Below are positions 1 through 64,000 of a DNA stretch of 64,000 bases, in pieces (positions within the stretch are counted from its first letter, which is position 1; each line of letters begins with the position of its first letter). The DNA is taken from positions 620,001 to 684,000 of the forward strand of contig NZ_WJIE01000002.1 in assembly GCF_009649845.1 (NCBI RefSeq), written 5' to 3'. The translations under genes were made by a program, and so were the position numbers. The notes beneath the pieces are model-generated. The model was given only the letters and a program-made list of their open reading frames with translations, had not been told where the DNA came from and did not search any database. The DNA comes from Polyangium spumosum (GTDB lineage Bacteria > Myxococcota_A > Polyangia > Polyangiales > Polyangiaceae).

Positions 1-2
1 CG

Positions 3-2038
<2,036 letters not shown>

Positions 2039-2048
<10 letters not shown>

Positions 2049-2785
2049 GGCTCCCGGTCGCGCTCGTGATCTCGACCGCCGCGCTCACGTGGCTCGTGTC
2101 TCCGTCGCTCGCGAGCGCGCAGAGCAAGGAGTCTGCGGCGGCGCGGCGCGCGTCGGCGGCGCTGGAGCAGGACTACACGCACACGCTGGTCTCGGTGAAC
2201 GCGGGGCTGATCAGCCTGCCCGCGGCGAACGTGTGCCCGCGCTCGCGCACGAGCTGCGAGAAGGGCGAGACGAGCTTCTCGCTCGGCGTCTTCAACCAGT
2301 ACCGCATCGGCCGCTTCGGCCTCGGCGCGAGCATCGCCTGGGCGCAGTCGCTCCTCAGCGGCACGGCGCCCGGCGCCGCCGAGCTCGAGCGCGAGCACGA
2401 TCGCAGCTACTTCCTCGTCGAGGGGCAAGCGCGTTATTACGGCATCCAGAGCGACAAGTGGGAGTGGTGGGGCGGCGTGACGCTCGGCGCGGTGATCATC
2501 CGCGACGCCTGGACGGTGGCCTCGGATCGCGATCCCTGGGCGGACACGGCCTTCGTCGGCCCGCGCGCCGCGGCGCTCTCGACCGAGGGCCTCGCGGCGG
2601 GCCTGGCCATCGGCGGCGAGTGGACCGTGGCCCCGAACTGGTCGCTCGGAACGACGCTGCGTTACGCGAGCTGGTTCTTGCCGACGGAGCCAAAACAAGC
2701 GCCCACGGGTGACAGCGCGTCACTGTCGGGTCGGGTGGACATGCTGGAGTTCGGGTTGCTGGTGGCCTACCGTATCGCGCTTTAA
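2039..2785 (+). CDS. Secreted outer-membrane-type protein of unknown function
   Basis: A 248-residue protein with a clear Sec signal peptide (hydrophobic core at about residues 5-22, cleavage near ASAQ). The mature part alternates short polar and aromatic/Gly-rich stretches and ends in hydrophobic residues (VAYRIAL), as in small outer-membrane beta-barrels. Two cysteines (CPRSRTSC) could form a disulfide. The start codon lies inside the 3' end of the kinase gene, with a 10-bp overlap in another frame, so the two are probably coupled and may act together. I do not recognise a named family. Confidence 0.75.
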
Positions 2786-2852
2786 AACAGGGAATTGACG
2801 CGTCCGCGCGAGATCGGTACGAGTCCCGTCCCGATCCTCACGGAAGGCGCGA

Positions 2853-3704
2853 ATGGCCCTCGATCTCTCGAGCCTGGGCTTCACCACGGAGCCGAGCTCG
2901 TTCACCTACGACTGGAAGACCCTCGCGCTCTACGCGCTCGGCATCGGCGCGAAGCGCGACGAGCTCGCCTACCTCTACGAGGGCACCGCCGGCGGCATGA
3001 AGGTCTACCCGACCTTCGCCGTGATCCCTGCGACCGAGCCGGTCTTCAAGTCCCTCGCGCGCACGGGCGGCAACTTCGCGATGGTGGTCCACGGCGGCCA
3101 GAAGATCCGCGCCCTCGCGCCGATCCCGCCCTCGGGCACGTTGCTCACGACCGCCACGATCCGCGGCCTCTACGACATGAAAAGGCTCGCGCAGGTCGTC
3201 ATCGACACGACGACCACGCTCGAGGGCGGCGAGCGCGTCTACGAGACGACGTGGTCGATCCTCTACCGCGGCGAAGGTGGCTTCAGCGGCCCGCGCCCGC
3301 CCGCGGACCCGGACGAACCTTCGATCCCGAAGGACCGCGAGCCCACGTTCCTCCACGAGGAGACGACGTCCCCCGAGCAAGCGCTGCTCTACCGGCTCTC
3401 GGGTGATCACAACCCGCTGCACGCCGACCCGGCGTTCGCCGCGTCGGTGGGCTTCCCGCAGGGCCCGATCCTGCACGGGCTCGCGACGTACGGTTTTGCC
3501 GCGCGCGCCGTGGTGAAGGGGCTCCTCGGCGGAGACGCGTCGCGGCTGCGGCTCCTCTCGGCGCAGTTCCGCAAGCCGGTCTGGCCCGGCGACACGATCG
3601 TCACGCAGGGATTTGTGCTCGAAGGCGGAAAGGTGGCGCTCCAGGCGAGCGTGAAGGGAAGACCGGAGGCGGTGCTCACGGGCGGATACGCGGAGATCGC
3701 CTGA
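2853..3704 (+). CDS. MaoC-like (R)-specific enoyl-CoA hydratase, double hot-dog
   Basis: A 283-residue protein of the MaoC/hydratase-2 type. The N-terminal half (LYALGIGAKRDELAYLYEG) matches the degenerate first hot-dog fold of two-domain hydratase-2 enzymes. The C-terminal half carries the hydratase-2 motif YRLSGDHNPLHADPAFA, whose Asp and His are the usual catalytic pair, followed by QGPILHGLATYGFAAR. Members hydrate trans-2-enoyl-CoA to (R)-3-hydroxyacyl-CoA in fatty acid or PHA metabolism. GGAAGG-like purines (CGGAAGG) sit six bases before the ATG. It stands alone, so the physiological substrate cannot be told. Confidence 0.9.
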   Translation: MALDLSSLGFTTEPSSFTYDWKTLALYALGIGAKRDELAYLYEGTAGGMKVYPTFAVIPATEPVFKSLARTGGNFAMVVHGGQKIRALAPIPPSGTLLTTATIRGLYDMKRLAQVVIDTTTTLEGGERVYETTWSILYRGEGGFSGPRPPADPDEPSIPKDREPTFLHEETTSPEQALLYRLSGDHNPLHADPAFAASVGFPQGPILHGLATYGFAARAVVKGLLGGDASRLRLLSAQFRKPVWPGDTIVTQGFVLEGGKVALQASVKGRPEAVLTGGYAEIA

Positions 3705-3807
3705 CGTGCCGCCGAGGCGCGTGCTAACTCGACCGGACCGATAGCAGGGTCACAGCCGCCCGCGCGGCAAAGACGGTGGGGCGAAGCCCTCTCTCTGAGA
3801 AGTCATC

Positions 3808-4572
3808 ATGAGCAAAGAGACCAAGAAGCAGCGCAAGGCCGAAGAGGATCCCGAGCTCGACAAGAAGCGGGCGGAGGACGAGGAAGAGGACGAAGAGGAA
3901 GAGGGCGCGGACGAGTCCGAAGACGAAGAGGAAGACGAAGAAGAGGACGAAGAGGAAGACGAAGAAGAGGACGAAGAGGAAGACGAGCACGCGCAGCACC
4001 AGGGCAAGGACGCCGCCGCGCAAGGCGACGACGAGGACCCGAACTGGTGGACGCCGCACGTCGTCCTCGGCGTGCTCGTGCTCATCGGCATCCTCGGCTT
4101 CTTCGGGATGTTCAACAAGCCGCTCGGCTTCCTCGCCGCGAAGCCCGCCGCCGCCCCGGTGACGGAGACGGTCACGACGCAGCCGGCGACGCAGCCGACG
4201 CCCCAGGCGCCGCCGCGCCCCACGGCCCCGGCGCAGCAGCCGCAGCGGGAGATGTTCGGCGCGAAGCACTTCCTCGTGATGTACAAGGGCAGCATGCGCG
4301 CGCCCGCGAACATCACGCGCACGAAGGAAGAGGCGAAGGCGCGCGCCGAGGAGGCCCTGAAGAAGGTCAAGGGCGGCGCGAAGTTCGAGACGATCGTCGG
4401 GGAGTACAGCGACGAGCCGAACGCGGGCGCCCGCGGCGGCGACCTCGGGCTCTTCCCGAAGGGCGCGATGGTGGGTCCGTTCCAGGAGGCGGTCGAGAAG
4501 CTGAAGGTCAACGAGATCAGCGGCCTCGTCGAGACGCCCTTCGGCTACCACGTCATTCTGCGAACCAAATGA
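3808..4572 (+). CDS. Membrane-anchored parvulin-type peptidyl-prolyl isomerase with acidic N-terminus
   Basis: 254 residues in three parts. Residues about 1-68 are extremely acidic (runs of Asp/Glu), residues about 80-102 form a single transmembrane helix, and after a Pro/Ala/Thr-rich linker a PpiC/parvulin rotamase domain occupies about 150-254. Rotamase signatures are GAKHFLVMYKG, ARGGDLGLFPKG.MVGPF and the terminal ETPFGYHVIL. There is no signal peptide, and the acidic segment would remain cytoplasmic with the isomerase in the periplasm. It probably assists folding of exported proteins. The acidic part is encoded by a 24-bp tandem repeat. A purine-rich stretch (GAGAAG) precedes the ATG. 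Confidence 0.88.
   Translation: MSKETKKQRKAEEDPELDKKRAEDEEEDEEEEGADESEDEEEDEEEDEEEDEEEDEEEDEHAQHQGKDAAAQGDDEDPNWWTPHVVLGVLVLIGILGFFGMFNKPLGFLAAKPAAAPVTETVTTQPATQPTPQAPPRPTAPAQQPQREMFGAKHFLVMYKGSMRAPANITRTKEEAKARAEEALKKVKGGAKFETIVGEYSDEPNAGARGGDLGLFPKGAMVGPFQEAVEKLKVNEISGLVETPFGYHVILRTK
3925..3987 (+). repeat. 24-bp coding tandem repeat (2.6 copies)
   Basis: Two full copies of a 24-bp purine-only unit (3925-3948, 3949-3972) and a partial third copy encode the Glu/Asp tract of the parvulin-like protein. The unit is a multiple of three, so copy-number change would keep the frame. Confidence 0.8.
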
Positions 4573-4588
4573 GCGCCCCTCTCCCCTG

Positions 4589-4611
4589 CCCCTCTCCCGA
4601 ACGGAGAGGGG
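4589..4611. terminator. 9-bp GC-rich hairpin between convergent genes
   Basis: CCCCTCTCC (4589-4597) pairs perfectly with GGAGAGGGG (4603-4611) around a 5-nt loop, 16 bp after the stop of the parvulin gene and 25 bp from the stop of the convergent lipoprotein gene. It lacks a U-tract. The same core recurs twice at 27.6 kb, so it may be a REP-like extragenic repeat used as a bidirectional terminator. Confidence 0.5.
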
Positions 4612-4635
4612 TCTGGGGTGAGGGATTCGTCCACT

Positions 4636-5724
4636 TCACTTCTTCGCGAGCACGTCCTTCAGGCGAGAGATCTTCTCGTCCTTGCCGAGCGACACCTTCG
4701 CGACCTCGTCGGCCGTCATCCCGCTCCGGAGCACGCGCGCCTCGTCGCCGATCCCCACGAGCCGGCTGCCCGTGCGCGCGACGATCCACTCGACCGCAGG
4801 CGCCTCGCCTTCCTTGCTCATGAAGCGCACGGCGCCGTCGGCGATCCCCTTCTCCTTCTGCGCCCCGGGGCCCTTGCCGAGCGTCGCGAGCACGTCCTTC
4901 GCCTGCTCCACGTCCGCGCGGACCATGACGGCGAACCGATACCGTTTGTCCGCGTCCTTGTAATAACCAAACGCGCCGCCGCCCGTGCTCGGGATGCCCA
5001 GGAGGTCCTTGGTCACGACGCGAACGCCGAGCGGCAACCGGTTCGCCTCCGGCAGCGCCGCCGCGGCCGGCGGGAGCGCCGTATCGCCCGGGAGCTTCGC
5101 GCCGATCTCTTTCACGAGCGGCGCGAGCAGTTTGTCGCCGAGCGCCTTGATCGCAGGCTCGGCCGCCGCCTCGTCGTTGTACGTGATCTCCGCGAGGTGC
5201 GCGCCGCGCCAGAGGTAGGCCGTCCCGAGGCCGAGCGCGGCCGCGCCGCCGCCCTCGATCGGCCGCGGCGTGTCCTCGCCCGCGGGATCACCGTCGCCGA
5301 CGACGCGCTTCGTGAACATCGCGTACGCGCCCTCGGTCGAGCCGAACTTCGAGAGGTGCACGTCGATCGTCGCCGCGCTGCCATTGCCGTCGACGTACCG
5401 GAGCTCGACGACGCGGCGGACGCCGAAGCCTTTGTAGATCTCGCACTCGCCGTCGAACATGTCGCAGATCTGATCGAGCGGGAGGCTGCCGGCTTCGCCG
5501 TACGTCTTGTCGCCGCCGTTCGGGTCGAGGCAGAAGTTCGCCGTGGTGCGCGGGAAAAACGGCGCGGATTGCGCGTCGGACAAGGTCCCGCCGCCGCCGG
5601 CGCACGCCGCGGGCTTCGCCGCGGGAGGCGGCGGAGGCGCGGCCCCACGAGGCTCGTCGCTCTTGCAAGCGCTGACGAGGGCGAGGGCGAACAGGGTTCC
5701 GAATGCCGCGTGCCGTTGGATCAT
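4636..5724 (-). CDS. Lipoprotein, DUF6599-like
   Basis: The protein (362 residues) starts at the ATG at 5724, giving a canonical lipoprotein signal with lipobox LVSAC (Cys20); a TTG 18 bp upstream would add six residues before it. The mature part contains FDGECEIYKGFGVRR, VHLSKFGSTEGAYAMFTKRV and later repeated alpha/beta segments, resembling the DUF6599 type of secreted proteins; this assignment is from memory and tentative. A Cys pair (CDMFDGEC) may be disulfide-bonded. It is convergent with the parvulin gene and divergent from the pilin operon. Confidence 0.72.
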   Translation of the reverse strand: MIQRHAAFGTLFALALVSACKSDEPRGAAPPPPPAAKPAACAGGGGTLSDAQSAPFFPRTTANFCLDPNGGDKTYGEAGSLPLDQICDMFDGECEIYKGFGVRRVVELRYVDGNGSAATIDVHLSKFGSTEGAYAMFTKRVVGDGDPAGEDTPRPIEGGGAAALGLGTAYLWRGAHLAEITYNDEAAAEPAIKALGDKLLAPLVKEIGAKLPGDTALPPAAAALPEANRLPLGVRVVTKDLLGIPSTGGGAFGYYKDADKRYRFAVMVRADVEQAKDVLATLGKGPGAQKEKGIADGAVRFMSKEGEAPAVEWIVARTGSRLVGIGDEARVLRSGMTADEVAKVSLGKDEKISRLKDVLAKK

Positions 5725-5908
5725 GGTCGACCGCAAATGCAACGTTCAAGAGACCGGTGCAAGGCCACGAGCGCCCCGGCCCCCCGGATCCCGCAACTTT
5801 TGCAGAGCGTCGCAATCCGTAGCGGATGGTTCCGCGCCGCACCCCACGATCGGCCTTGCTCCGGGCCTCTTCGGCTTCCCCGAAAACTTCTCTGTGGAGG
5901 CACGAGGC

Positions 5909-6553
5909 TTGCTACCAATCATGTTGGTGGCTCGTTTCCTTTCTCGCCGGTTTCCGAGGACGCGGACGCGCGCTGCACGTGCGGCGGGGCGGCTCGGTGG
6001 CTTCACGCTGACCGAGATCCTCGTGGTCATCTTCATGATCGCGCTGCTCGCGGCGATCGCGTCGCCCGCGTTCATCCGCATCATGCGCGACATCGGCCTG
6101 AGTCGGCTCACGATGCAGCTCGCGGAGATCTACCGGCGCGGCTACGTCGAGTCGAACGAACGCGCGACGTTCGTCGTGCGGTTCCGCAAGGCGAACGGCT
6201 TGCCGCAGGTCGAGACCGTGCGAGCCGCGCTCGACACGCCGACGCCGACGCTGATCTCGCCGCGCGGCTGCAACACGATCAACTGGGACGACCCCACGCT
6301 CGAGCGACAAACCTTCCGCTTCGCCGCGGCCGACAAGAAGGAGATCGTCGACGTCGGCTTCCTCGGCCCCGACAACGCGAGCGAGGACACCGCCGATGTC
6401 TGCTTCTCGCGTCGCAAGGCGTTCGTCCGGTACAACGGCGGCGCGTTCACGGAGATGGTCGGCGCGGCGAGGCTCACCGTGACGAACCTCTCGAACGGCC
6501 GCGTGCGCCGGGTGCTCGTGCCGTCGTTTGGCCTGCCGAGGGTGATCCAGTGA
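5909..6553 (+). CDS. Type IV minor pilin, FimU/GspH-like
   Basis: A prepilin with the class III signal: basic leader, then G|FTLTE followed by the hydrophobic helix ILVVIFMIALLAAIASPAF. PilD-type peptidase would cut after the Gly. I place the start at TTG 5909 because GGAGG (5896-5900) is spaced 8 bases from it; the ATG at 5921 would be 20 bases away. The C-terminal part is Asp/Asn/Thr-rich with two cysteines (RGCNTIN, DVCFSR), like FimU/GspH pseudopilins. First gene of a five- or six-gene coupled operon with PilV, PilW, PilX and PilY1-type genes. The product should help prime type IV pilus assembly. Confidence 0.85.
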   Translation: MLPIMLVARFLSRRFPRTRTRAARAAGRLGGFTLTEILVVIFMIALLAAIASPAFIRIMRDIGLSRLTMQLAEIYRRGYVESNERATFVVRFRKANGLPQVETVRAALDTPTPTLISPRGCNTINWDDPTLERQTFRFAAADKKEIVDVGFLGPDNASEDTADVCFSRRKAFVRYNGGAFTEMVGAARLTVTNLSNGRVRRVLVPSFGLPRVIQ

Positions 6554-7158
6554 GCCGCGCGCGTGGCTACACGGTCATCGAGGTCATGATGGCCCTCTCG
6601 ATCCTCGCGGTCGGCGCGACGGGCGTGATCGCGCTGCAGAAGGTCGCGCTGATCGGCAACTCGAACGCGCGGATCGGCGACGGCGCGCGGCAGGTCGCGT
6701 CGACGTGGGCCGAGCGGCTCAAGGTCGACTCGATCCAGTGGAACGACCCGCTCGGGATGCAGGACATCGGCGAGACACGCTGGCTCGCCTCGTCGTTCGT
6801 GTACAACAGCGCGAGCCCGCCGGGCCCGGCGCAGTGGATCCTCGCGCCCGAGATCCCCGGCTGGAGCTCGCCCGTGGCCGACATCCAGGGCGTCGACGTG
6901 AGCGTCGACGACACCACGACGAGCGGCGTCTTCTGCACGCACCTGCAGATCGCGCGGGCCGTCCAGAAGCCGCTCTCGCTGGGCGGCGCGACGCACCCCA
7001 TCGCTGCCCGCGCCCTCGTGCGCGTGATCTGGCGGCGGGACCTCGCGCCGATCACCGAGTGCCGGACGACCCCGCCCGCGAACATCGAGACAAACGACGC
7101 GCGTTACGGCTTCTATTACCTCTCCACCGTGATCGGCCAAGAGGAGGCCTCGAACTGA
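6550..7158 (+). CDS. Type IV minor pilin, PilV-like
   Basis: 202 residues, starting at a GTG that overlaps the previous stop (GTGA). The prepilin cleavage site is RARG|YTVIEVMMALSILAVG, with Glu at +5, and the helix continues into the AVGATGVIALQ pattern typical of PilV (VGllGla..q). The rest is a globular headpiece with two cysteines (FCTHLQ, ECRTT). Position between the FimU-like and PilW-like genes supports the PilV call. Secreted/inner-membrane stored, then part of the pilus tip complex. Confidence 0.85.
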   Translation: MSRARGYTVIEVMMALSILAVGATGVIALQKVALIGNSNARIGDGARQVASTWAERLKVDSIQWNDPLGMQDIGETRWLASSFVYNSASPPGPAQWILAPEIPGWSSPVADIQGVDVSVDDTTTSGVFCTHLQIARAVQKPLSLGGATHPIAARALVRVIWRRDLAPITECRTTPPANIETNDARYGFYYLSTVIGQEEASN

Positions 7159-8423
7159 TGCGCGCGAACGACCGCACCCTCCGCGCGGGCGAGCGGCGTG
7201 GCTTCACGCTCGTCGAGCTGCTCGTCGCGATCTCCGCGGGCGCGCTCGTCGCCGCCGCGGCCGTGCTCCTCTCGAAAAACGCCGTGCGGATCTTCCAGGA
7301 AGAGGCGCGCATCTCGTACGCGCAGGTCGCCGTGTCGATGGGCCTCGGTCGTCTGGGCACGGACCTCGAGCACGCCGGGCGCAACAGCACGAGGAACCCC
7401 TACACCGACCGGCGCGTCTGCGCTCCGACGAACCTCGTCGGCTGGCCGGACGGCATGCGAAGGCTCGCGCCCGTCGTCATCGAGCCTCGCCCCGATCTGC
7501 CGCAAAACGCAGGCAACGACCTGCGGAACGAGCGCATCACGATCGCCGGCGACCTCGAGTCCGGCGAGAACTTCATCATGAGCACGACGCTGCCCGGCGC
7601 GAACAGCACGACGCTCGTGCTCCAGCCGAACAGCCGCGCGATCCGCCGCCTCACGGCGCTGACGAACAACGGCGACGTCGCCAAGAGGCTCTCGGAGTAC
7701 TTCCGCGTCGGCCGCATGCTGCACGTCGAGGGGCCGACGAGCGACTATTACGGCGTCATCCAGGGCTTCGCCACGACGGGCGCGCCCATCGACTCGATCC
7801 AGGTGGCGGTCTCGAACACGCCCGCCCTGCCCGTGCAGACGTCGCAGGGCGTGGGCTCCTCGTGCGCGATCAAGGGCTTCGGGACGGGCTTCCCCGTGCA
7901 CGTGATCTCGCGCGTGCGTTACGAGCTCCGGTCCGTGGTCGGAGACCCGACCTTCGCCGATTACGTGCAGCCGCTGAACCCCGTGACCGGCGACGAAGAT
8001 CGCACGGAGCTCGTGCGGGTCGAGCTCGCGGCGGACGACAGCGAGGTCCCCGGCACGCAGGAGATCGTCGCCGAGTACGCGGTCGGGCTGCGCTTCGGCA
8101 TCACCGCGCTCACCTTGACCTCGCAGCCGGACGCGCCGGTCCTCGAGCGCTTCCCGATCACCGATCCCGTGCCGAACGCGCAGATCTACACGATCGCAGG
8201 CCCTCCCGACGTGCAGGGCACCCGGCCCGAGGCCGTGCGCTCCGTGCAGGTTCGCCTCTCCACGCGATCTCGCGCGCCGGATCGACCCACGCAGCTCGCG
8301 GCGCCCGCGGGACGACCGTTCCGCTTCCTCGTCGGCAACGCCAAGGGCGCGGAGCGCTTCGCGCGCGTCCGGACGCTCGAGCGCGAGTTCTCGCTCGTCA
8401 ACACGCGAGGAGGTTCGCCGTGA
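7158..8423 (+). CDS. Type IV minor pilin, PilW-like
   Basis: 421 residues, ATG overlapping the previous TGA by one base. The N-terminus has RRG|FTLVELLVAISAGALVAA, a textbook class III prepilin signal, followed by a long headpiece that includes DLEHAGRN, the characteristic early PilW segment (a.dl.raGy). Length is above that of most PilW proteins (about 250-350 residues). Three cysteines are visible. It forms part of the minor-pilin/PilY1 priming complex encoded by this operon. Confidence 0.87.
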   Translation: MRANDRTLRAGERRGFTLVELLVAISAGALVAAAAVLLSKNAVRIFQEEARISYAQVAVSMGLGRLGTDLEHAGRNSTRNPYTDRRVCAPTNLVGWPDGMRRLAPVVIEPRPDLPQNAGNDLRNERITIAGDLESGENFIMSTTLPGANSTTLVLQPNSRAIRRLTALTNNGDVAKRLSEYFRVGRMLHVEGPTSDYYGVIQGFATTGAPIDSIQVAVSNTPALPVQTSQGVGSSCAIKGFGTGFPVHVISRVRYELRSVVGDPTFADYVQPLNPVTGDEDRTELVRVELAADDSEVPGTQEIVAEYAVGLRFGITALTLTSQPDAPVLERFPITDPVPNAQIYTIAGPPDVQGTRPEAVRSVQVRLSTRSRAPDRPTQLAAPAGRPFRFLVGNAKGAERFARVRTLEREFSLVNTRGGSP

Positions 8424-9076
8424 CCGAGGTCGTCCAGAGGAACCCGAGCGCGATCACGCGCCGCCTCGCGCGCCGCCGCGAGCGCGGCGCCACGGTCTTC
8501 GTGGTCGTGCTCGTCATCGCCATGCTCACGGGCATCGGCCTCTTCGCCGCGCAGGCGAGCACCATCGCGACGAGCACGAGCGGCATCTCGCGCGTCACCA
8601 CGCAGAGCCGTTACTTCAGCGAGAGCGCGATGAACGCCGTCACCGCGAAGCTCTCGCGGGACCTCGGCGCGCAGGTCGACTTCCTCGCGCGGCAGAACTC
8701 GACGGAGTGCCTCGGCATGATGGGCGATCCGTACTACCAGAACTGCTCGCGGTTTGGCCGGGCGTACATCGAGAAGGAGCTCGGCATCCCGCTCTTCCAG
8801 CCGTACGACCCGCAATCGGGGCAACACGGCAGCCTCGGCCGCATCGAGAACAGCACGGCCGATCTGCTCGTCGAGGTGAACGACCTCTTCCGCGTCGATC
8901 GCCCCATCGCGGGCTTCGACTACACCTCCGCGGGCGCGGCCAACGTCCACTTCATGAGCGTCATGCTCCATGGAACGGGCCGCATCCGGCTCGCGCCGCC
9001 CGGCGGCGTCGCGACCACCCTTTCGAGCACCACCTTCCGCGCCGAGCTCGTCGTCGGACCGATCTCCGGACCTTGA
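8420..9076 (+). CDS. Type IV pilus assembly protein, PilX-like
   Basis: 218 residues from GTG 8420, overlapping the previous stop (GTGA), with GAGGAGG 7-8 bases upstream inside the preceding gene. After a basic leader comes RERGATVFVVVLVIAMLTGIG, matching the PilX N-terminus (rG..L.valilL..lt.lg), where the +5 Glu of ordinary pilins is absent. The following helix is Ser/Thr-rich. Located directly before the PilY1-like gene, the usual PilX position. Confidence 0.8.
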   Translation: MTEVVQRNPSAITRRLARRRERGATVFVVVLVIAMLTGIGLFAAQASTIATSTSGISRVTTQSRYFSESAMNAVTAKLSRDLGAQVDFLARQNSTECLGMMGDPYYQNCSRFGRAYIEKELGIPLFQPYDPQSGQHGSLGRIENSTADLLVEVNDLFRVDRPIAGFDYTSAGAANVHFMSVMLHGTGRIRLAPPGGVATTLSSTTFRAELVVGPISGP

Positions 9077-9087
9077 CGGAGGACCTC

Positions 9088-12000
9088 ATGCGAACGTTGA
9101 ACCGCGTCCTCTCCCCCTCCATCGCCGTCGCCACGCTGCTCTCGATCGCGTCCTTCGCGACGGTCGCCGAGGCGCAGCTCGACATCAACCCGCCGCTGCC
9201 GAACGTGCTGCTCGTCATCGACACCTCGGGGTCGATGGAGAACATGGCGAGCGGCAAGCGGCCCGAGGAAGACGGCGCGGCGTGTGTCCCCGGCACGACC
9301 ACGCCGCTGAACCGCTGGGCCACGCTGGTCACCGTGCTGACGGGGACGATCCAGAACTTCTCCTGCTTCGCGCAGGATCGATCGTCGAGCTCGTTCCAGA
9401 ACGAGTTCACCCTGCCGAGCGGGCCGGATCCCTACGACTACAAGTACTACCTGCCCTTCCACCGCATCCTCTCGAACGGCTGCGCCTACGGCCCGGGATC
9501 GATGGGCGGCGCGTGGTGGGACTGGCCCGCGAACGCGCTCCGGACGCACGCGTGGAACAACACGAGCCAGGCCTGCGACACGCCGGGCTTCCAGCAAGCG
9601 AACGACGGCCTGCTCGACACGTACCGCGATCGCGTCCGCTTCGGCCTGATGACGTTCGACACGCTCCCCGATCCCGGCACCGGCGCGAGCGGCTCCGCGC
9701 CCGCGCCGAACGACGGCACGAAGGGCATGTGGAGCTACTACCCGAGCTGGAGCTCCGGCGGCTCGCCCGCGGACGGCAACCCGCCGAACTGCGCGACCCA
9801 CGACTTCGAGGTCGGCGCGCGAAACCCCGCCGCGCCGCCGTGGGAGGGGCGCCTCATCGGCTTCGGCCCGCACGACGCGCCGATCGCGCAGGTGCAGCAG
9901 ATCAACGATCGCCTCCAGTCCTCGCTCCTCGCGATGCGGCCCTACGGCGCGACCCCGATCGCGGGCGTCCTCGCCGACGCGCGTGACTACCTCTTGAACG
10001 ACGGCTCGAACGACCCGGCCACGGGCAAACCCTTCGGCCCGAAGGACGATCCGTACTACGCGGGCAAGTGTCGCAACCAGTTCATCATCCTCCTCTCGGA
10101 CGGCGAGCCGAACCTCGACCTGCGCGAGTCCTGCGCGACGGGCAACGGCAAGTGCCCCTATCCGCGGCCGCACGAGATCGCGCACGAGCTCTCGACGCAG
10201 CCGAACCCGATCAAGACCTTCGCCATCGGCTTCGGTTTGTCGCAGGCGGGCGGCACGAGCTGCAGCAACCTCACGCAGAGCGACCTCGTCGCTCCGAACG
10301 GCCTCTGCGCGAGCGCGACGGGCGCGCTCAAGGCGTGCTGCACGCTCTCGCGTATCGCCTACGAGGGCGGCTCGACGCGCGCGTATTTCGCGGACGACCT
10401 GCCGAGCCTGAAGAGCGCGCTCGATCAGGTGCTCTCGGTCGTCTCGGCCGGCTCGACGAGCCGCACGATCCCCGTCTTCTCCACGGCCGGCGCCACGCAG
10501 AGCCAGGGCGACGCCGCCGCCGCGGGCTACCAGTTCGTCACGTCCTTCGACGCGCCCGTCGGCGGCCTCTGGACCGGCAACCTCGAGCGCAAGCGCTACG
10601 TCTGCGAGAACCAGAGCGGCATCCTGAAGCCCGTGCTCGCGACGATCGAGCAAAACAAAGGCGACGATTTCGAGGCGAACCTCAACACGAACGCCCCGGC
10701 CCGCAAGTTCTTCACGCTCGTCGGCACGCAGGAGAACGGGCAGATCCACTCGCGCCGCTCGCTCCGGCCGAACCTCTCGACCGACGACGGCCTCGGCCTC
10801 TACGGCGGCGCGAGCACGGGCCTGGTCGAGAGCACGACGTTCGCCGCGACGCTCGCCCAGGCTCCGCTCGCGCTCGACATCCCGTCGAACCCCGTGCCCG
10901 ACGCGTGCGAGTCGATCGCCGGAGCAAACGCGAGCGCGAGCGCGTGCGCCGACACGGCGATCCGCTGGGAGGTCGGCCTGCCGGGCGTGCCGCAGTCGCG
11001 CTTCGGCAACGCGCTCGGCAGCATCTACCACGCCTCGCCGATCACGATGGGCACGCCGAAGGAGTTCCTGCGCGACGAGTCCTACGCGGCGTTCGCCGCG
11101 GATCCGGTGGTCAAGAAGCGCCCGCTCGTGCTCTTCGCAGCGACGACCGACGGCCAGCTCCACGCCTTCAAGGTCGCGGCGAACGATCCGGCGGACACGC
11201 AGCGCGTCGACACGCTGGAGAACAACGAGCTCTGGTCGTTCCTCCCGCCGCACGTGCTGCCCGGGATCCTGCCGACGTACGGCCGGCAAGCGTTCCTCCT
11301 CGATGGAAGCCCCATCGTGAAGGACGTGATCTTCCAGCGCACGCGCGCGCAGGCGCAGGCCGGCGCGGCGGGCACGACGTGGAGGAGCGTGCTCGTCGCG
11401 GGCGGCGGCCTCGGCGGCAGCTTCTATTACGCGCTCGACGTGACGAACCCCGCCGATCCGAAGTTCCTCTGGCAGCTCTCGACGAACACGAACGGCGAGC
11501 CGCTCTTCGGCAGCACCACGGTCAAACCCGCGATCACCACGATCGCGCTCGACGACGGCAACAACGACGTGAAGGAGGTCGCCGTCGCGATCCTCCCCGG
11601 CGGCACGACGACGCTCACGACCGGGAGCTGCCCGCGCCTCAGGTCGACGACGAGCGTCTCGTCGTCCGACGCGTATCAGCCCAAGGTCGGCGGCGACGTG
11701 GTGCGGTGCTGGCACGACGCGAACGGCAAGGTCGGCGCGGCGCGCTCGCTCTCGATCGTCCGCCTCGACACGGGCGAGATCATCATGCACTTCCGCGGCA
11801 AGCTCGAGGACGGCCCCACGCTCCCGACGAACAAGGTGAAGGAAGACGCGTTCGACTCGCCCGTCACCGGCGTCCCCGTCCCCTACCCGTCGCTCCCGGG
11901 CCAGGTCTCCGATCGCATCTACGTCGGCGACGCGGACGGGACGCTCTGGCGCGTCGACCTCACCTCGCCGAAGCCCGACAACTGGAAGGTGGATCTCGCG

Positions 12001-12732
12001 TGGGACGCGTACTCGTTCGGCAGCGACGCGGCCGCGACGCGCCAGCCGATCGAGACGCCGCCGATCGTCACGGTCGATCCGATCGGCAACCCGGTCGTCC
12101 TGCTGTCGACGGGTGATCAGGAGACGTTCACGTCGAGCGCGGGCGTGCAGACGCGCGCCTGGTCGATCCGCGAGGAGCCAAACGGCTCGGGCTCGTTCGT
12201 CACGAAGAGCAACTGGGTGATCCCCTTCGAGAACGGCGTGCGCGTGACCGGACCGATCTCGCTCTTCAACGGCGTCGCGTACTTCTCGACCTTCACGCCG
12301 ACGGGCCCGCAAGGCAACGCGTGCGCGGACGGCTACGGCGCCGTGTGGGGCGTCGACTACTACCGGAAGACGGCCTGCAGCGCGAACGGCCCCACGCCGC
12401 CCGCGGACTGGCCCTGCCCGCGTTACGTGCAGGATCCGGTGAACGCGCCGCAGGACCTGAGCTTCTTCGAGGACCAACCGCCCGGCACCGTGGTCTTCGG
12501 CGTGGCCGTCACGCAGACGCCGAGCTGCTACGAGCAGCTCAGCTTCGACGAACCCGCGTTCGGCCCGATGTCGGTCGTGAACAACTCGACCGCGGGCGAG
12601 TTCCAGCTCGTCTTCCAGACCGGACAAGGCGGAACGTCGAGCGAGAACTCGAAGACGAACACCGTCACGAAGCGCCTGCCGCCGCCGCGCACCTCGGTGA
12701 GGATCGACTCGTGGGGCCTCGTCCTCGAGTGA
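9088..12732 (+). CDS. pilY1: PilY1-like type IV pilus tip adhesin/assembly protein with VWA domain
   Basis: 1,214 residues with a Sec signal peptide ending EAQ. A von Willebrand A domain starts at about residue 38 with the MIDAS motif DTSGSMEN, continuing to about residue 450. The C-terminal half is a PilY1-type beta-propeller with repeated segments such as LFAATTDGQLHAF, VAGGGLGGSFYYALDVTNP and IYVGDADGTLWRVDL. GGAGG lies five bases before ATG 9088. PilY1 caps the pilus, promotes extension and mediates surface sensing and adhesion. Cysteine-rich loops suggest disulfides. It follows four minor-pilin genes and overlaps the next lipoprotein gene by 4 bp. Myxococcus xanthus is known to have several such PilY1/minor-pilin clusters. 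Confidence 0.93.
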   Translation: MRTLNRVLSPSIAVATLLSIASFATVAEAQLDINPPLPNVLLVIDTSGSMENMASGKRPEEDGAACVPGTTTPLNRWATLVTVLTGTIQNFSCFAQDRSSSSFQNEFTLPSGPDPYDYKYYLPFHRILSNGCAYGPGSMGGAWWDWPANALRTHAWNNTSQACDTPGFQQANDGLLDTYRDRVRFGLMTFDTLPDPGTGASGSAPAPNDGTKGMWSYYPSWSSGGSPADGNPPNCATHDFEVGARNPAAPPWEGRLIGFGPHDAPIAQVQQINDRLQSSLLAMRPYGATPIAGVLADARDYLLNDGSNDPATGKPFGPKDDPYYAGKCRNQFIILLSDGEPNLDLRESCATGNGKCPYPRPHEIAHELSTQPNPIKTFAIGFGLSQAGGTSCSNLTQSDLVAPNGLCASATGALKACCTLSRIAYEGGSTRAYFADDLPSLKSALDQVLSVVSAGSTSRTIPVFSTAGATQSQGDAAAAGYQFVTSFDAPVGGLWTGNLERKRYVCENQSGILKPVLATIEQNKGDDFEANLNTNAPARKFFTLVGTQENGQIHSRRSLRPNLSTDDGLGLYGGASTGLVESTTFAATLAQAPLALDIPSNPVPDACESIAGANASASACADTAIRWEVGLPGVPQSRFGNALGSIYHASPITMGTPKEFLRDESYAAFAADPVVKKRPLVLFAATTDGQLHAFKVAANDPADTQRVDTLENNELWSFLPPHVLPGILPTYGRQAFLLDGSPIVKDVIFQRTRAQAQAGAAGTTWRSVLVAGGGLGGSFYYALDVTNPADPKFLWQLSTNTNGEPLFGSTTVKPAITTIALDDGNNDVKEVAVAILPGGTTTLTTGSCPRLRSTTSVSSSDAYQPKVGGDVVRCWHDANGKVGAARSLSIVRLDTGEIIMHFRGKLEDGPTLPTNKVKEDAFDSPVTGVPVPYPSLPGQVSDRIYVGDADGTLWRVDLTSPKPDNWKVDLAWDAYSFGSDAAATRQPIETPPIVTVDPIGNPVVLLSTGDQETFTSSAGVQTRAWSIREEPNGSGSFVTKSNWVIPFENGVRVTGPISLFNGVAYFSTFTPTGPQGNACADGYGAVWGVDYYRKTACSANGPTPPADWPCPRYVQDPVNAPQDLSFFEDQPPGTVVFGVAVTQTPSCYEQLSFDEPAFGPMSVVNNSTAGEFQLVFQTGQGGTSSENSKTNTVTKRLPPPRTSVRIDSWGLVLE

Positions 12733-13241
12733 GCCGCGTCCACCTCCACGCCGCCGCGGCGCTCGTGCTCCTCTCGGCGTGCCGCGGAGGCGACGAGCGC
12801 CACGCGCCGAGCGCCGCCCCCGCGGCCGTCGTGGACCCGCCCCCCGACAAACTCGCGCCCGGCGAGCTCGCCGAGGGCCCGGTCGACGCGTTCGGCATCA
12901 AGCTGCCGCGCGCGATGACGGTCTCGGCGCAGTTCCCGGACGCCTTCTTCGCGAAGGGCAGCCTGCGCGCCGAGGATGTCGCGGCGTACGTCAAGGCGCG
13001 CGTCGTCGCCGAGCGCGTCGAGTCCTCCCCGCGAAAGACGATCTTCCACAACGCGACGTCCAAGTCCGCGCCCTCGCGTGTCCTGCGCGTCGAGGTCCTC
13101 GTGCGGGACGATCACACCGAGATCGTCGTGCGCGACGTGACGAAACCTCCTGCGAAGGATGGCCTGACCGAAGAAGAGCGGTGGCGCGAGCTCGGCCTCA
13201 CGCCGCAGGGACAACCTCTCGATCCCACGAAGCTCGAGTAA
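12729..13241 (+). CDS. Small lipoprotein at the end of the minor-pilin operon
   Basis: 170 residues from a GTG overlapping the pilY1-like stop by GTGA. The N-terminus is a lipoprotein signal with lipobox LLSAC (Cys18), then a Pro/Ala-rich linker and a small domain (DAFGIKLPRAMTV...FPDAFFAKG) of unknown family with many charged residues. Translational coupling to pilY1 suggests a role with the pilus tip or in pilus biogenesis, but no known pilotin or PilF features are visible. Confidence 0.7.
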   Translation: MSRVHLHAAAALVLLSACRGGDERHAPSAAPAAVVDPPPDKLAPGELAEGPVDAFGIKLPRAMTVSAQFPDAFFAKGSLRAEDVAAYVKARVVAERVESSPRKTIFHNATSKSAPSRVLRVEVLVRDDHTEIVVRDVTKPPAKDGLTEEERWRELGLTPQGQPLDPTKLE

Positions 13242-13366
13242 GCCTCGGGCACGATGCGCGCCGCGTCATCGGGCGTGCTGGCTGCGATCGTGCGTCCGTG
13301 CTGGACCACACCCGACGCCCATCGACTTCGACCCCGAATCGGACTACATCGCGCGGGGTGTCGACC

Positions 13367-14482
13367 ATGGATCAGCCCCAGGTACCGCTTCGCAGGACCC
13401 CTCTTCATGACGAGCACGTCGCGCTCGGCGGTCGCCTCGTGCCCTTCGCGGGCTGGGAAATGCCCGTGCAGTACAAGGGCGTCACGGAGGAGCACCGCGC
13501 CGTCCGCACCGCCGTGGGCATCTTCGACGTCTGCCACATGGGCGAGCTCGTCCTCTCGGGGGACTACGCTGCGGACGTGGTCAACTACCTGATCACGAAC
13601 GACGCCAAGCGCCTCATGGACGGGCAGGCGCTCTATACCGTGGCGTGCAACGACGCGGGCACGATCCTCGACGACCTCATCGTCTACCGGGTGTCGCAGA
13701 CCAAGTGGCTCATCGTCTGCAACGCCTCGAACCGCGACAAGATGGTTGCGCATTTCAAGGCCGCCGCGGTGAACCACTGCGACTTCGACGATGCGTCCGA
13801 TCGCACGGCGCTCATCGCGGTGCAGGGCCCGAAGGCGCTCGCGCTGCTCGCGCAGGCCGGCGGGGACGGACCTGCGCTCACCGAGCTGCCGAGCTTCCAC
13901 TTCCGCGACGCCACGCTCGCGAACGTCCCGTGCACGGTGGCGCGCACGGGGTACACGGGCGAGGACGGCGTCGAGATCTTCTGTCCCATGGACGGCGCGG
14001 CGCAGCTCTGGCGCGCGCTCGTCGCGCTCGGCGGCCCGCTCGGCCTCGAGCCGGCCGGCCTCGGCGCGCGCGACACGCTCCGCCTCGAAGCGCGCCTCTC
14101 GCTCTACGGCAACGAGATCGACGAGACGACGAACCCGCTCGAGGCTGGGCTCGGCTGGGTCGTGAAGCTCGGCAAGGGCGACTTCGTGGGTCGTACGGCG
14201 CTCGAGCGCATCAAGGCCGCGGGCCTGACGCGCAAGCTCGTCGGCTTCGAGATGAGCGGCCGCGGCATCGCGCGGCACGGCTACCCGCTCCTCGACAAGG
14301 TGGGGATCAAGGTCGGCGTGTGCACGAGCGGCAGCCCCGGCCCCACGGTCGGCAAGAACATCGGCCTCGGCTACCTGCCCACCTCGCTCGCCGAGGTGGG
14401 CTCGGAGATCGAGGTCGACTGCCGCGGCCGCTCGGTGAGCGCCGTCGTGGTGAAGACTCCGTTTTACAAACGTTCGTCGTGA
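13367..14482 (+). CDS. gcvT: Glycine cleavage system aminomethyltransferase (T protein)
   Basis: 371 residues, the usual GcvT length. The N-terminus RRTPLHDEHVALGGRLVPF and AGWEMPVQYKGVTEEHRAVR are T-protein hallmarks, followed by GIFDVCHMGEL and GYTGEDGVEIF. It transfers the methylene carbon from aminomethyl-lipoyl H protein to tetrahydrofolate and releases ammonia. ATG 13367 begins the conserved region. The 125-bp upstream gap shows no recognisable glycine riboswitch. It heads a gcvT-gcvH-gcvPA cluster. Confidence 0.96.
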   Translation: MDQPQVPLRRTPLHDEHVALGGRLVPFAGWEMPVQYKGVTEEHRAVRTAVGIFDVCHMGELVLSGDYAADVVNYLITNDAKRLMDGQALYTVACNDAGTILDDLIVYRVSQTKWLIVCNASNRDKMVAHFKAAAVNHCDFDDASDRTALIAVQGPKALALLAQAGGDGPALTELPSFHFRDATLANVPCTVARTGYTGEDGVEIFCPMDGAAQLWRALVALGGPLGLEPAGLGARDTLRLEARLSLYGNEIDETTNPLEAGLGWVVKLGKGDFVGRTALERIKAAGLTRKLVGFEMSGRGIARHGYPLLDKVGIKVGVCTSGSPGPTVGKNIGLGYLPTSLAEVGSEIEVDCRGRSVSAVVVKTPFYKRSS

Positions 14483-14521
14483 CGAAAAGCGCCGTAGCAG
14501 CGGACAGGAGAGAGACTTCGT

Positions 14522-14923
14522 ATGGCCAGCGATGATGTTCGTTCGGATCGTCGGTACACCAAGGATCACGAGTGGACGAAGGAGGAAGACGGACGGGTGC
14601 TCATCGGCATCACGGCGTACGCCGTGGATCAGCTCGGTGACATCACGCTCGTGAACCTGGACGTGAAGGTCGGCGAGACGATCACGCGGGGCAAGGCCTT
14701 CGGGACCATCGAGAGCGTCAAGACGCTGAGCGATCTCTTCGCCCCCTTGAGCGGACGTGTCGTGCAGATCAACCAGCTCCTGGAACAACAGCCGGAGAAG
14801 GTGAACGAGGATTGTTACGACCTCGCCTGGATGATCGCCGTGGAGCCCTCCGATCGGAGCGAGCTCGATGGCCTGCTCGACCCGACCGCCTATACTGAGC
14901 TCCTGAAGACCGCCGGCCACTGA
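14522..14923 (+). CDS. gcvH: Glycine cleavage system H protein
   Basis: 133 residues, normal for GcvH. It contains YTKDHEW, VGITAYAVDQLGD-like ITAYAVDQLGDITLVNL, and the lipoylation site IESVKTLSDL, where Lys67 carries lipoate. It shuttles the aminomethyl group between P and T proteins. GGAGAGAGA lies just upstream of ATG 14522, 39 bp after gcvT. Confidence 0.97.
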   Translation: MASDDVRSDRRYTKDHEWTKEEDGRVLIGITAYAVDQLGDITLVNLDVKVGETITRGKAFGTIESVKTLSDLFAPLSGRVVQINQLLEQQPEKVNEDCYDLAWMIAVEPSDRSELDGLLDPTAYTELLKTAGH

Positions 14924-14958
14924 CTCCGGCCGCGGCCTCCTCATCTCTCTCCACAGCC

Positions 14959-16317
14959 ATGCGATACCTCCCTCACACGCCCGAGGAGATCGCTTCGATG
15001 CTGGAGGCCGTCGGCCTGCCGGCGCTCGAGGCGCTCTACGAATCGATCCCTGCACGCGCACGTTACGATCGGCCGCTCGACCTGCCCGCGCCGATCGACG
15101 AGCCGTCGCTCATGCGCCACCTCGAAGAGCTCGCCCGCAAGAACCGCGCGGCCGGGATGCTCTCGTTCCTCGGCGCCGGCGCGTACGAGCATCATTTCCC
15201 GCCCGCCGCCGACCAGCTCCTGCTGCGCAGCGAGTTCTACACGGCGTACACGCCGTACCAGCCCGAGGTCGCGCAGGGCACGCTGCAGGTCATCTTCGAG
15301 TTCCAGACGATCGTCAGCGAGATCTTCGGCCTGCCGCTGGCGAACGCGTCGATGTACGACGGCGCGAGCGCCGCGGCCGAGGCCGTGCTCATGGCGCGAA
15401 GGCTCGTCGGTCGCGAGCACACCGTCATCTCCGGCGGGATCCACCCCGAGTATCTCGAGACGATCGAGACGCACGTGCGTGGCCTCGGGACCGGCAAGGC
15501 CTCGCTCACCACCGTGCCCGTCGGCGCGGACGGCGCCGCCGACATCGACGCACTCGCGGCCGCGATCACGAACGAGACGGCCTGCGTCGTCGTCGGATAC
15601 CCGAACTTCTACGGTTCGATCTGCGATCTCCGCAAGGTGGCCGAGGCTGCGCACGCGAAGGGCGCGCTCGTCATCACGGCGACGCAGGATCCGTACGCGC
15701 TCGCGCTCCTCGAGTCGCCCGGCGCGCTCGGCGCCGACATCGCGGTGGGCGAGGGACAACCGCTCGGCCTGCCGCCGCAGTTCGGCGGCCCGGGCGTGGG
15801 CCTCTTCGCGTGCCGCGAGGACCGCAAGTACCTGCAGCAGATCCCCGGCCGCGTCGTCGGCGAGACCGTCGACAAGGAGGGAAACCGCGGCTACGTGCTC
15901 ACGCTGGCCACGCGCGAGCAACACATCCGCCGCGAGCGCGCCACGAGCAACATCTGCACGAACAGCGGCCTCTGCGCGACCGCGATGACCATCAAGATGT
16001 GCATGCTCGGCAAGAAGGGGTTTGTCGAAGCGGCGCGTCAGTGTCTCGCCAAAGCGGAGTACCTGAAGAAGGCGATCGCGGGCCTCGAGGGCTACTCGCT
16101 GCCGTACAGCGCTCCGACGTTCAACGAGTTCGTCGTGCGTGTACGCGGCGGCGACACGAAGAAGGTCTGCGACACGCTCGCCAAGCGCGACATCATCCCC
16201 GGCTTCGATCTCGGCCGCGTGAGCGCCGAGCGCAAGGGCGAGCTGCTCGTCGCCGTCACCGAGCGCCACACACGCGCGGACCTCGATCGGCTCGTCGAAG
16301 CGCTCGCGTCGATCTGA
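14959..16317 (+). CDS. gcvPA: Glycine dehydrogenase (decarboxylating) subunit 1
   Basis: 452 residues, the length of the split P-protein N-terminal subunit. Motifs include YLPHTPEEIASML at the start, FLGAGAYEHHFPPA, TPYQPEVAQGTLQ.IFEFQT and EGQPLGLPPQFGGPGVG. In two-subunit P proteins the PLP lysine lies in subunit 2 (GcvPB), so this polypeptide alone is not active. The next gene is convergent and unrelated, so gcvPB is not adjacent, which is unusual for this layout. Confidence 0.95.
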   Translation: MRYLPHTPEEIASMLEAVGLPALEALYESIPARARYDRPLDLPAPIDEPSLMRHLEELARKNRAAGMLSFLGAGAYEHHFPPAADQLLLRSEFYTAYTPYQPEVAQGTLQVIFEFQTIVSEIFGLPLANASMYDGASAAAEAVLMARRLVGREHTVISGGIHPEYLETIETHVRGLGTGKASLTTVPVGADGAADIDALAAAITNETACVVVGYPNFYGSICDLRKVAEAAHAKGALVITATQDPYALALLESPGALGADIAVGEGQPLGLPPQFGGPGVGLFACREDRKYLQQIPGRVVGETVDKEGNRGYVLTLATREQHIRRERATSNICTNSGLCATAMTIKMCMLGKKGFVEAARQCLAKAEYLKKAIAGLEGYSLPYSAPTFNEFVVRVRGGDTKKVCDTLAKRDIIPGFDLGRVSAERKGELLVAVTERHTRADLDRLVEALASI

Positions 16318-16319
16318 GT

Positions 16320-16907
16320 TCAGAAGAACCGCGGCGACGGCCCGAACGAGGCCGTCGCCGGCTGTTGATGCGCCGGGTACGGGTTCGGCCACGCGTCGAG
16401 CATCGACTGCCGGTAGATCGTCAGCCGCAGGAAATCGATGCCCGCGAACGCGCCGAACGCGAGCGCGTCGCCCGTCCCGTAGAGCCCCTGCACCCCGAGC
16501 GAGAAGCCGAGCGGAAGGCCGATCGTGAAGCTGCCGGCGACGCCGCGCGAGTACGTCCCCCAGAGCCTCTGGTAGCCGCCCACGTCGACCGCGACGCCGA
16601 ACTTGCCCGCTTGAAAGCCGTGCGTCGCGACACGCGCGAGCAACGACACGTCCAGGCCCTCGTCGACCACGGGCGTGAGCCGCGCGAGCCCGCCGACGAT
16701 GAACGGGCCGTCCGGCGTCGTGCCCACGCCGAAATCGAAGTTGAACGCCGCGCGTGGCGCGAGCGCCGCCGTACCCTCTTTCCACGCGAGCGCCCCTGCC
16801 CCCGCGAACGCCCACGCCGATGCGTCCGCCCGCGCGACGTCCGGCGCGAGCGCGATCCCCGAGGCGAGCGCGACTCCGATCCACGTTGCTTTCACGTTGC
16901 GACGCAC
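16320..16907 (-). CDS. Secreted beta-barrel-like envelope protein
   Basis: 195 residues from a GTG start with a signal peptide (residues about 8-27, ending ARA-DA). The mature sequence is Gly/Ala/Phe-rich with alternating hydrophobic residues, consistent with a small outer-membrane barrel, and ends in ...SPRFF with a terminal Phe. Its stop is only 2 bp from the convergent gcvPA stop. TAGGTC lies seven bases upstream of the start. Family not recognised. Confidence 0.65.
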   Translation of the reverse strand: MRRNVKATWIGVALASGIALAPDVARADASAWAFAGAGALAWKEGTAALAPRAAFNFDFGVGTTPDGPFIVGGLARLTPVVDEGLDVSLLARVATHGFQAGKFGVAVDVGGYQRLWGTYSRGVAGSFTIGLPLGFSLGVQGLYGTGDALAFGAFAGIDFLRLTIYRQSMLDAWPNPYPAHQQPATASFGPSPRFF

Positions 16908-16917
16908 GCCGACCGAC

Positions 16918-17631
16918 CTAGCACGTTTTTCTGCGGCGGCCGAGGATCCGCCGCTCGACGATCCGCGCGACCTCCTCGTCGAAGAGCACCGTGTTGTGCC
17001 CTTGGCCTTCCATCACGATCACCTCACCGCCGGGCAACGCGTGTGACACGGGCGAACGCAGGACGGCGTCCGCCCGCGCGATGATCGAGAGGTGCGGGAC
17101 GTTCGCCGTGGCCGAAGCGGCGAGGCGGATCTTGCGCAGCACGGCGCTGTCCGGCGCGAGATCACGCGCGGCCCCGAAGCCGAGCGCGCTCGCCCCGACG
17201 ACGCCTGCGAACGGGCTCGCCATCGAGATCGTCTGCACGACCCGCGTGTCCCCCGCCTCCTGCGCGTAGAAGCGCGCCACCACGCCGCCGAGGCTGTGCC
17301 CCACGAGGTGCAGGCGCGCCGCGCCGGGCAGCTCCGCGGTGAGCGCCGCGAGCCGCTCGCCGAGCTCCTCGACGCCGGGCCCGGGCGGATACGTCATCGC
17401 CGCGGCGTGCACGCCCTTGTGACGCGTGATCACGCGGCGCATGGGGCGAAGGCCGCCTGCCGTCGCGAAGAGGCCATGCAGGAGCACCACGACGTCGTCG
17501 CCGTCCTGCACCTCGGCAGGCGCCGCGGCCCCCTCGAGATCATGCCGCGAGAGCCACGCCTGCCGCCCGAACGCGAGGGCCTCGCGGCTCGCGTTCACGA
17601 GAGCACGAGCCCAGGAGGGACGATCCGCCAT
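16918..17631 (-). CDS. Alpha/beta-hydrolase, lipase-like
   Basis: 237 residues from ATG 17631; a longer reading frame exists but would overlap the neighbouring gene and adds a non-conserved leader. The fold is clear from VVVLLHGLFA (oxyanion region, about 47-56), the nucleophile elbow GHSLGG (Ser113), and candidate acid Asp188 and base His212 (GQGHNTVLF). This resembles cytoplasmic triacylglycerol lipase/PGAP1-like hydrolases. No signal peptide. CATCCT lies six bases before the start codon. Substrate unknown. Confidence 0.85.
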   Translation of the reverse strand: MADRPSWARALVNASREALAFGRQAWLSRHDLEGAAAPAEVQDGDDVVVLLHGLFATAGGLRPMRRVITRHKGVHAAAMTYPPGPGVEELGERLAALTAELPGAARLHLVGHSLGGVVARFYAQEAGDTRVVQTISMASPFAGVVGASALGFGAARDLAPDSAVLRKIRLAASATANVPHLSIIARADAVLRSPVSHALPGGEVIVMEGQGHNTVLFDEEVARIVERRILGRRRKTC

Positions 17632-17674
17632 GCCGCGAGGATGCCACGGGCCACGACGCCCGCTGAGCCGATCT

Positions 17675-19675
17675 TCAAGGTCGCACGAGCCAGACGTGAA
17701 AGCTCCGCCACGCGCCCTGCTTCGCGGTGATCCGCACCCGATCCCGACCGCCGATCGCGGACAACGCGACACGCGCCTCGAACCACGTCGCCTCGTCCCG
17801 CGCCGGGATCTCCACGGTTCGCGTGTCTCCGCCGAGAGGCGCGATCACGAGCGTGATCGGCCCGCCTCCATCGGTCCGCAGCACGAGCGTCGCGGGGCCC
17901 CGCTCGACGTTCGGCGCGACGAGGAACGACTCGCTTTGCCCCTGCGGGAGGATGCGACCTGCATCGAACCGCGGTCGCCCGGCCGCGTCGCGCAGCGTCG
18001 CGCCGATCACCCACCCCGCCTGCGGCCGCGGGAACGTGTAGCCGTGCGCCCGTTCGTCCACGAGATCCGCGACGTCGAGCTCGAAGACCGCGCCCGCCCG
18101 CGCCTCGCCGCTCGGCGCGAGCGTCGACCAGTCGGCCGCGTACACGACCTTCTCGGGCGCCGCGCAGATCACGTTGTCCTCGATCCGCACCGAGAACATT
18201 TGCTCCCCGAACGATCGCGCGAGCTCCGGGAACCAGCCCGGGTAGATCGCCATCACGTCGGGCCGCTCGCTCGCCGGCATCCGCTCGATGAGCTCGACGA
18301 TCGCGGGGATGCCGTGCACCGAGGCGCGGGCGAACGGCAGGTCGTGATATCCGCCGAGGCCGAGGCCATCGAGAGCGGACAAACCGGAGAGGTAGGGGAT
18401 CGCCCCCGCGTCACCGACGAGCACCCGCCGAGGTCGCGGCGAGAGGGCGGCGAGCTTGCGAGCGACCTCGGCTTGTTGCTGCTCGATGTTGCCGGAGGCG
18501 CGCGCGAAGTGATCGATCTGCCGCGGGAAGAGCCGCGCGGGCGCGAGCGTGGCGACGAGCGCGAGCCCGATCCCGAGAGCGCCGAGCGCGCGCCCCCTCC
18601 GCACGAGCTCCCCCACGCCGAGCGCCGCGGCGACGAGCAGGAAGAGCAACGACGGCACGGCGTAGCGGAAGTTCTGGTACCGCGCCGTCGTGTTGAGCGA
18701 CACGAGCAGGAGCATACCGATCGCGCCCGTGACGAGCGGCAAAGCGATGGGCCGCGTGCGCCGCGCGAGGATCGCCACGAGCGCGAGCAGCGGCAGGACG
18801 AACGAGAACGACGGCCCCCCGAGCGCCACGTCGAACGCCTGCGCCCGCAAGACGGCGAGGTTCTTGATCACCTCGACGGCGGCCTCGATCGGCGTGAGGT
18901 ACGGGTTCGTCCCGACGAGCTTGCGGACGGCGCCGGCCTGGCTCATCTCCCCGGTGAACACGAGGTTCGCCGACGCCTGCGCTGCCAGGAAAAACCCCGT
19001 GGGCGCGAGCACGCGGACGAGCGACGAGAGCGTGCCGAGCGATCGCGCGCCGTACACCACGGCCACGCCGAGCGGCCCGACGAGCGCCGCCGACTCGGGC
19101 CGCGTGGCCACGAGAAGCGCGCCCCAGAGCCCGGCGCGGAGCTGCGCGGAGGGGCGCGACGCGGGCGGCGCTGCGGTCGCGCGCTGCGAAGCGACGAGCA
19201 GCCGGCCGAGGATCGCGGCGAAGAGCGCCGTCTCCATGCCCGAGTACAGGCTCCAGTCGACGAGCGGCACCGCGAGCAGCAGCGGCGCCGCGAGGAAGGC
19301 CGCGATACGCGGCGCGCCCTCGAGCAACACGCGCGCCGAGCGGCAGAGGTCCCACAAGCAAACGCAGGCGAGCGCCGCGGCGAAGTACGAGAGCCGCGCG
19401 CCACGCAAGCCGAGCGCCCAGGCCGGCGCGAGGACGAGCGGATAGGTGAGGCTCGTTCCGCCCGACGAGTAGCCGTTCTCCGGCAGCCACGCGAACGGGT
19501 GGCCGAGCGCCGCGGAGCGCGCGAAGCCGAAGTGGATGTAAACGTCGTCGAGCGGGACGGGAAACGCCCCGCCCGTCCGCGCGAAGCCGGGCAGCCAGAA
19601 CACGAGGCCCACCACGACGACGAGGGTCGCGGCGAACACGTGGAACAACGCGGGCTCACTGGGCTTCGGGGCCAC
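17675..19675 (-). CDS. Polytopic GT-C-type membrane glycosyltransferase-like protein
   Basis: 666 residues from a GTG start. The first about 440 residues contain roughly ten to eleven hydrophobic helices, and the C-terminal about 220 residues are an extracytoplasmic domain. Between TM1 and TM2 is PLDDVYIHFGFARSAALGHP, closely matching the DDxxI.xRyA...G motif of polyprenyl-phosphate-sugar-dependent arabinofuranosyl/mannosyl transferases (GT-C fold). It probably glycosylates a lipid or protein on the periplasmic side. It ends 44 bp upstream of the lipase-like gene on the same strand, possibly an operon. Confidence 0.75.
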   Translation of the reverse strand: MAPKPSEPALFHVFAATLVVVVGLVFWLPGFARTGGAFPVPLDDVYIHFGFARSAALGHPFAWLPENGYSSGGTSLTYPLVLAPAWALGLRGARLSYFAAALACVCLWDLCRSARVLLEGAPRIAAFLAAPLLLAVPLVDWSLYSGMETALFAAILGRLLVASQRATAAPPASRPSAQLRAGLWGALLVATRPESAALVGPLGVAVVYGARSLGTLSSLVRVLAPTGFFLAAQASANLVFTGEMSQAGAVRKLVGTNPYLTPIEAAVEVIKNLAVLRAQAFDVALGGPSFSFVLPLLALVAILARRTRPIALPLVTGAIGMLLLVSLNTTARYQNFRYAVPSLLFLLVAAALGVGELVRRGRALGALGIGLALVATLAPARLFPRQIDHFARASGNIEQQQAEVARKLAALSPRPRRVLVGDAGAIPYLSGLSALDGLGLGGYHDLPFARASVHGIPAIVELIERMPASERPDVMAIYPGWFPELARSFGEQMFSVRIEDNVICAAPEKVVYAADWSTLAPSGEARAGAVFELDVADLVDERAHGYTFPRPQAGWVIGATLRDAAGRPRFDAGRILPQGQSESFLVAPNVERGPATLVLRTDGGGPITLVIAPLGGDTRTVEIPARDEATWFEARVALSAIGGRDRVRITAKQGAWRSFHVWLVRP

Positions 19676-19761
19676 GAGCGGGACTAAACACGAAAAACGA
19701 GGTGCCGGAAGCGACGATCTCGCGCCTCGACCCGAGAGGGGCGCGCCGCACTTTCCGCGCG

Positions 19762-19767
19762 TATGCT
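19762..19767 (+). promoter_or_regulatory. Candidate -10 hexamer for a leaderless transcript
   Basis: TATGCT ends exactly six bases before ATG 19774. With no Shine-Dalgarno sequence present, transcription could start at the A of the start codon. No convincing -35 is seen. Confidence 0.35.
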
Positions 19768-19773
19768 TCGTGC

Positions 19774-20295
19774 ATGGCTACGCAGACCGTGGATGCAGAA
19801 GACTCCGCCCGATGGGAAGCGGTCGAGGAGGCGACCGAGTTCATGAACGACGGCCGCTTCGTCGAGGCGCTCGTCGCGCTGCGCGACGTGATCAAGGCCG
19901 ACCCGAGGAACCCCTACGCGTTCCATTTCCTCGGCGCCGCCCTTTACGAGACCGGCCAGCGCGAGACCGCGCGCGACGCGTACCGCGCAGCCCTCCGCCT
20001 CGCCCCCAACTACCTCGGCTCGCGCGTCGCGCTCTCGCACCTCTTGCGCCAGCTCGGCGACCTCGACGGCGCGCTCTCGCAGGCCAACGAGGCGCTGCGC
20101 CGCTTCCCCGGCGACGGCGACGCGATGCAGGCCGCCGGCCTCGCCTACGCGGCGAAGGGCAACCGCAAGGCGGCGAAGAAACAACTCCAGGGGTTCCTCA
20201 GCTCGAACCCCGAGCTCGAAGCGCGCCTCGAGGTCGAGCAGATCCTCGGCATGCTGGGCATCGCCGGCGAGAACGAGCCGGTCGAGTTCGAGTGA
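19774..20295 (+). CDS. Tetratricopeptide repeat protein
   Basis: 173 residues from ATG 19774; an upstream ATG (19702) would add 24 residues that look non-coding. Three or four TPR units are visible, e.g. EFMNDGRFVEALVALRDVI, then FLGAALYETGQRETARDAYR and LLRQLGDLDGALSQANEAL. No signal peptide or TM segment, so a cytoplasmic scaffold is likely. The partner cannot be told. Confidence 0.85.
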   Translation: MATQTVDAEDSARWEAVEEATEFMNDGRFVEALVALRDVIKADPRNPYAFHFLGAALYETGQRETARDAYRAALRLAPNYLGSRVALSHLLRQLGDLDGALSQANEALRRFPGDGDAMQAAGLAYAAKGNRKAAKKQLQGFLSSNPELEARLEVEQILGMLGIAGENEPVEFE

Positions 20296-21048
20296 TCAGA
20301 CGTCGATCCGCGTGAGGCACGCCTCCGCGAGGGCCTTCGCGCCCACCGCCTCGGCCACACGCGCCGCGGCCCGGAAGCCTGCGGCGCGCTCCAGCGCCTC
20401 CGCCCCGCGCCGCGCCCCTTGCACGCGGAACGACACGCTCCGCACGAACGCGCGCATCGCCGCGACGTCGTCCCCCGAAGTCGCCAGGATCTCGCCGAGC
20501 ACGAGCGCCGCGTGCGCCGCCACGGCCTCGCTGCCCGGGTAAAACGCCTCGCCGAGCGCCTTCGCGAGCGCCGCGGCGTCCCTCTGCGAGGCCGCCTCCT
20601 GCGCCGCGATCTCCGGCGTGGGCCGCGGCGCCGGCTCGATCCCGAGCCGCGCCTCCAGGTAGCCGAGCGCGTCCCACGCGACCCGCCGGAACGCCTCGAG
20701 CCCGTCCGAAGGCGCCTCGAGCACGCCGCCGCCTGCGCGTTTGCCCTCGTGATCGAGGTCCCGCACGATCACGAGATCGTCGCGCTCGCCGATCACGAAG
20801 AGGTCCCCGCCCCAGCCGAGCGACTTCTCCTCCGTCAGCCATTTCGTTGCAGGACCAACCTCCGTCGGCCCGAGCAGGCGCGTGCCACAGCCGAGCTCGA
20901 GCCCGCCTGTGACGGCCCAGAGCGCCGCGAGGTCCTCGGGCGGATCACCTGCGCGATCCCAGCCGCCTCGGCTCGGCGGGCGCCTCTTCGTGATCGCCGC
21001 CGCGGCGCAGATGCGCGCCGCGCGCTCGCTCGCGGACTCCATCGTCAT
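20296..21048 (-). CDS. SUKH/SMI1-KNR4-like protein
   Basis: 250 residues. ATG 21048 overlaps the stop of the upstream lipoprotein gene (ATGA), so the two are translationally coupled. The N-terminal half (DLAALWAVTGGLELG, GDLFVIGERDDLVIVRDLD) follows the SUKH pattern: a helix ending in L..NGG, then a strand-rich segment. From about residue 150 it is Ala-rich and helical. SUKH proteins often act as immunity proteins, but no toxin is next to this one. The family call is tentative. Confidence 0.6.
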   Translation of the reverse strand: MTMESASERAARICAAAAITKRRPPSRGGWDRAGDPPEDLAALWAVTGGLELGCGTRLLGPTEVGPATKWLTEEKSLGWGGDLFVIGERDDLVIVRDLDHEGKRAGGGVLEAPSDGLEAFRRVAWDALGYLEARLGIEPAPRPTPEIAAQEAASQRDAAALAKALGEAFYPGSEAVAAHAALVLGEILATSGDDVAAMRAFVRSVSFRVQGARRGAEALERAAGFRAAARVAEAVGAKALAEACLTRIDV

Positions 21049-23081
21049 GGCAACAAAACCTTCCCCTTCGGATCCTCGCTCAGGCTGCGGATGAACATCG
21101 CGGCCTGCGATCGGGCCTCCTGCACGCGGAAGATCACGAAGTGCCCGTCCGTGTCCTCCGGCACCGCCCATTGCGCGAGCACGCCTGTCGCCTTCCCGTC
21201 CGCGAGGTTGCCCGACAGCCCCAGCTTCGAGATGTTCACCATGCCCGGCCCGCCCCACGCGAGCTCCGGGATCGGGAACTGCGACGGCTCGACGAGCGGC
21301 AGCCCCATCGCGATCGCGTGCATCTCGATCCCGCGCGTCGGCGAGTAGCTGTCACCCGAGCCGTCCGGGTTCACGCCTTCGGTCATGTAGATGCTCTTCG
21401 GCGCCATCCCCTCGCGCGGCGAGAGGGCCACCCGCGGCGCATAATGCAGCGGATCGGTCGTGTCCACGAGCATCTGCGCGAGCGAGAGCGCCGGGTGGAA
21501 GAGGTCGAGCTCCGCCTCCTCCTCGGCCTTGAGGCTCAAGAACACCGTCTTCACGAGCTGCGCGATGCTCGGTGACGGGCTCGTCTTGTGCAGCAGCGTG
21601 ATCGCCATGACCGCCGACGAGCCCGAGAGCACGCCGCCGCGCGCCTGATCGTCGGCGGCGAGGAACAGCGGGCCGTTCAGCCCACCTTGCGAGTGGCCGA
21701 AGTACATGAGGCGCGAGCCGTCGAAGCGGATCGGCTGGCCCGTCACCGACACCGACGCGGGCACCTCCACGTCCGACTCCGTGAAGAGACGCGCGCGTTG
21801 CACCTCGTCGAGCGCGGCTTGCCGGCTGTTCGTCCGGGCCGCGAGCACGTTGTTCACGTTGAAGAAGAGCAGCGAGATACGCGACGTGTCGCCGTCCTTC
21901 GGCGCGCCCGGCCTGCGGCCGTGGAAGATCTGATCGACGCCCATCGTCGCGATGCATTGATCGGCCAGGCTGCGCGCCGTCCCGTCGTACACGTAGCTGC
22001 GGAAGTCGCCGCCCGTGCCGTGCGCGTAGAGCACGATCGGGAAGCCGTCTGGCGGCATCGGGCACGACGCCGAGTTCGGCACCGTCAGCGAGAAGCGCAC
22101 GTCGAAGGTGTCGACGACCGCGGGCCCGCCGTTCTCCTGCCGGAAATCGCCGCCGTCGCTCGGCTTCTCGAAGGGCAGGTTGCCCTCCTGGTAGTTCGGC
22201 GAGGGCCCGTAGAGGCCGATGTACTCGGTCCGCGAATCCCACGTGCCGCCGACGACCCACTTGCCCGGGTCCGCCACGGGCGCGGGCACGTTCGCGCGCA
22301 GGTGATCCCGCGCCGCGAAGAGCTCCTCGGTCGGATCGTTCGTCCGGAACACCGCGAGGTGCACGATCGACGCGCGCGGGATCCCGGCCGCCTCGATCTC
22401 CGTCACCGCGGGCGCGAGCTCCACCTGCGCGCGCGCCGCCGCGTCGCTCTCGGCGCTCACCTCGCCGAGCACCTGCGCGAGCTCGACGCTCTTCGTGATC
22501 GCCCCTCCGCCGGCGCCGCGCACCGCGTCGGTCACGACGAGCGCGTACCGCGTGTGGGGCCGGAGCGGGAAGCCCAGCGTGGGCATGAAGGCGAGCGTGT
22601 TCGTCGGGTAATACACGCCCTCTTCGGCGCGGAACTGCACCGAGACGAGCCTGCGCGAACCGCGCTCGGGCGAGCCCGGATCGACGTCGAGCAGCTGCAC
22701 CGACGCCGCGGCCGAGAGCGCCTCGGCCGGCGTGTGCGGCAGCGATTTCGGATCGAGCGGACCGTCGAAGCGCAGGTACCCCGCGGCCGCCGGCGAGAAG
22801 CCGTCGAGCCTCCGATCCATCGTGCTGATGTACTGCGAGAGGATCGGCACGCTCCGCGGGTTCGGGAACTCTTCGAGGGGCACGCGGCCGTCCTCGAGCC
22901 GCAGATCACTCGGCCAGGGGTGATCGAAGAACGACGCGTCCGCGGGGACGGCGAGCGACGCGGGGGCCACCCAGATCGACGTCGCCTCGGGCTGCAGGCC
23001 CGGCGCGGGGCCACACCCGACGAGGCCCGCCAGGATCCCAGGGAAAACGAGCGCAAAAGAGAAGGGCCGGAGGACGCGCAT
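21045..23081 (-). CDS. Large lipoprotein alpha/beta-hydrolase
   Basis: 678 residues starting at ATG 23081, which gives a lipoprotein signal with lipobox LVGC (Cys23); a frame extending a further 61 codons lacks sense. The N-terminal third is an Ig-like/VOPP-type region (ASFFDHPWPSDLR, YSTMDRRLDG-like) common in large myxobacterial secreted hydrolases. The C-terminal part has FPIVLYAHGTGG (oxyanion region) and GHSQGG, the nucleophile elbow. Likely a surface or periplasmic esterase. It is coupled to the SUKH-like gene. Confidence 0.78.
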   Translation of the reverse strand: MRVLRPFSFALVFPGILAGLVGCGPAPGLQPEATSIWVAPASLAVPADASFFDHPWPSDLRLEDGRVPLEEFPNPRSVPILSQYISTMDRRLDGFSPAAAGYLRFDGPLDPKSLPHTPAEALSAAASVQLLDVDPGSPERGSRRLVSVQFRAEEGVYYPTNTLAFMPTLGFPLRPHTRYALVVTDAVRGAGGGAITKSVELAQVLGEVSAESDAAARAQVELAPAVTEIEAAGIPRASIVHLAVFRTNDPTEELFAARDHLRANVPAPVADPGKWVVGGTWDSRTEYIGLYGPSPNYQEGNLPFEKPSDGGDFRQENGGPAVVDTFDVRFSLTVPNSASCPMPPDGFPIVLYAHGTGGDFRSYVYDGTARSLADQCIATMGVDQIFHGRRPGAPKDGDTSRISLLFFNVNNVLAARTNSRQAALDEVQRARLFTESDVEVPASVSVTGQPIRFDGSRLMYFGHSQGGLNGPLFLAADDQARGGVLSGSSAVMAITLLHKTSPSPSIAQLVKTVFLSLKAEEEAELDLFHPALSLAQMLVDTTDPLHYAPRVALSPREGMAPKSIYMTEGVNPDGSGDSYSPTRGIEMHAIAMGLPLVEPSQFPIPELAWGGPGMVNISKLGLSGNLADGKATGVLAQWAVPEDTDGHFVIFRVQEARSQAAMFIRSLSEDPKGKVLLP

Positions 23082-23087
23082 GAAGGA

Positions 23088-23093
23088 AAAGTA
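23088..23093 (-). promoter_or_regulatory. Candidate -10 hexamer for a leaderless transcript
   Basis: On the minus strand TACTTT ends six bases before ATG 23081. The intervening TCCTTC is pyrimidine-rich, so no ribosome-binding site is present. Confidence 0.33.
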
Positions 23094-23279
23094 TGCATGA
23101 CGGTAGCGCCGCGCGATAGGCCGGGAGCGCCTGCTTTTCGGGTCCACGAACCTCGAAATTTCCAGCTCCCGCCACGCCCTGGCCGTCCCTGTTTCGCCGC
23201 GCGCGTCCTCGGCCTGCCGCGGACGGTCTGCCGGCCTTTTCGTCCTTTCCGGTCCACCACCCACGCCCGCTCGGCCGCG

Positions 23280-23308
23280 TTGTTCTTTAGATATGAATCT
23301 TTTATACG
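23280..23308 (+). promoter_or_regulatory. Candidate sigma70-type promoter for the SDR operon
   Basis: TTGTTC (23280-23285), a 17-bp spacer, then TATACG (23303-23308), which ends six bases before ATG 23315. The surrounding region is unusually AT-rich for this window. Confidence 0.45.
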
Positions 23309-23314
23309 TGCGTC

Positions 23315-24073
23315 ATGTACCTCGCTGGAAAGCATGCCCTGGTCACGGGCGGAGGTCGCGGGATCGGGCGCGCCATCGCCGAGCGGCTCGCCCGCGAGGG
23401 CGCCCGCGTCCTCGTCACGGGGCGCACCGAGGCCGAGATCGACGAGGTCGCGAGCGAGATCGGCGGCGTCGCCGTCCGGATGGACGCGAAGGATCGAGCG
23501 AGCGTGCGCGCCGCGATCGACGCCGTCCGCGCCGCGGGCCCCGTCGACGTGCTCGTGAACAACGCCGGCTTCGCCGAGTCCGTCGCCTTCGACCGCACGA
23601 CGGACGAGCTCTGGGACGACCTGCTCGAGGTGAACGTCACGAGCGCCTTCGCCCTCTGCCGCGCCTTCGTGCCCGGCATGATCGAGCGTGGCTTCGGCCG
23701 CGTGATCAACGTCGCCTCGAACGCGGGCCTCGTCGGTTACGGCTACAGCGTCGCCTACTGCGCCTCGAAGCACGCGATGGTCGGCATGACCCGCGCGCTC
23801 GCCGTGGAGATCGCGAAGTCGCCCGTCACCGTGAACGCCGTCTGCCCGGGGTGGACCCGCACGCGCATGGGCGAGGAGGCGACCTCGCGGATCGCGCAGA
23901 AGACGGGCCGCAGCGCCGAGGCCGCGGAGAAGATCCTCGCGAACATGTCACCGCAGCAGCGCTTCGCCGAGCCCGAGGAGATCGCCCACGTCGTCGCCAT
24001 GCTCTGCGCCCCCGAGGCCCGCAGCGTGCACGGCCAGGCCATCCCCATCGACGGCGGCCAGGTCATGAAATAG
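23315..24073 (+). CDS. SDR-family NAD(P)-dependent oxidoreductase
   Basis: 252 residues, classical SDR length. Cofactor motif TGGGRGIG near residue 10, structural NNAG, catalytic Ser/Tyr/Lys with YCASK (Tyr about 148, Lys about 152), and PGWTRT after strand 6. Reaction: oxidation or reduction of a hydroxy/keto group, here perhaps a 3-hydroxyacyl-CoA type substrate given the enoyl-CoA hydratase and acyl-CoA dehydrogenase downstream. First gene of a tight five-gene operon; a candidate promoter lies directly upstream. Confidence 0.9.
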   Translation: MYLAGKHALVTGGGRGIGRAIAERLAREGARVLVTGRTEAEIDEVASEIGGVAVRMDAKDRASVRAAIDAVRAAGPVDVLVNNAGFAESVAFDRTTDELWDDLLEVNVTSAFALCRAFVPGMIERGFGRVINVASNAGLVGYGYSVAYCASKHAMVGMTRALAVEIAKSPVTVNAVCPGWTRTRMGEEATSRIAQKTGRSAEAAEKILANMSPQQRFAEPEEIAHVVAMLCAPEARSVHGQAIPIDGGQVMK

Positions 24074-24086
24074 GACGAAACCGATC

Positions 24087-24506
24087 ATGAACGACAAGCT
24101 CACCTTCGTGAACCCCGAGGGCTTCGTGCCCCCGAAGGGATATTCGAACGGCGCCCTCGTCTCGGGGCCCACGCTCTTCGTGGCCGGCCAGGTCGGCTGG
24201 AACGCGCGCTGCGAGTTCGAGACCGACGACCTCGCCGAGCAGTTCGCGCAGGCGCTCGACAACGTGATCGCCGTCGTACGCGCCGCCGGCGGAGAGCCCA
24301 CCGATCTCGCCAAGATGACCGTGTACGTCACCGACCTCGACGCCTACCGCGGCTCGCTCAAGGCGATCGGGCAGGCGTGGCGCGCGCGGCTCGGCAAGCA
24401 TTTCCCGGCGATGGCGCTGCTCGGCGTCGCGGGCCTCGTGGAGCGGCGCGCCAAGGTCGAGATCGAGGCCGTCGCCGTGCTCCGTGGGGCTCCGGGAGCG
24501 GCGTGA
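24087..24506 (+). CDS. RidA family protein (YjgF/YER057c/UK114)
   Basis: 139 residues, with LVSGPTLFVAGQVGWN at the N-terminal strand region, and DLAKMTVYVTDLDAYRG and ALLGVAGLVERRAKVEIEAV, characteristic of the RidA fold; the family forms trimers. Members hydrolyse enamine/imine intermediates. It lies 13 bp after the SDR gene and overlaps the MarR gene by 4 bp. A RidA protein in an aryl-CoA cluster fits handling of an amino-substituted intermediate. Confidence 0.9.
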   Translation: MNDKLTFVNPEGFVPPKGYSNGALVSGPTLFVAGQVGWNARCEFETDDLAEQFAQALDNVIAVVRAAGGEPTDLAKMTVYVTDLDAYRGSLKAIGQAWRARLGKHFPAMALLGVAGLVERRAKVEIEAVAVLRGAPGAA

Positions 24507-25078
24507 GGCGGGGCGCGCCGACCCGCAGGCCCGTGAGCGCCAAGCCTGCGGGCAAGGGCGAGCAGAACCCCGCCGTGCGCGCGTGGGTCCGCATCCTCGC
24601 CGTGCAGAAGGTCGCGCTCGCCGCGATCCGCGACGACCTCGAGGCCGAGATGACCCTGCCGCGCTTCGACCTCCTGTCGAACCTCGTGCGCGAGGACGGG
24701 CAGACCCTCGCCTCGCTCTCGCGCTCGATGCTGGTCACGGCCGGCAACATCACCGGCCTCGTCGATCGCGCCGCGCGGGACGGGCTCGTCGAGCGCCGGG
24801 CCGATCCGAACGATCGGCGCGCCTGGCGTGTCCACCTCACGCCGAAGGGCCAGCTCGCCTTCCAGCGCGCCGAGCGTCGCCACGCCGCGCGTGTCTCCAA
24901 GCTCTTCTCTGCGCTCAGCGCGAACGAGCTCGCGAGCCTCGTTCGTGTGCTCGACAAGGTACGACTCACCCTCCGCGGCCCCGAGCTCTCGGCCGTCCGC
25001 GGCCCGCGCGGCGAGGCACGCCGCACCCCCGAGCGTGGCGCGCGCCGCGCTCGCGCCCGATCCGAGGAAGATCCGTGA
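24503..25078 (+). CDS. MarR-family transcriptional regulator
   Basis: 191 residues from GTG 24503, overlapping the RidA stop. The winged helix is visible: LPRFDLLSNLVREDGQTLAS, LVTAGNITGLVDR (recognition helix region) and the wing RADPNDRRAWRVHLTPKG, the DxRDxR-like signature of MarR. The C-terminus is an Arg/Ala-rich tail longer than usual. Local regulator of this catabolic operon is likely, with a CoA thioester as plausible ligand by analogy. Confidence 0.9.
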   Translation: MRRGAPTRRPVSAKPAGKGEQNPAVRAWVRILAVQKVALAAIRDDLEAEMTLPRFDLLSNLVREDGQTLASLSRSMLVTAGNITGLVDRAARDGLVERRADPNDRRAWRVHLTPKGQLAFQRAERRHAARVSKLFSALSANELASLVRVLDKVRLTLRGPELSAVRGPRGEARRTPERGARRARARSEEDP

Positions 25079-25932
25079 CCCTCTCGCCGAAGACCTTCGA
25101 TCTCGAAATCTCCCGCGGCATCGCCCAGATCACCCTGAACCGGCCCGAGCGCCTGAACGCGCTCACCTTCGAGGTGTACGGCGAGCTCGCCCAGACCTTC
25201 CGCTCCCTCGAGAAGGCCGACGACGCGCGCGCGGTCGTGATCACCGGCAAGGGCCGCGGCTTCTGCTCGGGCGGCGACGTCGAGGGCATCATCGCCGAGC
25301 TCTTCGCGCGTGACATCACCGGCCTCGTCGAGTTCACGCGCGTGACGGGCGCCCTCATCCAGAGCATCGCCGAGCTGCGCCGCCCCGTGATCGCCGCCAT
25401 CAACGGCGTCGCCGTCGGCGCGGGCGCCGTCATCGCCGCTGCGTGCGACATGCGCATCTTCGCCGAGAGCGCGCGTATCGGCTTCATCTTCCCGCGCGTC
25501 GGCCTCTCGGGCGCGGACATGGGCGCCTCGTTCCTCCTGCCCCGCATCGTCGGCCGCGGCAGGGCCGCCGAGCTGCTCTTCTTCGGCGACCTCATCGGCG
25601 CCGAGGAGGCGCTTCGCATCGGCCTCGCCAACCGCGTCGTGCCCGACGCCGACGTGCTCACGACGGCCCGCGGCTGGGCCGAGCGCCTCGCGAAGGGCCC
25701 GACCTTCGCGCATCGCATGACCAAGCAGATGCTCGAGAGCGAGCACGGCCTGACCCTCGCCGCCGCGATCGAGGCCGAGGCGCAAGCGCAGGCGCTCTGC
25801 ATGGCCCACCCTGACTTCCGCGAGGCCTACGAGGCGAACAAGGTCAAGCGCCCGGCGCGTTTCCTCGGCGCGGAGATCTGTGATCCGCCGCCGCCGGCCG
25901 CGCCGAAGCCCGACGCCGGGAGCGACGCATGA
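25075..25932 (+). CDS. Enoyl-CoA hydratase/isomerase family protein
   Basis: 285 residues from GTG 25075, overlapping the MarR stop. Crotonase motifs: ITLNRPERLNALTF, GRGFCSGGDVEGII (oxyanion hole, CoA binding), PVIAAINGVAVGAGAVIAAA, and VGLSGADMGASFLLPRIVG with an Asp in the catalytic region. The SGADMG and FCSGGDV patterns resemble the hydratase found in 2-aminobenzoyl-CoA clusters, from my recollection of those proteins. It overlaps the acyl-CoA dehydrogenase gene by 4 bp. Confidence 0.9.
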   Translation: MTLSPKTFDLEISRGIAQITLNRPERLNALTFEVYGELAQTFRSLEKADDARAVVITGKGRGFCSGGDVEGIIAELFARDITGLVEFTRVTGALIQSIAELRRPVIAAINGVAVGAGAVIAAACDMRIFAESARIGFIFPRVGLSGADMGASFLLPRIVGRGRAAELLFFGDLIGAEEALRIGLANRVVPDADVLTTARGWAERLAKGPTFAHRMTKQMLESEHGLTLAAAIEAEAQAQALCMAHPDFREAYEANKVKRPARFLGAEICDPPPPAAPKPDAGSDA

Positions 25933-27095
25933 GCGCGCGCTTCTTGCTCTCCTTGCCCGACCTCTCGCCCTTCTTCGAGCTGCGCCACCACGAGCTCGCG
26001 ACGCGGCTCCAGGGCGAGCACCTCGACGTGCTCGCCACGACCCAGGATCCGGCCGAGGTCGCGCGCCTGCTCGGCGATCCGCTCGGCCTTTACAGCTACC
26101 TCGTGCCCGAGGCGTATGGCGGCGCCACGACGGGCCGCCCGGTCGACCTCGCGTACATCGACGTGCGCGCGCTCGTCCTCGTGCGCGAGGCGCTCGGCCA
26201 GGTCTCTGCGCAGGCCGACTCGATCTTCGCGGTGCAGGGCCTCGGCACCTACCCGATCCTGCTCGGCGGCTCGCAGGACCTCATCGCCGAGGTCGTGCCC
26301 GACGTCGTGCGGGGCCGTCGCCTCGGCGCCTTCGCGCTCACCGAGCCCGAGGCGGGCAGCGACGTCGCCTCGCTGCGCACGGTCGCCCGCGAGGACGGCG
26401 ACAGCTTCCTCCTCGACGGCGAAAAGACGCTCATCTCGAACGTGCCCTACGCCGACCACCACGTGGTCTTCGCGAACGCCGACCCCTCGCTCGGCCGCAA
26501 GGGCATCACGGCCTTCTACGTCCCGAAGGGCGCGCCGGGCCTCACGCTCGAGGCGCTGCCGATGAGCGCGCATCCGCTCGGCCGCCTGCGCCTCGAAGGC
26601 TGCCGCGTGCCGAAGGAGCACGTGCTCGGCCACGTCGGCGCGGGCTTCCGCATCGCGATGGAGACGCTCGACGCCTTCCGCATCTCGGTCGGCGCGGCGG
26701 CGAACGGCATGGCCGCGCGTGGGCTCTCGGCGTCGATCGAGCACGTCAAGCGGCGGCGCCAGTTCGGCGCGCCGCTCGCCGATCGGCAGATCGTGCAGGC
26801 GTACCTCGCGGAGATGTCGACCGAGCTCGACGCGGCGCGCCTGCTCGTCGCCCGCGCGGCGCACCGGCGCGACACCACGGGCGAGCGCGTGACGAGTGAG
26901 GCGGCGAAGGCGAAGATGTACGCGACCGAGGCCGCGCAGCGCATCATCGACAAGGCCGTGCAGCTCCACGGCGGGATCGGCGTGCTCGAAGGGGGCGTGG
27001 TCGAGCGCCTCTACCGCGAGATCCGGCCGCTGCGCATCTACGAGGGGACGACGGAGATCCAGAAGCTCGTGATCGCGAAGGCGCTGCTCGGCTGA
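25929..27095 (+). CDS. Acyl-CoA dehydrogenase
   Basis: 388 residues, normal ACAD length, start overlapping the previous stop (ATGA). FAD/substrate signatures are GAFALTEPEAGSDVASLRT and, near the C-terminus, QLHGGIGVLEGG and RIYEGTTEIQ, in which the Glu of YEG is the usual catalytic base. It oxidises an acyl-CoA to the 2-enoyl-CoA with FAD and passes electrons to ETF. Last gene of the SDR-RidA-MarR-ECH-ACAD operon. Confidence 0.93.
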   Translation: MSARFLLSLPDLSPFFELRHHELATRLQGEHLDVLATTQDPAEVARLLGDPLGLYSYLVPEAYGGATTGRPVDLAYIDVRALVLVREALGQVSAQADSIFAVQGLGTYPILLGGSQDLIAEVVPDVVRGRRLGAFALTEPEAGSDVASLRTVAREDGDSFLLDGEKTLISNVPYADHHVVFANADPSLGRKGITAFYVPKGAPGLTLEALPMSAHPLGRLRLEGCRVPKEHVLGHVGAGFRIAMETLDAFRISVGAAANGMAARGLSASIEHVKRRRQFGAPLADRQIVQAYLAEMSTELDAARLLVARAAHRRDTTGERVTSEAAKAKMYATEAAQRIIDKAVQLHGGIGVLEGGVVERLYREIRPLRIYEGTTEIQKLVIAKALLG

Positions 27096-27096
27096 G

Positions 27097-27544
27097 TCAG
27101 GGCAGCGAGGCCTTCCGGATGACCTCGACCAGCCGCTGGGCGTCCTCGGCGTCGTCGACGGCGATCGCCGCCTCGTACCAGGTCGCGAGCGTCTCCCGGT
27201 CGGCGCGACCTCGGATCCGCTCCTGCAGCGTCGGCTCTAGACCGCCCAGACGGCGGGTCAGGATCCGGATGACGGTCTCCGCCTGCGTCCGCGCCTCGCC
27301 CTTCGCGACGGCGCTCAGCCACAGCTCGCTCTCCATCAGTCGCTCCTCCGACATGTACAGCTTCAGCAGTCGGGTCGGGACCTTCTCCGCCTCGGCCACG
27401 AACCACAACACCGCCAGATAATCCGCACGCTCTCCCGAGCTCAGCTCCGTCTTCGCCTCGATTCTACCACACGCCTCCCGCACGACATGTTCGGCGGCGC
27501 CGTCCCGCGTCAACGTCACCAGCGGCCAGAGCGCGAGCGGAGCC
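27097..27544 (-). pseudogene. 3' remnant of an Rpn/PD-(D/E)XK-type putative nuclease gene
   Basis: The frame encodes about 148 residues with no proper start: ALWPLVTLTRDG, then RADYLAVLWFVAEAEKVP, LYMSEERLMESELW and a helical tail (RRLGGLEPTLQERIRGRAD). From recollection this matches the C-terminal half of a multi-copy myxobacterial family related to Rpn recombination-promoting nucleases. The N-terminal nuclease half is missing, and coding resemblance stops at the boundary of the inverted-repeat element at 27545. Insertion of, or recombination at, that element probably truncated it. It is convergent with the acyl-CoA dehydrogenase gene. Confidence 0.6.
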
Positions 27545-27733
27545 GAGGGTGTTCCACAAGCACCTGCTCGACTTCCGGACCTCACCCACCCCAACCCTCC
27601 CTCTCCACACGGCGGAGAGGGAGGGAGTTTCCGGTTCGATCCGCGCCTTTCGCCCCCTCTCCGCCGCGCGGAGAGGGGGTCGGGGGGTGAGGGGGTGAGG
27701 TTCCGAAGCCGACAACAGCTATGGAACACCCTC
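27545..27733. repeat. 189-bp imperfect inverted-repeat element with two internal hairpins
   Basis: The ends are perfect 12-bp inverted repeats, GAGGGTGTTCCA (27545-27556) and its complement (27722-27733). The two arms remain alignable inward for about 80 bp. Each arm holds a perfect hairpin: 12-bp stem 27595-27606/27614-27625 and 10-bp stem 27653-27662/27670-27679, both with 7-nt loops. The hairpin core CCTCTCC...GGAGAGG is shared with 4589-4611. It has no coding capacity, so it is MITE-like or a head-to-head REP dimer. It fills most of the 338-bp gap between the pseudogene and the next gene; nothing else was seen in that gap. Confidence 0.7.
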
Positions 27734-27882
27734 CCAGGGACTGGTCGAAGGACTCCATGGTTTGGCGCTACGCAACCCCACGGTAAAACCCTGCACGACA
27801 CGAGGCAAGCTCGCGGCGTGAAACGTTTTCCCTTGCACTTCGGCCCCCATCTGGTTCGGAGTCCTCCCTCCCCCTCCCAGCC

Positions 27883-29358
27883 ATGTGGAAACCCCCGGAG
27901 CGCATCCGCCACCCCCTCCCCGACGACCGGCCGCCCACCGCCGACGACGCCGCTCGTGCGCTCCTCTTCTCGCCGCTCACCCTCGCCTCTGGCCTCACCC
28001 TCGCCGATCGCACCTGGGTCCCTGCCATGGTCCCCTGGCGTGCCACCGAGGACGGCTTCGTCTCGAAGGACGTCCTCGACTGGTACGGCCGCTTCGCCGA
28101 GGGTGAGCCCGGCGCCCTCGTCGTCGAGGCCACCGGCATCCGCGACGTCCCGAGCGGCCCGCTCCTCCGCATTGGCCACGACCGCTTCCTCCCCGGCCTC
28201 GCCGACCTCACCCGCCGCGTCCGTGACAAAAGCGCCGGCCGCACCCGCCTCTTCGTCCAGCTCATCGACTTCCTGCGCATCCGCAGGCGCCCCCCGCACG
28301 AAAAATACCTCGAGACCCACCTCGCCCTCACCCCCGCGCATCGACGGAACCTCGAACGCGAGACCGGCGACGCCTTCTGGGCCGAGGCCCCCGAGACGGC
28401 CATCCGCGAGTTCTTGCGCGCCGCGACCGACGAGCAACTCGATCGGATCCTCGACCCGCGCGAGCTCGAGGCCCTCCGCTTCGGGGCGCGCGAGCGTGTC
28501 ACCGACGTCCACGAGCCTCACATCCGCGACCTGCCCCGCGCCTTGCCCGCCCTCTTCGCCGACGCCGCCCGCCGCGCCAGGCAGGCCGGCTTCGACGGCG
28601 TCGAGCTGCATTACGCCCACGCCTACACGATGGCCTCGTTCCTCTCCGCCCGGAACGACCGCAAGGACGGGTATGGCGGCTCGCGCGAGGCCCGCGCCCG
28701 CCTCCCGCTCGAGGTGTACGCCGCCGTCCGTGACGCCGTCGGCCGTGATTTCACCGTCGGCTGCCGCTTCCTCTGCGACGAGATCATCGACGGCGGCAGC
28801 CGCGTCGAGGACGCGATCCATCACGGCCTGCTCTTCGCCCGCGCCGGCATGGATTTCCTCTCCCTCTCCACCGGCGGCAAATTCGAGGACGCAAAACAAC
28901 CCAAGGTCGGCGACGCCGCTTATCCCTACACCGGCCCGAGCGGCTACGAGTGCATGCCCACGGCCCTCTCCGACGCCCGTGGCCCCTTCGCCCGCCAGGT
29001 CGAAAAGCAGGCGCGTATTCGCGAAGCCCTGCGCGCCGAGGGCCTCGAGACGCCCACCGTCGCCGCCGGAGGCATTGGCACCTTCGTCCAGGCCGAATCG
29101 ATCCTCGCCCGAGGCCAGGCCGATCTCGTCGCCGCCGCGCGCCAATCGCTCGCCGATCCCGACTGGTTCCGCAAGCATCGCCTCGGCCGCGGCGCCGAGG
29201 TCCGGCGCTGTATCTACTCGAATTATTGCGAGGCCCTCGATCAGCGCCATCGCCAGGTCACCTGCCAGCTCTGGGATCGAAAGGACCTCGACGAGCCCGG
29301 CGCGCCGCGCAGCGCCGAAGGCAATCGCCGCCTCGTCGCCCCCCGCTGGGACCGTTGA
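27883..29358 (+). CDS. Old yellow enzyme-family NADH:flavin oxidoreductase
   Basis: 491 residues. The TIM-barrel OYE pattern is present: LFSPLTLASGLTLADRTWV-type N-terminus (FMN binding), ARRARQAGFDGVELHYAHAY, the FLSARNDRKDGYGGSREARA segment with the conserved NxRxDxYGGS-like motif, and VAAGGIGTFVQAESIL near the end. It is longer than single-domain OYEs, with an insertion at about residues 125-190 and a Cys-containing tail (RRCIYSNYCEAL). Reaction: NAD(P)H-dependent reduction of an activated C=C bond or similar. Electron acceptor unknown. Confidence 0.85.
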   Translation: MWKPPERIRHPLPDDRPPTADDAARALLFSPLTLASGLTLADRTWVPAMVPWRATEDGFVSKDVLDWYGRFAEGEPGALVVEATGIRDVPSGPLLRIGHDRFLPGLADLTRRVRDKSAGRTRLFVQLIDFLRIRRRPPHEKYLETHLALTPAHRRNLERETGDAFWAEAPETAIREFLRAATDEQLDRILDPRELEALRFGARERVTDVHEPHIRDLPRALPALFADAARRARQAGFDGVELHYAHAYTMASFLSARNDRKDGYGGSREARARLPLEVYAAVRDAVGRDFTVGCRFLCDEIIDGGSRVEDAIHHGLLFARAGMDFLSLSTGGKFEDAKQPKVGDAAYPYTGPSGYECMPTALSDARGPFARQVEKQARIREALRAEGLETPTVAAGGIGTFVQAESILARGQADLVAAARQSLADPDWFRKHRLGRGAEVRRCIYSNYCEALDQRHRQVTCQLWDRKDLDEPGAPRSAEGNRRLVAPRWDR

Positions 29359-29424
29359 ATCGTATACCCTTGCCGTAGACGGCGCCCGGACCGCGGGCGC
29401 CCCTTCAAGAAAGAGTGGCTTTCC

Positions 29425-30138
29425 ATGGATACACGTACACTCGTCGCTCTCGCCCTCGTCGGCCTCGGCGCCCTCTCCGGCTGCAAGGAGACCGTCGACT
29501 CGCAGAACATCCGCACCCAGGGCATCGCGGCCATCCTCTCCGCCACGGCCGAGAACGACCAGGAGACCCGCCTCATCGCCACGCTCAAGGTCGGCGGCGA
29601 CGAGAGCAACACCTACGTCGACCTCTCGGGCGGCGACCGCATCTTCGCCTCCGCGGGTGACCAGCGCGTCGAGATGAAGACCCAGGACACCGGCGTCTAC
29701 GAGGCCAAGTTCAACACGGCCGCCGAGGGCACCGAGTTCCTCGTCGACCTCCAGCGCGAGACCGACGACGACGCCCCCGCGAGCCGCGGCACCCTGCCCG
29801 CCCCCTTCGCGCTCACCATCGGCGCCTCGCAGGTCTCGCGCGCGGCCGACATCACCGTCACCTGGACGCCCTTCGACTCGAAGGACGACGTCCGCCTCGA
29901 GCTCAACGGCCCCTGCATCTTCCTCGAGACGATCGACGTCCCCGGCGACACGGGCACCCACACGATCCTCGCCAATAGCCTCCAGGCCACGGGCCCCTCG
30001 GACCAGCCCCCTCCGACCTGCGACGTCGAGGTCACCATGACCCGCTCGCGCAGCGGCACGACCGACGCGACCTTCGACAGCGAGAGCTCCTTCGTGCTCG
30101 AACAAGTTCGCAGCGGCAGCTTCACCTCGACGCCCTGA
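29425..30138 (+). CDS. Lipoprotein of unknown function (paralogue of the one at 57.4 kb)
   Basis: 237 residues with lipobox LSGC (Cys20). The mature protein is beta-rich: about 100 residues of ILSATAENDQETRLIATLKV type, then a second domain starting LPAPFALTIGASQVSRAADITVTW. The same two-domain order and the phrase PxPF.L......VSRA...I.W occur in the protein at 57442-58122, so they are paralogues. Two Cys in the second domain (PCIFLE, TCDVEV) may be disulfide-linked. Ligand unknown. Confidence 0.72.
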   Translation: MDTRTLVALALVGLGALSGCKETVDSQNIRTQGIAAILSATAENDQETRLIATLKVGGDESNTYVDLSGGDRIFASAGDQRVEMKTQDTGVYEAKFNTAAEGTEFLVDLQRETDDDAPASRGTLPAPFALTIGASQVSRAADITVTWTPFDSKDDVRLELNGPCIFLETIDVPGDTGTHTILANSLQATGPSDQPPPTCDVEVTMTRSRSGTTDATFDSESSFVLEQVRSGSFTSTP

Positions 30139-30160
30139 GAAGCGTTAGATTGCGGCGCGC

Positions 30161-31402
30161 ATGAAACACGCCGCTCCCCTCCTCTTCGCCTCCCTCCTCC
30201 TCACCGCCTGCAGCGAAGACCCCGCGCCGCCGGTCAACCCGCCGCCCCCCGAGCCCGTCGACGAGCGTTGCCCCGGCACCGGCGTCAGCAAGGGCCCGTG
30301 GTCCTTGCGCGTCGACCGCACCTCCGCCGTCGTCCGCTGGGAGACCTGCCGCGCGGACGTCGCCGGCGGCGTCCTCTTCAACCCCGAGGGCAGCGACGAG
30401 ATCCGCCAGGTCGACGCGACCGTCACCACCTACGAAGTCCCCGAGACCCGCAAGGCCCCCCTCGATCCGAGCGCCCCGCCCGACGAGGCCGGCACCTACT
30501 GGACACACGAGGCCGTGCTCTCGGACCTCCAGCCCGGCGCCTGCGTCCAGTACCACCTCGCGGCCGACCCGGCGGCGAAGGGCCGCGTCTGCGCCGCCAA
30601 GCCCGACGGCGCGCCGCTCCGCTTCCTCGCCATCGGCGACACGAACCCGGGCCTCAACCGCATCACGCTGAAGCTGCTCGACCAGGTCCTGCCGATGAAC
30701 CCCGATTTCACGCTGCACGGGGGCGACATCCAGTATTACGACTCCGGCCTCGAGACCTACGCCTCCTGGTTCCCCGCCATGCGCCCGCTGCTCGCCCAGG
30801 GCGCGATGTTCCCGGCGCTCGGCAATCACGAGCTCGAGGTCCCCGAGGAATACGAGGCCTATTACCGCCGCTTCTGGGGCGACGCCGGCTTCGACGGCGC
30901 GGGCGACCATTACCGCTTCGAATCGGGCGGCGTCTGGTTCTTCTCCCTCGACACCGAAAAACCCCTCGGCAAAGACTCCGAGCAAGGCAAATGGATCGCC
31001 GACTCCCTCGCCGACGCCGCGAGCAAGCCCGGGTATCGATTCTCGGTCGTCTTCCTCCACAAGCCCCTCGTCACGTGTGGCGACAAATCCGACGACCCGG
31101 TGACCCGCGCCGAGCTCGAGCCCATCTTCGTGCAGCACGGCGTCCGCCTCGTCATCCAGGCGCACCTGCACGGCTACGAGCGATTCGCCTTCCCCGACAT
31201 CACCTGGATCACCACGGGCGGCGGCGGCGCGACCCTCGTCGACGTCGACGAGAACATCGACCGCCCCGCCTGCGCGATGCGCGCCACCTCGGGCAGCGTA
31301 CGCCACGCCGTCCTCCTCGACGCGACGGGCAACACGCTCACGGGTCAGGTGATCGACGACAAGGGCGCCGTCTGGGATACCTTCACCCTCGAAGGCCCCT
31401 GA
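30161..31402 (+). CDS. Lipoprotein metallophosphoesterase, purple-acid-phosphatase-like
   Basis: 413 residues with lipobox LLTAC (Cys17). An N-terminal fibronectin-like/purple acid phosphatase N domain (to about residue 140, GPWSLRVDRTSAVVRWETC) precedes a calcineurin-like phosphoesterase. Metal-binding motifs in order: AIGDTNPG, LHGGDIQYYDSG, ALGNHELE, FLHKPL and IQAHLHGYERF. It hydrolyses phosphomonoesters or diesters outside the cytoplasm with a dinuclear metal centre. It lies 22 bp after the preceding lipoprotein gene and may be co-transcribed. Confidence 0.9.
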   Translation: MKHAAPLLFASLLLTACSEDPAPPVNPPPPEPVDERCPGTGVSKGPWSLRVDRTSAVVRWETCRADVAGGVLFNPEGSDEIRQVDATVTTYEVPETRKAPLDPSAPPDEAGTYWTHEAVLSDLQPGACVQYHLAADPAAKGRVCAAKPDGAPLRFLAIGDTNPGLNRITLKLLDQVLPMNPDFTLHGGDIQYYDSGLETYASWFPAMRPLLAQGAMFPALGNHELEVPEEYEAYYRRFWGDAGFDGAGDHYRFESGGVWFFSLDTEKPLGKDSEQGKWIADSLADAASKPGYRFSVVFLHKPLVTCGDKSDDPVTRAELEPIFVQHGVRLVIQAHLHGYERFAFPDITWITTGGGGATLVDVDENIDRPACAMRATSGSVRHAVLLDATGNTLTGQVIDDKGAVWDTFTLEGP

Positions 31403-31464
31403 ACGTACGTCCCCGCGTGGCCTCGACGCGCCGCCCCAAACGTGCTCGCCTCCGCGAACGCTGC

Positions 31465-31494
31465 TTGACGCCGCGAACCCCCGCTCGATAGTAA
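31465..31494 (+). promoter_or_regulatory. Candidate promoter, possibly leaderless
   Basis: TTGACG (31465-31470), an 18-bp spacer, and TAGTAA (31489-31494), which ends six bases before ATG 31501. No ribosome-binding site lies between. Confidence 0.45.
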
Positions 31495-31500
31495 TCATTC

Positions 31501-32136
31501 ATGCGACGCGGCGATCGCCTGGGAAAAGCCCTCCTCCTCTCGCTCTCGTGCGCCGCCCTCCTGCTCCTCTCGAGCAGCGCGCGCGCAGACGACGAAGACC
31601 CGCGGCGACTCAAGCCAAAGTACGGCCTCTTCGGGACCGGCTTCCACATCGAAGCCGGCGCGGGCGTCTACCAGGTCCTCGGCCAGGGCGGCTTCGTCCC
31701 GGGCATCTATCCCCGCGCCGCGCTGGAGCTACACCTCGGCCCACATTTCTCGATCCCGGTCGTCGCCCGCTTCCAGACCGCCGTCGACCCGAGCGCAGGC
31801 GCCCCCGACTTCGCCCAGCTCTCCATCGCCCCCGGCCTCAACTTCCGCCTACGCGAGCTCGACTGGCCCGTCGCCCTCGTCTTCGGCGCCGCCGTCCGCG
31901 TCGGCCGCTTCTCCGCAAGCCAAGAGCTCGTCGACGCCAAAGTCGAAGCCGCCGACGACGCCGGCGCGCAGGAAGCCCTCGGCTTCCCCCTCGCCCCCGA
32001 AGCCACCGTGAAGCTGGAATGGTGGATCGCCTCCGCCTTCGTCGCGAAGATCAGCGCCACCTACGCCCCCGTCTTCGTGAACAAGCAGCCCATCCACAAC
32101 ATCGAAGAAGCTCTCGCCGTCGCGCTTGTGTTCTGA
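31501..32136 (+). CDS. Secreted beta-barrel-like envelope protein
   Basis: 211 residues with a signal peptide (hydrophobic core about residues 9-26, cleavage near ARA-DD). The mature part alternates hydrophobic and polar residues with Gly turns (FHIEAGAGVYQVLGQGG, LNFRLRELDWPVALVFGAAV) and ends ...VALVF with a terminal Phe, typical of outer-membrane barrels. No cysteine is needed in the mature part. Function not recognised. Confidence 0.68.
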   Translation: MRRGDRLGKALLLSLSCAALLLLSSSARADDEDPRRLKPKYGLFGTGFHIEAGAGVYQVLGQGGFVPGIYPRAALELHLGPHFSIPVVARFQTAVDPSAGAPDFAQLSIAPGLNFRLRELDWPVALVFGAAVRVGRFSASQELVDAKVEAADDAGAQEALGFPLAPEATVKLEWWIASAFVAKISATYAPVFVNKQPIHNIEEALAVALVF

Positions 32137-32146
32137 GGGCGCCGCG

Positions 32147-32262
32147 CTGGGGCGCCGCCCCAGGCCCCGGCAGGGGTTGTCCACCCCTGCACCCGGACCA
32201 GGCACGGCCTGGACCGAAGGGGGAAGAACTGCGCGATGCGCAGTTCTTCCCACGGGCCCGTG
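32147..32262. repeat. Cluster of five consecutive perfect or near-perfect hairpins
   Basis: Between two convergent genes lie, in order, stems 32147-32154/32156-32163 (8 bp), 32170-32177/32183-32190 (8 bp), 32198-32203/32207-32212 (6 bp, extendable), 32222-32234/32238-32250 (13 bp, GAT loop) and the palindrome CACGGGCCCGTG (32251-32262). The 13-bp stem is terminator-like but lacks a U-tract. The whole may be a mosaic extragenic repeat serving as a bidirectional terminator. Confidence 0.6.
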
Positions 32263-32273
32263 AGAGCCGAGCG

Positions 32274-32963
32274 TTAGCCCTCGCCGATGGACGCTTCGAG
32301 CTCTTCGGCCGGCTCGTTCTTGGGTTTGCGGCCCTCCTCGATGATCGGGAAGATCACGTCCTGCAGCTCGCGATTGCGCGGGAAGGCGGCGCGGACGATA
32401 CCCATCGCTCTGTCCACCGCGTCGTGATGCGCGTCGCGCAGGGCGAGCTCGACCTTGAAGGCCTCGTCGTGCGCGGCGAGCGCGCCGAGGTGAGCGGCGA
32501 CCGCGCCCTCCAGCGTCGCGAGGGCGGCTTCGAGCTTCGGCGACCAGGCGTCTCGATAGGCGTCGATCCCGGAGAGCTTCGCGTTCTGGAGCCGTTCGAC
32601 GAGCTCCTTCATGGGTTTGACCTGGCGTTTCCCCATGGGAATGACCACGGGCCGGATCCCTCTCGGAAACAGACACGCGCAGATTCGACCGCGCCGTCCG
32701 CCGTCCTCGATCTCCGCGGCGCGTAGGGCCGAACGAATCACGCGCTCGGCGCCCACCTCGGCGAACCGAAGCGCGGCGCGGCTCTGGAGGACGGGGATAC
32801 GCAGCGCGCGGCGCTTGTCCTGCTGCGCCCCGAGCGCCTCGGTCACGGCCAGGATGTCATTCGCGGCGGGAGCGGTCTCCGGGAATTGCGAGAGGCCGGC
32901 GGCGAGCTCGAAGCCATACTCGACACGGATATCCGAAGCAGCCTTGTGCGAATACTTGCGCAT
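32274..32963 (-). CDS. Hypothetical protein, helical
   Basis: 229 residues, no signal peptide or TM segment. It is Ala/Glu/Arg-rich and mostly helical, including a stretch LEAALATLEGAVAAHLGALA that could be a coiled coil, and a central CACLFPRG segment with two cysteines. I recognise no family, though its style is that of multi-copy myxobacterial hypotheticals. It diverges from the toxin gene at 33.5 kb, with a 539-bp region holding a tandem repeat array between them. Its 3' end faces the hairpin cluster. Confidence 0.6.
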   Translation of the reverse strand: MRKYSHKAASDIRVEYGFELAAGLSQFPETAPAANDILAVTEALGAQQDKRRALRIPVLQSRAALRFAEVGAERVIRSALRAAEIEDGGRRGRICACLFPRGIRPVVIPMGKRQVKPMKELVERLQNAKLSGIDAYRDAWSPKLEAALATLEGAVAAHLGALAAHDEAFKVELALRDAHHDAVDRAMGIVRAAFPRNRELQDVIFPIIEEGRKPKNEPAEELEASIGEG

Positions 32964-33112
32964 GATCGTTTCCCTGGGCCCAAGGCCCGGTGTGGTTGGT
33001 TTTCGGCAGCCCGTGCGGCGGGGGTGCGCGCCTGGGTTTTTGTTGAACGGGGAGCGGAGAAATCCATTCGGAGAGAGCAGGGATTCGACGATTGTCGTGG
33101 AGAGCGGGGGTG

Positions 33113-33381
33113 GACGGGCGTCAGGCGAGGCTCCTCGGGGTGAGGAGCAAAGGTTGACGGGCGTCAGGGCTGGCTCCTCGCCGCGGGGAGCGGTGGTGGA
33201 CGGGCGTCAGGGGGCGCTCCTCGCGATGGGGAGCGGTGGTTGACGGGCGTCAGGGGGCGCTCCTCGCGATGGGGAGCGTGGGGGGACGGGCGTCAGGGGG
33301 TGGGCCTCGCAATGGGGAACGTGGGTGGATGGGCGTCGGGGGGCGCTCCTCGGGACGAGGAACGAGGGTTGATGGGTGGCG
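33113..33381. repeat. 43-bp tandem repeat array with a dyad and a hairpin in each unit
   Basis: Unit starts are at 33113, 33156, 33199, 33242, 33285, 33328 and 33371 (last partial), an exact 43-bp period. Each unit opens with GACGGGCGTC (a palindrome, GATGGGCGTC in unit 6) and then has GCTCCTCG-NNN-YGGGGAGC, an 8-bp hairpin with 3-nt loop kept by G-C/G-U and A-U/G-U swaps in most units; unit 5 is weaker. It occupies about half of the 539-bp gap between divergent genes; the rest shows only one degenerate half-unit (33070-33112). No spacers, so not CRISPR. Confidence 0.85.
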
Positions 33382-33502
33382 GGGGGGCCGACTGGCTTTC
33401 TCACGGACAGACTACGTCCGCGCGTCCCGTCTTTTGCCTTGCCCGACCCGTTCGTCCCCCTGATAGATAGGGGCCAGACCTCATCCGAGGAGGGGATTCC
33501 AG

Positions 33503-34846
33503 ATGAGACGAGGGGATTTCTTCGTCGCGGCGCTCGTCGTCGCGGCGTTCGTCGCATTCTTGTGCGTTTTGACCGGGTGCGCCGCGTCGCGCGACCCGCT
33601 CATGGCCCGGGTCTTCGAGGCGCCGAACGTCATTCACGTCTGCGTGCGTCCGCCGAACGTGCCGAAGAATCAGGCGTCCTGGGCCGTCACCGCCAGCGGC
33701 GATCCCCTGACCGCGCCCTCGGAGGTGGACATTGCGAGGCGAAATGGCCTCGCGGTGTACGTGTTCGACCCGAATGCACCTCCCCGGAGCGCGAAGCTCT
33801 TGCCGATTCCGCACCATCGGCTCGAATGCCCGGCGCCGCCGAAGCCTCGTGTCGTCATGGCGAAGGTGGAGGGTGAGGGCGAGAAGAAGAAAGAGGAGAC
33901 CAAAAAGGTCGAGCCCTCGAAGCCGAAGCCGCGGCCGATGGCCAAGCGGATCGAGTGGTGTCCGGAGGCGGGACACACGCGGCGGCGTGGCGACACGGGT
34001 TCCCGTACCTGCACGAGAGTCGTCGTCCGGGCCCGCACGGAGCCCGTCGTTGTCGTGGAGAGCCCCCGCGACGTCGAGCCCTCCCGGCGGTGCCAGGACC
34101 CGGGACAGACGCGGCGGCGTCGTGGCTCAGGCTCGCGGATTTGCACGAAGGTCCTCGTCGAGGACCGCATGGAGCCCGTCGTCGTCGCGGAGAACCGGCC
34201 GCTCCCGGTCGAGCCACCCGTGCCGAAGGACCCGAGCGAGGTAGAACCGGGTGACGTATGGCAATACGAGACCTGGCGCCAAACGCCCGAGGAGACCACG
34301 CGCCTCGAACGAGCTTACGAGTGCATCAAGGGGTTTTGCCATTCGCGGCACAAGAACTTCCAGCCGAAGGCCGGGAAGAAGCCGGCCGGGACGCACAATG
34401 GGCAGTCGTTGTCAACGGGGAGCGACGGGGGAGCGAGCGCGCCGAAGACGACGGTCAAGACGAGGACGCGGCCCTTCGGGAAGCCGAAAGGGGCGAAGCC
34501 GAAGGGCGGGGCGGCGGGGCAGGCGGGCAACGGGAGCGCGGCGGATCCTCCAGCGCAGGTCAAACCGAAGCGAGGGGGCGAGACGCCGGCGGCGGCGCGG
34601 GGGCGGGAGGCGCATGAGGAGTTCAAGAAGAAGGTCGAGAAAAAGAAGGGAGAGGGGTGGAGGGCCAACAAGCGTATCAAAGGGCAGGATGGCAAGTACG
34701 TGGTCCCCGACGCGATCACGCCCAAAGGTCACCCGATCGAGCTGAAGCCGAACACGCCGACTGGTAAAGAAGCAGGCAAACGCCAGATGAAGAAGTACGA
34801 AGCCGCCACGGGCAAGAAGGGGCGTGTGATCTATTATGAACCCTAA
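33503..34846 (+). CDS. SitA-like lipoprotein toxin with C-terminal PD-(D/E)XK nuclease domain
   Basis: 447 residues. The signal ends in lipobox LTGC (Cys26), so the protein should be lipidated. Then come a compact domain (to about 115), a Lys/Glu/Pro-rich linker, two 44-residue repeats each with a CX16C pair (Cys153/170, Cys197/214), a Lys/Gly/Pro-rich linker, and a C-terminal restriction-endonuclease-like toxin domain (about 367-447) with GREAHEEF, PDAI (Asp403), IELK (Glu413, Lys415) and QMKKY (Gln428). This is the layout of polymorphic toxins. The lipoprotein form matches SitA toxins, which spread between Myxococcus cells by outer-membrane exchange. GAGGAGGGG precedes the ATG, and the gene overlaps the putative immunity gene by 11 bp. 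Confidence 0.78.
   Translation: MRRGDFFVAALVVAAFVAFLCVLTGCAASRDPLMARVFEAPNVIHVCVRPPNVPKNQASWAVTASGDPLTAPSEVDIARRNGLAVYVFDPNAPPRSAKLLPIPHHRLECPAPPKPRVVMAKVEGEGEKKKEETKKVEPSKPKPRPMAKRIEWCPEAGHTRRRGDTGSRTCTRVVVRARTEPVVVVESPRDVEPSRRCQDPGQTRRRRGSGSRICTKVLVEDRMEPVVVAENRPLPVEPPVPKDPSEVEPGDVWQYETWRQTPEETTRLERAYECIKGFCHSRHKNFQPKAGKKPAGTHNGQSLSTGSDGGASAPKTTVKTRTRPFGKPKGAKPKGGAAGQAGNGSAADPPAQVKPKRGGETPAAARGREAHEEFKKKVEKKKGEGWRANKRIKGQDGKYVVPDAITPKGHPIELKPNTPTGKEAGKRQMKKYEAATGKKGRVIYYEP
33959..34222 (+). repeat. In-frame duplication of 44 codons in the toxin gene
   Basis: Copies 33959-34090 and 34091-34222 encode the pattern C....G.TRRR..GSR.CT.V.V..R.EPVVV.E. Both keep a cysteine pair, suggesting a small disulfide-stabilised module repeated in the linker or delivery region. 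Confidence 0.7.
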
Positions 34847-35495
34847 GCGAGTCCTGCGGGACCGAATGAGCCACATCTTCAAGACGTGGGTCACGCCCAC
34901 GCTCCACGAAGCAGGCTTCAAGAAACGAGGGAGCGTGTACGTGCGGGATCTGGGGAGCCTCCAGCACCTCTTCCAGCACGAGAGCGACGACCTCAACACG
35001 GCCGAGAAGTACAGCTTCACGACGAATTGTGGGGTCTACGTGCCGGGGGTCTTTCCGGAGTTCGCCAATCCGCACCTCGAAGAGCCCAAGGCGCCTCAAC
35101 CACCGGACGGAATCTTGAACGTGAGGCCCGGAATGCTGACACCAGCGGGCGACACGTGGTGGGAGCTCACGTCCTCCGATGGCCCCGAGAAGGACGACGA
35201 AGTCGGGCAGGAGCTGCGGAGGCTCGTGGAAGTCGCGGCCCTGCCGTTCTTCGATCGGTTCCGCGACGAACGCGCGGTCGCGGAGTTCCTCTCGCAGCCC
35301 CGCAGGAAGGAGGACCGGCACGTCATGCCCTTCGAGGAGACATTCGAGCTCTGTTATGCGGCGATCCTCTGGAAGCGGCTCGGGTGCAAGGACAGGTGTC
35401 GCGAGTGCATCGAGCGGGAGCGGTCGAAGACCAAGAAGCGTTATAGCCCCTTGCCCGAGAAGTTCCTGGCCCGGTTCTCTTGTGACGACGATTGA
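34836..35495 (+). CDS. DUF4304-type putative immunity protein
   Basis: 219 residues, start codon inside the 3' end of the toxin gene (11-bp overlap). The N-terminal half matches the DUF4304 pattern: L..AGFKKRGSVYVRDLGSL..L.QHESDD, then FTTNCGVYVPGVFPEF. DUF4304 proteins commonly sit beside polymorphic toxins. No signal peptide, so it is cytoplasmic, as expected for protection from a nuclease. The C-terminus holds a cluster of cysteines (CKDRCREC). It is the predicted SitI-like partner of the preceding toxin; the pairing is inferred from position. Confidence 0.75.
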   Translation: MNPKRVLRDRMSHIFKTWVTPTLHEAGFKKRGSVYVRDLGSLQHLFQHESDDLNTAEKYSFTTNCGVYVPGVFPEFANPHLEEPKAPQPPDGILNVRPGMLTPAGDTWWELTSSDGPEKDDEVGQELRRLVEVAALPFFDRFRDERAVAEFLSQPRRKEDRHVMPFEETFELCYAAILWKRLGCKDRCRECIERERSKTKKRYSPLPEKFLARFSCDDD

Positions 35496-35718
35496 CGTGG
35501 TCTCCGGAGAGCCGCTCCAGTGCGCCAGCGCTTGCGCGTCCTTCTTCCTTCGGGGCGCTGCGGAAGTTCCCGCTTCGCAGGCTCACGCCTGGATCACCTG
35601 ACGAGCAAGTCATCGACGACGCGACGCGGGCCGCGCTGAGTGAAGCGCGGGCCGCGGGGTTTTCGTCGCGGGGGCATTTGATCCGGGCAAGGATCCTTAT
35701 GCGGCGTATGCGGACGCG
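35492..35718 (+). pseudogene. Out-of-frame 5' part of the second toxin gene
   Basis: A frame opens at TTG 35492, overlapping the DUF4304 stop (TTGA), and reads through LRRLTPGSPDEQVIDDATRA to about 35656. Sense then continues in the -1 frame as VFVAGAFDPGKDPYAAYADA into the gene at 35719. The switch lies at the G4T4 tract 35656-35663. One added base would join both parts into about 476 residues. Mutation, sequencing error or slippage are all possible. Neither part has a signal peptide. Confidence 0.5.
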
Positions 35719-36921
35719 GTGATCGCGGCGCTGTCGGAGGACGTGCTGGGCAGCGTGGTCGTCAATCGCGCGGACTTCGTGACACACGTGCGGGCGTGGC
35801 GCGCGAACATGGCGGCGATCGAGAAGGCGCTGCTCGCGCGGCTGAGCGTGTCGCAGGCGGAGACGGCGGCGTTCCTGAATGCGCAGATCCGGGTCACGAA
35901 CTACGTGAAGCAGTTCATGGACGCGTCGGATTGGTTCCTGGATTCGCCGGTGCCGGCGGATCTGCGGGCGCAGGTGGACGGGGTCCTGCGAACTGCTTTT
36001 GGCCCGCTGGCCGAGGAGATGAAGGATAACCTCAACCAGTGGGACGGGTTCACGCTGAACCTCGAAGAGACCCAGCTCGTGGAGACGATCCGCGCGTTCG
36101 CGGGGGCGGTCTCCGCGGTCGACGGGGTCGTGGGTCCGTATGTCGAGGTGATGCAAACGCTGGTGCACGCGACCACGCGGATCGGCATTGGATTCGTGCC
36201 GTATGTGGGGCCGGCGCTCGACCTTTGCGAGGCGGTGACGGGGAAGCGGTTCTGTTTGCCCGGGGGCGAGGAGTTATCGACGGAGGAGCGGATCTTCTCG
36301 GGGGTGGGATTTGGGTTCGGGCAGATCACGAAGGCCTGGGCGGGGATCAAGGCGGCGGGGGTCCAGCCGGGGGCGAAGGTCGTCGCGGCGGGGATTGTCG
36401 GGTACAGTGACGAGTTTCTCGATGTGTTTCGAGCGAACCGGAGGGGGACGTATAAAGGTCTCAGCGGCGCAATCGAAAGCGCCAAGAATGCCGGAAACGT
36501 GTTCGAGCAGCAAGCGGGGATCTACTTGATGACGAAGCGGGGCCACAAGATGCTGGCCGTCGGAGACGGCGCGGTGCGGCGGGTGCTCGGGATCCCGCCG
36601 TCGCATGTCCGCGGGCTCTCCAGCGCATGTGACTACATATCGGTCTCGCCGACAGGCAAACTCGTCCTCAGCGAAGTCAAGGGAGGCACGAAGGGGCCGG
36701 TCAACGTGGGAAAGGCAGCCTCCCAGCTCGACAAGACCTTGGCCAAGCTGGTAGAGAAGAACCTCGCCGACAGTGTGGAGCGTCTGCAGATCATCAGGCA
36801 AGAGGGGTCGACGCTGAGCGGTGGTTACGGTTTGAAAGACGGGAAGTTGGTCGACTCCACGGGGAAGTTCGTGACCATGACCGGGAGGCCCGACCTCGTC
36901 GTCTGGGTGGTGGAGCTATGA
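35719..36921 (+). CDS. Polymorphic toxin: pre-toxin TG-like linker plus PD-(D/E)XK nuclease domain
   Basis: 400 residues in the intact frame from GTG 35719; the natural N-terminus probably lies upstream beyond a frameshift. A helical region (1-150) is followed by a pre-toxin TG-like segment (about 153-195: FVPYVGPALDLCEAVTGK...LSTEERIFSG) and a C-terminal toxin domain from about 258. That domain has CDYISV (Asp305) and LSEVKGGT (Glu319, Lys321), the D...E-x-K core of restriction-endonuclease-fold nucleases. There is no signal or lipobox, unlike the first toxin. It overlaps the next gene by 4 bp. It may be an orphan cassette able to recombine with the upstream delivery region. Confidence 0.68.
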   Translation: MIAALSEDVLGSVVVNRADFVTHVRAWRANMAAIEKALLARLSVSQAETAAFLNAQIRVTNYVKQFMDASDWFLDSPVPADLRAQVDGVLRTAFGPLAEEMKDNLNQWDGFTLNLEETQLVETIRAFAGAVSAVDGVVGPYVEVMQTLVHATTRIGIGFVPYVGPALDLCEAVTGKRFCLPGGEELSTEERIFSGVGFGFGQITKAWAGIKAAGVQPGAKVVAAGIVGYSDEFLDVFRANRRGTYKGLSGAIESAKNAGNVFEQQAGIYLMTKRGHKMLAVGDGAVRRVLGIPPSHVRGLSSACDYISVSPTGKLVLSEVKGGTKGPVNVGKAASQLDKTLAKLVEKNLADSVERLQIIRQEGSTLSGGYGLKDGKLVDSTGKFVTMTGRPDLVVWVVEL

Positions 36922-38012
36922 GCGAGTCGAACAACGACAGCGGTGCGGAGAGCGATGACAGCGAGCCGGACAGCGAGCGTCCGGATCGACCGTGGCCAGG
37001 TTTTTATGCCTGGTGCCCGGAGTCGAACCGAATCGACGCCTTCATTGCAGCCGTGTCGGCGCTGGTCGGCGCGTCGAACCGTTGGAATGTAGGCGACCCA
37101 GACGACGCGGACCCTACAAAAGTGGTCTCCCTGTACATGGCCGACGCGGCGCGCCTGATGCGCGATACATACCCCCGGCATGGCTACTCCCACGCGTTCT
37201 TCGAACTCGAGGGATGCTCCGGCGCCAAGTGGGAGTTCAACGCGAGCGTGTTCAGCGATCGGCTCATCGAACGATCCCATTCCGGGCCGATCGGTTGCTG
37301 CTCTTGGATGGGTGGGGTCCTTTTCCCGTCGCGCGTGGCGCTCGCCAAGAAACGGGGGCGCTCCACGGTGGAGGTGGCGGCCGGCGTCGCCTGTCGCATG
37401 GCGATGAACGATATCTACGAGATCCTCATGCGGATCTGTACGTCCAGCGCGGCGATCACGACCGGCGGCTGCTCCGGTGGAACGACTTGGGGCGCTCCGG
37501 TTCTCATGGGAGCGACCTACCATGCCGACGGCAACCCCGTTCGTGATCTCGCTCTGTCGTGGCTCGATCTCCATGACGGAGTGCGCGCCGAGCTCGCTGC
37601 GGGCTCTTCGATCGACACATTGATGGCGCGCATCGAAGCTGCGCCGCGACGCAGCAGCGTTCCCCTCCTCGACGAAGTCCTGTTGAAGCGCGAGGAGGTG
37701 CTGGCGGCGCTCGACCTATCCCCGAACGTCCTCGTAGAGGCCCTCCAGGTATGTGCTGGCAAGACGGATCCCGCTTGGAAAGCCGTCGAGCCAGAGGTCC
37801 TTCAGGCGCTCGACGACATGCGAGACCCTGCGGTAGAGAAGCAGGAAGGCGTCCCCTCGTCCTCCGACGACCACGACCGCTTCATCGAGGAGCACTCGCC
37901 CGTGTTCGTCCGACACCTCGACAACGGCGCCGTCGTCCTGCTCGCCCATCCTTACCGCACCCTCTGGCCCCTCTGGGCCGATACGCTGAATCTGCTCGGG
38001 ATCCGATCCTAG
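36918..38012 (+). CDS. Putative immunity protein of the second toxin cassette
   Basis: 364 residues starting within the toxin stop (ATGA). No signal or TM segment. The N-terminal 25 residues are acidic and Ser-rich; then comes a mixed alpha/beta region with PWPGFYAWCPESNRID, FFELEGCSGAKWEFNAS and GPIGCCSWMGGVLFPSR, Cys- and Trp-rich compared with the host proteins. Codon use and GC look lower than in flanking housekeeping genes. I do not recognise the fold. The immunity role is inferred only from overlap with a nuclease-type toxin gene. Confidence 0.6.
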   Translation: MSESNNDSGAESDDSEPDSERPDRPWPGFYAWCPESNRIDAFIAAVSALVGASNRWNVGDPDDADPTKVVSLYMADAARLMRDTYPRHGYSHAFFELEGCSGAKWEFNASVFSDRLIERSHSGPIGCCSWMGGVLFPSRVALAKKRGRSTVEVAAGVACRMAMNDIYEILMRICTSSAAITTGGCSGGTTWGAPVLMGATYHADGNPVRDLALSWLDLHDGVRAELAAGSSIDTLMARIEAAPRRSSVPLLDEVLLKREEVLAALDLSPNVLVEALQVCAGKTDPAWKAVEPEVLQALDDMRDPAVEKQEGVPSSSDDHDRFIEEHSPVFVRHLDNGAVVLLAHPYRTLWPLWADTLNLLGIRS

Positions 38013-38171
38013 CGAGAGCGCAGCGGCCGCATCTGCCCCAACCTCCTCGCTCGGTCCTCGAGCCCGGAAGGCCCACCACCCCGCCTCCCCACCCCCGCCC
38101 TCCCCTCCCCCACGTGCCCGTTCCCTTCCTCCCCCAGGCCTCGTAACCTCGTTCGACCCCGGGGCTCTGCC

Positions 38172-38974
38172 ATGGCCATCCGACCTTCCCAGCGGAACAA
38201 CACGCGCCTCGTCGGCGCAGGTGACACCACGATCGTCCTCGCCCACGGCTTCGGGACCGATCAGACCGCCTGGCGCAACCAGGAGCCCGCCCTCGCCGCG
38301 CGCCACCGCGTCCTGCTCTTCGACCACGTGGGCGCCGGACACTCCGACCTCTCCGCCTACAGCCCCCGCCGCTACGGCAGCCTCCGCAGCTACGCGCTCG
38401 ACCTCCTCCACCTGCTCGAAGAGCTCACCCTCGAGCACGTCATCTACGTCGGCCACTCCATGAGCGGCATGATCGGCGTCCTCGCCGCGATCGAAGAGCC
38501 TCGCCGCTTCCGCAAGCTCATCCTGCTCGGCGCCTCGCCGCGTTACCTCGACGACGAAGGGTACGTCGGCGGCTTCAAGCGCGAGGACCTCGACGGCCTC
38601 TACGAGGCCATGCAGTCGAACTTCCACGCCTGGGCCAGCGGCTTCGCCCCGATCGCCACGGCCAACCCCGACAAGCCCGACCTCGCCCGCGACTTCGCCC
38701 AGACCCTCGCCGCCCTCCGGCCCGACATCGGCCTCCACGTCGCCCGTACCACCTTCGAATCCGACCACCGCCGAGACCTCCCCGCCCTCCAGATCCCCAC
38801 GCTCGTCCTGCAGTCGCAGGCCGACATCGCCGTCCCCGTCGAGGTCGGCGCCTACCTCGCGCGCCACATCCCACGCGCCGAGCTCCAGGTCCTCGACGCG
38901 ACCGGCCACCTGCCTCACTGGAGCGCCCCCGAACGCGTGACGAACGAGATCCTCTCGTTCGCCGCCTCCCCGTG

Positions 38975-38975
<1 letters not shown>
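38172..38975 (+). CDS. RsbQ-like alpha/beta-hydrolase
   Basis: 267 residues. The sequence follows RsbQ/KAI2-D14-type hydrolases along its length: RNNTRLVGAG, LAHGFGTDQTAWR, LFDHVGAGHSDLSAY, GHSMSGMIGVLAA, LGASPRYLDDEGYVGGF. The catalytic triad is Ser96, Asp218 and His246, nearly the same positions as in Bacillus subtilis RsbQ. RsbQ acts with the PAS-phosphatase RsbP in energy-stress signalling, probably by making or sensing a small ligand. Here the stop overlaps the start of a PAS hybrid histidine kinase, suggesting a sensor pair. A pyrimidine-rich, featureless 159-bp gap lies upstream. Confidence 0.87.
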
Positions 38976-41869
<2,894 letters not shown>

Positions 41870-43034
41870 AACGTCGTGCCCCGGCCCATTTCGCTCTCGA
41901 CCCAGACCCTGCCGCCGAGCGCGGCCACGAGCCCCTGGACGATGGCGAGCCCGAGCCCGCTGCCCTTGTAGGCGACGCCGCTGCCCCGCCAGTAAGGCTC
42001 GAAGAGGTTTGGCAGGTGCTCGGCCGGGATCCCGCGGCCGGTGTCCGCCACGGAGAAGAGCACCTCGTCCCCGCGCCTCTCCGCGCGCACGACGATGGAG
42101 CCGCCCGGCTCCGTCGCGTCGATCGCATTGCTGATCAGGTTGCCGAGGATCTGGAGCACCCGCACCGGATCACAGAGCACCCGCGGCAGCTCTCCGGCGC
42201 ACGCGCCTTGCAAACGCAGCCCCTTCTCCTTCGCCCTGCCCTCGAAATTCGCCACGGCTTCCATCGTGAGCTTGCGTGGATCGTCGGGGTCGTGCGCGAC
42301 CGAGAGGCGCTTCTCCGACAGGGCCGCGAGGTCCACGAGGTCCTCGATGATGCGCGCCATGTGCCGCGCCTGCCGCAGGACCGTCCCGGCGCGTTGCCGC
42401 AGCTCGGCCCCGGCCTCGCCGGGTGGCGCTTTCCGGGCCATGAGCTCGAGGCCCATCGTGATCACGCTGAGCGGGTTGCGCAGGTCGTGGGAGACGATCC
42501 CGAGGATACGTTCGCGCGCCGCGATGGCCTCCTTCAGCTCGGAGACGTCGACGCTCACGCCCTGGAGGATCGGTCTGCCCGCGCGCTCGGCCACGTGCAC
42601 GCCGGTGTGGAACCAGAGGACACGACCGTCCGGCCGGCGAAACCGATGATCGTACCGCTCGTCCCTCCGCTCCGCGATGCAATGGCGGAAGAGCGCGAGC
42701 AGGTTGTCTCGATCCGGGGGCGGGACGAAGGTGGACCAGAAATCGGGCACGCTCATCCATTCCTCCGGCGACATGCCGGAGACACCGAGGGCCCGGTCGC
42801 TCACGAAGGAGAACCGCAACGTCTGCGCGTCGGCCTCCCAGACGACGGCGTGATCGAGGTTGTTCACGAGGTCGCGGAAGCGCAGCCTCTCGATGTCGAC
42901 CTGGGCGAGGACACGCTCGAGCTCGGCGCGCGGCCGGCCGAAGCGCGCGCCGAACCAGCGGACCAACCGCCCCTTCCTTCCCTGGTGTTCCCTCGGGTCC
43001 ATGCGCTCTCGGGTTCCCTGGGGCCGAGCGCCCT

Positions 43035-46000
43035 CTATCGGCAGGGGTTTTCCCTGACCGAGGCGGCCTGGCCGTCACAGGGGAGCTCGACCGTGAACAC
43101 CGATCCGGCGCCCACCTCGCTCTGGACACGGAGCGTGCCCCCGTGCGCCTCCGCGATCCGGCGGCTGATGTACAGGCCGAGCCCGAGCCCACCATAGTTC
43201 TCGGACGCGGCGCGCTCGAAGCGCTCGAAGATCTGGTCCCGCCGCGCCGGGTCGATGCCAATGCCGTGGTCCCGGATCACGACCCACGCGATCCCCCGCT
43301 CCTCGCCGAAGGAGACCTCGATGGGCTTGCCGGCGCCGAACTTGATCGCATTGGAGAGCAGGTTCGTCAGGATCTGATCCACGCGCTCGGGATCCCAGTG
43401 GCCAACGACGTGAGGGCCGCCCCGGATGTGGACCGGGCACCGCGCCTGCGCGAGCTCCGGCGCGAGCTGGTCGACCGCCTTGCGGACGAGCGCGGCGAGG
43501 TCGACGTCCTCGCGCTCGAGCAAGAGCAGGCCTGCATGGAGCTGCGAGACATCCACGAGGGCCTTGTTCAGCCGGGCCAGGCGCGTCGCTTGCCGCAGGC
43601 CCCGCTCGACCAGCCTGCCCATCACGTGCAGATCCCCCCCGCGCCCCGATTCGATGGCCCGGTTCATCGATTGCAACGTGAGCTTGAGGGACGTCACCGG
43701 CGTGTTCAGCTCGTGCGAGGCCACCGTGAGGAACTCGTCCCGCACGCGGATGGCCTGCTGGGTCTCGTGGTAGAGCCGCTCGTTGTCGATCGCGGCCGCC
43801 TCGGCCTCCGCGCGCGCCGCCTGCTCCTTTTCGAGGAGCAGCGCATTCTCCAGGGAGATGGCCGCCTGCGAGGCGAGTAACGAGAGGGCGACGAGCCGGG
43901 CAGGCGTGAAGGCGCCCGAGAGCACGTTGTTCTCCAGGTAGAGCAAGAAGGTCGCCTCGCCTTGCCGGAGAATGGGCAGGCCGAGGAGCGACCGCGGCTT
44001 CACGCGGGTGATGTACGGGTCCGCCGCGTATCTCGGGTCCTCGAACGCGTCGTCGAGGATCACGCGCTCCTTCGTCCGGAAAGCATACGTGACGATCGAG
44101 ACGGGCACGTCCGACGACGAGATCGGCCGCGCCGGGAGGATCCTCGTCGAGATACCTCTCGCCTCGAGGGACGCCTCCGCCGCGATCGAGGCCTCGCCGT
44201 CCTTGCAGCGGATCAGCGCGCCCCTTTGCGCCCCGCTCTGCTCGAGGACGACCGTGAGCAGCGTGCGCGAGAGCTTGTCGAAGGTGATCTCGCTCGAAAT
44301 GGTCTGCGAGGCCTTCGTCACCGAGAGCAGGTCGAGCTCCGCGGGCTGGACCACGACGGTGGCGGTGGGCCCGAGCAGCCTCGTGTCGAGGGAGGGGGGG
44401 AAAAGCGCGTCGAGCTGCCGCGCCTTTGCGTCGGCGCCCCAGCGAAGATATCGAGCGCGGGCCTCGCGCAGGTAGGTGTCGGCGAAGAGCTCGAAGCCAC
44501 GCGCGTGGTGAAACCGCGCCGCCATTTCGTAGGCGATCGCCTCGTCCTGGACGAACCCGTTCTCGCAGGCCGAACGGATCGCTTGCTCGTACATCTGCTC
44601 GGCCCGCGCCTCCTCGCCGGAGATACGCGCGATCTCGGCGGCGACCAGCGCCACGCGATGCGCGAAGTTCTCGGGGCAGCTCTCCGCCCACACCGCGAGC
44701 TGCCCGTGGTGGGCGACGAGCGCCGCGAGGTGCCCGGCTCGCTCGTCGGCAGGCACTTCGTCGTGGCGCGTGGCCCGCGCGAGCGCGGCATGAAAATGGT
44801 ATTCGGCGATCTCGAAGAAGGACGGCGACGTCCAGAGGAGCGGCTCGGCCTTCGACGCGGACGCGACGGCGGCCGCGGCGTCGCCCGCGAAGAAGCGCGC
44901 CTGGAGCTTGCGGATCCAGTACCAGCAGGCCGCGATCGCGAGGCGCGGATCCGCGGCGAGGTGCTGCTCGAATCGGCGCTCGTCGAATGGGTCGTCGTCG
45001 AGGGAAGAGACGTCGCCCGTCAGGCCGCGCAGGTGCCGGATGAGCTGCAGTTGCCCCGTGAGGATGTCCACGACGAGCCCGAACCTCGCCTTCCGCGCGA
45101 ATGCGAGCGACGCCTCGGCCTCCCGCTGCACGTCGTCGAGCGGGTCGCCCGCGGCGAGGACGAGCGTGATCGCGCAGTTGCGGGTATACGACGCGTACAG
45201 GAGATCGCCGGTCTCCTCGGCCGCGCTCTGGGCGCGCCGCAAGAGCGGGAGCCCCACGCGGAGGTGCCGGGTCCAGGGATTGACGAGGGCCCCGAAATCC
45301 AGATAGACGCGCGCCTTGAAGCGGAGCAGCGAGAGCTTCTCCTGCAGGTCGAAGCCGACCTTGCCGAACCGGAAGCCCGCCTGATACGCGCCGAAGCGCG
45401 GCCCGAGGATCATGCCGAGCCTCACGTAGGCGAGGCACGATCCGTCGCTGTTCCCGTGCTCCAGGCTGAGGTTCGCCATGCGACCGACGACGAGGCAATG
45501 CAAGTTCTCGTCGGTGAACATCGCCGGGGATTGCACCGCCGTGAGCACGTCCATCGTCGCGCGGCAGACGGGATCGGTCACCCTGGGCAGGTCCACGAGC
45601 GCCTCGATCGGCCGGCCTCCGAGCCGCTGCCACAGCCGCTCGTATTCTCGACGCACCTCGTCGTCCGTCGGCCGCGCGGGCCACGTGACGCCGACGAGCT
45701 CGAGGTATTCGCGGCACGCGTCGACGGCGAGGTCGCTCCTGTCCATGGTCGTGTAGAGCGCGATTCGCGTGCACGTCAGGGCGGCCCGGTCGAGGACGCC
45801 CCTCGCGTGGCGCCAGATCACCCCGAGCCGCGCCTCCGCAGCGGAGAGCTCGCCGGTCAAGAACTCGCATTCGGCGCGGTGGTGCTCGAGCGCGAAGGTG
45901 AGCTCGTACCGCCGGTCCCAGCCATCCCGGGCGAGGAGCGCCGAGCCGGCGGCGAGATACTTCAACGCCGACGCATGAGCGGTCGCCCCCTCGGCGCGCT

Positions 46001-48221
46001 TTCCCGCCAGCAGATCGAGCTCGGCCACCCGCTCTCGCTCCTCCTGCGACGTGATCAACGCGGCCCCGCGGTCGAGCTGGTTCACGATTTCGAAGATCTT
46101 CTCCTCGCGCCGCTCGGGCGGCGTGCGCGAGACGAGCAGCCTGCCGATGGCGAGGTGCAAAGCCGCCCGCTCGCCCTCGGGGACGAGCGAATACGCCGCC
46201 TCCTGGACGCGGTCGTGGAGGAATTTGTACATGCCGTCGAAGCGGAAGACGAGCCCCGCGCGGACGGCCTCCCAGAGCTCCGCGTGCGTCGCGGCCTCCG
46301 AGCCTCCTCGGACCATCGAGAAGACCGCGACCTCCGCGGTGCTCCCGAGGCAAGCGAGATACGTGAGCGCCTCCCGGGTGCCCTCGGGGAGCCGCGCGAG
46401 TTTCCCGACCATCAACCCGACCACGTTATCGGTGAAGTTCTTTTCGCGGATCTTCTGCACCTCCCAGCGAAAGGCCTCCGCGTGCTCGTCGAATTCGATG
46501 AGGCGCTCCTCGTGGAGCGCGGTGAGGAACTGGATCGCGAAGAAGGGATTGCCGGCCGTCTTCTCGTGGACCAGGTCGGCGAGCGGCGCGACCTGCTCGC
46601 GTGGGCAATGGAGCGCGTCGCCGAGCAGCGTGGCGAGGTCCTCCCGGGAGAGCGGGCCGAGCACGATGGAAGAGACACGCGTGCCCTCCTTTCGCACCTC
46701 GTCGATCGTCCGCACGAGCGGGTGGGAGGTGGTCACTTCATTGTCCCGGTGCGCGCCGATCAAGAGGAGATGGCGCACCTCGGGGTGCGTCACGAGATCA
46801 CGCAGGAGCCCGAGGCTCTCGGCGTCGGCCCACTGGAGATCGTCGAGGAACAACACGAGGGGGTGCGGCTCTCTGGCGAACACCCCGATGAAGTGGCGGA
46901 AGACGATGCGGAACCGGTTCTGCGCCTCGGTCGGCGGCAGCTCGGCGACCGGCGGCTGCCTCCCGACGACGAGCTCGACCTCCGGGATCACGTCCACGAC
47001 GAGCTGGCCATTGACCCCGAGGGCGCGCTCGAGCTCTCGCCGAAATGCGGCGATACGCTCCTCGCTGCCGGCCAGGATCTCGAGCACGAGCTCCCGGAAC
47101 GCCCGGACGAACGTGGCGTAGGGGATGTCGCGGTTGTACGGGTCGAATTTCCCCGAAATGAAGAAGCCACGCGCGCGCGCGACGGGCTTGTAGAGCTCGT
47201 GGACCAGCGACGATTTGCCGATGCCGGGGTGGCCCGAGACCTGCACGACCTCCGGAGATCCCGTGCCGGCCACGCGCTCGAAGGCGCCGAGCAGCGCGGC
47301 GATCTCCTCGGCGCGGCCGTAGAGCTTCTGGGGGATCTCGAGGCGGCCCGAGGCGTCGTGCTCGGCCAGGGGAAACGGGTCGATCCTCCCTTTGGCGCGC
47401 CATTCGGCGAGGGATCGCTCGAGGTCGTGCTGCAAGCCCCGCGCGGTCTGATAACGATCCTCCGCCATCTTGGCGAGGAGCTTCATGACGAGCGCGGAGA
47501 GGACCTCGGGCAGGGCCGGGACCCACGCTCCGGGCGGCTCCGGGACACGGGCGATCTGGCAATGCACCCATTCGAGCGCGTCCACGGCCTCGAAGGGCAG
47601 GCGCCCGGTGAGCATTTCATAAAACGTCACGCCGAGGGCATAGAGGTCGGCGCGGCTGTCGATCGCCCGGTTCATCCGGCCCGTCTGCTCCGGCGAGAGG
47701 TAGGGCAACGAGCCTTCGATGAGGCTCGGGCTCTCGGGGGCCTTGTGCTCACGGGGCAGACCAACCGCGAGCCCGAAATCGGAGAGCTTGACCTCGGCCG
47801 TGGCCGCGTTGACGAGGATATTCTGGGGCTTCAGGTCTTTGTGGATGACGTCACGCTGGTGGAGGTCCGCGAGGGCCGACGCGATACGGGACGCGAGGAC
47901 GAGGAAGCGCTCGATGGGCATGGGCGCGCCGAGGAGGCGATCGAGCGACTCGCCGCCGAAATCCTCCATCACGAGCGCCGGCATTCCCTCGTACGTCTCG
48001 AGGCCGAGCGGCTTGACGATGGTCGGGAGGTCGAGCTGCTTGCCGATCTCGTATTCGTGCTTCAAGCGCTCGAGATCACGCGGTCGGCTGCGCCTCCGAT
48101 CGAGCACCTTCAGGATCACGGGGACGCGATCGGCCGTCCGGACGCCGCGGAGGACGATGGTGCTTCGACCTTCGTGAACGACCTGGGAAATCGCGAACGG
48201 GGAGACGTCCTGCGTCGGCAT
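43035..48221 (-). CDS. Trifunctional Ser/Thr kinase / AAA ATPase / GAF sensor histidine kinase
   Basis: 1,728 residues. Residues 1-280 are a Hanks kinase (HKDLKPQN, DFGLAV, SPEQTGR). From about 295 comes a MalT/PknK-like ATPase with GHPGIGKSS (Walker A, near 330) and LVLFLDDLQWAD (Walker B). A long helical TPR-like region spans about 600-1260, a GAF domain about 1290-1440, a coiled-coil linker, HisKA with ASHELNTPVTS (His about 1503) and HATPase_c to the end (NLLSNAIKFG, GLGLGLYISRRIAEAHGG). The first glycine loop is degenerate (VVHEGRSTIVLRG). This fusion type is known from myxobacteria and cyanobacteria. No transmembrane segment. Confidence 0.95.
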   Translation of the reverse strand: MPTQDVSPFAISQVVHEGRSTIVLRGVRTADRVPVILKVLDRRRSRPRDLERLKHEYEIGKQLDLPTIVKPLGLETYEGMPALVMEDFGGESLDRLLGAPMPIERFLVLASRIASALADLHQRDVIHKDLKPQNILVNAATAEVKLSDFGLAVGLPREHKAPESPSLIEGSLPYLSPEQTGRMNRAIDSRADLYALGVTFYEMLTGRLPFEAVDALEWVHCQIARVPEPPGAWVPALPEVLSALVMKLLAKMAEDRYQTARGLQHDLERSLAEWRAKGRIDPFPLAEHDASGRLEIPQKLYGRAEEIAALLGAFERVAGTGSPEVVQVSGHPGIGKSSLVHELYKPVARARGFFISGKFDPYNRDIPYATFVRAFRELVLEILAGSEERIAAFRRELERALGVNGQLVVDVIPEVELVVGRQPPVAELPPTEAQNRFRIVFRHFIGVFAREPHPLVLFLDDLQWADAESLGLLRDLVTHPEVRHLLLIGAHRDNEVTTSHPLVRTIDEVRKEGTRVSSIVLGPLSREDLATLLGDALHCPREQVAPLADLVHEKTAGNPFFAIQFLTALHEERLIEFDEHAEAFRWEVQKIREKNFTDNVVGLMVGKLARLPEGTREALTYLACLGSTAEVAVFSMVRGGSEAATHAELWEAVRAGLVFRFDGMYKFLHDRVQEAAYSLVPEGERAALHLAIGRLLVSRTPPERREEKIFEIVNQLDRGAALITSQEERERVAELDLLAGKRAEGATAHASALKYLAAGSALLARDGWDRRYELTFALEHHRAECEFLTGELSAAEARLGVIWRHARGVLDRAALTCTRIALYTTMDRSDLAVDACREYLELVGVTWPARPTDDEVRREYERLWQRLGGRPIEALVDLPRVTDPVCRATMDVLTAVQSPAMFTDENLHCLVVGRMANLSLEHGNSDGSCLAYVRLGMILGPRFGAYQAGFRFGKVGFDLQEKLSLLRFKARVYLDFGALVNPWTRHLRVGLPLLRRAQSAAEETGDLLYASYTRNCAITLVLAAGDPLDDVQREAEASLAFARKARFGLVVDILTGQLQLIRHLRGLTGDVSSLDDDPFDERRFEQHLAADPRLAIAACWYWIRKLQARFFAGDAAAAVASASKAEPLLWTSPSFFEIAEYHFHAALARATRHDEVPADERAGHLAALVAHHGQLAVWAESCPENFAHRVALVAAEIARISGEEARAEQMYEQAIRSACENGFVQDEAIAYEMAARFHHARGFELFADTYLREARARYLRWGADAKARQLDALFPPSLDTRLLGPTATVVVQPAELDLLSVTKASQTISSEITFDKLSRTLLTVVLEQSGAQRGALIRCKDGEASIAAEASLEARGISTRILPARPISSSDVPVSIVTYAFRTKERVILDDAFEDPRYAADPYITRVKPRSLLGLPILRQGEATFLLYLENNVLSGAFTPARLVALSLLASQAAISLENALLLEKEQAARAEAEAAAIDNERLYHETQQAIRVRDEFLTVASHELNTPVTSLKLTLQSMNRAIESGRGGDLHVMGRLVERGLRQATRLARLNKALVDVSQLHAGLLLLEREDVDLAALVRKAVDQLAPELAQARCPVHIRGGPHVVGHWDPERVDQILTNLLSNAIKFGAGKPIEVSFGEERGIAWVVIRDHGIGIDPARRDQIFERFERAASENYGGLGLGLYISRRIAEAHGGTLRVQSEVGAGSVFTVELPCDGQAASVRENPCR

Positions 48222-48304
48222 GCGAAAGTCGCCACTCGGAAGCTAGCACGGGGCGTGCACTTTTTCGGCCAGGCGGCCTCCCCCGCGCTTGCTCGATCGA
48301 TGGC

Positions 48305-49402
48305 TCAGGGGCGGGCCGTCGCGACCATGAGATCGTCCACCCAGAAGCGCTGATCCACGGGCGAGCCGTCGCCGATGTAGGGGAGCATCGCGAACTGATT
48401 GAATTGCATGTCGGGGTGGGCGCCCGTGCGGAAGAGGATCTCGTCGCTCTCGATCAGGGTCTTGCCGTCCTGCACCCAGCGGATTTTCCCGTTCGGAAGG
48501 CCGATCCCATTCTCGATCGTGTTGAGCTCGAAGTAGACCTCCACGAGGTGCCAGGTGTTCTTCGCGTTCGGGCCCGCGGCGTCCGTGAAGGCGCCGTCGG
48601 CCGTCCAGTGCCGCGAGCTGTACCAGGTGCCGTCGCCGTTCGCGAAGCAATCGCGCCCCTCGACGAGCCCCGCGAGCCCGTTGCACGCGCACGCCGAGCG
48701 GTCCTCGGTGAACATGTAATCGTCGAAGCTCCCATTGCAGCCGACGAACGTCCCGTTGTTGCGCAGGATGCAGCCGAGGTCGACGTTCTTGCTGTCCTGC
48801 AGCCCGAGGAACGCCTTGCCCTGCACGACCTCGGTGTACGTCGTGAGGTAGGTATGCGAGGGCCCGACCCATTTGTCGTCCTCGTTCGTGAGGAAATGGA
48901 ACATGTGCGGGTGATACGGCTTCCCCGAGCCCACCCAGTCGTCGCTGAACTTGAGCCAGAACCGCAGGTACACCGAATTCGTCGGCGTCACGGGGTGACG
49001 GGCGGGTTTGCCCTGCGCGCACGCGGTCCCGCCGGGCGCGAAGGCGCACTCGAACGAAGTGGCGCTGCCGGGCGCGTGTTCGGCCGTCGACAGCGCCCCT
49101 TCCGCGCCGTCGTACCAGCCACGCGCGGCGAAATCACCGTCCTCGAAGGTCTCCTCGAAGAGGACGGTCCCGCCGCCCGGGATGTCCGCGTTCATCACGC
49201 CGCCCGCGCCGCCCTGGCCCCCGCCGGAGCCCCCTTGTCCGCCGCCCCCTGCGGCGCCCGCGCCGCCCTGCCCGCCGCCGCCCGCGCCGCCTTGCCCGGG
49301 GCTCGTCGTCCCGCTGCTCTCGCCCTCTCCCCCGCCACAAGCCGCGATCGAAAGAGCGACGAGCGAGAGCATAACCACGCGAAGAGTGATTCCGTGTCGC
49401 AT
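48305..49402 (-). CDS. Gly-rich-linker lipoprotein, carbohydrate-binding/lyase-like beta-sandwich
   Basis: 365 residues from ATG 49402, chosen because GGAGGAGG lies about ten bases upstream and it gives lipobox IAAC (Cys22). A Gly/Gln/Ala-rich linker (about 25-75) tethers a beta-rich domain: FEETFEDGDFAARGWYDG, YLRFWLKFSDDWVG, NTWHLVEVYFELNT and a final VDDLMVAT. This pattern is like concanavalin-type polysaccharide lyase or carbohydrate-binding modules. Six or more cysteines suggest disulfides. Last gene of the FadL-lipoprotein operon, 73 bp after the FadL-like gene. Confidence 0.72.
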   Translation of the reverse strand: MRHGITLRVVMLSLVALSIAACGGGEGESSGTTSPGQGGAGGGGQGGAGAAGGGGQGGSGGGQGGAGGVMNADIPGGGTVLFEETFEDGDFAARGWYDGAEGALSTAEHAPGSATSFECAFAPGGTACAQGKPARHPVTPTNSVYLRFWLKFSDDWVGSGKPYHPHMFHFLTNEDDKWVGPSHTYLTTYTEVVQGKAFLGLQDSKNVDLGCILRNNGTFVGCNGSFDDYMFTEDRSACACNGLAGLVEGRDCFANGDGTWYSSRHWTADGAFTDAAGPNAKNTWHLVEVYFELNTIENGIGLPNGKIRWVQDGKTLIESDEILFRTGAHPDMQFNQFAMLPYIGDGSPVDQRFWVDDLMVATARP

Positions 49403-49475
49403 GAAGAAAGCCTCCTCCCGTCGAGCGTAGCGGAGGAGGCGGCGGGCGCGAAGCGAGAAATCGAGGCGCTCGGGG

Positions 49476-50927
49476 CTAGAAGCGGGCCTTCGCGTGCCCG
49501 CCGAGGTATCCGATCGCCATCGTGTACCTCCCATTGCCCACGTCGCTGCGCGAGGTCGTCACCGTCCTCGGCAAGATGCCCTGCGCGCGGGCGTCGGCGT
49601 GCAGATCGAGCCAGCGCGTCGCCCGCACCACGGCCCCGAGGCCGCCGATCAGCCTGTGCCCGTCCGGCGAGCCCACGTCGATCGTCTCGTCGGGGGAGGC
49701 GGGCGATTGATACCCGACCGTCGCCGACATCGTGAAGCGCCGCGAGAGCGCGAGGCGCGCATTGGCCTCGACCCAGACCGTGTCGTTCCAGCGCCTCGGC
49801 AAGACCGCTCGCACGGACGGCCCGATCCCGAGCTTCGGCTGCGCGAGGGCCGGCGAGCGGGTCGTCACGACGAACGCGTCCACGTCCGAATAGGTGATGT
49901 ACTGGACGAACCCGTCCACGCGAAACGAATCGGTCGCCTGATACGCCGCGCCCGCGGTGAGCCGCCTGGGGAGCCGGAAGGCGAGCTCGGCGTCGCCCTC
50001 GACGAGCTCCGGATACCGGAGCCCCTGCGCGGCGAGGTCCTGCGTGAAGAACGGATCGTTCATGTCGAGCGCGAAGCGCCCCCGGTAACGCATCTTCGCG
50101 CCGTGCTGATACGCGAGCGCGAGGCGCACGCGCTCCGTGGGCTCGTACAGGAGGCCCGCGTTGAACGAGAAGCCGTGGCTCAGGGCGTTCGTGATCGAAA
50201 TCGGCCGCGAGAGCACGTCGAGCTCGCGCACGTGGCTCGGCGCGTCCGGGCCGAACTCGTTCGGCTGTCCGATCGGCGGGTCGGAGAACGCGCGCTGGAA
50301 CTCGGGCAGCTCCGCGAAGTCCTGCTTCTTGGAGAGGCTCGCGAGCCCGCCCACGTACGAGACGCCCGCGCCGAACGAGAGGTTTGGCAGGACGCGCACC
50401 GCCGCGCTCGCCGTCACGAAATTCGCCACGATGAAGGCCTGCCGGAGCTGCCAGGCCTGCGCGCCATTGTTCGGGAAATCGAGCGCCGCCGCGTAGGGCA
50501 CGTAGGCGCCGAGGCCGAGGACGAGGCGCCGACGCGCGATCGGCATCGCAAAAAACAGATCCCCCGTCGGCGCGAGCGGCGTCGCGACCACCTCCTCGGC
50601 CCAGCCGCGTTTCTCCGGGGCGATCTCTCCCTCCGCCATGGGCCCTCGCAGGCGCAGGGCGTCGGGCGTCTGGTATGTCCCCCGCCGCTCGCGTCGATAC
50701 CCGACCCTGCCCGCGACGACGCCCGCGCCGCCGAAGAGCTCGGGCCGATCGATATCGGCGAGCGCCGCGGGGTTCCAGTGAATGGCGGCGGCGTCGCCGA
50801 TCGTCGGCCCCGATTGCCCGCTCCCCACGAGCGGGGCGTCGAGCCCGGACGCATTCGCGCCGGCCGACGCGAGCAGCGAGCCGAGGGCGAGGGGAAGGGA
50901 CGCGATACGCAGCGGACGACGTGCCAT
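49476..50927 (-). CDS. FadL/OmpP1-family outer-membrane hydrophobic-compound transporter
   Basis: 483 residues with a signal peptide ending ANA-SG. FadL features: mature N-terminus with GDAAAIHWNPAAL (the NPA motif), VLGLGAYVPYAAAL, and a series of beta-strands ending in MAIGYLGGHAKARF with a C-terminal Phe. Such barrels pass fatty acids or other hydrophobic molecules across the outer membrane. It lies 22 bp after the second paralogous lipoprotein gene on the same strand, suggesting joint function. Confidence 0.87.
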   Translation of the reverse strand: MARRPLRIASLPLALGSLLASAGANASGLDAPLVGSGQSGPTIGDAAAIHWNPAALADIDRPELFGGAGVVAGRVGYRRERRGTYQTPDALRLRGPMAEGEIAPEKRGWAEEVVATPLAPTGDLFFAMPIARRRLVLGLGAYVPYAAALDFPNNGAQAWQLRQAFIVANFVTASAAVRVLPNLSFGAGVSYVGGLASLSKKQDFAELPEFQRAFSDPPIGQPNEFGPDAPSHVRELDVLSRPISITNALSHGFSFNAGLLYEPTERVRLALAYQHGAKMRYRGRFALDMNDPFFTQDLAAQGLRYPELVEGDAELAFRLPRRLTAGAAYQATDSFRVDGFVQYITYSDVDAFVVTTRSPALAQPKLGIGPSVRAVLPRRWNDTVWVEANARLALSRRFTMSATVGYQSPASPDETIDVGSPDGHRLIGGLGAVVRATRWLDLHADARAQGILPRTVTTSRSDVGNGRYTMAIGYLGGHAKARF

Positions 50928-50949
50928 GGTGCTCTCCCCTTCGATCGAA

Positions 50950-52716
50950 TCACGACGCGCGCGTCACGACGAGCGCGAGCCTGTACCGGCTCGGCTTCCC
51001 GGAGACGACGATCTCGAAGACGCGCCCCTCGGCGTCCTTCACGTAAAGCCGGTCTCCCGGCTCGACCCGGACCTTTTCGTGCGCCGTGTCCCCGTCGATC
51101 TCGACGCGCGAGGATATCTTCTGCCCGAGCGCGGGATCGGCGTAAAAACCGGGATCCGTGTAGGCATACGGCCGCACGGGCTGGCCCTCCGCGTCCTCGC
51201 GGATGTCCTCGGGCGCCACGAAATAGAGCCAATCCTCGGCGCGGCCCTCGGGCTTCACGTAAAAGAAATCGGCGTCGCCCCGGGTATTTCCGGTCAGCGC
51301 CTCGGCCATGGCGCGAAGCGCCGCGGGGTTCTGCTCGATGTTCTCGCGAATGCGCGCGACGACCACGTCCGCCGACACACCCACGGGCACGTCGCGCACG
51401 GGCATCACGACGTTCGCCTCGCCCTCCGCGAGCCCGCCGTCGTGCATACGCGCCTGCGCGACCTCGAGGAGCATGTCCCAGAAATACCCGGGCGCGGGCG
51501 GCGGACCCTCCAGGATCACGCTGGGGTCGATGTCGATCTGCACCCAGCCGTCCGCGTCGATGCACACGCGCACGGCCTCGAACGGATCGGAGACCTCCCC
51601 CGCGGGCGAATACGAGGTGCAATGGGGCGGGATCCGCGCCGCGAGGCGCCGCCCCGTCTCGGCGAGGACACGCTCCTCGGCCCACGGCGCCGCGCTCCAC
51701 ACGGGCGAATCGCCGAGCGGCCGCGGATCCCGCCTCGTCCCCGGCACGAGATACCGCGGGTCCTCCGCGATCGTCATCGTCATCTCCCGGATCGAGAGCT
51801 CCTCCGCGAGCCCCTCGACCTCGAGCCAGCGCGGATCCGTGAAATCGAAGGCGCGGTCCATCTGCCCGCCGATCGAATTCACGCTCGCGACGCGCGCGTG
51901 CGAGGCGTCGATGCCCCGGTACGGGAGCGCATTCACGTCGAGCCGCACCGTCATCCGGAAGCCCCCCTCGGACGTCGAGAGGCCGGACGCGGACCGGAGA
52001 AACCCCGGATGTGCAGGGCCGCGTGGATCGTCCGGCGCGAGGGACGCCGGGCCAAACCTCTCCGAGAGCGAGGCGAAATCCGTGGCCACGTCGTGGAGGC
52101 TGAGGGCGATCTTGCCCTCGTCCACGGGGTAGAGGCCCTCGGGGTGACCTTCGGTCGAAGGGCCGCGGCGGAATCGCGCGCGCGGATGTGTCCCGACGAC
52201 CTGCTCCAGGACGACATCGGTGACGATCGCGTGATCGGCGATCCGCTCGTTCGGCCCCGCGCCCGTGAGGTCCGCGAGGATCTGCGACGGCGAGATCCCG
52301 ACCGCCTCGCCCACGGCCGAAAGCCCCGCGAGCGCCGTGCCTTCGAGCCGCGCGTTCTCCGGCGTCATGTGGAGCAGGTAAAACATGTTCCAGGCCGGCT
52401 GCGGGAGCGCCTTCGCCTCCTCCGTGGGCAGGTTCATGAACCTCTCGAGCGCATTCTCCACGAGCGGCCGGAGCTCCATGTCGAGCAGCCAGGTCTCCTC
52501 GAGCGTTTTTCGCGGCAACCGGCGGAGCTCCTCCAGGCCGAGCGTCTGCGCGAAATCCTCCACGTCGAGCCGCAAGAACCGCAGCGTGACCTCGCGGCTC
52601 TCGCCCACGGCGAGCTCGCCCTCGGGCGGGGGCGGCTCGAGGCGGACGGGCTCGACGCAGCCCGCGGCCGAGGCGCCGAGAAGGGCGAGCAGCGCGGCGC
52701 ATCGTTTCGTGGTCAT
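50950..52716 (-). CDS. Large lipoprotein, paralogue 2 of a tandem pair
   Basis: 588 residues from ATG 52716, overlapping the upstream gene's stop (ATGA). Lipobox SAAGC (Cys20). It shares layout and phrases with its neighbour: VVGTHP, LHDVATDFASLSERFGP, YFWDMLLEVAQARMHD, DVPVGVSADVV and a C-terminal beta domain with VEPGDRLYVKDAEG. There are few cysteines outside two pairs. No known family recognised. Adjacent to a FadL-like porin, so a periplasmic or surface carrier for a hydrophobic ligand is possible but unproven. Confidence 0.75.
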   Translation of the reverse strand: MTTKRCAALLALLGASAAGCVEPVRLEPPPPEGELAVGESREVTLRFLRLDVEDFAQTLGLEELRRLPRKTLEETWLLDMELRPLVENALERFMNLPTEEAKALPQPAWNMFYLLHMTPENARLEGTALAGLSAVGEAVGISPSQILADLTGAGPNERIADHAIVTDVVLEQVVGTHPRARFRRGPSTEGHPEGLYPVDEGKIALSLHDVATDFASLSERFGPASLAPDDPRGPAHPGFLRSASGLSTSEGGFRMTVRLDVNALPYRGIDASHARVASVNSIGGQMDRAFDFTDPRWLEVEGLAEELSIREMTMTIAEDPRYLVPGTRRDPRPLGDSPVWSAAPWAEERVLAETGRRLAARIPPHCTSYSPAGEVSDPFEAVRVCIDADGWVQIDIDPSVILEGPPPAPGYFWDMLLEVAQARMHDGGLAEGEANVVMPVRDVPVGVSADVVVARIRENIEQNPAALRAMAEALTGNTRGDADFFYVKPEGRAEDWLYFVAPEDIREDAEGQPVRPYAYTDPGFYADPALGQKISSRVEIDGDTAHEKVRVEPGDRLYVKDAEGRVFEIVVSGKPSRYRLALVVTRAS

Positions 52717-54530
52717 CGCGGCCTCCGCGAGGCGACCTTGTCGAGATCGACGACCATGTCGCGTCCCTCCTCGTCGTCGGGCACCCAGATCCGGATCTCG
52801 TAAACGTCCTCGGCGTCGTCCTCCGCATAAAACACGTGCTCGCCCGGCGGCAGGGGCGCCTTCTCGTGCTCCGTGTCGGAGACGCCCGCGATGTCTCGCC
52901 TGGATACGCGGCTCTCCTCGGCGAGGTCCGGGCGCGCGAAGAACCCGGGGCGCTCGTATCGATACGGCTTCGGCGCCCCGGAGCCCGCAGGATCGGGCCT
53001 CCGATCGGACGGCGCCACGAAATACAGGAGCGGCGGGCCTCCCTCCGCGCCGCGCCGCACGTAGAAATCGAGGTCGTCGTTCTCCTCCCAGAACCGCCCG
53101 ACGATCACGTTCGCCATGAAATCCGCCTGCGATTGCAAGGTCGGCCGCATCTCCTCGACGAGCTCGGCGCCGCGCGGGCCGATCGGCACGCCCCGCAAGG
53201 CGAACACCGGCCGCGCGGCGCCCTCGGCGATGTCCTGCCTGCCGTCGCCCGTCGGGTCGTGCAGCGCGATCTGCGCGACCTCCCCGAGGAGGTCCCACAA
53301 GAATCGAGGCTCCGGCACGGACACGCCGCGGATCGCATTCTCGAACGTGATCCACCCCGGCGGCGCGCCGCGCTGCCCGATCTCCACGCCGACGAGGCAA
53401 TCGTCGTCGAGCCGGACGTAACAACGGTCGTACGACCGCTGCCCGTATGCGCGCGCGGAGCCGCTCGTCACGGTCGACTCCAGGAAAAACGGCCGGCACG
53501 CCGGATCGGCCTCGCACGAGGCCACGAAATGGGGCGCCTCCACGGTCGAGAAGCGCATGTCGACCGTGGGCACGTCGGCGACGCCCTCGATCACGAGCCG
53601 CGCCGGGTCCTCGAAATCGAACGAGAGCGGCGCGCTCCCCTCCATCACGAACATATCCCCTCCGCCCGTGGAGAGGTCGATCCCGCGCACGCGCCGCAGG
53701 TTCGACCGGGCGACCACGCGCATGCGAAAATCAGGGCCGAGCACGTCGCTCCGCGTGGAGAAATGACCGTCGTCCGGCACGAGCACGCCGGGGTGCCCCA
53801 CGCTCCCCGCCACGGGGCCGAATTTCTCGGGCAACGTGGAGAGGTCCTTCAATGCGTCGTACAGGGTGACGGGCAGCCTTCCCTCGGGGTTACCGATTCC
53901 CGGGTGCGTGCCGAGCAGGTTCTCCTGGAGCGCGCGCACCAGGGCCTCCGTCGGCACGATCGGGTCGGTGCGCCCGATGCCCAGGGTCTCGGCGAGCACC
54001 GCGGGGAAATCGAAGCGGAACGTGCCCGGGTTTTGCTCGAGCAGCTTGGCGAACGTCTCGAGGCTCGTCCCCGAGAGGTTCGTGTTCGCCGGCGTCATGC
54101 CGAGCAGCCGCACCAGGGCAAACTCGGCCGACGTGCGCCAGGCGGGCCCGAAGGTCCGGCCGAGCGGCGTCTGCGTGCAATCGTATCGCGGGTCCTTCCG
54201 ATCGAGCCGAAAGCCATGGCCGCAGGCGTCTCGAATGGAATCGAGCACGTTCCCGAGCAGGGCCGTGGAGTCCACGTCGAGGACCCGGATTTGCCTCGCC
54301 GCCTCCTCGCCGAACATCTCGAGCGCCTTCGCCTTGTCGAGGTCCAGCGTGACGTCCTCGGGCGCCTCCGAGCCGGGAAGGGCGAGGAAGAACCGATTCG
54401 CGAAAATGGGCGGGTAAGGGTCGACCTCGGCCGGCAGATCGACGCCCGCCGGCTCGGTCGTCGCGGAGCCGCCGCAGGCGGCGAGGGGCAGGCAGAGGAG
54501 CCAGAAACGGCGGCGTGTCGAGGTCCTCAT
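52713..54530 (-). CDS. Large lipoprotein, paralogue 1 of a tandem pair
   Basis: 605 residues from ATG 54530; GGAG nine bases upstream favours it over the ATG at 54539. Lipobox PLAAC (Cys19). It parallels the next gene: LLGTHP, LYDALKDLSTLPEKFGP, RFLWDLLGEVAQIALHD, RGVPIGPRGAELV and a C-terminal domain with PPGEHVFYAEDDAED. Several cysteine pairs (CEADPAC, CYVRLDDDC) suggest disulfides. Start of a four-gene minus-strand operon. Family not recognised. Confidence 0.75.
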   Translation of the reverse strand: MRTSTRRRFWLLCLPLAACGGSATTEPAGVDLPAEVDPYPPIFANRFFLALPGSEAPEDVTLDLDKAKALEMFGEEAARQIRVLDVDSTALLGNVLDSIRDACGHGFRLDRKDPRYDCTQTPLGRTFGPAWRTSAEFALVRLLGMTPANTNLSGTSLETFAKLLEQNPGTFRFDFPAVLAETLGIGRTDPIVPTEALVRALQENLLGTHPGIGNPEGRLPVTLYDALKDLSTLPEKFGPVAGSVGHPGVLVPDDGHFSTRSDVLGPDFRMRVVARSNLRRVRGIDLSTGGGDMFVMEGSAPLSFDFEDPARLVIEGVADVPTVDMRFSTVEAPHFVASCEADPACRPFFLESTVTSGSARAYGQRSYDRCYVRLDDDCLVGVEIGQRGAPPGWITFENAIRGVSVPEPRFLWDLLGEVAQIALHDPTGDGRQDIAEGAARPVFALRGVPIGPRGAELVEEMRPTLQSQADFMANVIVGRFWEENDDLDFYVRRGAEGGPPLLYFVAPSDRRPDPAGSGAPKPYRYERPGFFARPDLAEESRVSRRDIAGVSDTEHEKAPLPPGEHVFYAEDDAEDVYEIRIWVPDDEEGRDMVVDLDKVASRRPR

Positions 54531-54702
54531 GCGGCGCATCTCCGTCGGAACGAAAACGAGGGACGTGAACGCCCGGGGCGCTCTTACGCGACGCGGCAAG
54601 GCTCGCGCTACGTGACCTCCTCCCGTTCCAAACGAGATCGTTGTGCGAGGGCATGCTCCGTCAACCGCGGGCGGCGTGACGGGCGCGGGCCGTCCTGAAC
54701 GC

Positions 54703-54732
54703 TTGACCTCCTATGAAGAAGGGCCATAGGAT
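54703..54732 (+). promoter_or_regulatory. Sigma70-like promoter
   Basis: TTGACC (54703-54708), an 18-bp spacer and TAGGAT (54727-54732), about 41 bp before ATG 54773. The only good -35/-10 pair with a normal leader seen in the window; it lies in the gap between divergent genes. Confidence 0.5.
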
Positions 54733-54772
54733 GCCCATTTCATGAGGCCCGCGCCTCTCCACGGAGCCCCCC

Positions 54773-55897
54773 ATGCGCCGCTTTTTCGCCGCTTCTTTCG
54801 CCGCCCTCGCCGCGCTCGTGACCCTCTCGACCGCCCCGGACGCCGAGGCCCAGACGTACCGCAACGGTCCGCCCCCGCAGCACCGGATCGTCTATAGCGA
54901 TTTGACCCTGTTCCGCTGGAACCCGCTCGGCCTCATCACGGACGCGCGGTTCGTCTATCGTTACCGGCTGTACAAGAGCGAGAGCCCGGCGCTCCGGGAC
55001 AACTTCATCGGGATCGGCGTCGCGCCCTCGCTGAGCGGCGCGTTCGCGCGCGGCGGCCCCACGATCCAGATCCAGCCGGCGAGCTTCCTGCAGCTCTGGG
55101 CGCTCTACGAGGGCATCGGGTATTTCGGCGCCTTCAACTTCTTGCAATCGTACGCCACGGCGGACGCGACGAAGGTCAACTACAGCGACACCGAGATCGA
55201 GCGGCGCGGCGACCTCGCGGACGGCAATCCGGAGAAGAACTATTCGACGACGGGCACGCAGCTCATCGTCGGCTCGAACCTCCAGTTCAAGGTCGGCCCG
55301 ATCGCCGCGCGCAACCTCTTCCGCTTCGGCCGCCCCGACATGAAGCTCCGCCAGGGCGACCGCGTCTTCTACGATATCTTCTACGATCTGCTCGTGGGCG
55401 ACGGCGGCTTCTGGTACTCGAGCGACACCGACCTCCTCTTCCAGGGCCTCGACAACCGCCTGACCGTGGGCTTCCGCTGGACGACGGGCCGAGCGTTTTA
55501 CAATGACGAACATTTCGCGCCCGGCGACGACAAGGACCGCGCGCCCGGCGCAATCCACCGCGTGGGCCCCATCGCGGCCTGGACGTTCACGAAGCCGGAC
55601 GGCGCGGCATTCGAGCCGACGGTGCTGCTCGTCGCGAACTGGTGGCTGAAATCCCCTTATCGCACGGGGCAGGACGTCTCGCAGGCCGTGCCGTACATCA
55701 TCGTCGCGCTGAACATCACGGGCGACCTCCTGCCTGCGCCGAAGGAGGAGAAGGCGAAGCCCACGCCGAGCGAGCCGCCGGCCGCGCCCGAGCCCACGCC
55801 CGAGCCCACGCCCGCGCCCACGCCCGAGCCCGCACAGGAGCCGGCCGAGCCCGCGCCCGCTGCGCCCGCCGAGCCCGCTCCCGCCGGGCCGCAATAA
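54773..55897 (+). CDS. Outer-membrane protein with Pro/Ala/Glu-rich tail
   Basis: 374 residues with a signal peptide (cleavage near AEA-QT). The first about 320 residues resemble a beta-barrel (YSDLTLFRWNPLGLITDARF, YRYRLYKSESPALRDN, FKVGPIAARNLFRFG), and the last about 50 are repeated Pro-Glu-Pro-Thr/Ala units that may cross peptidoglycan or the surface. Length and layout recall uncharacterised myxobacterial outer-membrane proteins. A sigma70-like promoter precedes it. Confidence 0.7.
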   Translation: MRRFFAASFAALAALVTLSTAPDAEAQTYRNGPPPQHRIVYSDLTLFRWNPLGLITDARFVYRYRLYKSESPALRDNFIGIGVAPSLSGAFARGGPTIQIQPASFLQLWALYEGIGYFGAFNFLQSYATADATKVNYSDTEIERRGDLADGNPEKNYSTTGTQLIVGSNLQFKVGPIAARNLFRFGRPDMKLRQGDRVFYDIFYDLLVGDGGFWYSSDTDLLFQGLDNRLTVGFRWTTGRAFYNDEHFAPGDDKDRAPGAIHRVGPIAAWTFTKPDGAAFEPTVLLVANWWLKSPYRTGQDVSQAVPYIIVALNITGDLLPAPKEEKAKPTPSEPPAAPEPTPEPTPAPTPEPAQEPAEPAPAAPAEPAPAGPQ

Positions 55898-55933
55898 GAC
55901 CACGCATCCCTCGTCGTGCTCGCGGCGTCCGGC

Positions 55934-55939
55934 TACGAT
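55934..55939 (+). promoter_or_regulatory. Candidate -10 hexamer for a leaderless transcript
   Basis: TACGAT ends six bases before ATG 55946, with no Shine-Dalgarno sequence between them. Confidence 0.35.
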
Positions 55940-55945
55940 GGACGC

Positions 55946-57394
55946 ATGCGATTCCTCCACCCCGAGCGTGACGAGAGCCTCGAGCTCGCGCTCGAAGACG
56001 TCTTCTTGACCCCCGGGTTCTTCGAAGGTGTCTCGCGCCTCGACGTCGACCTCCGGCCGGTCGATTTCCCGGGCGGATCCCACCCGATCGTCTCGGCGAA
56101 CATGAATGCCGTCACGGGCAAACGTATGGCCGAGACCATGGCCCGGTTCGGCGGGCTCGGCGTGCTCCCCCAGGACATGGCGCTCGATACCACCGAGCGA
56201 ATCGTGCGGCACATCAAGGGCGCCGATCCCCGCTACGACACGCCCCTCGCCGTCTCGCCGCGCGAGAGCCTGCGCGACGTGCAAGGCATCATCCGCAAAC
56301 GATCCCACGACATGGTCGTCGTCGTCGACGACGAGCGCCGCGTCCTCGGCATCGTCACCCACGCGGATCTCCGGGATCGGGACCAATACACGCCGGCCTC
56401 GGCGCTCATGTCCTCGCGCCTCGTGACGATCGCCGCGGGCACGCCGAACCGCGACGCCTTCCTGCTCATGGAAGAGGCGCGCGTGAAGGCCGTTCCCGTG
56501 CTCGACGCCCAGGGCAAGCTCGTGGGTGTCTTGACGCGCGACGACGCCGTGCGGCTGGAGCTGCTCCGGCCGAGTTTGTCCGCGCGCGGCGAGCTCATGG
56601 TCGCCTCGGCCGTGGGTATCTCCGCGAATGCGCCCGACGTCGCCCGCCGCCTCGTGGACATCGGGGTCTCGGCGATCGTGCTCGACACGGCGCACGGCCA
56701 TCAGCGGCGCATGATCGAGGCCATCCGCGTGGTGCGTAAGGCCATCGGCGACGCCGTGCCGCTCGTGGCCGGCAATGTGTGCACGGCCGAGGGCACGCGT
56801 GATCTGCTGGAGGCGGGCGCCGACATCGTGAAGGTGAACGTGGGCCCGGGCGCGATGTGCACGACCCGCATGCAGACCGGCGCGGGCCGCCCGACGTTCA
56901 GCTCGGTGCTCGCGTGCGCGCGCGAGGCGCGCAAACACGGCAAACACGTGTGGGCCGACGGCGGCGTGAAATACCCGCGCGACGTGGCGCTTTACCTCGC
57001 GGCGGGCGCGTCGCGCGTGATGGTGGGCACCGCGCTCGCGGGCACGTACGAGAGCCCCGGCGACGTGAAAGAGGACCGCGAGGGCGCGCTTTACAAGGAG
57101 AACTACGGCATGGCGAGCGCCCGCGCCGTGCACGACAGGGCGGCGGAGCTCGACGCGTTCGAGCGCGCGAAGAAGGGGTTCTTCCGGGAGGGCATTTCGA
57201 CGTCGCGTATTTACATCCAGGAGGGCAAGGAGAGCGTGGGCGCGCTGCTCGTCGACATGATCACGGGCGTGCAATCGGCGTGCACCTACGCCGGCGCGAG
57301 GAGCCTGCCGGAGCTCTGCGACAAGGCCGTGATCGGGGTGCAGACGCTCGCGGGGTACGGCGAGGGCAAACCCCACGGCGCCGTGCGGCGCTGA
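55946..57394 (+). CDS. guaB1: GuaB1-type GMP reductase (IMPDH/GMPR family with CBS pair)
   Basis: 482 residues from ATG 55946. The N-terminus MRFLHPER, LEDVFLTPGF and VSANMNAVTGKRMAETMAR matches actinobacterial GuaB1. A CBS pair lies at about residues 90-205 (ESLRDVQGIIRKRSHDMVVV). The catalytic loop is GPGAMCTTR with Cys305, and VWADGGVKYPRDVALYLAAG plus GTYESPGD follow. Mycobacterial GuaB1 was shown to be a GMP reductase, converting GMP to IMP with NADPH, regulated through its CBS domains. True IMPDH is therefore expected elsewhere. Confidence 0.85.
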   Translation: MRFLHPERDESLELALEDVFLTPGFFEGVSRLDVDLRPVDFPGGSHPIVSANMNAVTGKRMAETMARFGGLGVLPQDMALDTTERIVRHIKGADPRYDTPLAVSPRESLRDVQGIIRKRSHDMVVVVDDERRVLGIVTHADLRDRDQYTPASALMSSRLVTIAAGTPNRDAFLLMEEARVKAVPVLDAQGKLVGVLTRDDAVRLELLRPSLSARGELMVASAVGISANAPDVARRLVDIGVSAIVLDTAHGHQRRMIEAIRVVRKAIGDAVPLVAGNVCTAEGTRDLLEAGADIVKVNVGPGAMCTTRMQTGAGRPTFSSVLACAREARKHGKHVWADGGVKYPRDVALYLAAGASRVMVGTALAGTYESPGDVKEDREGALYKENYGMASARAVHDRAAELDAFERAKKGFFREGISTSRIYIQEGKESVGALLVDMITGVQSACTYAGARSLPELCDKAVIGVQTLAGYGEGKPHGAVRR

Positions 57395-57429
57395 CGTCCC
57401 CGATGCTCCCGGCGGAGGCGAATTTCGGG

Positions 57430-57435
57430 TAGGCT
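57430..57435 (+). promoter_or_regulatory. Candidate -10 hexamer for a leaderless transcript
   Basis: TAGGCT ends six bases before ATG 57442; the six bases between (CCGGGG) are not a usual ribosome-binding site at that spacing. Confidence 0.33.
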
Positions 57436-57441
57436 CCGGGG

Positions 57442-58122
57442 ATGCGTTCCCCGGCGCTCGCCTTTTTGCTCCTCGCCTCCGCCCCGGCCTGCAGCGAACC
57501 TTACGAGCCGCCCACCACCCGCGAGTTTTCGCCGGCCGAGATCGGGATCCTCGCCGAGCTCCGCACGAACGGCGGCACGGCGCAGGTCCTCGCCACGTTG
57601 ATCGGCGACGGGATGTGGATCGAGCTCGCGAGCCCCGATCGCTTGACCTTCGCCGAGGCAGGTGGCCCCGAGGTGCCGCTCGTCGCGGCCGACGCGCGGT
57701 ACGTGGCGCAAATCGAGACGAGCGCCACGCAGTTCGAGCTCGTGTTATCGCGCGGAGACGAGCGCGCCGTCACCAACCTCGTGACCCCGCCGCCCTTTTT
57801 GCTCTCCGGCCCGAGCACGACCGTCTCCCGCGCCTCGCCCATTCCGATCACCTGGGACGTGGCGAGCGCAGGCGCGTTCGAGACGTGGGTCGAGGTCGCG
57901 GCCGCCTGTTTGTCCTACCCGATCCTCCGCCACTTCTCGCAGGACATCGGGGCCTACGAGATCCAGCCCGCCGACCTCGCCCTCGCGCCCGGGACGGCGG
58001 AATGTGATTTTCGCGTCTGGGTCACGCGTGTCGTGCCGAGCGGAGGCGTCGCCGCGGGACCGGGCGCGCCCACGCCCGGGGCCGAGCAGGTCCGCTCCAT
58101 CGTGATCAGCACGGAACCTTGA
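57442..58122 (+). CDS. Lipoprotein of unknown function (paralogue of the one at 29.4 kb)
   Basis: 226 residues with lipobox APAC (Cys17). Two beta-rich domains: an N-terminal one (GILAELRTNGGTAQVLATLI) and a C-terminal one beginning PPPFLLSGPSTTVSRASPIP, matching the order in the protein at 29425-30138. Paired cysteines (AACLSYP, AECDF) lie in the second domain. It is followed 10 bp later by the ferritin-like gene and may be co-transcribed with it. Confidence 0.72.
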   Translation: MRSPALAFLLLASAPACSEPYEPPTTREFSPAEIGILAELRTNGGTAQVLATLIGDGMWIELASPDRLTFAEAGGPEVPLVAADARYVAQIETSATQFELVLSRGDERAVTNLVTPPPFLLSGPSTTVSRASPIPITWDVASAGAFETWVEVAAACLSYPILRHFSQDIGAYEIQPADLALAPGTAECDFRVWVTRVVPSGGVAAGPGAPTPGAEQVRSIVISTEP

Positions 58123-58132
58123 GGGAGATCGT

Positions 58133-59083
58133 ATGACCCGGAGACACCTGGACAAACTGCTCGGGATGATCATCGCCACGACGGCGCTCGGGGCGCGCGG
58201 GATCGCGTGCGGGCCTTGTCCCGACAACGTGACCGTGATCCCGCTCCTGCCGCCGAGCAGCGACGGCGGCGTCGAGGACGCAGGGGACTGGATCGCCCAG
58301 GAATGCGAGCGAAAATGCGCGAACGGCATCTCGTGTGTGCCGACGTCGATCACGCAAGAGGGCGGGGAGACCATTCCGGCGATCGAGTGCACGCAGATGT
58401 CCGACTGCAGCGCGGGGAGGCGGCCGCTCGGGTACGGCGGCCCGGGAAAAGGTTTGTCCACCAGGGGTCTCGCGACGCCGGGAGCGTGGCTCGCCCACGC
58501 GGCCGAGCTCGAGGCCGCCTCGGTGATCGCGTTCCGTGAGCTCCGGCGAGACCTCGCCGCGCTCGGGGCGCCGCGGAGATTGCTGCGCGCGGCCTCGCGG
58601 GCGGGCGCGGAGGAGCGGAGGCACACGCGAAAGGCGCGCTCCCTCGCGCGGAGGTACGGGGCGCGCATGAGGACCCTGCCCGCGGGCGCGACGCGGCGTA
58701 TCTCGCTGGAGGAGCTCGCCGCGCACAACGCGGCCGAGGGCTGCGTGCGCGAGGCGTTTGGCGCGCTCGTCGCGCGGTGGCAAGCGACGTTCGCGAAAGA
58801 CGCGGAGGTGCGCGGCGTGATGGCGCGTATCGCCGAGGACGAGGCGCGCCACGCGGCGCTCGCGTTCGAGATCGACGCGTGGGCGAAGCGGCGGCTCGAT
58901 CCGGCGGCGCGCTCGCGCGTCGAGGCGGCGCGAAGAGAAGCGGCGCGCGGGCTCCTCTCGCCGAGGGCGCGGGACGCGGGGCGCGACGAGGCGCTCGGGG
59001 TCCTCGGCTTGCCCGACGCGGCGGCGGCGCAGGCGCTCGCGGAGAGGTTCGTCGTGGCGATCGGGATCGACGTGGCAGCTTGA
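58133..59083 (+). CDS. Exported ferritin-like-domain protein
   Basis: 316 residues. The N-terminus has a hydrophobic stretch ending RGIAC, a possible lipobox or signal, then a Cys-rich region (CGPCPD, CERKCANGISC). From about residue 125 a four-helix ferritin-like domain carries metal-ligand motifs: HAAELEAASV, GAEERRHTRKA, AAEGCVREAFG and EDEARHAALA, i.e. two E..EXXH-type sets. GGGAGA precedes the ATG. Such proteins could bind a di-iron centre outside the cytoplasm. The exact role is unknown. Confidence 0.78.
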   Translation: MTRRHLDKLLGMIIATTALGARGIACGPCPDNVTVIPLLPPSSDGGVEDAGDWIAQECERKCANGISCVPTSITQEGGETIPAIECTQMSDCSAGRRPLGYGGPGKGLSTRGLATPGAWLAHAAELEAASVIAFRELRRDLAALGAPRRLLRAASRAGAEERRHTRKARSLARRYGARMRTLPAGATRRISLEELAAHNAAEGCVREAFGALVARWQATFAKDAEVRGVMARIAEDEARHAALAFEIDAWAKRRLDPAARSRVEAARREAARGLLSPRARDAGRDEALGVLGLPDAAAAQALAERFVVAIGIDVAA

Positions 59084-59455
59084 TCAGCTCTTCTTTTTGA
59101 ACAGGACGATCGCGAGCACGAACGCTGCGAGCGAGACGATGAGCGGCGCCGTCCCGAGGCCCACGCCGACATCCTTGCATGCGTCGGCCTCGGCATACCC
59201 TGCCTGGCGGATCTGGTCCTTCATCGACGGCTCGACCGCGCCGCCCGCGAGCGCTCGATCCGTCGCGGCGCGGCCGAACATCGCGCCGACGGGGCCCAGT
59301 CCGATGGCCGTGAAGCACACGAACACCGCGAGCCCGGAGACGATCAGGCTGGGGCGATGCTTCTCGTAGCCAGAGAGCACGAGCCCGAGGACGGCGAGGC
59401 AGAAGCCCACGATCCCGCAGAGCAACATCACCCACGCGGGCCACCCGCACATCAT
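59084..59455 (-). CDS. Small membrane protein of unknown function
   Basis: 123 residues from ATG 59455, chosen because GGAAG lies five bases upstream and the longer frame adds only an Arg-rich leader. Three hydrophobic segments: near the N-terminus (WVMLLCGIVGFCLAVLGLVL), the middle (LIVSGLAVFVCFTAIGLGPV) and the C-terminus (APLIVSLAAFVLAIVLF), followed by KKK. A soluble loop holds AGYAEADACKD. No family recognised. Convergent with the ferritin-like gene with no gap. Confidence 0.68.
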   Translation of the reverse strand: MMCGWPAWVMLLCGIVGFCLAVLGLVLSGYEKHRPSLIVSGLAVFVCFTAIGLGPVGAMFGRAATDRALAGGAVEPSMKDQIRQAGYAEADACKDVGVGLGTAPLIVSLAAFVLAIVLFKKKS

Positions 59456-59518
59456 GAACGCTTCCACGGCAGCGATGGGACGCGGCGCCGCGCGTATTGT
59501 CAAGCGAACGCGGGGAGC

Positions 59519-60487
<969 letters not shown>

Positions 60488-60525
60488 GCGCCGCGCAGGC
60501 TACCACGACCACGCGGCGAGCGGGT

Positions 60526-60531
60526 TACACT
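60526..60531 (+). promoter_or_regulatory. Candidate -10 hexamer for a leaderless transcript
   Basis: TACACT ends six bases before ATG 60538, within the 50-bp divergent region shared with the Ser/Thr kinase gene. Confidence 0.37.
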
Positions 60532-60537
60532 GCGGCC

Positions 60538-61611
60538 ATGTGGTCGCGCCCAAGCTCCCTCCCAGGCCTCTTGCTCGCGGCGCTCTCGCTCTCGGCGGCC
60601 GCGTGCTGGCTCGACCTCGACCGCCTCGGCGCAGACCTCCCGAGCGCCGCGGCCGGCGGCGGCGCGCCCGGGGCGAGCGTGCTCGCGTGTGATCCGTGTC
60701 CCGAAGGAGGATGCGCGCCCGTGGTGGTCGCGGAGGGCACGGCGTTCGCGCTCGGCGTCGTGGACCTCGTGGTGGCGGACGACGGCTTGTCGTGGGTGAA
60801 CCAGGAGGGCGGCGAGGTCGTGCGTTTCGCGGCGGACGCGGCGCTGCCCGAGGTGATCACGGGCGCGGTCGCGCCGCGCAGCGTCGTGGTCCGCGAGGGA
60901 GAGGTGTTTTACACGGACGACGAGGGCCTCTGGTCCTGCGTGGCGGACACGTGTCTGGAGACGCGAAAGAAGATCTCGTCGCCCGCCGCGCAAGGCACGC
61001 TCGGGCGCGTCGTGTTCGACGGGGCCTCCGTTTACTGGACGGATCGTGGCGCGGGCGAGGGCGAGGGCCACGTCTATGGCTGCGATCCGGCGAGCTGCGC
61101 TGCGCCGAAGGAGCACGCCTCGAAGCTCCTTCGCCCCGATACGATCCTCGCGAGCGGCGGGGAGCTCTTCTGGGTCGATCTCGGCAACGGGAACCAGAAT
61201 GGCACCATCTTTCAGAGCGCGCCTGGAGGCAATGCCACGCCGATCGCGGGCGCGCTCGTCTTCCCCACCTCCCTCGCGGTGGACAACGATTCTTTTTATT
61301 ATCCGGCGTGGGCGCCGGACGGCACGGTCGCGCGGTGCCCGAAGGGCGCGTATTGTCATGAACCCGTGGCCGTCACGCCGGTCGTCGGGGGGGGAAAACC
61401 CTTCGACGTGGCCGTCTCCGGGGGGCGCGTGTACTGGACCGACACGGCGGCGGGCGAGATCCGGAGCTGCCCCGCGGCAGGCTGCGCCGGCGAGGCGCCC
61501 CGCGTGCACGCGAGCGGACGGACGGGGCTCTCGCGCCTCGTGCTGGGAAAGCAGTGTATTTTCTGGCTCGACCAGGCGAACGGCGGGAGCGTGATGAAGG
61601 TCGGGCGATGA
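60538..61611 (+). CDS. Lipoprotein with YWTD/NHL-like beta-propeller repeats
   Basis: 357 residues with lipobox SAAAC (Cys23). After a Cys-containing linker (CDPCPEGGC) come about six repeats of the type SVYWTDRGAGEGEG, RVYWTDTAAGEIRSC and LFWVDLGNGNQNGTI, a beta-propeller pattern. Many repeats hold a Cys pair (WSCVADTC, GCDPASC). Such lipoproteins are abundant in Sorangiineae, often next to Ser/Thr kinases. Ligand unknown. Confidence 0.78.
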   Translation: MWSRPSSLPGLLLAALSLSAAACWLDLDRLGADLPSAAAGGGAPGASVLACDPCPEGGCAPVVVAEGTAFALGVVDLVVADDGLSWVNQEGGEVVRFAADAALPEVITGAVAPRSVVVREGEVFYTDDEGLWSCVADTCLETRKKISSPAAQGTLGRVVFDGASVYWTDRGAGEGEGHVYGCDPASCAAPKEHASKLLRPDTILASGGELFWVDLGNGNQNGTIFQSAPGGNATPIAGALVFPTSLAVDNDSFYYPAWAPDGTVARCPKGAYCHEPVAVTPVVGGGKPFDVAVSGGRVYWTDTAAGEIRSCPAAGCAGEAPRVHASGRTGLSRLVLGKQCIFWLDQANGGSVMKVGR

Positions 61612-61677
61612 GGCGGGTTTTCCCGCGTTTGCGCGCTCTCGCTTGACACCCCGCGGCCCTCGTGGCAGCGGGCGGGC

Positions 61678-62604
61678 GTGCAGGGTGCCAAAAAAGCCTG
61701 GTCGCGCGCGTGGGCTCTGCCCGCGGCGCTCTTCGCCTTGGGGCTCGTCTCGGGCGAGGCGAGCGCGGGGGACGCGCCGCATTGCTCGGCGTGGCGCGCG
61801 GCCGGCAAGGGTTACGAGAAGCTCGAGCTCCGGACGTGCGCGCGGCCCGCGAGCGAAGAGGACGCCGCCCCGGCGTACGGGGTGGAGCTCAAGAGCGGCT
61901 ACGAGGTCCCGCTCGAGGTCCGCGTCGAGCTCGTGATGCGGGACGGCACGACCGAGCGGCTCGACGTGAAGCTCGAGCGTGGAGACGACGCGGCCGGGGC
62001 GTGCAAGGCGTGCCGCGACGTCGGCGACCTGAAGACCTTCCGCGTGGCGACGCTCGACGGCGCCGCGGAGCCGGGCAAGGACGGCGCGCCCGAGCCTCTG
62101 CAAAAGGTGGCGGGCACGAACCAGATGGAGGTGCTCGCCCGCGATCTGCGCCTCACGGACGCGAATGCCAAGCGGCTCGTGCGTATCGCGACCCGCTTTC
62201 ACAAGGCGACGAAGAGGCGGCTCGTGGTGACGGGCGGGACGCGCCCGCCGCAACGGCAGGCCGAGCTCATGTACGACAAGCTGAAGCGCGGCGACGACGT
62301 GGTGGCGCTCTACGAGAACAAGGCCGCGGCGACCGAGGTGCGGAATGCCTATCGCGAGGCGCTCGCCCGCAAGGAGAAACGCAAGGCGACGATCCGCGTG
62401 ATGCGCGAGGTGATCGACGCGCAGATCGGGCGCGGGGTATACGTGTCGAAGCACCTGAAATCGGGCGCGGTCGACGTGCGGTCGTGGAGCATGGACGCGG
62501 CGCAAGAAAAGGCGCTGCGCGAGGCCGTGAAAGAGGAGCCGGGCGTGACGCTCATGGACGAGCGGGACGGGCCCGAGCCCCATTTCCACCTGAACTTGCC
62601 CTGA
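61678..62604 (+). CDS. Exported M15-like (D-Ala-D-Ala carboxypeptidase/DD-peptidase) protein
   Basis: 308 residues from GTG 61678 with a signal peptide (cleavage near ASA-GD). The C-terminal domain (about 155-308) has the M15/VanY-type zinc site: SKHLKSGAVDV (His259, Asp266) and PHFHLNL (His302/His304), with VVTGGTRPPQRQAELMY before them. The N-terminal part has a Cys pair (CKAC). It should cut peptide crosslinks or stems in peptidoglycan in the periplasm. It lies 7 bp before the AmpG-like transporter gene, which supports a cell-wall turnover role. Confidence 0.8.
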   Translation: MQGAKKAWSRAWALPAALFALGLVSGEASAGDAPHCSAWRAAGKGYEKLELRTCARPASEEDAAPAYGVELKSGYEVPLEVRVELVMRDGTTERLDVKLERGDDAAGACKACRDVGDLKTFRVATLDGAAEPGKDGAPEPLQKVAGTNQMEVLARDLRLTDANAKRLVRIATRFHKATKRRLVVTGGTRPPQRQAELMYDKLKRGDDVVALYENKAAATEVRNAYREALARKEKRKATIRVMREVIDAQIGRGVYVSKHLKSGAVDVRSWSMDAAQEKALREAVKEEPGVTLMDERDGPEPHFHLNLP

Positions 62605-62611
62605 TCGGGAC

Positions 62612-63838
62612 GTGAGCCCCACGCACGGCACGCGCGCGAAGCTCGGCTTGCTCGCGAGCCTCTACCTCTCGCAAGGTTTGCCCTACGGCTTCTTCCAGGA
62701 CGCATTGCCGGCGATCCTCAAGACGATGGGGTTGTCCTTGCCGGCCATTGGCCTCACGTACCTGCTCGCGGCGCCGTGGGCGCTGAAGTTCCTCTGGTCG
62801 CCTCACGTGAACCGGCGCGCCCCGGGTCGGCTCGGGCGGCGGCGCGGCGTGATCCTGCCGATCCAGCTCCTCTCGGCGCTGCTCGTCTTCGCCCTCGCCG
62901 CCTCGAATGGCGGCCCGTCGATCGCGTGGCTGCTCGCCGGCGTCTTTTTCGTCAACCTGCTCGCGGCGACGCAGGACATCGCGACCGACGGCCTCGCGGT
63001 GAACATCCTCTCGGACGAGGAGCTCGGCTGGGGCAATGGCCTCCAGGTGGCGGCGTATCGTATGGGAATGGTCCTCGGCGGGGGCCTCTTGTTGCGCGTC
63101 TTCGACCGGACCGGCTTCGGGCTCACGCTGACCGTCCTCGGCCTTCTGCTGCTCGTCGCCACGCTGCCGATCGCCCTCTTCCGCGAGCCCGCGGGCGCGC
63201 CGCCCCCGCCCCGCGAGGCCCCGAGTTTGTCCCACTGGCTCTCGCGCCCCGGGGCCTTCGCGTGGTTCGGGTTGCTCTTCGTCTACAAGGCCGGCGAGCA
63301 TTTCGCCACGGCCATGCTCAAGCCCTTCTTCGTCGACGCAAAAGGCGCCGGGCTCGGCCTCGCGCAGGTGGGCACGCTGAACATCGTGGCGATCACGGCG
63401 GGCATGGTCGGCGCGATGCTCGGAGGTGGGCTCGTGAAGCGGCTCGGCTACCGGCGCGCGCTCGTCGGGTTCGGGGCGCTGCAAGCCCTCGCGGTGATGC
63501 TTTATGCGGTGGTGGCGCGGCAATCGGCGTCGATGCCGATGCTCGTGGTGGTATGCGGCGTCGAGCATATCGCGGGCGGCATGGCGACGGCCTCGCTCTT
63601 CACGGCGATGATGGCCTCGTGCCGGCAGGAGCACGCGGCGACCGATTACACGGTGCAAGCCTCGGTGGTGGTGCTGGCGAGCGGAGTGGCCGCGGCGGCG
63701 AGCGGGTTTTCAGCGCACGCGCTGGGGTACGCGGGGCATTTCACGCTGGCGGCGGTGCTCGCGGCGCTGGCGGTGGTGTTCGTGGGATGGGTGTTCAGGA
63801 GCGGGAGGGGGCTCGAGGCGGCGGTGATGCGGGGGTAG
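62612..63838 (+). CDS. AmpG-like muropeptide MFS transporter
   Basis: 408 residues from GTG 62612, with twelve predicted TM helices. PAT/AmpG-family features: LLASLYLSQGLPYGFFQDAL in TM1, YLLAAPWALKFLWSPHVNR, LAATQDIATDGLAVNIL in TM4-5, and FVYKAGEHFATAMLKPFF. AmpG imports anhydro-muropeptides for peptidoglycan recycling; other members of the family carry acetyl-CoA or siderophores. Placement directly after an M15-like peptidase supports muropeptide transport. The 162 bp after the stop hold no clear feature. Confidence 0.85.
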   Translation: MSPTHGTRAKLGLLASLYLSQGLPYGFFQDALPAILKTMGLSLPAIGLTYLLAAPWALKFLWSPHVNRRAPGRLGRRRGVILPIQLLSALLVFALAASNGGPSIAWLLAGVFFVNLLAATQDIATDGLAVNILSDEELGWGNGLQVAAYRMGMVLGGGLLLRVFDRTGFGLTLTVLGLLLLVATLPIALFREPAGAPPPPREAPSLSHWLSRPGAFAWFGLLFVYKAGEHFATAMLKPFFVDAKGAGLGLAQVGTLNIVAITAGMVGAMLGGGLVKRLGYRRALVGFGALQALAVMLYAVVARQSASMPMLVVVCGVEHIAGGMATASLFTAMMASCRQEHAATDYTVQASVVVLASGVAAAASGFSAHALGYAGHFTLAAVLAALAVVFVGWVFRSGRGLEAAVMRG

Positions 63839-64000
63839 TGCGGGGGGTAGTGTGGGGGAAGGGTGCATCCTCGGCACGCCTCAACCGTTCAGGCAGAGGA
63901 AGGCTCGACCGGTTCACGCGCCCGAAAGGTTGGGGCGACCGGAGGGGTCAACCCTTCCCGGGCCCTCAAAACTGCGGATGATTCTCGATCAACGACACGA

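Follow-up and report, generated by a model that had tools for sequence, protein, structure and literature searches.

Two paralogous lipoproteins and a FadL-family channel as a coupled gene unit in Polyangium spumosum and other Myxococcota

Accounts of FadL channels usually present them as acting without partners. The FadL/OMPP1/TodX barrel family, with its N-terminal NPA motif, includes E. coli FadL and the structure 3dwo, which we take to be that of P. aeruginosa FadL. In Vibrio cholerae, volA and fadL presumably lie next to each other. VolA is described in excerpts of PMC9496633 as a lipoprotein exposed on the cell surface that releases fatty acids, which are then taken up. A FadL-family barrel is likewise combined with a large surface lipoprotein in BamG–BamH of the Bacteroidota BAM complex, where an N-terminal extension of BamG, 10–12 residues long, threads the lateral opening of the barrel (excerpts of PMC12611786 and PMC12578637). 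Systems of the SusCD type, as far as the excerpts describe them, also pair a surface lipoprotein with a channel, and in E. coli K-12 the gene of the outer-membrane lipoprotein MlaA is located two genes from fadL. Here, we analyze a locus in which two lipoprotein genes adjoin a FadL-family gene; the accessible parts of the open-licence literature yielded no paper on a system of this make-up.

The three-gene locus and its distribution

In the window, i.e. the 64,000 nt-long stretch of Polyangium spumosum DNA that was analyzed, three consecutive minus-strand genes (49476-54530) encode, in this order, the alpha-clade lipoprotein LP1 (52713..54530; 605 aa; lipobox LAAC, Cys19), the gamma-clade lipoprotein LP2 (50950..52716; 588 aa; lipobox, Cys20) and a FadL-family outer-membrane channel (49476..50927; 483 aa) with an N-terminal NPA motif and a C-terminal Phe. 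A signal peptide and a lipobox could be read from the N-termini of both LP1 and LP2. An earlier note on this DNA had described two lipoproteins of ~600 residues sharing a series of phrases, overlapping by ATGA and followed at 22 bp by a FadL-type barrel. This description proved correct in each respect: the quoted phrases are present, the stop/start overlap of LP1 and LP2 occupies positions 52713..52716 (minus strand), FadL starts 22 bp past the end of LP2, and the barrel belongs to PF03349 (OMPP1/FadL/TodX; 116.4 bits, cut-off 29.7). Five further genomes of the genus (L034-L038) were examined, and all have the same 4-base overlap. LP1 and LP2 are paralogues, with a similarity far above chance (BLASTP; 29% identity, 143/494 columns, E 5e-37), and LP2 is the sole other match of LP1 in the 10.76-Mb genome at E 0.001 (E 3.5e-28).

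Relatives of LP1 occurred in 15 of 108 genomes of the family, as two or three tandem genes, and each of the 15 has them followed, in the same order, by a FadL of this subfamily, which scores at least 417 bits; other FadL matches at E 0.001 were confined to three of these genomes and reached 23–27 bits. The lipoprotein profile matched 17 of the 183 genomes from the order and 35 of the 377 from the phylum. With four candidates scored per genome and weaker FadL relatives unlisted, a profile built for the partner FadL found, at E 1e-40, 33 of the same 377 genomes, every one of them among the 35 that are lipoprotein-positive. The sample thus divides into 33 genomes with both, two with the lipoproteins only (G292 and G388, whose lipoprotein genes are located at the end of a contig) and none with FadL only (Fisher p 2e-45 for a set of related, not independent genomes); counted by genus, both are found in 22 of 234. 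Deeper scoring of another class, most or all of whose genomes fall within the 377 and are not independent of them, returned the same 9 of 57 genomes with either profile. The distances of FadL correlated with those of the first and the last lipoprotein gene (r 0.84 and 0.87; 27 loci), values uncorrected for the species tree. LP2 had no match in plasmid records at E 0.001, and a single genome-contig scan, sensitive to close relatives only, returned three Polyangium records.

Across the 47 lipoprotein-positive genomes (15 from the family, two more from the order and 30 more from the phylum sample), FadL and a lipoprotein gene shared a contig in 43, with FadL as the last gene in 28 and as the first in 15. 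Gaps between lipoprotein and FadL genes were mostly below 200 bp, with many overlaps, as judged from starts estimated by script. FadL was 670 bp off in G407 and 2.2 kb off in G484, with another gene in between. A 4.4-kb contig of G111, the only one examined from this genome, carries the lipoprotein without FadL, and in G261, G292 and G388 the genes lie at contig ends, with the FadL of G261 on another contig.

The alignments and the lipoprotein tree comprised 84 lipoprotein rows and 34 FadL rows, the window's own included. Near copies (L035, L036, L037, L046, L047) were dropped, as were lipoprotein rows covering at most 450 and FadL rows covering at most 440 model positions; the L043 and L044 rows and the lipoprotein row L104 were further left out from 87 lipoprotein and 35 FadL references. 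A quick maximum-likelihood tree of the 84 lipoprotein cores, with its root placed by midpoint only, separated clade alpha (38 rows, SH-aLRT 100) from a second side (SH-aLRT 100) made up of two clades, gamma (37 rows, 100) and the middle one, beta (9 rows, 92). Position in the unit follows this division: first-position genes on the tree are alpha, except for L123, whose contig is cut, and those in last position, next to FadL, are gamma. Units of three genes with all rows on the tree read alpha-beta-gamma, but L108 and L115 read alpha-gamma-gamma, and the five solo rows, including L103 on a short contig, are all alpha. As alpha and gamma each hold rows of several classes, the duplication predates those classes.

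Co-distribution in the 377 genomes, adjacency and the joint retention of alpha and gamma make a coupled lipoprotein-lipoprotein-FadL unit well supported. The coupling proposed in the earlier note therefore stands for the lipoprotein pair and the channel, leaving out the Gly-linker lipoprotein that it had added. The same note had looked to relatives lacking the porin, or keeping one lipoprotein only, as evidence against coupling. Such cases are mostly missing; in G379, alpha is on a different contig from gamma-FadL, and G365, G476 and G484 carry an extra solo alpha gene without an adjoining FadL. The solo alpha genes of G365 (L137:4891-10650) and G484 (L139:7917-13630) constitute a FadL-free context for the lipoprotein family. 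Both adjoin a DUF1501 gene and a gene whose large product matches DUF1588 (PSCyt3), and the G484 locus has DUF1549 and DUF1553 matches as well. Directly downstream of the solo alpha gene of G476 (L138:6789-9509), at 4 bp by open frames, lies an alpha/beta-hydrolase gene.

The lipoprotein family and its FadL barrel

Neither LP1 nor LP2 exceeded any Pfam cut-off or matched an NCBIfam model, and the 84 lipoprotein cores returned no NCBIfam model and no consistent Pfam family (Pfam at E 0.1). LP1 alone had no match in the PDB at E 1. The family profile retrieved six polyubiquitin-type sequences from the PDB, of which no stretch passed alone and which we took as a repeat artefact. In LP1, LP2 and their relatives, profile and PDB comparisons brought up no fold already known and no family with a lipid-binding or catalytic role, and comparison of core halves by hhalign at three cuts yielded no internal duplication (all below 1% probability). 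Judged by these comparisons, LP1 and LP2 are probably members of a new lipoprotein family.

A lipobox was found by pattern in 100 of the 109 lipoprotein ORFs with the start covered, four of which have Asp at +2. Invariant in all 84 rows are H209, G238, H246-P247-G248 and W412 (LP1 numbering), while D225, E331, E351, D488, D509 and H424 are conserved at 0.93–0.99 overall and at no less than 0.87 in each clade. C103, C118 and C345 are conserved in 97–100% of the alpha rows and not in gamma. No clade looks degenerate in these alignments, which fits a putative active or binding site shared by the family. In 18 rows, more than 100 residues separate the pattern-called lipobox from the core. All ten of these long N-termini that were scanned matched families of Ig type (e.g. 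Big_7 and Glucodextran_B), some of them near the cut-offs; the genes concerned are alpha and beta, and no such stalk was present in the LP1 and LP2 of the window or in the gamma copies examined. AlphaFold models of LP2 (mean pLDDT 33, 8-row alignment) and FadL (26, 4-row alignment) were both unusable, the alignments being shallow and drawn from the window and L003-L005 only.

Regarding the barrel, all 34 members of the FadL subfamily matched PF03349 at E 0.001, and the subfamily profile aligned to E. coli FadL and 3dwo, including the NPA motif, with the N-terminal hatch sequence carrying this motif being present in the window protein. Pentatricopeptide matches of FadL were taken as a repeat artefact. 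The window FadL scored 39.3 bits against the E. coli FadL equivalog model NF007988, far under its cut-off of 585, and the subfamily differs from E. coli FadL further in having lipoprotein partners of its own. Its mature N-terminus is likely also shorter: in 39 of 42 loci the likely cleavage site, called by AxA pattern only and with longer alternatives existing, lies 25 residues before NPA, compared to 32 residues in E. coli FadL, counted from what we take to be the cleavage site of the latter. With the hatch motif kept and the mature N-terminus probably shorter, BamG-style plugging of the lateral opening appears unlikely. Three other, weaker PF03349 matches in the window genome (86.9, 32.7 and 26.0 bits) could serve general fatty-acid uptake.

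The locus thus differs from each of the described systems named above. Compared to BamG-BamH, cleavage sites called by AxA pattern give no sign of the BamG extension, the barrel scores far below the BamG model and the lipoproteins have no recognisable relationship to a solved chain. VolA is a lysophospholipase (excerpts of PMC9496633), whereas the Pfam matches of the 84 lipoprotein cores at E 0.1 include no hydrolase family. Compared to SusCD, the barrel is a FadL, and no SusD family was among the Pfam matches of the 84 cores. MlaA has 251 aa, is encoded on the opposite strand and shows no similarity to LP2 (E 1.0).

Possible roles of the unit

That the trio is co-inherited in many lineages of the phylum suggests an unrecognised machine moving greasy molecules at the cell surface. 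As raised in the earlier note, a hydrophobic ligand might be taken up, exported or displayed, and each of these would fit the FadL family. The reading we favour, tentatively and with slightly less than even confidence, is an outer-membrane unit for the uptake of a hydrophobic ligand, in which the ligand is captured or processed by surface lipoproteins and then delivered to a FadL of their own; we prefer transport, with the lipoproteins in the part of capturing or processing partners, because plugging of the lateral opening appears unlikely. Two lipoproteins from a single old family, or three in several lineages, would sit on the outer membrane with a probable outward orientation, in some relatives on top of stalks of bacterial Ig domains. 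They would bind or process fatty acids, lysolipids or similar ligands and hand them over to the FadL-type barrel, from which, as in other FadL channels, the ligand would leave sideways into the membrane. We infer the surface facing, a physical complex of the three proteins, the identity of the ligand and the inward direction. Points against this reading are that the lipoproteins matched no recognised lipid-binding or catalytic family, that Ig stalks are absent from those of the window and from the gamma copies examined, that some FadL relatives act as scaffolds, and that the genome has the three other PF03349 matches.

A more far-reaching version, which we regard as doubtful, would make the unit an undescribed class of outer-membrane lipid importer, with an obligate FadL loaded by two or three heteromeric surface lipoproteins, which would have a new fold and would extract or cleave lipids, for example from prey or dead cells. 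If true, such an importer would be the lipid counterpart of SusCD, spread through many Myxococcota lineages. No genome was found to have this FadL subfamily but not these lipoproteins (33/33), so some FadL channels may be receptor-assisted, and the three genes provide a direct handle on lipid acquisition in these bacteria.

The main rival, which we consider improbable, is a scaffold, i.e. a non-transporting FadL that anchors the surface lipoproteins as in BamG/BamH, in a unit that helps to assemble or display surface proteins. FadL relatives of scaffold type do exist in BamG and PorV, and BamG binds its large surface lipoprotein via its extracellular side (excerpts of PMC12611786 and PMC12578637). 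While 13 of the 34 FadL members weakly matched the BamG model NF053685 (best E 1.6e-5), the window FadL reached 14 bits against a cut-off of 250, and AxA-pattern cleavage sites gave no sign of the BamG extension. The lipoprotein profile, moreover, returned no BAM lipoprotein from the PDB, a set in which the presence of BamH is unconfirmed, and a unit as patchy as this one (35/377 genomes) is unlike an essential assembly part.

We also assign a low probability to the lipoproteins acting as periplasmic receivers that hang from the inner leaflet, take the ligand as it leaves FadL and ferry it inward. Inward facing is the common orientation of lipoproteins in Pseudomonadota, according to partial sources, and the tight gene coupling to FadL would suit this arrangement, against which the Ig-domain stalks of some relatives weakly argue, as they fit an outside position better. 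Export or surface coating with a self-made lipid or lipopeptide is very unlikely: diffusion through FadL-type channels follows gradients, and FilD, a relative of FadL, is part of a putative pilus system, its model (NF050080) being weakly matched by 25 of the 34 members, but the window FadL scores 26.9 bits against a cut-off of 970 and neighbour clustering revealed no widely conserved biosynthetic or pump genes, an ABC-ATPase-like cluster being present in 4 of 42 loci only.

For the favoured uptake by surface lipoproteins and FadL, Myxococcus xanthus offers a lead. A mutant in its fadL (MXAN7040) does not incorporate alkyne-palmitate (excerpt of PMC4048283). MXAN7039, with the adjacent locus number, has been called a putative lipoprotein. 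In PMC3222651, with 34 peptides (FadL, 13), it ranks second in the table of outer-membrane beta-barrels and is absent from the lipoprotein table. During predation, the FadL-like MXAN_7040 and MXAN_6116 go down, in a study that proposes an unknown uptake process (PMC9548883), lipid acquisition in these bacteria being an open point in print. MXAN7039 and MXAN7040 might be counterparts of the lipoprotein and FadL genes, a weak lead kept outside our estimate for the uptake reading. In the 377-genome sample, MglA, used as a probe for Myxococcus, gave a best identity of 84% among the 58 genomes over threshold.

Genes around the unit

Clustering of neighbours revealed, beyond the lipoproteins and FadL, no gene cluster in more than 11 of 42 loci. 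Next in frequency were a kinase-containing cluster (11 loci), opposite-strand ORFs (six loci; overlapping the lipoprotein genes in the examples seen) and the ABC-ATPase-like cluster (four loci). The GC3 gene caller recovered the lipoproteins in 38 and FadL in 28 of the 42 loci; as it is crude, rarer neighbours may be missed. The genes flanking the unit in the window are common to the loci of the genus only. Among them, a 374-aa protein without a Pfam match at E 0.001 is encoded divergently from LP1 (54773-55897, plus strand), in a place kept in other genomes of the genus. This gene and an IMPDH-like gene were rejected as unit parts since they adjoin it in the genus only, as was the downstream kinase, given 39–41% identity between window and relatives. 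On the minus strand at 43035-48221, a 1728-aa hybrid combines Ser/Thr kinase, AAA_16, GAF, HisKA and HATPase domains in one chain.

As the earlier note had it, a gene for a Gly-linker lipoprotein does exist after FadL; it lies at 49402-48305, 73 bp on. Among the 15 trio genomes compared, its product is full length in the window genome only, with other matches being weak and limited to the N-terminal third, and this lack of conservation led us to reject it as part of the unit. A scan of the 73-bp gap found no terminator, so the gene may be co-transcribed with FadL. Where the window has the orphan Gly-linker protein after FadL, each of the five further genus genomes examined has a hydrolase gene (L034:11844-12794 and the corresponding position in L035-L038). 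This hydrolase is absent from the window genome at E 1e-20; the copy scanned by Pfam, that of L034 (G085), matches BD-FAE esterases.
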